DNA from: Litorivicinus sp.
Lineage (GTDB): Bacteria > Pseudomonadota > Gammaproteobacteria > Pseudomonadales > Litorivicinaceae
Length of the DNA stretch: 36,111 bases
Reading direction: 5' to 3'
Assembly (NCBI GenBank): GCA_009886945.1
Contig: QXYM01000095.1
Location: 1 to 36,111, forward strand
Below the pieces are notes generated by a model that was not told where the DNA came from, did not search any database, and worked only from the letters and a program-made list of their open reading frames with translations. The position numbers were made by a program, and so were the translations under genes. Shown here piece by piece: positions 1-36,111 of the stretch. The number at the start of each line of letters is the position of its first letter. Positions within the stretch are counted from its first letter, which is position 1.

Positions 1-203
1 GCAATATCAGGAGCCTTTAACTTCACCTGATCACTCGGCGTGGTGGCGTTGGCGCCATAGGCATTCTGTAATGCATCGGCACCTGCCTTCTGCTTAAATA
101 TCGCATCTGAATAGGCCGCGAACGCCATACGTGGCATCGCAAACACCGTAGCCGTAGCAGCCGATACCGCTCCAGCAATTTTTAATACGCTACGACGATC
201 CAT
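1..203 (-). CDS. soxY: SoxY, sulfur-oxidation carrier protein, N-terminal part (continues beyond the left edge; not in the ORF track)
   Basis: Reverse complement from 203 reads MDRRSVLKIAGAVSAATATVFAMPRMAFAAYSDAIFKQKAGADALQNAYGANATTPSDQVKLKAPDIA: Tat-type signal (RRSVLK) and SoxY-like start of the mature domain, directly downstream of soxX. Confidence 0.8.
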   Translation of the reverse strand, partial: MDRRSVLKIAGAVSAATATVFAMPRMAFAAYSDAIFKQKAGADALQNAYGANATTPSDQVKLKAPDI

Positions 204-224
204 CGCAACTCTCCTTTGCTTTGA

Positions 225-563
225 TTAATTTAATGTGTACAGATAATCAACGACTTTGTTGATCTCTGCTTCGGTGAGAATTAAGTTCCTACCAAATGGC
301 GGCATCGCCGTCATCGGGTTACGCTTGGTCGGATCCTTGATATATTCTACCAACGCTTCACGATCAGGAAAACGTGCTTTCATGGCGACCATTGGTGGAC
401 CCACGTTTCCGGTCTGCTGCCCACCTTCAAACATGTGGCAGGCCAAACAATTACCTTTCTGACGATCCCACGCGATCGATTTGCCTTCGGCGATCGAATC
501 GGCAGATGCCAAAGGGGCGACCAGAGCCGAAGCCAAGATTGCCGTTAGGAGTTGCCCTTTCAT
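225..563 (-). CDS. soxX: SoxX, monoheme cytochrome c of the SoxXA complex (start moved to MKGQLL; ORF extends to 620)
   Basis: Signal peptide, GNCLACH heme motif, VGPPMVAMKARFPD and MPPFGRN motifs; lies between soxD and soxY. Confidence 0.85.
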   Translation of the reverse strand: MKGQLLTAILASALVAPLASADSIAEGKSIAWDRQKGNCLACHMFEGGQQTGNVGPPMVAMKARFPDREALVEYIKDPTKRNPMTAMPPFGRNLILTEAEINKVVDYLYTLN

Positions 564-603
564 TATAATTTCCTCTCCTTTTGAAAAATAAATCCAACCA
601 TAT

Positions 604-1560
604 CTAACGGCTCGATTCAACCATATACGCTACCGCGTTTTTTACTTCATCATCCGACAACGACATGTTGCCGCCTTTCGCTGGCATCACGCCATTGTCG
701 CCTTGATAGCCATTGATCGCATTACTATTCATCGACTCCATGCCAGTTGCAATCCGTGCTGCCCAGGCACTCACATCACCGACCTTGGGAGCCCCGGCGA
801 CGCCCATATTATGACATGCTTGGCAGGCCTTATCATAGACTGCTTTCCCTGCAATAGCTGCATCCGACATGGCAACCTCAACCGTAGCTGCCTTCGGTTC
901 ATCACCGCCATAATGATTCGCAGAAACCCCTGAGTCTTCCTTGAAATGTCCTGTCGGCGTCACGCCGTTGATCGTGGTAACGATCTCAAACTGACTCGGA
1001 TCTGCACAATCTTTCATGCAGCGGGTGTTCTGGACATCTGGACGGTTGTCAATGTAGAAGTTTGGTTCGTTCGGCATCTTGACTTGCGCGAACGATTCTT
1101 TTGTTGCCACAAAGTCTTCATCAACGATGTCGTTGAGGTACAAGACATAGGCCGAGATCGCATAAACTTCGTCATCGGTCAGTGATTGCGGCGCGGGATA
1201 CGGCATCGCTCGGTGGATATAGTCCCAAAGCGTCGACGCGTAGGGCCAATAAGACCCAACAGTCTTCTCTGGATGAAGCGTATCAAGCGTGCCCTCGCCA
1301 CCTGCTAGCACAGGCCAACGACCTGCGCCCTCACCAAATAACCCATGACAACTCGCACATTGTGCTTCGTAGAGCCCTTCACCATCTGCGACCGAGCCCT
1401 GACCCTCCGGCAAACCCATTCCATCGGGACGGATATCAATATCCCATCCAGCAATCATTTCTGGGGTTGCTGTCGAGCCGATTCCAAGAGACCCAGCCGA
1501 CACAGCACCTGACATCGTCAGTGCAATGGCAGCGATACCCAAATTAAGAGATTTGAACAT
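604..1560 (-). CDS. soxD: SoxD, diheme cytochrome c subunit of sulfur dehydrogenase SoxCD (start MFKSLN or MSSMFK; ORF extends to 1641)
   Basis: Two CxxCH motifs (CASCH, CQACH), signal peptide, immediately downstream of soxC with a short overlap. Confidence 0.88.
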   Translation of the reverse strand: MFKSLNLGIAAIALTMSGAVSAGSLGIGSTATPEMIAGWDIDIRPDGMGLPEGQGSVADGEGLYEAQCASCHGLFGEGAGRWPVLAGGEGTLDTLHPEKTVGSYWPYASTLWDYIHRAMPYPAPQSLTDDEVYAISAYVLYLNDIVDEDFVATKESFAQVKMPNEPNFYIDNRPDVQNTRCMKDCADPSQFEIVTTINGVTPTGHFKEDSGVSANHYGGDEPKAATVEVAMSDAAIAGKAVYDKACQACHNMGVAGAPKVGDVSAWAARIATGMESMNSNAINGYQGDNGVMPAKGGNMSLSDDEVKNAVAYMVESSR

Positions 1561-2860
1561 TGAAGACATCTCCGCTTTCCGTAACATTCCATGTATGGAT
1601 TGAGTTTTTGTGATAGATCGACCATCCGCCACGCTCATCACGCAACTGCTTTAATGTCGGCTGAACATACCCTGTCTCATCGATTGCACGCGATTGCAGC
1701 AACCAAGGCTCTCCATTCCATTGCGTCTTAAATCTGAATTGCGTCAACGCCTTAGACAAAACAAGGTCATCAAGCTCTGCACGTTGCCAATTCACGCCAC
1801 CATCAAATGACAAATCAACCGCCTTGATCTTACCTCGGCCTGACCACGCATACCCACGAACCTCAACGAAGCCGCGCTTCTGCAGTGGATTTTCTGGGCA
1901 TGGCGATGTCACCACCGAATTACACTCTTGCTCATAGGTGAAACGGCGTGCACGACCGTCCGGCATCAAATCTGTGTACTTCGAAGTCTCTTCACGGTGG
2001 TGCCATGGCTGATCACCAATTTCGAGACGACGGAGCCATTTCACAGAGGTATTCCCTTCCCAACCTGGATTCAACATCCGGAGTGGATATCCCTGTTCTG
2101 GACGCAAGGCCTCACCGTTTTGACCCCAAGCAATAATGGTGTCATCAAGTGCTTTTTCTAACGGGATCGAACGTGACATACCAGCAGCATCAGCACCCTC
2201 GGCCAAGATCCACTTGCCTTCTGGCTTAACACCCACCTCTTCGAGCAATGTCGACAGGCGAACACCGGTCCACTCGCAGCATGACAACATCCCGTGAGTA
2301 AACTGCAGCGCCTCCATTTGCGCACCACGCCATTCCATACCGCCGTTCGCCGGACATTCGATAAACCGAATTTCTGACACAGTCGGGAATCGCTTCAGGT
2401 CTTCCATCGTGAGGACCAGTGGGCGCTCAACCAGGCCGTGGATGATCAATCGATGTTGATCCGGATTCACATTTGGAATCCCGCCATGGTAGCGCTCGAA
2501 CACCACACCACTTGGCGTGATGATACCTTCCAAATCCTGTAAGGGCGTCATCGAAATCGACGATGCTGCATCAGCTGTCAACCAGGGAACAGTCCGACGC
2601 TGAAGATCTTCGAACTCAGAAGGATCGCCATACGGCTTAGCCACAACACCCCGCCCAAGATAGCTTTGCCACTCAGGGAGATTCGGTGGAAGATTTGCAG
2701 ATGCATTGGCTTTCGGAATCATTTGCACGCTCGAAAGTCCAGCTACTGCCGCGATGCCGCCTTTAAGGAAATTACGGCGGTCCATGCCTCTCATGCCGCT
2801 CGCTTCGGTCGCAATTGCTTCCATCAGCTTCGGTAGAGACGGTTCGTATAGCTTCGTCAT
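1544..2860 (-). CDS. soxC: SoxC, molybdopterin sulfur dehydrogenase subunit (sulfite oxidase family)
   Basis: Tat motif RRNFLKGG, sulfite-oxidase-family Moco core (RFIECPANGGMEWRGAQ; PLRMLNPGWEGNTSVKWLRRLE) and C-terminal dimerisation domain. Confidence 0.92.
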   Translation of the reverse strand: MTKLYEPSLPKLMEAIATEASGMRGMDRRNFLKGGIAAVAGLSSVQMIPKANASANLPPNLPEWQSYLGRGVVAKPYGDPSEFEDLQRRTVPWLTADAASSISMTPLQDLEGIITPSGVVFERYHGGIPNVNPDQHRLIIHGLVERPLVLTMEDLKRFPTVSEIRFIECPANGGMEWRGAQMEALQFTHGMLSCCEWTGVRLSTLLEEVGVKPEGKWILAEGADAAGMSRSIPLEKALDDTIIAWGQNGEALRPEQGYPLRMLNPGWEGNTSVKWLRRLEIGDQPWHHREETSKYTDLMPDGRARRFTYEQECNSVVTSPCPENPLQKRGFVEVRGYAWSGRGKIKAVDLSFDGGVNWQRAELDDLVLSKALTQFRFKTQWNGEPWLLQSRAIDETGYVQPTLKQLRDERGGWSIYHKNSIHTWNVTESGDVFNVQIS

Positions 2861-3042
2861 ATTACCCTTCCAAAGAGTTCTATCGTTATTACTAAAACGA
2901 ATATTAAAACGAAAAGGGCACCCAGTGCAAAACGAACTAACCGAAAGTCTGAGGGAATTGATGCGTTGCGCAATGGGTCGCCATCCACTAATTCTTCGAA
3001 AACCGTATCAGATCACACGGGTTTTCTTCAGTATTCGTTCGA

Positions 3043-3264
3043 CTAATTGAATTGATGCGGTGCATGCATCACATTCAAGGAGACACGCGGAATAATTTCA
3101 CCAGAATCTTGCGGAACACATTGAAGGCTGTAGTTCATCTCAAACGAGTCCGCCATCTCGAAAGCGGCTGCATTGCATTCATCCAAAGAATCGAACTGCA
3201 TGCCGGTCTCTATCGGATCGAAAGATCCAGGAATGAAATACACCAGAACGTAGATCAGTTTCAT
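3043..3264 (-). CDS. Small hypothetical protein (~73 aa)
   Basis: Plausible ORF MKLIYVLVYFIPGSFDPIETGMQFDSLDECNAAAFEMADSFEMNY...; fills an otherwise empty gap between two operons; no recognised domain. Confidence 0.45.
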   Translation of the reverse strand: MKLIYVLVYFIPGSFDPIETGMQFDSLDECNAAAFEMADSFEMNYSLQCVPQDSGEIIPRVSLNVMHAPHQFN

Positions 3265-3464
3265 CAACCGTCCCCCACCGTTTTTTTTCGAATTAGCGAG
3301 GCAACCTTAGCGAGTCGCAACACGGATGGAAAGCGATAACCTGTCTTGGAATCCAAGCAACATCGATTCACGCAATACAAGTAAACTATCGAACCGACAA
3401 ACGAAATGACTAAAAATGCATCCCAGCTCCGTGAAGGCGAGTGGTTCCCGATCCGAGACGTTCT

Positions 3465-4226
3465 TTAGTTCCTCAGACGGTATCCAGTCGCGAAGATCCA
3501 CCAAATAATCCCCAAGAAAACAGCGATAAAGAACCCGATAACAACGACTGACAACTGGATTGACACATCCGAGCTACCAAAGAATGCCCAACGGAATCCG
3601 GAAATCAAATACATGGCCGGGTTCAACATGCTCACGTCTCGCCAAATCGGCGGCAACATGTCGATGGAATAAAAACTTCCACCTAAAAATACTAATGGGG
3701 TAATGATGAGCGTCGGAACAAAATTTAACTGCTCGAAGTTTCTTGCCCAGAGCCCAAGAATAAATCCAAGGAGAGAAAAGCAGAACGCGGTCGCCATGAG
3801 TAGCCCCATCATCAGAGCTGGGTGCGCGATCTCTAGGGGTACAAACAAAAATGACACTCCTAAAATAATCAAACCGACCACCACAGATTTGGTCGCTGCC
3901 GCGCCGACGTAACCAGTCACCATTTCAATCGGTGAAATTGGCGCAGACAAGTGCTCATAGATCGTACCCAGAAACTTGGGGAAATAAATGCCGAAAGACG
4001 CGTTCGCAATCGACTGCGTCATCACTGTCAACATGATGAGTCCTGGCACGATAAAGGCGCCATATGACACCCCATCGACAGGAATCATGCGATGACCAAT
4101 CGCCGATCCAAACACGATAAAATACAGGATCGTCGAGATCACCGGAGACGCAAATGACTGCAAAGGGGTTCTCAAGGTCCTCGCCATTTCAAAGGTGTAA
4201 ATGGCTCTAATCGCATAGTAATTCAT
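3465..4226 (-). CDS. yadH: ABC-2 type transporter permease (YadH-like)
   Basis: Multi-TM ABC-2 permease; overlaps the ATPase gene by ATGA (4223-4226). Confidence 0.85.
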   Translation of the reverse strand: MNYYAIRAIYTFEMARTLRTPLQSFASPVISTILYFIVFGSAIGHRMIPVDGVSYGAFIVPGLIMLTVMTQSIANASFGIYFPKFLGTIYEHLSAPISPIEMVTGYVGAAATKSVVVGLIILGVSFLFVPLEIAHPALMMGLLMATAFCFSLLGFILGLWARNFEQLNFVPTLIITPLVFLGGSFYSIDMLPPIWRDVSMLNPAMYLISGFRWAFFGSSDVSIQLSVVVIGFFIAVFLGIIWWIFATGYRLRN

Positions 4227-5152
4227 CCAGTTTTATCCGCGATTAATTCAATAAATATCTCTTCTAATGAGCTCTGCTCTGTCCGCACGTCGTTAAACCG
4301 AATGCCTTCCGATTTGAGAGCACCAAGGATCTCCGGTATCCCAGTTTGCTCAACTTCCATGTCATAGGTGTATGTCAGTCGACATCCTTCGTGATGCAAT
4401 TTGACTCCGAGCTCTTCCAGGACATTCGACAGTGTTTCAATTGGTTCAGCCAATTCGATCAACAACTGCTTTTTGCCAAGTCGCTTCATCAGTAAGCGCT
4501 TGTCCTCAATTAAGAGGATTTGGCCATCATGAATCACGGCAATTCTGTCCGCGATCTCTTCGGCCTCCTCAATGTAATGGGTGGTGAGAACAATCGTGAC
4601 ACCGTTGCGCTGGAGATCTTTAACGAGCCGCCACATATCGCGGCGTAAATCGACATCGACCCCGGCTGTCGGCTCATCGAGGAAGAGAATCTTGGGATCA
4701 TGGCTGAGTGCCTTCGCGATCAGAACGCGGCGCTTCATTCCTCCAGACAGCTCTCTGATCGGCGAATCCCGTTTATCCCAGAGAGATAAACGCTCTAATA
4801 TCCCTCGGAGATAGGATGGATTAGGCGCTTTTCCAAAAAGGCCTCGTGATAGCGAGACTGTACCCATCACTGTCTCAAATGGCTCAAGCATCAGTTCCTG
4901 AGGCACTAATCCAATGAGGGATCTTGCGTTCCGATAGTCAGCTTGGACGTCAAATCCACTGACAAACACCTTCCCCTGACTGATCGTCGTTAGCCCACAG
5001 ATCGCAGAGATCAACGACGTCTTACCGGCGCCGTTGGGCCCCAGTAACGCAATAATCTCTCCCTTCACAATCTTGAATGACAGATTCTTCAACGCGAGCT
5101 TCTCGCCATCGTATCGTTTAGTGAGATCTCGAACTTCAACGATCGCAGTCAC
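4223..5152 (-). CDS. yadG: ABC transporter ATP-binding protein (YadG-like)
   Basis: Walker A GPNGAGKTS, signature LSGGMKRR, Walker B ILFLDEPTAGVD. Confidence 0.9.
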   Translation of the reverse strand: MTAIVEVRDLTKRYDGEKLALKNLSFKIVKGEIIALLGPNGAGKTSLISAICGLTTISQGKVFVSGFDVQADYRNARSLIGLVPQELMLEPFETVMGTVSLSRGLFGKAPNPSYLRGILERLSLWDKRDSPIRELSGGMKRRVLIAKALSHDPKILFLDEPTAGVDVDLRRDMWRLVKDLQRNGVTIVLTTHYIEEAEEIADRIAVIHDGQILLIEDKRLLMKRLGKKQLLIELAEPIETLSNVLEELGVKLHHEGCRLTYTYDMEVEQTGIPEILGALKSEGIRFNDVRTEQSSLEEIFIELIADKTG

Positions 5153-5284
5153 TCAAGTTTTCCTCAATCCATTCAACACAAATACCGGACAGGCCATCTG
5201 GGATCAGTGATATTGCATCCCAGACGTCTGAAAATTCAGGCAGCCAACCTCCAGATCAACCAACTTTTTTAGATAAACAACGCA

Positions 5285-5482
5285 TTAATGGTTTTCAGTG
5301 TCATCGTGATCCCAAATCAACAGCCTTTCGCGCAAAACCCAATAAATCACCAATGGCACAAATAGCGCGAAGATGGTGATGCTTGTGTAATGCTCAGAGA
5401 CAAGAGGGCTAACAATCACAAAGACAAATGTCGTCCAGACTCCGATCACTAACGCGTACTCAAGCGACTTTCTTACGTGCAT
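5285..5482 (-). CDS. Small two-TM membrane protein, hypothetical
   Basis: MHVRKSLEYALVIGVWTTFVFVIVSPLVSEHYTSITIFALFVPLVIYWVLRERLLIWDHDDTENH; two hydrophobic segments; AGGA Shine-Dalgarno 6 nt before ATG. Confidence 0.55.
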   Translation of the reverse strand: MHVRKSLEYALVIGVWTTFVFVIVSPLVSEHYTSITIFALFVPLVIYWVLRERLLIWDHDDTENH

Positions 5483-5716
5483 AGATGGTCCTACCCCCAA
5501 ATTTTTGTCAGCAGATCAAACAGACCTCATGATGCCTTAACTCTCCATCCTTAGCTGTGGATTGGGCCGACTAGCGTCTGATGCAATGATGCAGGTTCAA
5601 TCAAGTGCTGGCCGCGATCAGGCAACGAAGTAGCGATATTGATGTCCAGCGATCACCACATCAGCACACCGATGGTCACCTAGAGAAGAATTTCGTGCAG
5701 GACACGGTATTCGAAA

Positions 5717-5792
<76 letters not shown>

Positions 5793-5812
5793 ATTTCAAG
5801 AGGACGCGAAGG

Positions 5813-7324
5813 TTAGTTCGCATCCAATTCTGTGTCAATGGATCTCAGTGCTTCTTGATAGCTTTTTTCAAGACGCTTCGCCCCTTTCTTGGAAACCCCG
5901 CCAATGACATCGAGGCCGGCACGGACACGAGCACGCGTACGATCAGGACCGAGGAGTACGGCAAGATCGAATGCACTGATGGCTTGACGCGCTCCGCTGA
6001 GTACCACAAATACCAGAGGCATCACGTCTTTTAATTGCAGCCCCACTGCCTTCGCTACCCATCGGATTTCCTGCTCAATCACCTGACGGTTCCAGGACCC
6101 ACAAGACTCAAAACGCCACACCAGGAATTGCAATACGTTTGCGAGAACATCCTGCTCGAGACCCAAAGCACCCAAGGTGTCTTCCGACAGAGACACATCT
6201 TTCGCCCAAAGCGGCTGGAGCCATTGGCCTGCCTCCGAAAATACATCAATGCGAGATTTTAACTGCGGCAAGACCGACACAAAAAATGACTCCGAACACA
6301 TCCATTCCATTAAACGTTGTTGGTATTGCTCATCGGAGAGAGAGTGTTTCAGCCACTGACCATTCAGCCAAGTCAACTTATCAACATCAAAAATTGGCCC
6401 CCCAAGGGACACTCGATCGATGTCAAACGCACTCACCATTTCAGCCAAATCAAATTGCTCACGTTCATCCGGCATCGACCAACCCATTCGACCAAGATAA
6501 TTGAGCAACGCCTCCGGCAAAAAGCCTTGATCACGGTAATACAAAATCGATGTTGGATTTTTGCGCTTACTGAGCTTGGATTGATCTGGATTCCTGAGTA
6601 AGGGCAGATGGCACAACTCCGGCATCTCCCAGCCGAAATACTGATACAACAATTGATGTTTTGGTGCTGACGGAATCCATTCCTCACCTCGAATGACATG
6701 GGTAATCCCCATCAAATGGTCATCAACAACGTTAGCCAAGTGATAAGTCGGAAGCCCATCGGCTTTCATCAAAATCTGCATATCGACTTGCGCCCACGGA
6801 ATCTGAATCAATCCGCGCAACCGATCATGAATCGAACACTCACCGTCAGTCGGCACCCGCATCCGAACAACATGGTCATCGCCTCGAGCTATCCGTGCAT
6901 CAACCTCTGCCGCATCGAGATGTGTGCAACGTCCATCGTATCGAGGTGTCTGCTTTGCTGCCATCTGCTCGGCTCGCATGGCGTCAAGCTCGGCTGGTGT
7001 ACAGAAGCAATGAAACGCATGCCCATCCTCGAGGAGTGTTTGGCAATGTGAATCGTATTCTGCTCGCCGCTCGCTTTGCCGATAGGGACCCGAGTCTCCG
7101 CCAATATCCGGACCCTCATCCCAACTTAAGCCCGTCCAACGGAGCGCATCCAATATCGCTTTTTCAGATTCTGTCGTTGAGCGTTTCTGGTCTGTGTCTT
7201 CAATGCGTAATACAAACTGTCCGCCATGCTGTTTGGCAAACGCGTAGTTAAAAAGAGCGATGTAGGCAGTGCCGACGTGGGGATCCCCGGTCGGAGAAGG
7301 CGCGATACGTGTACGAACAGTCAT
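5813..7324 (-). CDS. gltX: Glutamyl-tRNA synthetase
   Basis: HIGH-type motif PSPTGDPHVGTAYIA and KLSKRK; GGAGG Shine-Dalgarno before MTVRTR at 7324. Confidence 0.95.
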   Translation of the reverse strand: MTVRTRIAPSPTGDPHVGTAYIALFNYAFAKQHGGQFVLRIEDTDQKRSTTESEKAILDALRWTGLSWDEGPDIGGDSGPYRQSERRAEYDSHCQTLLEDGHAFHCFCTPAELDAMRAEQMAAKQTPRYDGRCTHLDAAEVDARIARGDDHVVRMRVPTDGECSIHDRLRGLIQIPWAQVDMQILMKADGLPTYHLANVVDDHLMGITHVIRGEEWIPSAPKHQLLYQYFGWEMPELCHLPLLRNPDQSKLSKRKNPTSILYYRDQGFLPEALLNYLGRMGWSMPDEREQFDLAEMVSAFDIDRVSLGGPIFDVDKLTWLNGQWLKHSLSDEQYQQRLMEWMCSESFFVSVLPQLKSRIDVFSEAGQWLQPLWAKDVSLSEDTLGALGLEQDVLANVLQFLVWRFESCGSWNRQVIEQEIRWVAKAVGLQLKDVMPLVFVVLSGARQAISAFDLAVLLGPDRTRARVRAGLDVIGGVSKKGAKRLEKSYQEALRSIDTELDAN

Positions 7325-7378
7325 GTGATCCTCCAGCAAGCGGCAGAGTATAGCGCCTGCTGGAGTCTGTGATGAAGA

Positions 7379-7696
7379 CTAGATAGCGATCTGTTCGAGT
7401 TGACCACCGGAATTCAAGAATGCCTCGACCCACTTCGGCTTCCGGCCGCGACCGGTCCAAGTATTTTCTGAGTCTTTCGGGTCACGATACTTCGGAGCCA
7501 CGCTACCTCGCTTACCCACTGCCTTATTCCCTGATAACGATTTTAATTCGTCAGCAGATAAACCATATTCAGCGGCAATCGATTTGATTTTCTCTAGACC
7601 CTCTTTTCGGACCTGCATCTGACGTTTTTCAATTTCTTGATCCACTCGAGCGCGTAAAACCTGTAATTCACTTAAACTTAAATGCTCTAATTCCAC
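7379..7696 (-). CDS. H-NS histone family nucleoid protein
   Basis: N-terminal coiled coil and C-terminal KYRDPKDSENTWTGRGRKPKWVEAFL, the H-NS/MvaT-like DNA-binding signature (TWTGRGRxPxW). GAGGA Shine-Dalgarno before GTG at 7696. Confidence 0.88.
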   Translation of the reverse strand: MELEHLSLSELQVLRARVDQEIEKRQMQVRKEGLEKIKSIAAEYGLSADELKSLSGNKAVGKRGSVAPKYRDPKDSENTWTGRGRKPKWVEAFLNSGGQLEQIAI

Positions 7697-7835
7697 AAAT
7701 AGAATCCTCAATTTTTGATATAGCACTGATTAATAATAATTACTATTTAAAAGATTTCAATCCTCATGGATTTGTTCAGTTTCAATCATGATTAAAGCAG
7801 TGGCGAATACCTGTGGTTTTTTTTAAACTTCACCC

Positions 7836-8828
7836 ATGGCAACCCCCTCGTTTCGATTTTCAACAGCCCCCATGATGGAATGGACTGATCGCCATTGGCG
7901 CATGTTCGCTCGCACCCTGACTCAAAAAGCATTGCTGTATACCGAGATGGTGACAGCACAGGCACTGATACACGGTGATCTCGAGCGTTTGACGGCTCAC
8001 TCGCCGGCCGAGTATCCACTAGCGCTTCAATTGGGTGGATCCAATCCTGAAGAGCTGTTTGAAGCCACCTGTCGGGTCAAACATCTGGGATTTGATGAAA
8101 TTAATCTCAATCTTGGCTGCCCATCTGATCGTGTCCAAGCTGGATGTTTTGGCGCCGCTTTGATGGCAGATCCAAATCGCGTCTCCGAATGTTTTCAGGC
8201 CATGCTCAACGCAGCGGGAACCAACGGGCCCAAGATCACAGCAAAAATCCGTTTAGGAATCGATGATCAAACTCCCGAAAATACCCTGCCTGAGTTTATT
8301 GATATGTTGAATAGTTCAAATATTAAACATGTTATTATTCATGCACGAAAAGCCATATTAGGAGGATTATCTCCGAAGCAAAATCGCACTATTCCGCCAT
8401 TGAACTATGAACTTGTTTATTTCATGAAAAAACAGTTTCCAGAAATGGAAATCGTTTTAAATGGTGGTTTAACCTCGTTAGGTCAATGTCTTGAACCATT
8501 GACTCGGGTTGATGGTGTCATGGTCGGTCGAGCCGCTTATCAGACCCCACAACTCTTACTGAGCGTCGATCGTCAATTCTTCCAATCCGAACCACCAAAC
8601 CGAACCGCCTATGACGCGTTATTAGCCTATCGACCCTATGTGGAATCCGTCTTGGCCGAAGGATTTCCGTTGAAACACCTGACAAGACACCTAGTGGGTC
8701 TGTATCATCAGGTCCCTGGTGCGCGCCAGTATCGCCGGATTCTCAGTGAAAGAGCGCATCTGCCAGACGCAGACTGGGCGGTCGTTGAAGACGCACTCGC
8801 AGCCATCCCTAATGTAGAGACACTATGA
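7836..8828 (+). CDS. dusA: tRNA-dihydrouridine(20/20a) synthase DusA
   Basis: APMMEWTDRHWRMF, LLYTEMVTAQA, LALQLGGSNPEEL, INLNLGCPSDRVQAGCFGAALM. Confidence 0.93.
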   Translation: MATPSFRFSTAPMMEWTDRHWRMFARTLTQKALLYTEMVTAQALIHGDLERLTAHSPAEYPLALQLGGSNPEELFEATCRVKHLGFDEINLNLGCPSDRVQAGCFGAALMADPNRVSECFQAMLNAAGTNGPKITAKIRLGIDDQTPENTLPEFIDMLNSSNIKHVIIHARKAILGGLSPKQNRTIPPLNYELVYFMKKQFPEMEIVLNGGLTSLGQCLEPLTRVDGVMVGRAAYQTPQLLLSVDRQFFQSEPPNRTAYDALLAYRPYVESVLAEGFPLKHLTRHLVGLYHQVPGARQYRRILSERAHLPDADWAVVEDALAAIPNVETL

Positions 8829-9754
8829 ATACTTTAGAACAACTCCGTGAACACAGTATTGTGGTCGCAGACACTGCTGATTTCCATGCCATTGAAACCT
8901 TCAAGCCAGTGGATGCCACCACCAACCCTTCGTTAATCCTCAAACAAGCTCAATCGGCTGTGACCGCAGGATTAATCACCGAAACTAAACTCGGCTTGAA
9001 AACAGGACGATTTTCCTCAGCTGCTGAGGCTGCGCTCGATCTCTCGGTGCGATTTGGTGTTGAGATCGCGCAACGCATCGAAGGGTACGTCTCAACCGAA
9101 GTTGATGCTCGCCTTTCGTTCAATACAGCGCGCTCGATTGAACAAGCGCACTTGATCCTGCAGAAATACCAGGCCTTTGGCATCTCGCAAGATCGAATTT
9201 TGATCAAGCTCGCCTCAACTTGGGAAGGCATTCAAGCCGCCAAGGCGCTCGAGGCAGAAGGAATCGGCTGCAATCTCACACTGCTTTTTTCAGAGACTCA
9301 AGCGATCGCAGCGGCAAATGCTCAGGCAACTTTGATTAGTCCGTTCGTCGGGCGAATCTATGATTGGTACGTCGCTAAGGGAGAGATCCCAGAGTCGGCG
9401 CAATCAGATCCTGGCGTTTTATCTGTCAAAAATATTCTGAACCAATACAAGTCACATGGTGTCTCAACCATCGTCATGGGAGCCTCGTTTCGGACTGCAG
9501 ATCAAGTCTTAGCCCTCGCTGGCTGCGACCGACTGACAATTTCCCCGGCGTTGCTTGAGGAGCTCGAAAAACGCCAAGAACTGCTTCAGCCAATACCAAC
9601 CGTGTCGCCGACCGGGCAGCCATTAAGAACCTTAACTCGAGATGAATTCTTACTGGCGATCGCAGGGGACACCATGGCCAACGAAAAGCTCGCTGATGGG
9701 ATCACTCGATTCATCAAGGATCAAGAAACACTCGAGCGCTTATTGAGCGACTGA
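8825..9754 (+). CDS. tal: Transaldolase
   Basis: VDATTNPSLILK, ILIKLASTWEGIQAAKALEAEGIGCNLTLLFS (Schiff-base Lys region); ATGA overlap with dusA. Confidence 0.95.
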   Translation: MNTLEQLREHSIVVADTADFHAIETFKPVDATTNPSLILKQAQSAVTAGLITETKLGLKTGRFSSAAEAALDLSVRFGVEIAQRIEGYVSTEVDARLSFNTARSIEQAHLILQKYQAFGISQDRILIKLASTWEGIQAAKALEAEGIGCNLTLLFSETQAIAAANAQATLISPFVGRIYDWYVAKGEIPESAQSDPGVLSVKNILNQYKSHGVSTIVMGASFRTADQVLALAGCDRLTISPALLEELEKRQELLQPIPTVSPTGQPLRTLTRDEFLLAIAGDTMANEKLADGITRFIKDQETLERLLSD

Positions 9755-10450
9755 AGGGTCATCCAAGAAGGGATCGTCAAGAAACAAGTCAACGACGATG
9801 CCATCATTGATTTGGTAACGACGTCGTTGCTCATACGCGCTCCGCATCAGAACATAGGGATCACCGACGGATTTCGGTTCCATTCCCAATAACTGCGCTC
9901 GCGTCTGGATCCCGTCACTGATCAGCATTTCAGTGGTTCCCACCTCGTCTTGCCAACTGATGGGATTCAGCGGCCGATCGCCAAAGCGTCCACCGAGGTC
10001 TCGCAGGTTACTCGGCCCAAGCACAGGCAGCACCAGATAGGGTCCTGAGCCGACTCCCCAGTAAGCAAGGGTTTGTCCGAGATCCTCATTTTCCCGTTCA
10101 ATCCCCATCGCACCTGCGACATCAAAAATACCGAACAAGCCAAAGGTTGTATTAAACACAAATCGCGTTAATGACCGCGCCGCCTTGCCTGGCTTGGCTT
10201 GTAGTACAGAGTTAGCCGCTGTAATTGGCTCTCCGAGGTTATTGAAAAAGTTACTCACGCCTTTACGCACAGGAGCCGGCGTCACTGCTTGGTATCCCTC
10301 AGCGACCGGTTTTAAGACATATTTGTCGGCCTTTTGGTTAAAGGAAAACATCGCGCGATTCCAACCCTCAAATGGATCGTTTTCCGCTTCAGCCATAGCC
10401 AGGGCCGGCATACCAAACAGAGCGATAACCAAATAGATCGCGCGCATCAT
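9740..10450 (-). CDS. mlaA: MlaA/VacJ family phospholipid-transport protein
   Basis: DPFEGWNRAMFSFNQKADKYVLKPVAEGYQAVTPAPVRKGVSNFFNNLGEP; signal peptide without lipobox cysteine; ATGA overlap with hrpA. Confidence 0.9.
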   Translation of the reverse strand: MMRAIYLVIALFGMPALAMAEAENDPFEGWNRAMFSFNQKADKYVLKPVAEGYQAVTPAPVRKGVSNFFNNLGEPITAANSVLQAKPGKAARSLTRFVFNTTFGLFGIFDVAGAMGIERENEDLGQTLAYWGVGSGPYLVLPVLGPSNLRDLGGRFGDRPLNPISWQDEVGTTEMLISDGIQTRAQLLGMEPKSVGDPYVLMRSAYEQRRRYQINDGIVVDLFLDDPFLDDPSVAQ

Positions 10451-13400
10451 AATTCTCGATAGTCCCTCAAAGCAGTCGACAGTCGTTTAAACGACACTTT
10501 ATCGCGTGTTTTCAACGATTGAGCAAAACAGAGTACTTGAAACTCCTCGATTTGCCACCTCAAATCCACCAATTTTGGATCCTGATATTGCCAATCCTCT
10601 GGGTATGTTGACCATAATGCTTTCAGACCTGACTCGATCTCATCGACCTCTTTCTGCCATTGCGCATCCAAGAGTAATCGGGACTGCAATTTCTCCAGGC
10701 GCATCTCAATCGCCTGCAAATATCGATCGAGATCAATCAATCGATCAGCAGGAGTATTGGCCAACACATCAGAGCAGAGATGCTCCAAGTGCCCTTTCAT
10801 GGCTGCTATCGGCGTTAACCAAGCCGCCGGGATCTTCCCGCCAAGCCGTTGCTTAAGCGCTCGTTGTCGAGACATTGCTGATGCAATCGAACCCATCACA
10901 GCCAACGCCCTTGCGTGTAAACGGCCACGTACGGACTCTCTGGCTCGCTTGAACTGCTGCTCGGATAACACCTCTGAATCCTCATCCAAACACGACAGCA
11001 CCAGCAATCGTTTCAACTGACTTTCATCCTCGTCACCACCACAGATCGAGACGACTGCTTTTTGATAGGCACTCTCTTTTGACTTCAGGAATCGAAACAA
11101 GTCAGCACACTGCTCTACCAATAACTGAGCAAAAGCCCGTCGATGTTGCACCGAGGCATCAATGGGATCAAACAGATACCCGAGTACCACACCCTCAGAC
11201 TGACACATAAAACGCTCAAAACGCTTCATTTCAATACCACCAACATCAGTGATGGACTCCGCAGCCAACTCAAGACCCTCCGGCCAATCGTGATAGACCG
11301 TTGCTGACGAGGCATGCTGGATGTCGCCTACCTGATCACCCAGACGACGCTGCAAACTCAACAGATCACGGTCGCTATCCATCACCAGACCATCGGAATC
11401 CGTCACCTCGATTCGTAAGGTCAATCGCGCGTCCAGTTGTTGATCTGCCCAAACCAAGGGATCAACTGCCATCCCCGTTCGCTTCGTCACACAGCGCGCG
11501 ACTGATTGCATCAAACTACCAGAGTTGGCCTCGATCATCGGCATGATCGCTTTAACAAAGTCGGGGATTGGCACCAATTGCCGCCTGATCGTTTTGGGCA
11601 GCGCTCGAATCATTGCCTCGACCTTTTCTTCGATCGCACCTGGGACAGTCCATTCCAAATTTTCAGGCTTTAACTGCATCAATGCCGCTAGTGGTACTTG
11701 CACAGTGACCCCATCGTCATCTCGACCAGGAGCAAACTGATAACTCGCCGGCAACGTCAGATGTCCCAGTGCAACCTGTTCTGGGAAATGTGCGGTATTC
11801 AACGCCATCTCCGGATCGATTTTTAGATCATCAACGGTCAGATACAGCGCCTTTCGATCTTCTTCTGACGCTGTTTTCCACCACTTTTCCATGCCGCGAA
11901 CATCGGTAATCGACTCAGGAAAACGGACATCAAACCACTCCAATAAATCTTCTGGAGCCTTCATCACGTCAACGCGTCGTAATTTTGCTTCAATATCCGA
12001 CGCTTCAGAAAAGACCGCTTGGTTGTGTGTCAAAAACGGCAAACGGGTTTTGATATCACCGGCAATGAATCCCTCGGTAATCAGAAGCCGCCGAGCAAGT
12101 TTTCCATCAATGGATGCATAGCCCACCGCCTCACGTTCGATCAATGCCAAGCCAAACAGCCGGGTGGTGCGATAACACAATGCCCGACCTTGTTTTTTCG
12201 ACCAAAACGGTTCTGCGTAGGTGTATTTCAGTAATCGGGGAACCGCCGAAACGACCCACTTTGGATCAATTTGAGCAACTGTTCTCGCCACAACTCGATG
12301 CGTCTCCACCAGTTCAGCGGCCACCACCCACGGTGCTTTTGTTTGAATGGCATTCTTTGGGACCCGAAAACGTCGATTGCGAACTCCTTGATAATCCAGC
12401 TCATCGCGACGACCGATTTGACTGGATAAACCAGTCAAGAGCGCCGTATGAAAGCCTATACGGTCTAAATCGTCTGACTGAGGCGCATGTTTTTGGTCGC
12501 GAAAACTCAACAGCGTCTGCCGGTGAATCTCTCGCCACTCCCGAAGTCGATTGTAGTTCAGCCCTTCTGACTGACACCACTGCCGAAATTTCGAATTGGA
12601 CAATTCATCTCGCGCGTTTTCCACTCGATTCCAGAGATTCCACAACGTCACAAACTGACTTGTGGGGTCTGCAATCGCCGCCCCGTCGAACTGTGCGTCA
12701 CGTGGATCTTGAATCGATAATGCCGATGCAACCACACTGACTTCCCAAAAGACACGCCGACGTTCTGCATCTAAGAGGATTCGACCAATCCTGGGATCCA
12801 GCGGGATTCGAGCGACACGACGACCGAGTTGAGTTAACTGACCTTGCGCAGAAATCAGGTCTAGCTCTCGTAATTGTTGGATTCCATCACGAACCAGCTG
12901 GGCCTCTGGCGGATCAACAAAGGGAAAGATCAGTGGATCGCCCAGATCAAGGTCCAAACATTGTAAAACCACCGAAGCCAAATTGGTCCGAAGGATCTCA
13001 GCATCGGTAAAGGTCGCTCGCGCCTGATAATCAGACTCGTCATAGAGGCGGATCGCAATCCCAGGCTCTGTTCGACCACAACGACCCGAGCGTTGGTTCG
13101 CACTAGCCTGACTCACAGGCTCAATCGGCAGACGCTGAATTCGACTGCGCGGCGAATAGCGACTGATCCGAGCAAGCCCTGAATCAATCACATAACGGAT
13201 CCCAGGGACGGTGAGTGATGTTTCGGCTACATTGGTCGCCAAGACAATCCGCTGCATTCCCTGACCTGTCGGATGAAAGATGCGGGACTGCTCCTTCGCT
13301 CCTAGCCGGGCGTAGAGAGGCAAAACATCTAAGCGGTCGACTGCAGCTTGCCTCAGAAACTGTGATACATCGCGGATCTCCCGCTCCCCGGGCAGAAAAA

Positions 13401-14178
13401 CCAACATATCGCCCATGGGCCGCTGTTGCTCTCGATCGATTGCCCGCAGATCAAAGACAGCCTGATGAATCGCTTGAGCAAGGCGAGTTCCATCGAGCTT
13501 TGACACATCAAAATCGCGGATTGGGTGATACTGGACCTCGACCGGAAAGGTCCGCCCCGAGACTTGTATCACTGGCGCATCAGAAAAATGGGCACTGAAT
13601 TTCTCATAATTAATGGTGGCCGACGTCACAATCACCTTGAGATCTGGTCGTTGAGGCAAGATCGTTTTTAAGATCCCCAACAAAAAATCGATATTGAGAC
13701 TGCGTTCATGGGCCTCATCGATAATGATCGTGTCGTACCGCTCCAACGACGGATCGTCGCGAAACTCAGCCAGCAATAGTCCATCTGTCACCAACTTAAT
13801 CGGAGTATCATCAGACGCTTGGCGCTCAAACCGAACCTGGTATCCACACAATTCTCCCAGCTCAGAATGCAGCTCCTCGGCGATCCGCGCTGCCACGGAG
13901 CGCGCAGCCAATCGCCGTGGCTGAGTGTGAACAATCTGTTTTTCACGACCTCTGCCCATTTTGAGGCACAGTTTTGGCAGCTGTGTTGTTTTTCCTGACC
14001 CTGTCTCACCCACCACGACCACGACCTGATGCGATCTCAAAGCCAGCTCAATCTCAGGCAATGCATCGGTCACCGGTAGATCGGGAAAATCCAGCGACAA
14101 TGACAGTCCATCTTTAGACCGTGGATGCGGTATTTCACAAGTTAACGATGACAATCTAGGCTTACACTCTCTGGGCAA
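10447..14178 (-). CDS. hrpA: ATP-dependent RNA helicase HrpA
   Basis: GETGSGKTTQLPK, DEAH, SATIN, RSGRCGR and long C-terminal HrpA region (1243 aa). Confidence 0.93.
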   Translation of the reverse strand: MPRECKPRLSSLTCEIPHPRSKDGLSLSLDFPDLPVTDALPEIELALRSHQVVVVVGETGSGKTTQLPKLCLKMGRGREKQIVHTQPRRLAARSVAARIAEELHSELGELCGYQVRFERQASDDTPIKLVTDGLLLAEFRDDPSLERYDTIIIDEAHERSLNIDFLLGILKTILPQRPDLKVIVTSATINYEKFSAHFSDAPVIQVSGRTFPVEVQYHPIRDFDVSKLDGTRLAQAIHQAVFDLRAIDREQQRPMGDMLVFLPGEREIRDVSQFLRQAAVDRLDVLPLYARLGAKEQSRIFHPTGQGMQRIVLATNVAETSLTVPGIRYVIDSGLARISRYSPRSRIQRLPIEPVSQASANQRSGRCGRTEPGIAIRLYDESDYQARATFTDAEILRTNLASVVLQCLDLDLGDPLIFPFVDPPEAQLVRDGIQQLRELDLISAQGQLTQLGRRVARIPLDPRIGRILLDAERRRVFWEVSVVASALSIQDPRDAQFDGAAIADPTSQFVTLWNLWNRVENARDELSNSKFRQWCQSEGLNYNRLREWREIHRQTLLSFRDQKHAPQSDDLDRIGFHTALLTGLSSQIGRRDELDYQGVRNRRFRVPKNAIQTKAPWVVAAELVETHRVVARTVAQIDPKWVVSAVPRLLKYTYAEPFWSKKQGRALCYRTTRLFGLALIEREAVGYASIDGKLARRLLITEGFIAGDIKTRLPFLTHNQAVFSEASDIEAKLRRVDVMKAPEDLLEWFDVRFPESITDVRGMEKWWKTASEEDRKALYLTVDDLKIDPEMALNTAHFPEQVALGHLTLPASYQFAPGRDDDGVTVQVPLAALMQLKPENLEWTVPGAIEEKVEAMIRALPKTIRRQLVPIPDFVKAIMPMIEANSGSLMQSVARCVTKRTGMAVDPLVWADQQLDARLTLRIEVTDSDGLVMDSDRDLLSLQRRLGDQVGDIQHASSATVYHDWPEGLELAAESITDVGGIEMKRFERFMCQSEGVVLGYLFDPIDASVQHRRAFAQLLVEQCADLFRFLKSKESAYQKAVVSICGGDEDESQLKRLLVLSCLDEDSEVLSEQQFKRARESVRGRLHARALAVMGSIASAMSRQRALKQRLGGKIPAAWLTPIAAMKGHLEHLCSDVLANTPADRLIDLDRYLQAIEMRLEKLQSRLLLDAQWQKEVDEIESGLKALWSTYPEDWQYQDPKLVDLRWQIEEFQVLCFAQSLKTRDKVSFKRLSTALRDYREL

Positions 14179-14272
14179 AACACGATGACGGGGTTGACGA
14201 CAAATATTGACGAGGCGCTTTTTTCGTCACATGAAATATGTAACTCTCAAATCTCCATACATAGGATGTCTC

Positions 14273-15661
14273 ATGAATCGCCCAAGTGCCATTATTGAAG
14301 CTGCCAGAATTCTAGAAACCTCTGTTCACCCACGCAATCATCTGGCATTTCTCAGCCAAGACGAAACAGACCGACTCATCCACCACACCGATGAAGGGCT
14401 CTATCCCTTGATTCGCAATTGCGTTCTTGCGGTTCTCAACGGCGGCGTGGCCACAAACAATAGTTTGGGCCTATTTGCTCAATATCCAGAGTTTATGATT
14501 GAGTTTGAACGCCATCCTCGCGGACTCAAGGTCATTTTAAAAAACGCACCCGCCCAAGCATTTGTCGACGGCGTCTTAATTGAAACCATCCATGATCACT
14601 TGTTTGCGGTATTGAGAGATCTCCTGCACAGCCGTGATTTATGCCACAACCCCGCTGCACTTGAACCCGCAGAATGCTCAAATTTAGTCTTCCAGATTCT
14701 CCGAAATGCCAAAGTCTTGGAATCCAACCGAGAGCTGTCATGTGTTGTTTGCTGGGGTGGCCACAGCGTCAACCAGGTGGAATACGACTACACTCAGGCG
14801 GTCGGCCAAGAGTTAGGGCTTCGACGCTTTGACATCTGCACCGGTTGTGGACCTGGCGCCATGAAAGGGCCGATGCGCGGTGCGCTCTACGCTCACCGTC
14901 GGCAACACTACACAGAAGGCCGTTTTATTGGGATCAGTGAGCCTGGAATCATTGCGGCTGAACCGCCAAATGGGGTGGTCTCTGACCTAGTGATCATGCC
15001 TGACATTGAGAAGCGTTTAGAGGCATTTGTCCGTATCGCCCATGGAATTATTGTTTTCCCAGGCGGAGCTGGCACTTTCGAAGAAATCCTCTATCTCTTG
15101 GCGATCTTATCCAACCCATCCAACGCGGACGATCCCATCCCCATCATTTTAACGGGACCTCAGGCGTCGACTGGAATCATTGACGCCTATCGCCAGTTTC
15201 TGAATGACACCCTCGGCCATTCCCTCACACAGCGACTGGAAGTAGTGATTGATGACCCCGTTGCCGTCGCAGAACGGATTCAGCAAGGTCGTGACGCGGT
15301 CCGTTCTTATCGTATTGAAACCAACGATGCTTATTACTTCAACTGGACACTCGACATACCAGACGCGCTTCAAAGCGCATTTATTCCAACACATCAGACG
15401 ATGCGAGAACTTCAGCTCAACACCAACCAGCCTCCCCAAAATCTCGCCTGCGAACTCAGACGGTTATTCTCTGGGATCGTGGCTGGTAATGTGAAACCAG
15501 AGACTCAAGCGTTGATCAAACACCATGGACCCTTTGAAGTTCATGCATCACCGGAACTTGGCAAAGCCCTGGATCAATTGTTACAACGGCTCATTACTGA
15601 GAAACGGATGAAAACTGACGGAGACTATCAACACTGTTACAACATCATCCCAACCTATTGA
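14273..15661 (+). CDS. ppnN: Nucleotide 5'-monophosphate nucleosidase PpnN (YgdH/LOG-like)
   Basis: ELGLRRFDICTGCGPGAMKGPMRGA, FPGGAGTFEEILYLL; AGGA Shine-Dalgarno before MNRPSAII at 14273. Confidence 0.88.
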   Translation: MNRPSAIIEAARILETSVHPRNHLAFLSQDETDRLIHHTDEGLYPLIRNCVLAVLNGGVATNNSLGLFAQYPEFMIEFERHPRGLKVILKNAPAQAFVDGVLIETIHDHLFAVLRDLLHSRDLCHNPAALEPAECSNLVFQILRNAKVLESNRELSCVVCWGGHSVNQVEYDYTQAVGQELGLRRFDICTGCGPGAMKGPMRGALYAHRRQHYTEGRFIGISEPGIIAAEPPNGVVSDLVIMPDIEKRLEAFVRIAHGIIVFPGGAGTFEEILYLLAILSNPSNADDPIPIILTGPQASTGIIDAYRQFLNDTLGHSLTQRLEVVIDDPVAVAERIQQGRDAVRSYRIETNDAYYFNWTLDIPDALQSAFIPTHQTMRELQLNTNQPPQNLACELRRLFSGIVAGNVKPETQALIKHHGPFEVHASPELGKALDQLLQRLITEKRMKTDGDYQHCYNIIPTY

Positions 15662-16440
15662 AAAATATAGAGGTCACTGGTGCTCTATTGCGTGCTCTTG
15701 CCCGCATTGGATTACTGATTCTGTGGTTTTTACTCTCACTGGTTCAACAAACGGTGGGGTTTCTCTTACGAACGGGAGATGGTCGTCATTTACGCCTGCG
15801 ATTCTATCGAGGTGCGCTGCGTATTTTAGGAATCCGAATTCGGCGATTCCACGACTTCAGTCCACGTCGGCCTTTGTTCGTGGTTGCAAATCATGTGTCT
15901 TATCTTGACGTCTTTGTTCTTGGAAGCCTGATTCCTGCGGTTTTCGTCTCAAAACAAGAAGTTCGGGATTGGCCTGTGATTGGGTGGATAGCCTGGCTAC
16001 AGCGAACCATATTCATTCAAAGGAAGAGAACCCGCGCCGATGACGAATTAACACCGCTCGTCGATGCACTGAATCAAGGCTTCAATGTCATCATGTTTCC
16101 CGAGGGGACATCAACCGATGGGGTGTCAATCCTCCCGTTTAAAAGTGCGCTATTCGAAGCACCGAAACGCGGCAATGCGTATATTCAGCCAGTCAGTTTG
16201 GTTTACCGAGAACGCCATGGCGGCCAGTTGTCCGCTCGCGACAGGCAGTTCTATACCTGGGGGACCGACGCTCCATTTTTTAAACATTTCCTGAAACTGA
16301 TTTTACGGCCAGGAGTTCTGGTTGAGGTCTGGATCCGTCAGCCCCTGAATCCGCAACTGGACCGCAAGACGCTAGCGAAAACTGCAGAAGCCCGAGTTCA
16401 CGGACCACTTAAACGTCGCGCCGAGCGTCAGTTGAGCTAG
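15658..16440 (+). CDS. 1-acylglycerol-3-phosphate acyltransferase family protein (PlsC-like)
   Basis: NHVSYLD and FPEGTSTDG motifs; N-terminal hydrophobic region; TTG start overlaps ppnN stop. Confidence 0.85.
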   Translation: MKNIEVTGALLRALARIGLLILWFLLSLVQQTVGFLLRTGDGRHLRLRFYRGALRILGIRIRRFHDFSPRRPLFVVANHVSYLDVFVLGSLIPAVFVSKQEVRDWPVIGWIAWLQRTIFIQRKRTRADDELTPLVDALNQGFNVIMFPEGTSTDGVSILPFKSALFEAPKRGNAYIQPVSLVYRERHGGQLSARDRQFYTWGTDAPFFKHFLKLILRPGVLVEVWIRQPLNPQLDRKTLAKTAEARVHGPLKRRAERQLS

Positions 16441-16816
16441 TCTCGATCGTACAAAAAGCGATCGCGTGTGCTCGCTCATCACTGATGCTGAGGTGGATTC
16501 GTTGCTGACGAGCCTCTGACAAGGCGTCGCTATTCGGATTCAATCGAACCAACGGTCGACCCAACTCATCGTGGTCAACCGCAACATCATGAAATCCAAA
16601 ACCGCGACCAATTCCTGTTCCTAATGCTTTCGCCACGGCTTCTTTGGCCGCAAATCGTTTGGCAAGAAATGCAGGCTTTGCCGACGGATTGAGCGCGTGA
16701 TAGGCATCGAGCTCTTTTGACTCAAGAATCCGTGCCGCAAAACTCTCACCGTGACGCGCAATGGCGTCCCGGATTCGAGCAATCTCACACAAATCAACGC
16801 CAATCCCGACGATCAC
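16409..16816 (-). CDS. acpS: Holo-[acyl-carrier-protein] synthase
   Basis: IVGIGVDLCEIARI and FAAKEAVAKALGTGIGRGFGFHDV; probable GTG start overlapping the pdxJ stop (GTGA). Confidence 0.92.
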   Translation of the reverse strand: MIVGIGVDLCEIARIRDAIARHGESFAARILESKELDAYHALNPSAKPAFLAKRFAAKEAVAKALGTGIGRGFGFHDVAVDHDELGRPLVRLNPNSDALSEARQQRIHLSISDERAHAIAFCTIETSSTDARRDV

Positions 16817-17547
16817 AGACAAGCGCGGTCCATGATCGCTCGAAACTCGCTGACCGCCTGAGGTAAACCAACCATCAGCGCTCGGGCAACCAAACTATGG
16901 CCAATGTTGAGCTCGTTCATTCCGTCGATTGCAGCGATCGGACCCACATTGAATTTGGTTAATCCATGGCCGGCATTCACCACCAGTCCCAACCCTTGCG
17001 CAAAGAGCGTCGCCTCTTCCAACCGCTCGAGCTCGGAACGCATCTGCTCCGGTGTCGCTGCATTGGCATATTCACCGGTATGTAATTCAATCACAGGAGC
17101 CCCAATGTCATGAGCTGCTTGGATTTGATTCATATCTGCATCGATAAAGAGACTCACTTCGATGCCCGCATCGTTAAGCTTCGCCACTTGCATCCCTAAC
17201 AATGACAACTGGTTCACCACGTCCAGGCCACCTTCAGTTGTTACTTCTCGACGATGCTCAGGAACGATACAGCATGCTTTTGGTAGTGCTTTGAGCGCAA
17301 TTCGAACCATTTCATCAGTGGCCGCCATCTCAAGGTTCATCGGCGTTCGCAAATGACTTCTCAGCAGCCACACATCATCGTCACGAATGTGGCGTCGATC
17401 TTCACGAAGATGAATCGTAATCCCGTCGGCACCGGCCTCTTCCACAGCCAGCGCCATCTGCAGTAATACCGGATCCTGACCGCCTCTTGCGTTACGCAAT
17501 GTCGCAACATGATCGATATTGACACCCAATTTCACATAGTGATTCAT
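16813..17547 (-). CDS. pdxJ: Pyridoxine 5'-phosphate synthase
   Basis: LGVNIDHVATLRNARGGQDP; TIHLREDRRHI; VNAGHGL. Confidence 0.95.
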   Translation of the reverse strand: MNHYVKLGVNIDHVATLRNARGGQDPVLLQMALAVEEAGADGITIHLREDRRHIRDDDVWLLRSHLRTPMNLEMAATDEMVRIALKALPKACCIVPEHRREVTTEGGLDVVNQLSLLGMQVAKLNDAGIEVSLFIDADMNQIQAAHDIGAPVIELHTGEYANAATPEQMRSELERLEEATLFAQGLGLVVNAGHGLTKFNVGPIAAIDGMNELNIGHSLVARALMVGLPQAVSEFRAIMDRACL

Positions 17548-18206
17548 CTATTTGTTCCAATCTCTGACAACATTTCGCGGGAAACCAGTCGACGACCTCC
17601 GATCGCATCATCCACAAGCACACGATGCAACCACTTGGCGTATCGTGCAGTTGCTGGGTTTGTGTAGTCTGGGTTCGCTAACGCCAACCACTCTTTCCCC
17701 ATCAATGCATCCGGCTCACCTTCATTTACCTCAACCAATTCTTGATGTTGATGCAACCGATACCACACATCGTCACGAAGTTCACAACCACTGCGGTCAC
17801 GCATCAACACCGGATATTGGCCGGCCGCTTCTAATAAGAACCGTTCAAAACGCCGCAACCCCGCAACAGATCCACGCGAAATATCCTTCATGCATTCTGT
17901 GTAGGTGTCAAATAGACGATCAATTTCAGCGCCTTCCGGCAAAATCCAATGCGTGATTTCATTCAGATACAGTCCACTGACGAGCTCGATTCCTTGTAGC
18001 GGAAGCCTTGCACCGGCTGGTTCGATTTTTGAAAGATTCACTAGAGTCTTTGTCGATGCAAAAACGCCAAACCAGGGCTGGAATTCCCCGACCTTGCCAC
18101 CACCGCGAGCGATGCAACGCAGCAAACGATTATCCTCAACAAGAACAGTTAATAACGCGCTCGTTTCGCGATAGGGTTGCTTCCGGATCACCCAGAGCTT
18201 TTGCAT
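17544..18206 (-). CDS. recO: DNA repair protein RecO
   Basis: WVIRKQPYRETSALLTVLVEDNRLLRCIARGGGK; era-recO-pdxJ synteny. Confidence 0.88.
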   Translation of the reverse strand: MQKLWVIRKQPYRETSALLTVLVEDNRLLRCIARGGGKVGEFQPWFGVFASTKTLVNLSKIEPAGARLPLQGIELVSGLYLNEITHWILPEGAEIDRLFDTYTECMKDISRGSVAGLRRFERFLLEAAGQYPVLMRDRSGCELRDDVWYRLHQHQELVEVNEGEPDALMGKEWLALANPDYTNPATARYAKWLHRVLVDDAIGGRRLVSREMLSEIGTNR

Positions 18207-19099
18207 TAGTCTGACTCAAAATAGCCCAGTGACTTCAAGGCACGCTCGTCATTCGACCAACTGGCTCTGACTTTAACCCAGAGCTTCAAAGCCACATGTG
18301 CATCCAACAGATCTTCCAGACGTTTCCGAGCCTCGATTCCAATCTGCTTCAATCGACTGCCACCTTCACCGACCAGAATCGCCTTCTGTCCGTCCCTTTC
18401 TACTGAGATTAGGGCGTGGATTCCAACGCGCTCACCGGAATGGTCAAAAGATTCAATCTCCACCGTGGTCTCATAGGGGACCTCGTCACCCAATTGACGC
18501 ATGATTTGTTCGCGAACAATTTCCGCTGCCAGAAATCGTTCCGAGCGATCAGTAATTTGATCTTCGTCATACAGGAAAGGCCCTTCCGGCATGTGACTTC
18601 TGAGGGTGCTTAATAAAGGTTCAAGATTCAGATTCTTCAACGCCGATACCGGGAAAACCTCATCAAAGGTATGATCAGCGACGATGGATTGAACATGCGG
18701 GTAGAGTTGACCTTTTTGCTCCAGCTTATCGACTTTATTGATCACCCAATAGGTGGGGCACGTCGATCGTTTGACTTTTTGATAGACCCGCTCATCGAGC
18801 TCATTCCAAATCCTGCCATCCGTTAACATCACCACTGCATCAACGCCAGACAGCGCCTGCTCGGCGGTCTGATTCATCATTCGATTCATCGCTTTCGGCT
18901 GATCGGTATGCATCCCTGGCGTATCGACAAAGGCAATTTGGACCTGGTCTTCAGTCCAAATTCCAAGCACTCGGTGTCGAGTGGTCTGCGGTTTCCGCGA
19001 GGTGATGGATAACTTAAAGCCCAAAATATGATTCAACAGGGTCGACTTACCCACGTTGGGTCGGCCGACAATGGCGACAAAGCCGAATTTCTGGGTCAT
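18206..19099 (-). CDS. era: GTPase Era
   Basis: GRPNVGKSTLLNHILG, DTPGMH, NKVDK, C-terminal KH domain (VGEGGSRLKQIGIEAR). Confidence 0.96.
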   Translation of the reverse strand: MTQKFGFVAIVGRPNVGKSTLLNHILGFKLSITSRKPQTTRHRVLGIWTEDQVQIAFVDTPGMHTDQPKAMNRMMNQTAEQALSGVDAVVMLTDGRIWNELDERVYQKVKRSTCPTYWVINKVDKLEQKGQLYPHVQSIVADHTFDEVFPVSALKNLNLEPLLSTLRSHMPEGPFLYDEDQITDRSERFLAAEIVREQIMRQLGDEVPYETTVEIESFDHSGERVGIHALISVERDGQKAILVGEGGSRLKQIGIEARKRLEDLLDAHVALKLWVKVRASWSNDERALKSLGYFESD

Positions 19100-19776
19100 A
19101 GGGTACTCAGCTGATCCAACGCGTCAGCGGCAGCGGCTTGCTCAGCCTCACGACGTGAGGCTCCAGTTCCAATCGGATATTCGGTTAAACCATCCACTTG
19201 CACTTGCACACGGAATGTCTGTTGATGAGCCGGCCCGAGGACTTCAAGAACTCGATATACCGGAAGTTCTTTTCGATCTCGCTGCAACCATTCTTGAAGT
19301 GCGGTTTTTGGGTCTTTATCCACTTGATTGGGATTGACTGAAGCCAGTTCTGACTCAAGCCATTTATTGATACATTCTTGGCACGCTGACATTCCACCGT
19401 CCAAAAAAATTGCGCCAATCACCGCTTCCATCGCATCGGCCAGAATCGAATCACGACGACGGCCGCCACTTTTCCGTTCACCACTTCCCAAGCGAATGGT
19501 TTCGCCCAATTGAAGTCGTCGAGCGAGTTGCGACAAGGATTGCCCGCGGACAAGCGATGCTCGCATCCGTGTCAGCTTCCCTTCCCGCGCCTCTGGATAT
19601 CTTCGAAATAACGCTTCGGCAACCACAAAGTTGACAATCGAGTCGCCCAAGAATTCCAGCCGTTCGTTATGTGCAGGACCCATGCTTCGATGCGTGAGTG
19701 CCGATTCAAGAAATCCGATGTCCTTGAACCGATAGGCCAATCGAGATTGTAAATCGTCGAGATCGCTCGAACTCAC
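19096..19776 (-). CDS. rnc: Ribonuclease III (GTG start overlapping the lepB stop; ORF extends to 19836)
   Basis: ALTHRS, NERLEFLGDSIV, C-terminal dsRBD; the GTGA overlap start gives 226 aa. Confidence 0.94.
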   Translation of the reverse strand: MSSSDLDDLQSRLAYRFKDIGFLESALTHRSMGPAHNERLEFLGDSIVNFVVAEALFRRYPEAREGKLTRMRASLVRGQSLSQLARRLQLGETIRLGSGERKSGGRRRDSILADAMEAVIGAIFLDGGMSACQECINKWLESELASVNPNQVDKDPKTALQEWLQRDRKELPVYRVLEVLGPAHQQTFRVQVQVDGLTEYPIGTGASRREAEQAAAADALDQLSTL

Positions 19777-20522
19777 TGGATGATCCGTACATCGCTGAAT
19801 GAAGGAATCGACAATAAGGACTCCCAATGCATCCACACTGCAAAAGCACGACCGACGATTAAGGAATCATCCACAAAACCCCAAACGCGACTGTCGTTGG
19901 AGTTATCCCGATTATCGCCCATCACAAAATATTGGCCTTCGGGAATCTGAATCGGGCCAAAATTACGGCCTTGAGTCATTCGACGCCAGATGCGATGTTC
20001 ACGGTCACCCAGTTGTTCAGAGGCTTCCTCAGTCAAGGCTGGCATCATGACCGAACCGTCTGGAGCCATCACAGTCAGTGTCTGCGCTTCGCCATTGACG
20101 TAAACCACCTTATTGCGATATTCGACAGTATCCCCAGGGATACCAACCACACGCTTGATGAAATTAATCCGAGTGTCCTCTGGGTATTTGAAAACCATCA
20201 CGTCACCCCGTTTCGGCTCTCCAAACTCCACAATCGTCTGTCCGAGAACAGGCAACCGAAGACCATAATCGAATTTATTCACCAAAATGAAATCACCGAT
20301 TTTCAATGTGGGAAGCATGGATCCACTGGGGATTTGAAACGGTTCAAATAAGAACGACCGAAGGATCAAGACGAGGAAAAGAACTGGGAAAAACGAACGA
20401 CTGTAGTCGATGATCAATCCAGGTTCCGCACCATCACGCTTTCGCTTGAAATACAGAAGGTCTAAGCCATAAATCACGCCCGATACCAGCACGATAATCA
20501 CTAAAATGAGCGTGAAATCCAT
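19773..20522 (-). CDS. lepB: Signal peptidase I
   Basis: IPSGSMLPTLKIGDFILVNKFDYG; RGDVMVFKYPEDTRINFIKRVVGIPGD; MGDNRDNSNDSR. Confidence 0.95.
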   Translation of the reverse strand: MDFTLILVIIVLVSGVIYGLDLLYFKRKRDGAEPGLIIDYSRSFFPVLFLVLILRSFLFEPFQIPSGSMLPTLKIGDFILVNKFDYGLRLPVLGQTIVEFGEPKRGDVMVFKYPEDTRINFIKRVVGIPGDTVEYRNKVVYVNGEAQTLTVMAPDGSVMMPALTEEASEQLGDREHRIWRRMTQGRNFGPIQIPEGQYFVMGDNRDNSNDSRVWGFVDDSLIVGRAFAVWMHWESLLSIPSFSDVRIIQ

Positions 20523-20525
20523 TTC

Positions 20526-22322
20526 CTAATCTACCTTTAACACTGCCAAGAAGGCATCCTGTGGAATCTCGACGCGACCCACTTGTTTCATCCGTTTTTT
20601 ACCGGCTTTCTGTTTTTCTAATAATTTCCGCTTACGCGTGGCGTCTCCACCATAACATTTTGCGGTCACATTTTTACGCAGAGCTTTCACCGTCGTCCGA
20701 GCAATGACATGCCGACCGATTGCCGCCTGAATCGCGACGTCAAACATTTGACGAGGAATTAACTCACGTAATTTCTCAGCCAATTCTCGACCCCGCGACT
20801 GCGAGTGGTCTTTATGCACGATCGCGGCCAAGGCATCAACTCGCTCACCATTAATTAAAATATCCAGTCGGACTAATGGACAGGCTTGAAAGCGGACGAA
20901 ACTGTAATCCAATGAACCAAATCCACGTGTGGCCGATTTCAGACGATCGAAGAAGTCCATCACCACTTCGGCCATCGGCAAATCGAACTCAATCTGGACC
21001 TGGCTACCCATGTATTTTAGATCACGCTGTATGCCGCGCTTTTCAACACAGAGAGTCATCACCGATCCGACATATTCATTCGGCACTAAAATCGTTGCCG
21101 CAACCATCGGCTCGCGCATTTCCTCAATAGAGCCCACATCTGGCAACCGAGAAGGATTATCGACATAAAGAGTCTGGCCATCAGTCGTGATGACTTCGTA
21201 GACCACCGTGGGCGCTGAGGTAATCAGATCAAGATCGTACTCCCGCTCAAGTCGCTCCTGGATAATCTCCATGTGCAACATCCCCAAGAAGCCGCAACGA
21301 AACCCAAATCCCAGTGCATCGGAGGTCTCTGGCTCGTAAATCAGGCTGGCATCATTCAATGTCAGTTTTTCGAGGGCTTCACGAAAATCTTCGAAATCAT
21401 CGGCAGACACCGGGAATAATCCGGCATACACCTGCGGCTTCACTTTTTTGAACCCAGGCAGAGCATCGGTATCTGAAAACTTTGAATCAACCAGCGTGTC
21501 GCCGACGGGAGCACCATGAATGTCCTTGATCCCGGCAATCATAAACCCGACTTGTCCAGCCTGCAGTAACCCCGTCGAATGACGTTTGGGTGTAAACACC
21601 CCGACATCATCGATCTGCCAGTCACGGCCCGTGCTCTTCACGCGAATCTTCTGTCCTTTTTTCAAAGAACCCTGTGTCACTCGGATCAACGAGACCACAC
21701 CTAAATAATTATCGAACCATGAATCGATGATGAGTGCTTGGGTTGGTAGGCTTCGATCAACGGTTGGTGGCGGGATTTTGACGATCAGTTGTTCAAGCAG
21801 CTCATCAATCCCCAAGCCACTCTTCGCTGAACAGGGGATGGCCTCAGAAGCATCGATCCCAATGATATTTTCGATCTCTTGCTTTACCCGCTCGGGTTCT
21901 GCCTGTGGCAGATCCATCTTGTTCAACACAGGGACGACCTCAAGACCTTGCTCGATGGCCGTATAACAATTGGCGACCGATTGCGCCTCAACACCCTGAG
22001 CGGCATCCACCACCAAGAGCGCACCCTCACAGGCATACAGTGAACGCGAGACTTCATAACTGAAATCCACATGCCCTGGGGTGTCGATAAAGTTGAGTTC
22101 GTAGACCTCACCGTTGAGGGCTGTGTAATTCAGGGTGACGCTTTGGGCTTTAATGGTAATCCCGCGCTCACGCTCAATATCCATTGAATCCAGGACCTGA
22201 GCGCCCATTTCTCGCTCGGACAACCCACCACAACGCTGGATGAAACGGTCAGCCAGCGTTGATTTTCCATGGTCAATGTGCGCGATGATCGAAAAGTTTC
22301 GAATGTGTGAGGGGTCAGTCAA
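20526..22322 (-). CDS. lepA: Elongation factor 4 (LepA)
   Basis: [31 protein letters not shown]-terminal [23 protein letters not shown]. Confidence 0.97.
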
Positions 22323-22357
22323 GACACCAGTGCTCCTAGCGAAAAAATCGCGTTAGT

Positions 22358-23731
22358 TTAACGACCTAATCGCAAAGTGAGAAATGTTGAATTCCCTCCA
22401 CGTACAACTAGAACCGGAATCGGCCGATCAGTCGGCAACGAATCCATCAGATTTTGTAAGTCAGACACCTCAGAGATTTCCCGACCGCCGACCTGCGTAA
22501 TGATATCACCTGCTCGGAGTCCTGCCCCTAATGCAGGGTCTTCAGTGACCTCTTTTACCAAAATCCCGCCTTGGAGGTTGTTGTCCGCCTGCAACGAATC
22601 GGGTATTTCATCAACAACCATCCCTAAAAGCCCTTTCGGCTGCGATGACATCGTCTGCGCCACTTGGTCAGCGTCAGGGAGTTGCTCGATGGTGACATCG
22701 ATGGTGAGCCGATCACCTTGGCGCACGACATCCACTGGAACAGTCGATCCGGGGCGAACCAGTCCAACCATGGGTGGAAGATCGGAGGATCGTTCGACAT
22801 CCTTGCCATTAAAGCGAACTACAATATCACCGGGCTGGATCCCCGCCTTTCCGGCAGGACCTGAGGCAGAGGCTTGCGCAATCAAGGCTCCCATCGGCTT
22901 ATCCAAACCAAAACTCAGAGCAAGATCGCGATTCACTTCTTGAATTAAAACGCCAAGCCAACCACGACGCACAATCCCATCTTCTTTTAACTGCTCGGCT
23001 ACATTCATCACTAAATTCATCGGAATCGCGAAGGACAACCCCATGAATCCGCCTGAGCGCGTAAAAATCTGTGAGTTTATTCCCACAACCTCGCCCTCAA
23101 GATTAAATAACGGCCCTCCGGAATTCCCTGGATTAATCGCCACATCAGTTTGAATAAATGGCACATAACTTTCGTCAGGCAAGGCACGCCCCGTCGCACT
23201 CACGATTCCTGCAGTCACGCTGTAATCAAAACCGAACGGAGATCCAATCGCGACGACCCATTGTCCACGTTTCACTGCATCGCTATCGGCGATCTTGACT
23301 ACCGGCAAATCGTCGGCATCCAACTTCAAGACCGCAACATCGGAGCGTGGGTCGGTTCCGACAATCGTGGCGACATATTCTCGGCGATCATTCAAGCGAA
23401 CAATCACCGTATCAGCCCCTTCCACGACGTGGTTATTCGTCAAAACATATCCATCGTCAGAAATAATAAATCCTGAGCCCAGAGATCGACCTTCACGTTC
23501 TTGTGGAGGCATCGGCACACCGCGCTCGAAAAACTCCCGGAAAAATGGCGGTAATTGCTGCAAATCTGGCATTTGTTGCGGACGTGAAGCCGGTTGCGTC
23601 GAGCGTGTAGAAATGTTGACCACCGCGGGTGAGACGGTATCCACAAGCTTTGTGAACTCAGGCAACTGTGCCTGCGCTTGCACGCTGACAACCATCAGAA
23701 AACCCAAAACAAATCGCATCGCTGCACTCAT
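22358..23731 (-). CDS. mucD: DegP/MucD-type periplasmic serine protease (Do family, two PDZ domains)
   Basis: Signal peptide from MSAAMRFVLG; catalytic NNHVVEGAD, RSDVAVLKLD, GNSGGPLF; ATGA overlap with rseC. Confidence 0.93.
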   Translation of the reverse strand: MSAAMRFVLGFLMVVSVQAQAQLPEFTKLVDTVSPAVVNISTRSTQPASRPQQMPDLQQLPPFFREFFERGVPMPPQEREGRSLGSGFIISDDGYVLTNNHVVEGADTVIVRLNDRREYVATIVGTDPRSDVAVLKLDADDLPVVKIADSDAVKRGQWVVAIGSPFGFDYSVTAGIVSATGRALPDESYVPFIQTDVAINPGNSGGPLFNLEGEVVGINSQIFTRSGGFMGLSFAIPMNLVMNVAEQLKEDGIVRRGWLGVLIQEVNRDLALSFGLDKPMGALIAQASASGPAGKAGIQPGDIVVRFNGKDVERSSDLPPMVGLVRPGSTVPVDVVRQGDRLTIDVTIEQLPDADQVAQTMSSQPKGLLGMVVDEIPDSLQADNNLQGGILVKEVTEDPALGAGLRAGDIITQVGGREISEVSDLQNLMDSLPTDRPIPVLVVRGGNSTFLTLRLGR

Positions 23732-24135
23732 CGATTGATCCTTATTTGAAACGTTCGTGTCCAGCGCTGACTGAACATCCAACCCAGGGCTAGACCCAAC
23801 AGACCAGCACCTGCCTGAAGCGTCTCGCTCCACTCGAGGAACTGCCCCACAACAATCGGGCTCACAAGCCCCAACAGCGGCGGGCAATAGAGCTTCACGA
23901 GTTGCGAGCTGAAACGCTGACCGTCGATGCTAAGTGTCACTACATCACCGACACTCAAAGAAATGGGATCATTCAAGGGGATTTCAAAGGTTTGATCCGA
24001 AGTTTTTTGGCGGAGCCAATCCGACCGACAGCGACCAAGCTCCGTGCAGGCAGAACACAAAGGTTGAGACATTGGCTTGACCCAGCAATGGTCAGCCATC
24101 ACAGCAACCACTTCAACACGCTTTTCACAGTTCAC
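23728..24135 (-). CDS. rseC: RseC/MucC family sigma-E regulatory protein
   Basis: Cys-rich CSACTELGRC, two TM segments, located between rseB and degP. Confidence 0.82.
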   Translation of the reverse strand: MNCEKRVEVVAVMADHCWVKPMSQPLCSACTELGRCRSDWLRQKTSDQTFEIPLNDPISLSVGDVVTLSIDGQRFSSQLVKLYCPPLLGLVSPIVVGQFLEWSETLQAGAGLLGLALGWMFSQRWTRTFQIRINR

Positions 24136-25103
24136 TGCGTCCGACTCAACAGCCCTTTTAAACCATCCACATCGAGCGCATCGATAATGGTTTTCCCGGT
24201 TTCAGGAGGAATTTCGCCAACTAACGTGACTCGCAGTGCTCCGCCGGAGAGCGCGTAATCCTTGCCCAAAGCAACTGTGGGACCAAGAATTGCCTGCATA
24301 TCAGGCTCTGGTCGCGCATTGGTCAGCTCAAGGAAAATTGAAAAGCTTCCCAGTCCATCGGTATAAACAAGCGTATACACCCGATGACTGCCAGCGCGCG
24401 AAGGCAATGCGGACACCAATTGATAACCGGCAGGAAGCCAACTCGCCGGCGAAAATTGCAAGACCGACTCAGGCTCTGTAATCGGATAAACCTTGACTTG
24501 CAACGCCTCTTGCCCGCCTGCGATCTCAACGGTTTGTGGCCCAACAGTGAGCTCTGAAAACTCAAACTGCTCCAAGGTCTGATTATCAGCATTGACCGTC
24601 TGAGACCTTAGCAATAAGGACGTTTCCTCATCGACCCAGAATTTATAGCTGTGGCGATGCCCATCCATTGATTCCACAAGAACCAGTTGCGCCGACCGAT
24701 CTGCGATCCGCTCGACATTACCAAGAGTGATCTGATAAGGCGCTTCAAAAATCTGCGTGGATTCGGCATTGATCATGCCAGGCAGCGGATATCCTTGCCT
24801 CAGAACGTCCGGACCTGGCACCGCCTCGATCAGCACATTTCCTGATTGTGCTCGTTCCAGAGGCTGACCCGATAGCCGTCTTAAGCGCGCAGCTTCTTTG
24901 CCATTAATGACGTCATGCTGAAACGCCAGGTTGGCTAGAACATCCGCGCGTTGATAAACCAATTTTCCGGAATAGGATAAGGTACGAACCGCCATCGTCA
25001 TGGCACGAAGCTTTTCTTTCGCAGGCTCGGAGCTGATGGCGAACGATGGTGGGCTCAGTAGGATCAGCGCGCTGAACAACGCGCCAACGTATCGAGCAAG
25101 CAT
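24132..25103 (-). CDS. rseB: RseB/MucB sigma-E regulator
   Basis: Signal peptide; LSYSGKLVYQRADVL; YKFWVDEETSLLLRSQ; operon position. Confidence 0.88.
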   Translation of the reverse strand: MLARYVGALFSALILLSPPSFAISSEPAKEKLRAMTMAVRTLSYSGKLVYQRADVLANLAFQHDVINGKEAARLRRLSGQPLERAQSGNVLIEAVPGPDVLRQGYPLPGMINAESTQIFEAPYQITLGNVERIADRSAQLVLVESMDGHRHSYKFWVDEETSLLLRSQTVNADNQTLEQFEFSELTVGPQTVEIAGGQEALQVKVYPITEPESVLQFSPASWLPAGYQLVSALPSRAGSHRVYTLVYTDGLGSFSIFLELTNARPEPDMQAILGPTVALGKDYALSGGALRVTLVGEIPPETGKTIIDALDVDGLKGLLSRTQ

Positions 25104-25768
25104 TATTCGATTGGCTCGTCACGCCCCATGATACGAGCCAATGGTAAAACCGATGTTCCGCCAACGACTGCAGTATTCTCAGCATGACGAATCAAATACG
25201 GACTCAATCGGTTACTGACCAATTGCTTCATGTCTTGCTCTGTCAAAATCCTCGCCACAGGACGTCTTTCGACAGCATCTTGTTGACTAGTCATCCCATC
25301 AACCGAGACGGTTTCTTTTTGCACAGGCATTTGAAATTTAATCACTTCCAGTGGCTCAGCGACCGCAACAGAGGGTTGCGTGTCCACCGGTGCGACCACT
25401 TTCACACCAATCACCACCGCAAAAGCGATCGATGCCGCAATCGCCAACTGGCCAGTCAGTGCTGCAAACCGGTTCGGTAATGCTTCTTTGGCAGGTAGGA
25501 AGGTGACATGCGGATCGACTTGATGATGCGAAGCATCAACAATGGGTTTTGCCTCGGCGACCCCATCGAGTTCAGCATTAATCCGATCCAGCAAACTGGA
25601 GCCCAGGAGACTTTCTCCACGCATTGTGCTGCTGATGGCCTGGCATGACGCCCAGTAAGCCTTGAGATCGCCGCGGGTTTTCGTTGCGTCGACAATTTTT
25701 CGCGCCTCAAATTCCGTTGCTTCCTGATCCACTAAAGCCGACAGGGATTGCCGTAAGGTTTCAGTCAT
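25103..25768 (-). CDS. rseA: Anti-sigma-E factor RseA/MucA
   Basis: LRQSLSALVDQEATEFEARKI N-terminus, single TM (LAIAASIAFAVVIGVKVV), downstream of rpoE. Confidence 0.87.
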   Translation of the reverse strand: MTETLRQSLSALVDQEATEFEARKIVDATKTRGDLKAYWASCQAISSTMRGESLLGSSLLDRINAELDGVAEAKPIVDASHHQVDPHVTFLPAKEALPNRFAALTGQLAIAASIAFAVVIGVKVVAPVDTQPSVAVAEPLEVIKFQMPVQKETVSVDGMTSQQDAVERRPVARILTEQDMKQLVSNRLSPYLIRHAENTAVVGGTSVLPLARIMGRDEPIE

Positions 25769-25811
25769 TCAGTCACCACTCCGATGATATGGGTTTACTG
25801 TAATTTCAATC

Positions 25812-25839
25812 TTTGACAATTTCATTACAAAAAAGTTCC
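25812..25839 (-). promoter_or_regulatory. Predicted sigma-E (RpoE)-dependent promoter upstream of rseA, overlapping the rpoE stop region
   Basis: Minus strand GGAACTT (25839-25833), 15-nt spacer, GTCAAA (25817-25812), i.e. GAACTT-N16-TCAAA, matching the known sigma-E -35 element and spacing; the -10 is a near match to TCTGA/TCAAA. Confidence 0.65.
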
Positions 25840-26451
25840 CGGAAATTGTTGAGAAATTTCCTGAACCACATGATCGCGCGCCCGAAATATCCGAGAACGC
25901 ACAGTGCCGATCGGGCAATTCATCGCCAACGCAATCTCATCATAGCTCATTCCTTCAAGCTCCCGAAGCGTCAACGCCTGTTTCAAATCATCCGGCAACT
26001 GTTCAATGGCATGCAAAATCGCTCGCTGTAATTCTTCAGCACCGGCTTCTTCATCGGGCGCACTGAGATCTTGTAGCACCGACAACTCGCCGGTGGCTTC
26101 ATCATCAACAGAGACATCTTTGGATTCTTTCAATTTGGACGCGAGGTGATTTTTGGCAGTATTCACAGCGATTCGATAAAGCCAGGTATAAAATGCACTC
26201 TCACCCCGAAAGGTGTGTAGTGACCGATAGGCCTTGACGAAGGTATCCTGAAGGACGTCTAGCGCATCACTTTGATTCGAGACCAAGCGGTTGACGAGAG
26301 ACAATAAGCGAGACTGATACTTGAGTACCAACAAATCAAAAGCATGGCGGTCGCCCAAGCGCGCACGATCGACCAACAGCTGATCGTTTTCAGCCTCGAC
26401 TTTTTGAACTGGCGACTCCATACCCAACGTGCGATTTCTCAAGAAATTCAA
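25825..26451 (-). CDS. rpoE: RNA polymerase sigma-E factor (start may be internal, MESPVQ at 26421)
   Basis: AFYTWLYRIAVNTAKN; LPDDLKQALTLRELEGMSYDEIALAMNCPIGTVRSRIFRAR. Confidence 0.95.
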   Translation of the reverse strand: MNFLRNRTLGMESPVQKVEAENDQLLVDRARLGDRHAFDLLVLKYQSRLLSLVNRLVSNQSDALDVLQDTFVKAYRSLHTFRGESAFYTWLYRIAVNTAKNHLASKLKESKDVSVDDEATGELSVLQDLSAPDEEAGAEELQRAILHAIEQLPDDLKQALTLRELEGMSYDEIALAMNCPIGTVRSRIFRARDHVVQEISQQFPGTFL

Positions 26452-26490
26452 TGACTACGATGACATGAGTGATAAAAAAGGACAAGTAAT

Positions 26491-28086
26491 ATGAGTGTTG
26501 AGCCACAACTGCACCAGGTCGATGTGCTGGTGCTGGGCGCAGGTGCAGCAGGCCTGACTGCTGCACTCTCCATCCCAAAGGATCTGTCCGTGGCCGTACT
26601 CACCAAAGATCCCAGTGGAGGATCCACGCGTTGGGCACAAGGTGGCGTAGCCGCCGTCATCGATGACCAGGATTCCATTGAAAGTCATGTTCAGGACACG
26701 CTCATCGCAGGTGCTGGATTGTGCCATCAGGATGTGGTGGAACACGTTGTGTGTAGCGCTCGAGACGCGATCGATTGGCTTGTCGAACAAGGCGTGGGTT
26801 TCACCAAATCTGACCAATCCTTTCACCTCACCCGTGAGGGTGGACACTCGCATCGCCGAATCTTGCATGCGGCGGACGCAACCGGTTGGGCGATTCAAGA
26901 TGCGCTTGACCAACGAGCCTCAGCTGCCGATAACATCACCTTTTACCACAACTTCATTGCGGTCGATTTGTGCTTCGATCGTGGCCGTGGCCCTCGCACT
27001 CGACGTGTTCGTGGATGTCATGTCTTGAATAAACAGACCGGAGAAGTGGATACCTTTTTAGCGCATGCTGTTGTGCTTGCCACCGGCGGTGCTAGCAAGG
27101 CGTATATCTACACCTCCAATCCCGATGGGGCGAGTGGTGATGGCATTGCCATGGCATGGCGAGCAGGATGTCGCGTCGCTAATCTCGAATTCAATCAATT
27201 TCACCCGACCTGTTTATACCACCCAGATGCCAAGTCCTTCCTCATTTCGGAAGCCGTCCGTGGTGAAGGCGGAATTCTGCGATTACCCGATGGCACGCGG
27301 TTTATGCCAGGCTTCGACCCGAGGGCTGAACTTGCTCCACGCGACATCGTGGCGCGTGCGATTGATCATGAAATGAAGCGGATTGGTGCTGATCACGTCT
27401 ATCTCGATATCACGCACCGAGATCCTTCCTTTATCAAAGACCATTTTCCGACCATCTATCAGCGGCTCATCGAGCTTGAGATCGACATGACAAAACAATG
27501 GATTCCGGTGGTGCCGGCAGCTCACTACACCTGTGGTGGAGTCCTTGTCGACTTGCATGGCGAGACCGATCTCGCGGGCCTTTATGCCATTGGAGAAGTG
27601 AGTTCGACAGGGCTTCATGGTGCTAATCGGATGGCTTCGAATTCACTACTGGAATGCATTGTCTTCGGACGCGCAACCGCAGCCCACATCACACAAACCG
27701 TGAAGACCCAAATGCCTCACGCCACTGTCAAATCCTGGGATGCATCGCAGGTCATTGATAGCGACGAAGACGTTGTCATCGCACACAATTGGGCGGAGAT
27801 CCGACGTTTTATGTGGGACTATGTCGGCATTGTTCGCACCGACAAGCGTCTTCAGCGGGCGTTAAATCGGGCACAACTACTCGCCCGTGAAATTGAAGAT
27901 TTCTACGCCAATTACCGGATCACCACCCACTTAATTGAATTGAGAAACCTCGTGGTTGTCGCTGAACTGATTATCCGCTGTGCACTCAAGCGTGAGGAGT
28001 CTCGGGGTCTCCATTTCACCCTCGATCACCCGGATCTATCGAAACATCCTGATGACACGATCTTAATCCCAGGCAAAGAGCGTTAA
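26491..28086 (+). CDS. nadB: L-aspartate oxidase
   Basis: VLVLGAGAAGLTAAL, STRWAQGGVAAV, HYTCGGVLVD; divergent from rpoE; AAGGA Shine-Dalgarno. Confidence 0.95.
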   Translation: MSVEPQLHQVDVLVLGAGAAGLTAALSIPKDLSVAVLTKDPSGGSTRWAQGGVAAVIDDQDSIESHVQDTLIAGAGLCHQDVVEHVVCSARDAIDWLVEQGVGFTKSDQSFHLTREGGHSHRRILHAADATGWAIQDALDQRASAADNITFYHNFIAVDLCFDRGRGPRTRRVRGCHVLNKQTGEVDTFLAHAVVLATGGASKAYIYTSNPDGASGDGIAMAWRAGCRVANLEFNQFHPTCLYHPDAKSFLISEAVRGEGGILRLPDGTRFMPGFDPRAELAPRDIVARAIDHEMKRIGADHVYLDITHRDPSFIKDHFPTIYQRLIELEIDMTKQWIPVVPAAHYTCGGVLVDLHGETDLAGLYAIGEVSSTGLHGANRMASNSLLECIVFGRATAAHITQTVKTQMPHATVKSWDASQVIDSDEDVVIAHNWAEIRRFMWDYVGIVRTDKRLQRALNRAQLLAREIEDFYANYRITTHLIELRNLVVVAELIIRCALKREESRGLHFTLDHPDLSKHPDDTILIPGKER

Positions 28087-28087
28087 C

Positions 28088-28363
28088 TCAATGCACGCGA
28101 CATCGGTGACGTAACTGACGGAGATCTCGGGCGTTTGCGCGAGCGATCCAATGCAGCGTTCCTTGAGCGGCAGGCAGGTGGATCACACAATAACTCCAAG
28201 GACTTAAGCTCCACTCATCCACATGACACGACATCAATTCGACGCTTCTGGATTTCATTTGCACGACCAAATGATCCGCATTGCCGTCAAATTGCAAGTG
28301 CACCAAGCGAGGATAAGTCTTAAGAATACCGTGTTGACCGGTTAACCAAGTCAGGGCTTTCAC
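28088..28363 (-). CDS. Short YgfX/CptA-like protein without TM segments
   Basis: Directly after sdhE (GTGA overlap), the usual position of ygfX; C-terminus LHWIARANARDLRQLRHRCR resembles the YgfX C-terminal segment. Confidence 0.55.
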   Translation of the reverse strand: MKALTWLTGQHGILKTYPRLVHLQFDGNADHLVVQMKSRSVELMSCHVDEWSLSPWSYCVIHLPAAQGTLHWIARANARDLRQLRHRCRVH

Positions 28364-28635
28364 TGCTGGCTTTGCGCGACGCCCAGATCACCGCTGGCTT
28401 GGCGGACTTTCAGAACGATGTGAGCCAGTGCTTGATCGTCAGGCAGTTTAAATCCACGCAACCACTCCCAAATGTCTTGATCTTCACAATCCAAGAGTCT
28501 CCGGTAGGCTTCCTGATCGTTGGCTGCTAAATCTGGATAATGATTCCGGGTGAAGGGCATCAGCATCACATCGATTTCCAGCATTCCGCGCCTGGAATGC
28601 CAATAAAGTCTGTTGAATTCAGTGCGATCGTCCAT
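28360..28635 (-). CDS. sdhE: SdhE/CptB family FAD assembly factor
   Basis: RLYWHSRRGMLEIDVMLMPF (RGxxE motif) and YRRLLDCEDQDIWEWLRG. Confidence 0.92.
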   Translation of the reverse strand: MDDRTEFNRLYWHSRRGMLEIDVMLMPFTRNHYPDLAANDQEAYRRLLDCEDQDIWEWLRGFKLPDDQALAHIVLKVRQASGDLGVAQSQQ

Positions 28636-28678
28636 ACTCCCTCCCTATCGATACTAGTGTAGCACTCAGAGGCGTAGC

Positions 28679-29470
28679 ATGAATTCCCCATTTGGCTTGA
28701 TTCAATTCAAAGGCGATCAGACACTGAAGGTATTGCAGGGGCAATGCACTCAAATGGTGACTAACCTCACCCCTGAACATGCCCCGCTCGTCGCATTTTG
28801 TGATCCAAAAGGTCGAATGTTTGGATCGGGACGATTACTGCAATACAACAACCTCGTCAGCCTCATTACTCCAATCGATCAATCAGATGCACTGTTAAAA
28901 CGGCTCCATCCGTTTTTGGCGTTGTCTCGCGTATCGGCTGCTTTGACGGAAATCCCGGTCGGCCTAGTGGCACAGTCCTCGCTGTCACCTGCTGTTTGTC
29001 AGCACCAACCCGGAACCACGCGAGTTGGAGAATTTGGAAACACGCAATGGCAGGTTGGTGATCAAGACCAGCCGCATGACCCGAAAGCGGATATGGCAAG
29101 ACTATCAGCCGGACTCGGCTTTGTTCGCCAGGGTTCTGCTGATCTGCTGATCCCACAGCAAGCGCATTATCAAATGCTCGGTGGCGTCAATTTCAAGAAA
29201 GGCTGCTACACCGGTCAAGAAGTGATCGCTCGTCTTGAACACTTAGGCCAAGCCAAAAAATACCTCTATGTGTATCGAGAGGCTCCGGTGTCTCCGGGAG
29301 AATCCGTTGAACTGGATGGTACCTCTTTCCAAGTCTTTGACGCGGCCAATGATCAGGAAGATCAAGCTGCCTTGTTGCTAGCGCCTGTGTCGGTCAATCT
29401 AAAACAGTTGATCCATGTGCCCCTGACCATCACTCGGCAAGTCGAGGGGCAGCGACCAGTCAAGCTCTGA
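28679..29470 (+). CDS. ygfZ: Folate-binding / Fe-S maturation protein YgfZ
   Basis: FKKGCYTGQEVIARLEHLGQAKK signature. Confidence 0.9.
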   Translation: MNSPFGLIQFKGDQTLKVLQGQCTQMVTNLTPEHAPLVAFCDPKGRMFGSGRLLQYNNLVSLITPIDQSDALLKRLHPFLALSRVSAALTEIPVGLVAQSSLSPAVCQHQPGTTRVGEFGNTQWQVGDQDQPHDPKADMARLSAGLGFVRQGSADLLIPQQAHYQMLGGVNFKKGCYTGQEVIARLEHLGQAKKYLYVYREAPVSPGESVELDGTSFQVFDAANDQEDQAALLLAPVSVNLKQLIHVPLTITRQVEGQRPVKL

Positions 29471-30115
29471 CAGCCCCTGCGCTGTCAGTCGTTGGTTGAT
29501 TTGGCTAAAAGGTCTTGATCCAAAAAACCCCCGATGAGCGGACAATGGAGAAGGATGGACCGATTCGATGACGCCTTGTCGCTCATCAATGAGTCTTCGT
29601 AATTGCCGTGCATCACTCCCCCACAAACAAAACACTCGGTAGCGGGTATCGTTTGCCAACCGCGTCATCACCAAGTCCGTAAATCGTTCCCATCCAAGGT
29701 TTCGATGACTTCCCGCTTCTCCAGGGCGAACGGACAAGACACGATTCATCAGCAGGACTCCACGTCGAGCCCAAGGAGTCAGATCTCCACTGGGCATCTC
29801 AACGACGCCAAATTCAGCCCGCCATTCCTTGAGAATATTTCGAAGCGATGGCGGGATCGCTGTTTGTTGACTGACCGAGAACGCAAGGCCTGTTGCCTGA
29901 TCAGGCCCATGGTAAGGGTCCTGCCCAACAATCACTGCAGAGCACATCGCCGGCGAGCACAGCTCGAATGCTCTAAATCGCTGAGAACGTGGCGGATAAC
30001 TCTCCTCGCTCAGGATCTTCTGGTCGAACTCCAATGCAATTTGAGACAGTTCCTCAAGCCCTAAAAATTCCTGCCAGTCTTGCGGGAGATCAGAAAATAT
30101 CCGTTCTAATTGCAT
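29399..30115 (-). CDS. ung: Uracil-DNA glycosylase (start MQLERIF; ORF extends to 30361)
   Basis: VIVGQDPYHGPDQATGLAFSV, LLMNRVLSVRPGEAGSH, HPSPLSAHRGFFGSRPFSQIN. Confidence 0.94.
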   Translation of the reverse strand: MQLERIFSDLPQDWQEFLGLEELSQIALEFDQKILSEESYPPRSQRFRAFELCSPAMCSAVIVGQDPYHGPDQATGLAFSVSQQTAIPPSLRNILKEWRAEFGVVEMPSGDLTPWARRGVLLMNRVLSVRPGEAGSHRNLGWERFTDLVMTRLANDTRYRVFCLWGSDARQLRRLIDERQGVIESVHPSPLSAHRGFFGSRPFSQINQRLTAQGLSELDWSLPLDLPSDGQGHMDQLF

Positions 30116-30140
30116 TGTTAGTTTCCGTTTTCGGTATAAT
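30110..30140 (+). promoter_or_regulatory. Candidate sigma-70 promoter for the acyltransferase gene
   Basis: Perfect TATAAT at 30135-30140 in the ung/acyltransferase divergent gap; -35 TTGCAT with a long 19-nt spacer, so the -35 is weak. Confidence 0.35.
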
Positions 30141-30164
30141 TTCGGTTTGCGATAAGGATAACGA

Positions 30165-31295
30165 ATGACCGATATTTCTGATATTGAGCCATACAGCGAC
30201 CAGGACGTCCCCCAAGTCATCGATCGACTCATCAACGATGATGAGTTCATCAAAGCCATTGGGCAATTAAAATTCAAAGGCTGGTTCACACCGTTGAGCT
30301 TTATCTTGCGGCCACGAATCCGTTCATTTTTGCGCTCCAAAGCGCAGGTCATCCAGACCATCCAAGATTTCCAATCAGCGGTGGAGCCTCAGCTAGCAAA
30401 AGTCTTATCACGAACCACTGAAACCTTCACTGTCTCGGGCCTTGATCATCTGAATCCCGAGCAATCCTATCTATTTTTAAGTAACCATCGCGACATCGCG
30501 ATGGATCCCGCATTCGTCAACTGGGCACTCTACAACGGTGGGTTTCACACCGTACGCATTGCGATTGGCGATAATTTGGTCAAAAAACCCTTCGTTGGGG
30601 ACCTCATGCGTCTCAACAAGAGTTTTATCGTGAAACGCAATGTCTCAGGTCCGCGAGAGATGCTGCAGACCTACTCAGCACTCTCAGGCTACATTCGCCA
30701 GTCGATTGAAGATGGACATTCAATCTGGATTGCGCATCGAGAGGGCCGGGCAAAGGACGGCATTGATCGAACCGATCCTGCGATTTTAAAAATGATTGCG
30801 ATGGCCGGTAAGCCACGTAATGAATCCTTCGAGGAAGCCGTTCGCGCGGCACAAATCGTTCCCGTGTCCATCTCCTACGAGTTCGATCCGTGCGCTCCCA
30901 TGAAAGCTCGGGAACTGGCAATGACTGAGCGCGATGGGTATTACACCAAACGGCCCGACGAAGATGTGCAATCGATCGCTGCAGGGATCATGGGCTGGAA
31001 AGGTCGTGTGCATCTGCATTTTGGCAAACCCATCACCGATGTCCCCGAGACACCTCAGGAATTAGCAACGCTGATCGATCATCAAATCATTCTTGGTCAA
31101 CGGGTCTTTGACACCGGACGCTTAGCGGACGCCCTACTGAAGAAGCACCATCTTCCAGACGACCTTCTTCCCGATGTGCAACAGCGCTTCCAGGCGTTGA
31201 TATCAGGAACTCCTGAGAAATATCGCGACAAACTATTGGAGATTTATGCGAATCCGCTCAGGCAATTCACCCTTCATCAGCAAAGCGAGCTCTAG
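30165..31295 (+). CDS. Phospholipid/glycerol acyltransferase domain protein
   Basis: NHRDIAMDP (HX4D) and HREGRAKDG motifs; no signal peptide evident. Confidence 0.8.
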   Translation: MTDISDIEPYSDQDVPQVIDRLINDDEFIKAIGQLKFKGWFTPLSFILRPRIRSFLRSKAQVIQTIQDFQSAVEPQLAKVLSRTTETFTVSGLDHLNPEQSYLFLSNHRDIAMDPAFVNWALYNGGFHTVRIAIGDNLVKKPFVGDLMRLNKSFIVKRNVSGPREMLQTYSALSGYIRQSIEDGHSIWIAHREGRAKDGIDRTDPAILKMIAMAGKPRNESFEEAVRAAQIVPVSISYEFDPCAPMKARELAMTERDGYYTKRPDEDVQSIAAGIMGWKGRVHLHFGKPITDVPETPQELATLIDHQIILGQRVFDTGRLADALLKKHHLPDDLLPDVQQRFQALISGTPEKYRDKLLEIYANPLRQFTLHQQSEL

Positions 31296-31859
31296 TCGAT
31301 CGCTCACCGGAGTTTTTTGAAAAATGTGACTGAGATGAGCTTTAATCGTGCGCTCAGTCACTCCCATTTCTCTGGCGATTCGCTTATTCGAGAGTCCTCT
31401 GGAAATCCATAACGCCACTTCGTGCTCGCGTGGAGAAAGAAGCTGGCACAGTGATTCTGCGATCGCATCACGATCGACTGTCATCTCTTCAACGATGCGC
31501 TCAAGCACAACCCGAGGAACCCAATATCGCCCTGCTAACAGCACACTTGAAATCCGCCTTAAATCGAACCCTTGATCATCACAGCTCAGATAGCCATGAC
31601 AGCCTGCCTTCACCAATAACATAGCAATATCGATATCACAGACTTGATCGATGACGACAAACTTCGTGCGGTTCGCAGCACTGATCTCGGTCACTGCCTG
31701 ACTCAATCCTTGTCTGACACGTGCAAACACATAGACACAAATATCGACAGCAGCAGCCTCTTGCAACGCACTTAGTCGAATCAATCGAATCCCTGAGGAT
31801 GATTTGAGCTGATCAGGCCAAGCCAAGCCCTGATCTGCACGGACACCAATCACAATCAT
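31233..31859 (-). CDS. LuxR/NarL-type transcriptional regulator with degenerate receiver-like N-terminus (start MIVIGV)
   Basis: C-terminal LSPREHEVALWISRGLSNKRIAREMGVTERTIKAHLSHIFQKTPVSDRLELAL (GerE HTH); GGAGG Shine-Dalgarno 7 nt before ATG at 31859. Confidence 0.85.
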   Translation of the reverse strand: MIVIGVRADQGLAWPDQLKSSSGIRLIRLSALQEAAAVDICVYVFARVRQGLSQAVTEISAANRTKFVVIDQVCDIDIAMLLVKAGCHGYLSCDDQGFDLRRISSVLLAGRYWVPRVVLERIVEEMTVDRDAIAESLCQLLSPREHEVALWISRGLSNKRIAREMGVTERTIKAHLSHIFQKTPVSDRLELALLMKGELPERIRINLQ

Positions 31860-31892
31860 TTTTCGCACCTCCGGGCCGCAGTATGACTCCGG

Positions 31893-31912
31893 TGTCACAA
31901 GGATAGGTGACA
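31893..31912. promoter_or_regulatory. Dyad TGTCAC-N8-GTGACA, candidate operator
   Basis: Perfect 6-bp inverted repeat 33 bp upstream of the luxR-type start codon, in the gap shared with the YbaK-like gene. Confidence 0.4.
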
Positions 31913-31927
31913 GAAACGGTGCGGAAA

Positions 31928-31945
31928 TGCACCACCTGCACCACC
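31928..31945. repeat. Tandem direct repeat TGCACCACC x2
   Basis: Two perfect adjacent 9-nt copies in the divergent intergenic region. Confidence 0.7.
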
Positions 31946-31992
31946 GATGCAGTCGGTGTGTGATAAACTCTTGTTCTGGATTGGAACAGATC

Positions 31993-32442
31993 ATGAAAAC
32001 AATTACCCCACCGCTCGGACTTCTCGAATTTCTCGAGCGTGTTGGCAGCAATGCCAAAATCTATGAAATGGAAGCAGACGCGGACCAGCTCAGTCTGTCG
32101 CTTGGTTGCCGCGAGGAGGATATCCTGACCTGCTCGCTGCTTTTACACGCAGACCGTGCTCCGCGAATCGCGATTCATCCGTGGAACCAGCAACCGAAGC
32201 TCGACTCCAACGAACGGCGAGCAAATACCATGCAGGTCTACTTATTGACCGGCTACCAAGCACAATGGCTGCCCCCGTTTGGACTGCCACACCTCTTACA
32301 CACAACGCTTGATCCAGCCTGTCTTGACTCCCCATGCCTCTACGTCCCGGCGGGAGTCTTTCATGGCTGGATGGCAATTACGCCTGATGAACTCAAAAGC
32401 TTGACTGATTTCGATCGTTGGAGTCGTGAATTCGCCGCTTAA
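31993..32442 (+). CDS. Divergent YbaK/aminoacyl-tRNA deacylase-like domain protein
   Basis: LLEFLERVGSNAKIYEMEADADQLSLSLGCREEDILTCSLLLHADRAPRIAIHPW...LLTGYQAQWLPPFGLPHLLHTTLDPACLDSPCLYVPAGVFHGWMAITPDELKSLT resembles the YbaK fold pattern (TGY..PPFG; final hydrophobic xPxEL). Start at MKTITPP, 31993. Confidence 0.65.
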   Translation: MKTITPPLGLLEFLERVGSNAKIYEMEADADQLSLSLGCREEDILTCSLLLHADRAPRIAIHPWNQQPKLDSNERRANTMQVYLLTGYQAQWLPPFGLPHLLHTTLDPACLDSPCLYVPAGVFHGWMAITPDELKSLTDFDRWSREFAA

Positions 32443-33047
32443 TAGAGCGCCAGAAGGCTTCCGGCGATCACGAATAAACATCCGAAAAACTGTTCCTGCC
32501 GCTTCATTAAGGCCTCCGAGTTGAGCCATGGCCTCAGTGCGTGGGCAAGCCACGCGTAATTCAACATCACCACTGTATCGATCGCGACAGAAGTCACCGC
32601 TAACACCGAATATTGCGGTAACAACGCTTGGCTATGGTCAACAAATTGTGGGAAAAATGCGGCTAAAAAGACAAAGGCCTTCGGGTTAGTCACATTGATG
32701 AAAATCGCTCGAGTGAAAAGAGCCGATTTCGGTGCGCTCGTCACGTCGCGGGCCAACTGCACCTCTGGCCAAATCAGCTTGGATCCACCAATCCACACTA
32801 GATAGCCAACGCCCGCCCATTGCAAGACCATAAACGCCAATTCACTGCTGGCGAGAATCGCACCTAAACCAACCCCCACCACGATTAACTGAACAATCAA
32901 GCCAACCTGAAGGCCCGCGATCGCAGGCAATGCCTGACGAAATCCATAACTCAAGCTGGTCGACAAGGTGTTGATACAACCTGAACCTGGGGAAATCGAG
33001 ATCACGATCATGGCCAGGACGTAAGCCAACCAGACATCGAGTTGCAT
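32439..33047 (-). CDS. LysE/RhtB family amino-acid exporter
   Basis: SISPGSGCINTLSTSLSYGFRQALPAIAGLQVGL; multi-TM; VTNPKAFVFLAAFFPQF. Confidence 0.88.
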   Translation of the reverse strand: MQLDVWLAYVLAMIVISISPGSGCINTLSTSLSYGFRQALPAIAGLQVGLIVQLIVVGVGLGAILASSELAFMVLQWAGVGYLVWIGGSKLIWPEVQLARDVTSAPKSALFTRAIFINVTNPKAFVFLAAFFPQFVDHSQALLPQYSVLAVTSVAIDTVVMLNYAWLAHALRPWLNSEALMKRQEQFFGCLFVIAGSLLALY

Positions 33048-33050
33048 CAA

Positions 33051-33236
33051 TTACTCATCATCACGGCGGACAGTGACCTGGAAATCATGATCTGCGTTCA
33101 CTTGCAGATCAAAAAGAATCGGACAGCAACAGACTTGGCAATCTTGCCAATATTCTTGACTTCCAGCGCTCGCGTCGATGTCCGTCTGCTGAAATTCACC
33201 GCAGTACGGACACATAATTTCAACGGTATCCCACAT
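33051..33236 (-). CDS. CPXCG motif-containing small cysteine-rich protein
   Basis: MWDTVEIMCPYCGEFQQTDIDASAGSQEYWQDCQVCCCPILFDLQV: CPYCGE ... DCQVCCxPI. Confidence 0.85.
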   Translation of the reverse strand: MWDTVEIMCPYCGEFQQTDIDASAGSQEYWQDCQVCCCPILFDLQVNADHDFQVTVRRDDE

Positions 33237-33290
33237 TTTTTTCGTTTGCTCCCTAGAGACCTTGAGGTCGACCCTTGCGCCCATGAAAAC

Positions 33291-33318
33291 AGAATTCATT
33301 CGTTGGCGAATGAATTTT
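33291..33318. repeat. Inverted repeat AATTCATTCG-TTGG-CGAATGAATT
   Basis: Perfect 10-bp arms (33293-33302 / 33307-33316), partly extendable; lies between divergent genes. Confidence 0.75.
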
Positions 33319-33454
33319 CTGATCCACTTTCGCCATTGAACGCTTTGATTGCCTGACATTGGATGCAAAACGATCCTTCAAACTCATTAGCTGACAAAAT
33401 TTTTGCCCTGCAACAAACAGCTCTAACTCCTTAAAAATATTTGATTTTTCCCAC

Positions 33455-33482
33455 TTGTGGCAACGAAAAAAATCGATAGACT
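33455..33482 (+). promoter_or_regulatory. Candidate sigma-70 promoter for the 33520 gene
   Basis: TTGTGG (33455-33460), 16 nt, TAGACT (33477-33482), followed by GCGCGC. Confidence 0.4.
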
Positions 33483-33519
33483 GCGCGCATTCATCACACG
33501 ACTTTAGGAGTAGATTGCC

Positions 33520-33846
33520 GTGTTAGACACCGTCATGCTTGGGCTTGGATTCGCTGGAGGACTCATTTACCTCGCCGCGTATTTTAGCTTGACGCGCGGA
33601 TGGGTCAGCGGCACTAGCTATCTCTTTCACGGAACGTCTGTATTCAGCTGCATCATGATCGCAGCATCCAGCGCGTATTCACAAGCGTGGCCATCGGCAG
33701 TGATGAATGTCATTTTCATCATCGTCGGTGCGGTATTCATGGCCAAAAAGGCCATTGATGATCGTCGATCCTATCCTGCGACTGTGGTTGATGCGGCAGA
33801 GCTCTCGTATCAGTCTGACGAGCCTCAACTCACCGCAGCCGCATAA
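33520..33846 (+). CDS. Small integral membrane protein, hypothetical (GTG start)
   Basis: Three hydrophobic segments (VMLGLGFAGGLIYLAAYF; GTSVFSCIMIAASSAY; VMNVIFIIVGAVFMA); AGGAG Shine-Dalgarno 9 nt upstream. Confidence 0.7.
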   Translation: MLDTVMLGLGFAGGLIYLAAYFSLTRGWVSGTSYLFHGTSVFSCIMIAASSAYSQAWPSAVMNVIFIIVGAVFMAKKAIDDRRSYPATVVDAAELSYQSDEPQLTAAA

Positions 33847-33866
33847 TCAAGTTGACCGAATAGTGA

Positions 33867-33893
33867 ATGGAGTGATCACCATGATCACTCCAT
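33867..33893. terminator. Strong 12-bp hairpin ATGGAGTGATCA-CCA-TGATCACTCCAT downstream of the membrane-protein gene; no U-tract
   Basis: Perfect inverted repeat about 20 nt after the stop codon; lack of a T-run makes intrinsic termination uncertain. Confidence 0.4.
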
Positions 33894-33971
33894 CTCATCG
33901 CCAGGCCTCATGTCCTAGCATTTCACAGGGGAACACTCTTCTATAACAATCGGTTATTTGCATATTTTTTC

Positions 33972-33999
33972 TTGCACCTCCAACAAAAATCACTACACT
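33972..33999 (+). promoter_or_regulatory. Candidate sigma-70 promoter for speD
   Basis: TTGCAC (33972-33977), 16 nt, TACACT (33994-33999). Confidence 0.35.
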
Positions 34000-34068
34000 T
34001 CGCGCTACTTGAGCTGATAACACGAGGATTTATGCTCTTTTAATCGCGCGGTACCTTCGGAGAGACGA

Positions 34069-34566
34069 ATGTGTCGCATATCGTATACATTCAATCAGAT
34101 CCAGGGGGTATCACCTGAATTGAGCACAACCTTGACTGCGGTTGCCACGCAAAATTGGCCACAACACGACCAGATCGAAGATCGCGATCAATCACTTGAT
34201 CACTTCATCTCCAAAGACGGCGAAATTTTTGCCGGCACACACCTGATTATTGACCTCTGGGGCGCGAAAGATCTCGATTGCCTTGAGCGAATGGAAGCCG
34301 CCATGCGCGCCTGTGTCGACGAGTGTAACGCGACACTATTACACATCCATCTCCACCACTTCACACCCAATGGTGGCATCAGCGGTGTTGCTGTCTTGGC
34401 AGAGTCGCATATCTCTGTTCATACTTGGCCTGAAAAAGACTACGCAGCCTTCGATGTCTTTATGTGTGGAGACTCCAATCCGCATCGAGCGATTGAAATT
34501 CTCGGTCGATATTTCCGCCCCACCCGGTCGGAATACGTTGAAGAGCGTCGCGGTAAAATCCGGTGA
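34069..34566 (+). CDS. speD: S-adenosylmethionine decarboxylase proenzyme
   Basis: HLIIDLWGAKDLD and GISGVAVLAESHISVHTWPEKDYAAFDVFMCG (pyruvoyl ESH site). Confidence 0.95.
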   Translation: MCRISYTFNQIQGVSPELSTTLTAVATQNWPQHDQIEDRDQSLDHFISKDGEIFAGTHLIIDLWGAKDLDCLERMEAAMRACVDECNATLLHIHLHHFTPNGGISGVAVLAESHISVHTWPEKDYAAFDVFMCGDSNPHRAIEILGRYFRPTRSEYVEERRGKIR

Positions 34567-35405
34567 CTCGTTACCAAGAGACTCTGTATTCGGAGTGGGG
34601 TCAAAATTTCCAACAGGGGAAAACCCTGTTTGAAGCTGAAACTGATCATCAACACCTGATTATTTTTGACAACCCCCGATTCGGACGCGTGATGGCTCTC
34701 GACGGAGTGATCCAAACGACCGAAGCCGACGAGTTCGTGTACCACGAGATGATGGTCCATGTACCAATGAATACGCATGCTCTGCCGAAGCGTGTGTTGA
34801 TCATCGGCGGCGGTGATGGAGGAATTCTTCGCGAAGTCCTCAAACACTCGACCGTCGAATCTGTTACACAAGTGGAAATTGATCGCGCTGTCGTCGACAT
34901 GTGCGTGGAGTTTTTCCCCAATCATTCTCAAGGCGCCTTTGACGATCCACGCTTGAACCTAGTGATCGATGATGGAGCCGCTTTCATCGCCTCCAACACG
35001 GCGACCTATGATGTCATTATCACCGATTCCACAGATCCCATTGGGCCCGGCGAAGTGCTTTTTGAGTCAACCTTTTATCAGGGTTGCGCTAATGCCCTCA
35101 CTGCCGACGGTATTTTAGTCACGCAAAACGGTGTGCCTTACATGCAAGGGGACGAAGTTACTAACACCTATCGGCGCTGGAGATCCTATTTCGCCACTCG
35201 GTCGTTTTACTTAACGCCTGTGCCGACCTATGCAGGCGGTGCGATGGCCATGGGCTTTGCGAGCAAAAGCAACATCAACTCCCCTGATCATGCAACCTTG
35301 CTGCATCGCACTGAACAGCTCAACGCATTAAAATACTACACGCCCGAGGTTCATCTCGGTGCATTCGGACTTCCAAAGTATGTCCAAGATCTCATGATCG
35401 ATTAA
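34563..35405 (+). CDS. speE: Spermidine synthase (GTG start)
   Basis: VLIIGGGDGGILREVLKH, IDDGAAFIA, TDSTDPIGPGEVLF; GTGA overlap with speD. Confidence 0.95.
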   Translation: MTRYQETLYSEWGQNFQQGKTLFEAETDHQHLIIFDNPRFGRVMALDGVIQTTEADEFVYHEMMVHVPMNTHALPKRVLIIGGGDGGILREVLKHSTVESVTQVEIDRAVVDMCVEFFPNHSQGAFDDPRLNLVIDDGAAFIASNTATYDVIITDSTDPIGPGEVLFESTFYQGCANALTADGILVTQNGVPYMQGDEVTNTYRRWRSYFATRSFYLTPVPTYAGGAMAMGFASKSNINSPDHATLLHRTEQLNALKYYTPEVHLGAFGLPKYVQDLMID

Positions 35406-35728
35406 TGCCCAATCGAGGCGAGCTGTTGCGACAGTCGCATACCCGCCTCCCTCGGCAATTCAATCCTGACGCTTTTTTGCTTTGACTTCAGCCCACTCAC
35501 CAGTTGCACACCGCTCCTCGTGGTATCAACGGCCTCTGCGATGGCAGCGATGATGGTCTGATTCGCCCTGCCTTCAATCGGTGGTGCTTTGACAAATAAC
35601 TTCAAGCGGTCATTCAATACCCCATCGGCACGCGTTTCTCGCGCACCCGAGCGAATGGCCAGTTGCACTAGCCACGCTTCATGTTTCCAAATCAGCCAAA
35701 CAGGTAACTCATCGCCATTTTTGTGCAA
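35402..35728 (-). CDS. DUF167/YggU family protein (probable TTG start; ORF extends to 35812)
   Basis: [56 protein letters not shown] Shine-Dalgarno before TTG at 35728. Confidence 0.85.
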
Positions 35729-35749
35729 AGCAAAAAACTCCTTTATGAT
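35721..35749 (+). promoter_or_regulatory. Candidate sigma-70 promoter for panD
   Basis: TTGTGC (35721-35726), 17 nt, TATGAT (35744-35749), followed by GCGCGG; 22 nt from panD ATG. Confidence 0.45.
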
Positions 35750-35771
35750 GCGCGGCCTCAGGGAGAATTGT

Positions 35772-36111
35772 ATGTTACGAACACTCATGACAGGCAAGCT
35801 GCATCGTGTCACAACGACCGCAGCGGAGATTGATTACATTGGATCCTGCGCGATCGATCAAAATCTGATGGATGCCGCCGGCATCCTACCCAACGAGCAG
35901 ATTCATTTGTGGAATGTCAACAACGGTGAACGACTAGTCACTTATGCCATTGAAGCACCGCGTGGCTCGGGCATTATCTCAGTCAACGGTTCAGCCGCTC
36001 ATCGGGCTCGCGTCGGTGATATTTTAATTTTGGCTGCATTCGGTCAATTGACTGAAACCGAAGCACATCACCATCAGCCGAAAGTCGTTTTCGTGAACCA
36101 ACACAACCAGA
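35772..36111 (+). CDS. panD: Aspartate 1-decarboxylase, truncated by the right window edge (not in the ORF track)
   Basis: Translation [93 protein letters not shown] autocleavage site YIGSC. Confidence 0.96.

Follow-up and report, generated by a model that had tools for sequence, protein, structure and literature searches.

A predicted sigmaE promoter at the rpoE-rseA junction in the genus Litorivicinus

The rpoE operon and its first gene junction

The window, by which we mean the whole 36,111-nucleotide stretch of Litorivicinus sp. DNA that was analyzed (contig QXYM01000095.1), carries on its minus strand the gene order rpoE-rseA-rseB-rseC-degP, followed by lepA, with nadB divergent from rpoE (Table 1). 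An in-frame TTG is present at 26451, upstream of the rpoE ATG at 26421; locus L012 (genome G021) has an in-frame TAG just 5' of the conserved ATG, which fits the ATG, and not the TTG, as the start of rpoE. The RseA_N match of rseA lies just under the Pfam cut-off, and among three orthologues that we scanned, the proteins of a genus relative (35.6) and of the sister genus (58.8) pass it and that of another genus member scores 21.1. The real start codon of the degP/mucD-like gene is probably internal to the open reading frame. We also observed a sub-threshold Rfam match to AsrC, an antisense RNA of rseC mRNA, at 22246-22301 (+) on the antisense strand of lepA, which probably represents shared lepA sequence.

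Table 1. Features of the rpoE region in window coordinates.
Feature	Position	Strand	Remarks
degP/mucD-like periplasmic serine protease	22358..23887	-	Pfam Trypsin_2 and PDZ domains
rseC	23728..24135	-	Pfam RseC_MucC
rseB	24132..25103	-	Pfam MucB_RseB
rseA, anti-sigma factor	25103..25768	-	ATG 25768; Pfam RseA_N 23.8 bits (cut-off 24)
Predicted rseA 5' leader	25769..25806	-	From sequence; start near 25804-25806 predicted from promoter spacing
-10 element GTCAAA	25812..25817	-	15 nt 3' of the -35, rpoE-rseA intergenic region
-35 element GGAACTT	25833..25839	-	Predicted sigmaE promoter; within the final rpoE codons (GGA ACT T)
rpoE, ECF sigma factor	25825..26421	-	Pfam Sigma70_r2 and r4_2; ATG 26421; stop 25827-25825
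Conserved block, nadB-rpoE gap	26457..26485	-	TTGTCC, 17 nt, extended -10-like TG-T-CATCGT

The 3' end of rpoE reads ...TTT CCG GGA ACT TTT TTG TAA on the minus strand. An earlier sequence-only reading had claimed that GTCAAA lies 15 nt beyond a GGAACTT at this end, and this arrangement is indeed found at 25839-25812 (-). It combines a -35 with an AAC core, a 15-nt spacer and a -10 of the form GTCNNA, as in sigmaE promoters. The pattern GGAACTT-N15/16-GTCNNA matched only once in the window and in 0 of 100 dinucleotide shuffles. The leader of about 37 nt that would follow contains a Shine-Dalgarno-like GGAGTGG ahead of the rseA ATG, and a scan of the T-run at the junction for a terminator found none.

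We then scored the site with a two-block sigmaE weight matrix trained solely on rpoE-upstream regions from 111 loci outside the family of Litorivicinus sp., and 98 of these regions contain a sigmaE site. When both strands of the window were scanned, the junction site scored 20.1 bits, near the maximum of the matrix, and the runner-up scored 12.4. The -35, spacer and -10 are the same as in the canonical sigmaE/AlgU autoregulatory promoter (kGAACTT-N15-GTCtnA, the consensus of the training set); however, unlike the canonical promoter, the junction site is placed after rpoE, so that its transcript would exclude the sigma factor gene. The junction element is very probably a sigmaE promoter, from which sigmaE would initiate about 37 nt before rseA and produce a second, rpoE-less rseA-rseB-rseC-degP mRNA. 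Motif searches cannot prove which sigma factor is the cognate one, and the site might instead be recognized by another sigma factor or serve mainly for constitutive expression of rseA. We regard this as extremely improbable, given that no ECF sigma factor other than RpoE was found in the genome, RpoE being the sole small ECF-type protein among four Sigma70_r2 proteins in all, and that the motif equals the one upstream of rpoE in the 98 other loci.

Conservation of the junction site within and beyond the genus

Conserved codons cover half of the element, and almost all genus members retain Pro-Gly-Thr, so that the match could also be a coding coincidence imposed by a conserved Pro-Gly-Thr-Phe C-terminus, with no promoter function. 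We therefore consider the conservation of each part of the element. Every one of the 16 genus members with a readable junction carries the junction site, with a 15-nt spacer throughout; 14 of the sites score at least 18 bits and the other two 15.9 and 12.5 (range 12.5 to 20.1). The AAC core of the -35 occurs in 16/16. In an anchored alignment of these genomes, the G, T, C and last A of the -10 are identical in 16/16, whereas the 47 columns 3' of the -10 reach a maximum identity of 14/16. In every genome but one, this -10 lies beyond the coding frame, and the check put forward by the sequence-only reading, namely whether the -10 is conserved where the DNA is non-coding, thus came out positive. 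The rpoE stop falls 12, 15 or 30 nt from the start of the -35 among genus members, and the spacer nonetheless remains constant. The -35 codons are also the most frozen of the conserved rpoE codons tested (GGA 14/14, ACT 14/15), whereas other conserved Gly, Thr, Ala, Val and Pro codons show a top codon usage of at most 80%. In L017, the Gly of the -35 is replaced by Glu, yet the AAC core and the -10 are kept, and the sister genus retains GGAACTT-N15-GTCAAT despite a different RpoE C-terminus. Given the invariant -10, the spacer that stays fixed while the stop moves, and the frozen synonymous sites, we rejected a coding coincidence, which we consider very unlikely; L017 and the enrichment of junction sites in other Pseudomonadales (below) also argue against it.

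We also searched the rpoE-rseA junctions of other loci. Sites of at least 9 bits were found in 30 of 131 other Pseudomonadales loci versus about 2.1 expected from the reverse strand (approximately 14-fold), sites of at least 12 bits in 16 of the 131 versus 0.7 expected, and sites in 9 of 184 loci drawn mostly from other orders versus 2.0 expected, all of these being counts that ignore kinship among loci. The idea that the junction site is unique to the Litorivicinus genus was thus rejected: it occurs in other families, and 10 of the 131 loci have a junction site without an upstream site. These junction-only loci (L332, L384, L390, L399, L412, L422, L429, L434, L435 and L437) are possibly independent cases of the same wiring. 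The sigmaE-type rpoE-rseA sites of other Pseudomonadales (L027, L429, L440, L431 and others), some of them without an upstream site, differ from the Litorivicinus site in that they are mostly fully intergenic and lie at varied distances, and the likeness does not imply homology to it. Our survey points to the repeated occurrence, within Pseudomonadales, of a sigmaE promoter that serves rseA separately. Literature searches found no published description of such a promoter in this order, and nothing relevant on a mucA-proximal AlgU promoter.

Sigma E-type sites were also seen inside rpoE at recurrent positions, namely in L038, L041, L045 and L161 (stop-290 to -293), in L077, L083, L087, L108 and L111 (stop-232) and in L133 (stop-271). 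The loci with such sites are mostly without an upstream site, and the sites may be promoters similar to E. coli rseA P3 or may merely reflect shared codons.

The region upstream of rpoE

It had also been claimed from the sequence that rpoE lacks an equivalent sigmaE element upstream, and our scan agrees: only one of the 16 genus members showed a sigmaE site of at least 9 bits within 450 nt upstream of rpoE, although the weight matrix could miss a degenerate site. The best upstream match in the Litorivicinus sp. genome scored 1.2 bits. Of the 15 genus members listed, 14 had best scores between -2.7 and 5.3 bits, and the exception was L016, with 13.3 bits inside nadB. The sigmaE promoter upstream of rpoE that marks an autoregulated rpoE operon is thus not seen in Litorivicinus sp. 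Of the sister-genus loci, L031 carries both sites (upstream 15.2 bits, junction 18.9 bits), and L033 has a junction site plus a weak upstream candidate, GGAACCG-N15-GTCAGA (6.4 bits). Given these candidates, the upstream site may have been lost in the Litorivicinus genus.

Because nadB is divergent, rpoE must be transcribed from a promoter of its own. An alignment of 15 genus genomes showed that the nadB-rpoE gap holds CTTGTCCTTT-N11-TG-T-CATnGT with constant spacing and few substitutions. Read toward rpoE, this block presents TTGTCC, 17 nt and an extended -10 in which the key A and T are retained, and GAAC is absent from it. A sigma70 consensus scan did not detect TTGTCC-N17-CATCGT, and we only tentatively propose the block as a non-sigmaE, sigma70-like promoter of rpoE. 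It overlaps the ribosome-binding site of nadB and could partly serve that gene; its CTTG is not part of this ribosome-binding site, and this favors a role in the expression of rpoE.

We also considered the possibility that the junction promoter is real but that rpoE is autoregulated by sigmaE as well, through a weak or divergent upstream site, giving a two-promoter circuit like that of E. coli, in which sigmaE promoters lie both upstream of rpoE and inside it (PMC8595263). An upstream sigmaE site is present in most of the Gammaproteobacteria sampled, and the two sister-genus loci point the same way. However, the best upstream scores in the 14 genus members are at background level, far from the 12.5 to 20.1 bits of the junction sites, and the conserved gap block is without GAAC, so that we think such a circuit unlikely here. 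Instead, judging from the sequences compared, rpoE is probably free of sigmaE control.

The reading that we prefer, which agrees with the negative-feedback bias proposed in the sequence-only reading, joins the junction sigmaE promoter to a non-sigmaE promoter of rpoE, and it is likely, in our estimation, that together they would form a circuit dominated by negative feedback and lacking positive autoregulation. In this circuit, a promoter not recognized by sigmaE would lie in the nadB-rpoE gap and drive transcription of rpoE, with read-through into rseA. Under envelope stress, the freed sigmaE would raise the levels of its inhibitor RseA, of RseB, which partners RseA, and of the protease DegP, whereas sigmaE itself would not increase.

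Known counterparts, other sites in the genome and meaning

The sequence-only reading had contrasted this locus with E. coli, where rpoE has its own upstream promoter. That promoter does exist (its site, GGAACTT-N15-CTCTAA, is in our training set), but the contrast was incomplete, since a sigmaE promoter inside rpoE that drives rseABC with a 228-nt leader, rseA P3, was already known (Rhodius et al. 2006, as cited in PMC8595263). Applied to E. coli, the matrix found CGAACCC-N15-GTCAGA (9.3 bits) at a position consistent with that leader, and similar sequences are present in Vibrionaceae. As with rseA P3, the Litorivicinus site lies between the rpoE and rseA starts and is predicted to give an rpoE-less rseA transcript. 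However, rseA P3 scores lower with the matrix, lies some 230 nt 5' of rseA and has a long leader that is subject to regulation, whereas the Litorivicinus site is near-consensus, spans the rpoE stop, is followed by only about 37 nt of leader and is accompanied by no detected upstream sigmaE site. We therefore regard it as a functional analogue of rseA P3 and not as the same promoter. A promoter of this kind is already known from E. coli; the Litorivicinus site is set apart by where it lies, by its strength close to the consensus and by the fact that rpoE has apparently escaped sigmaE control.

As an internal control, we used a TGAACTT-N15-GTCtnA site between polA and engB, the interval in which the Spot 42 and ErsA genes lie. 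This site (G000:C37:7013-7039 (-), loci L185/L308; orthologues L219 and L303-L321) is conserved genus-wide, and 3' of it lies a compact sRNA-like segment that has a strong intrinsic terminator. In Pseudomonas, ErsA is dependent on sigma22 (PMC5819304). An Rfam search around the ErsA-like candidate gave only a sub-threshold match to anti-hemB. Strict pattern scans of the genome for a broad sigmaE regulon showed no enrichment, reversed-pattern controls giving more matches; the clearly promoter-like sites in these scans were those of rseA and the ErsA-like segment only, degenerate sites being of a kind that escapes such scans.

ECF sigma factors have usually been described as positively autoregulated together with the anti-sigma gene. 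It is conceivable, though we hold it with less than even confidence, that the Litorivicinus genus and, independently, several other Pseudomonadales lineages have lost sigmaE autoactivation, so that sigmaE would induce the anti-sigma factor, DegP and an ErsA-like sRNA in a purely negative-feedback response. A lineage in which the sole detectable sigmaE promoter of the operon lies after the sigma factor gene provides a natural experiment on the contribution of positive autoregulation. Lacking such autoregulation, the stress response should settle faster, and its amplitude should be capped. The stress response in this genus appears to be wired mainly toward its own shut-off.
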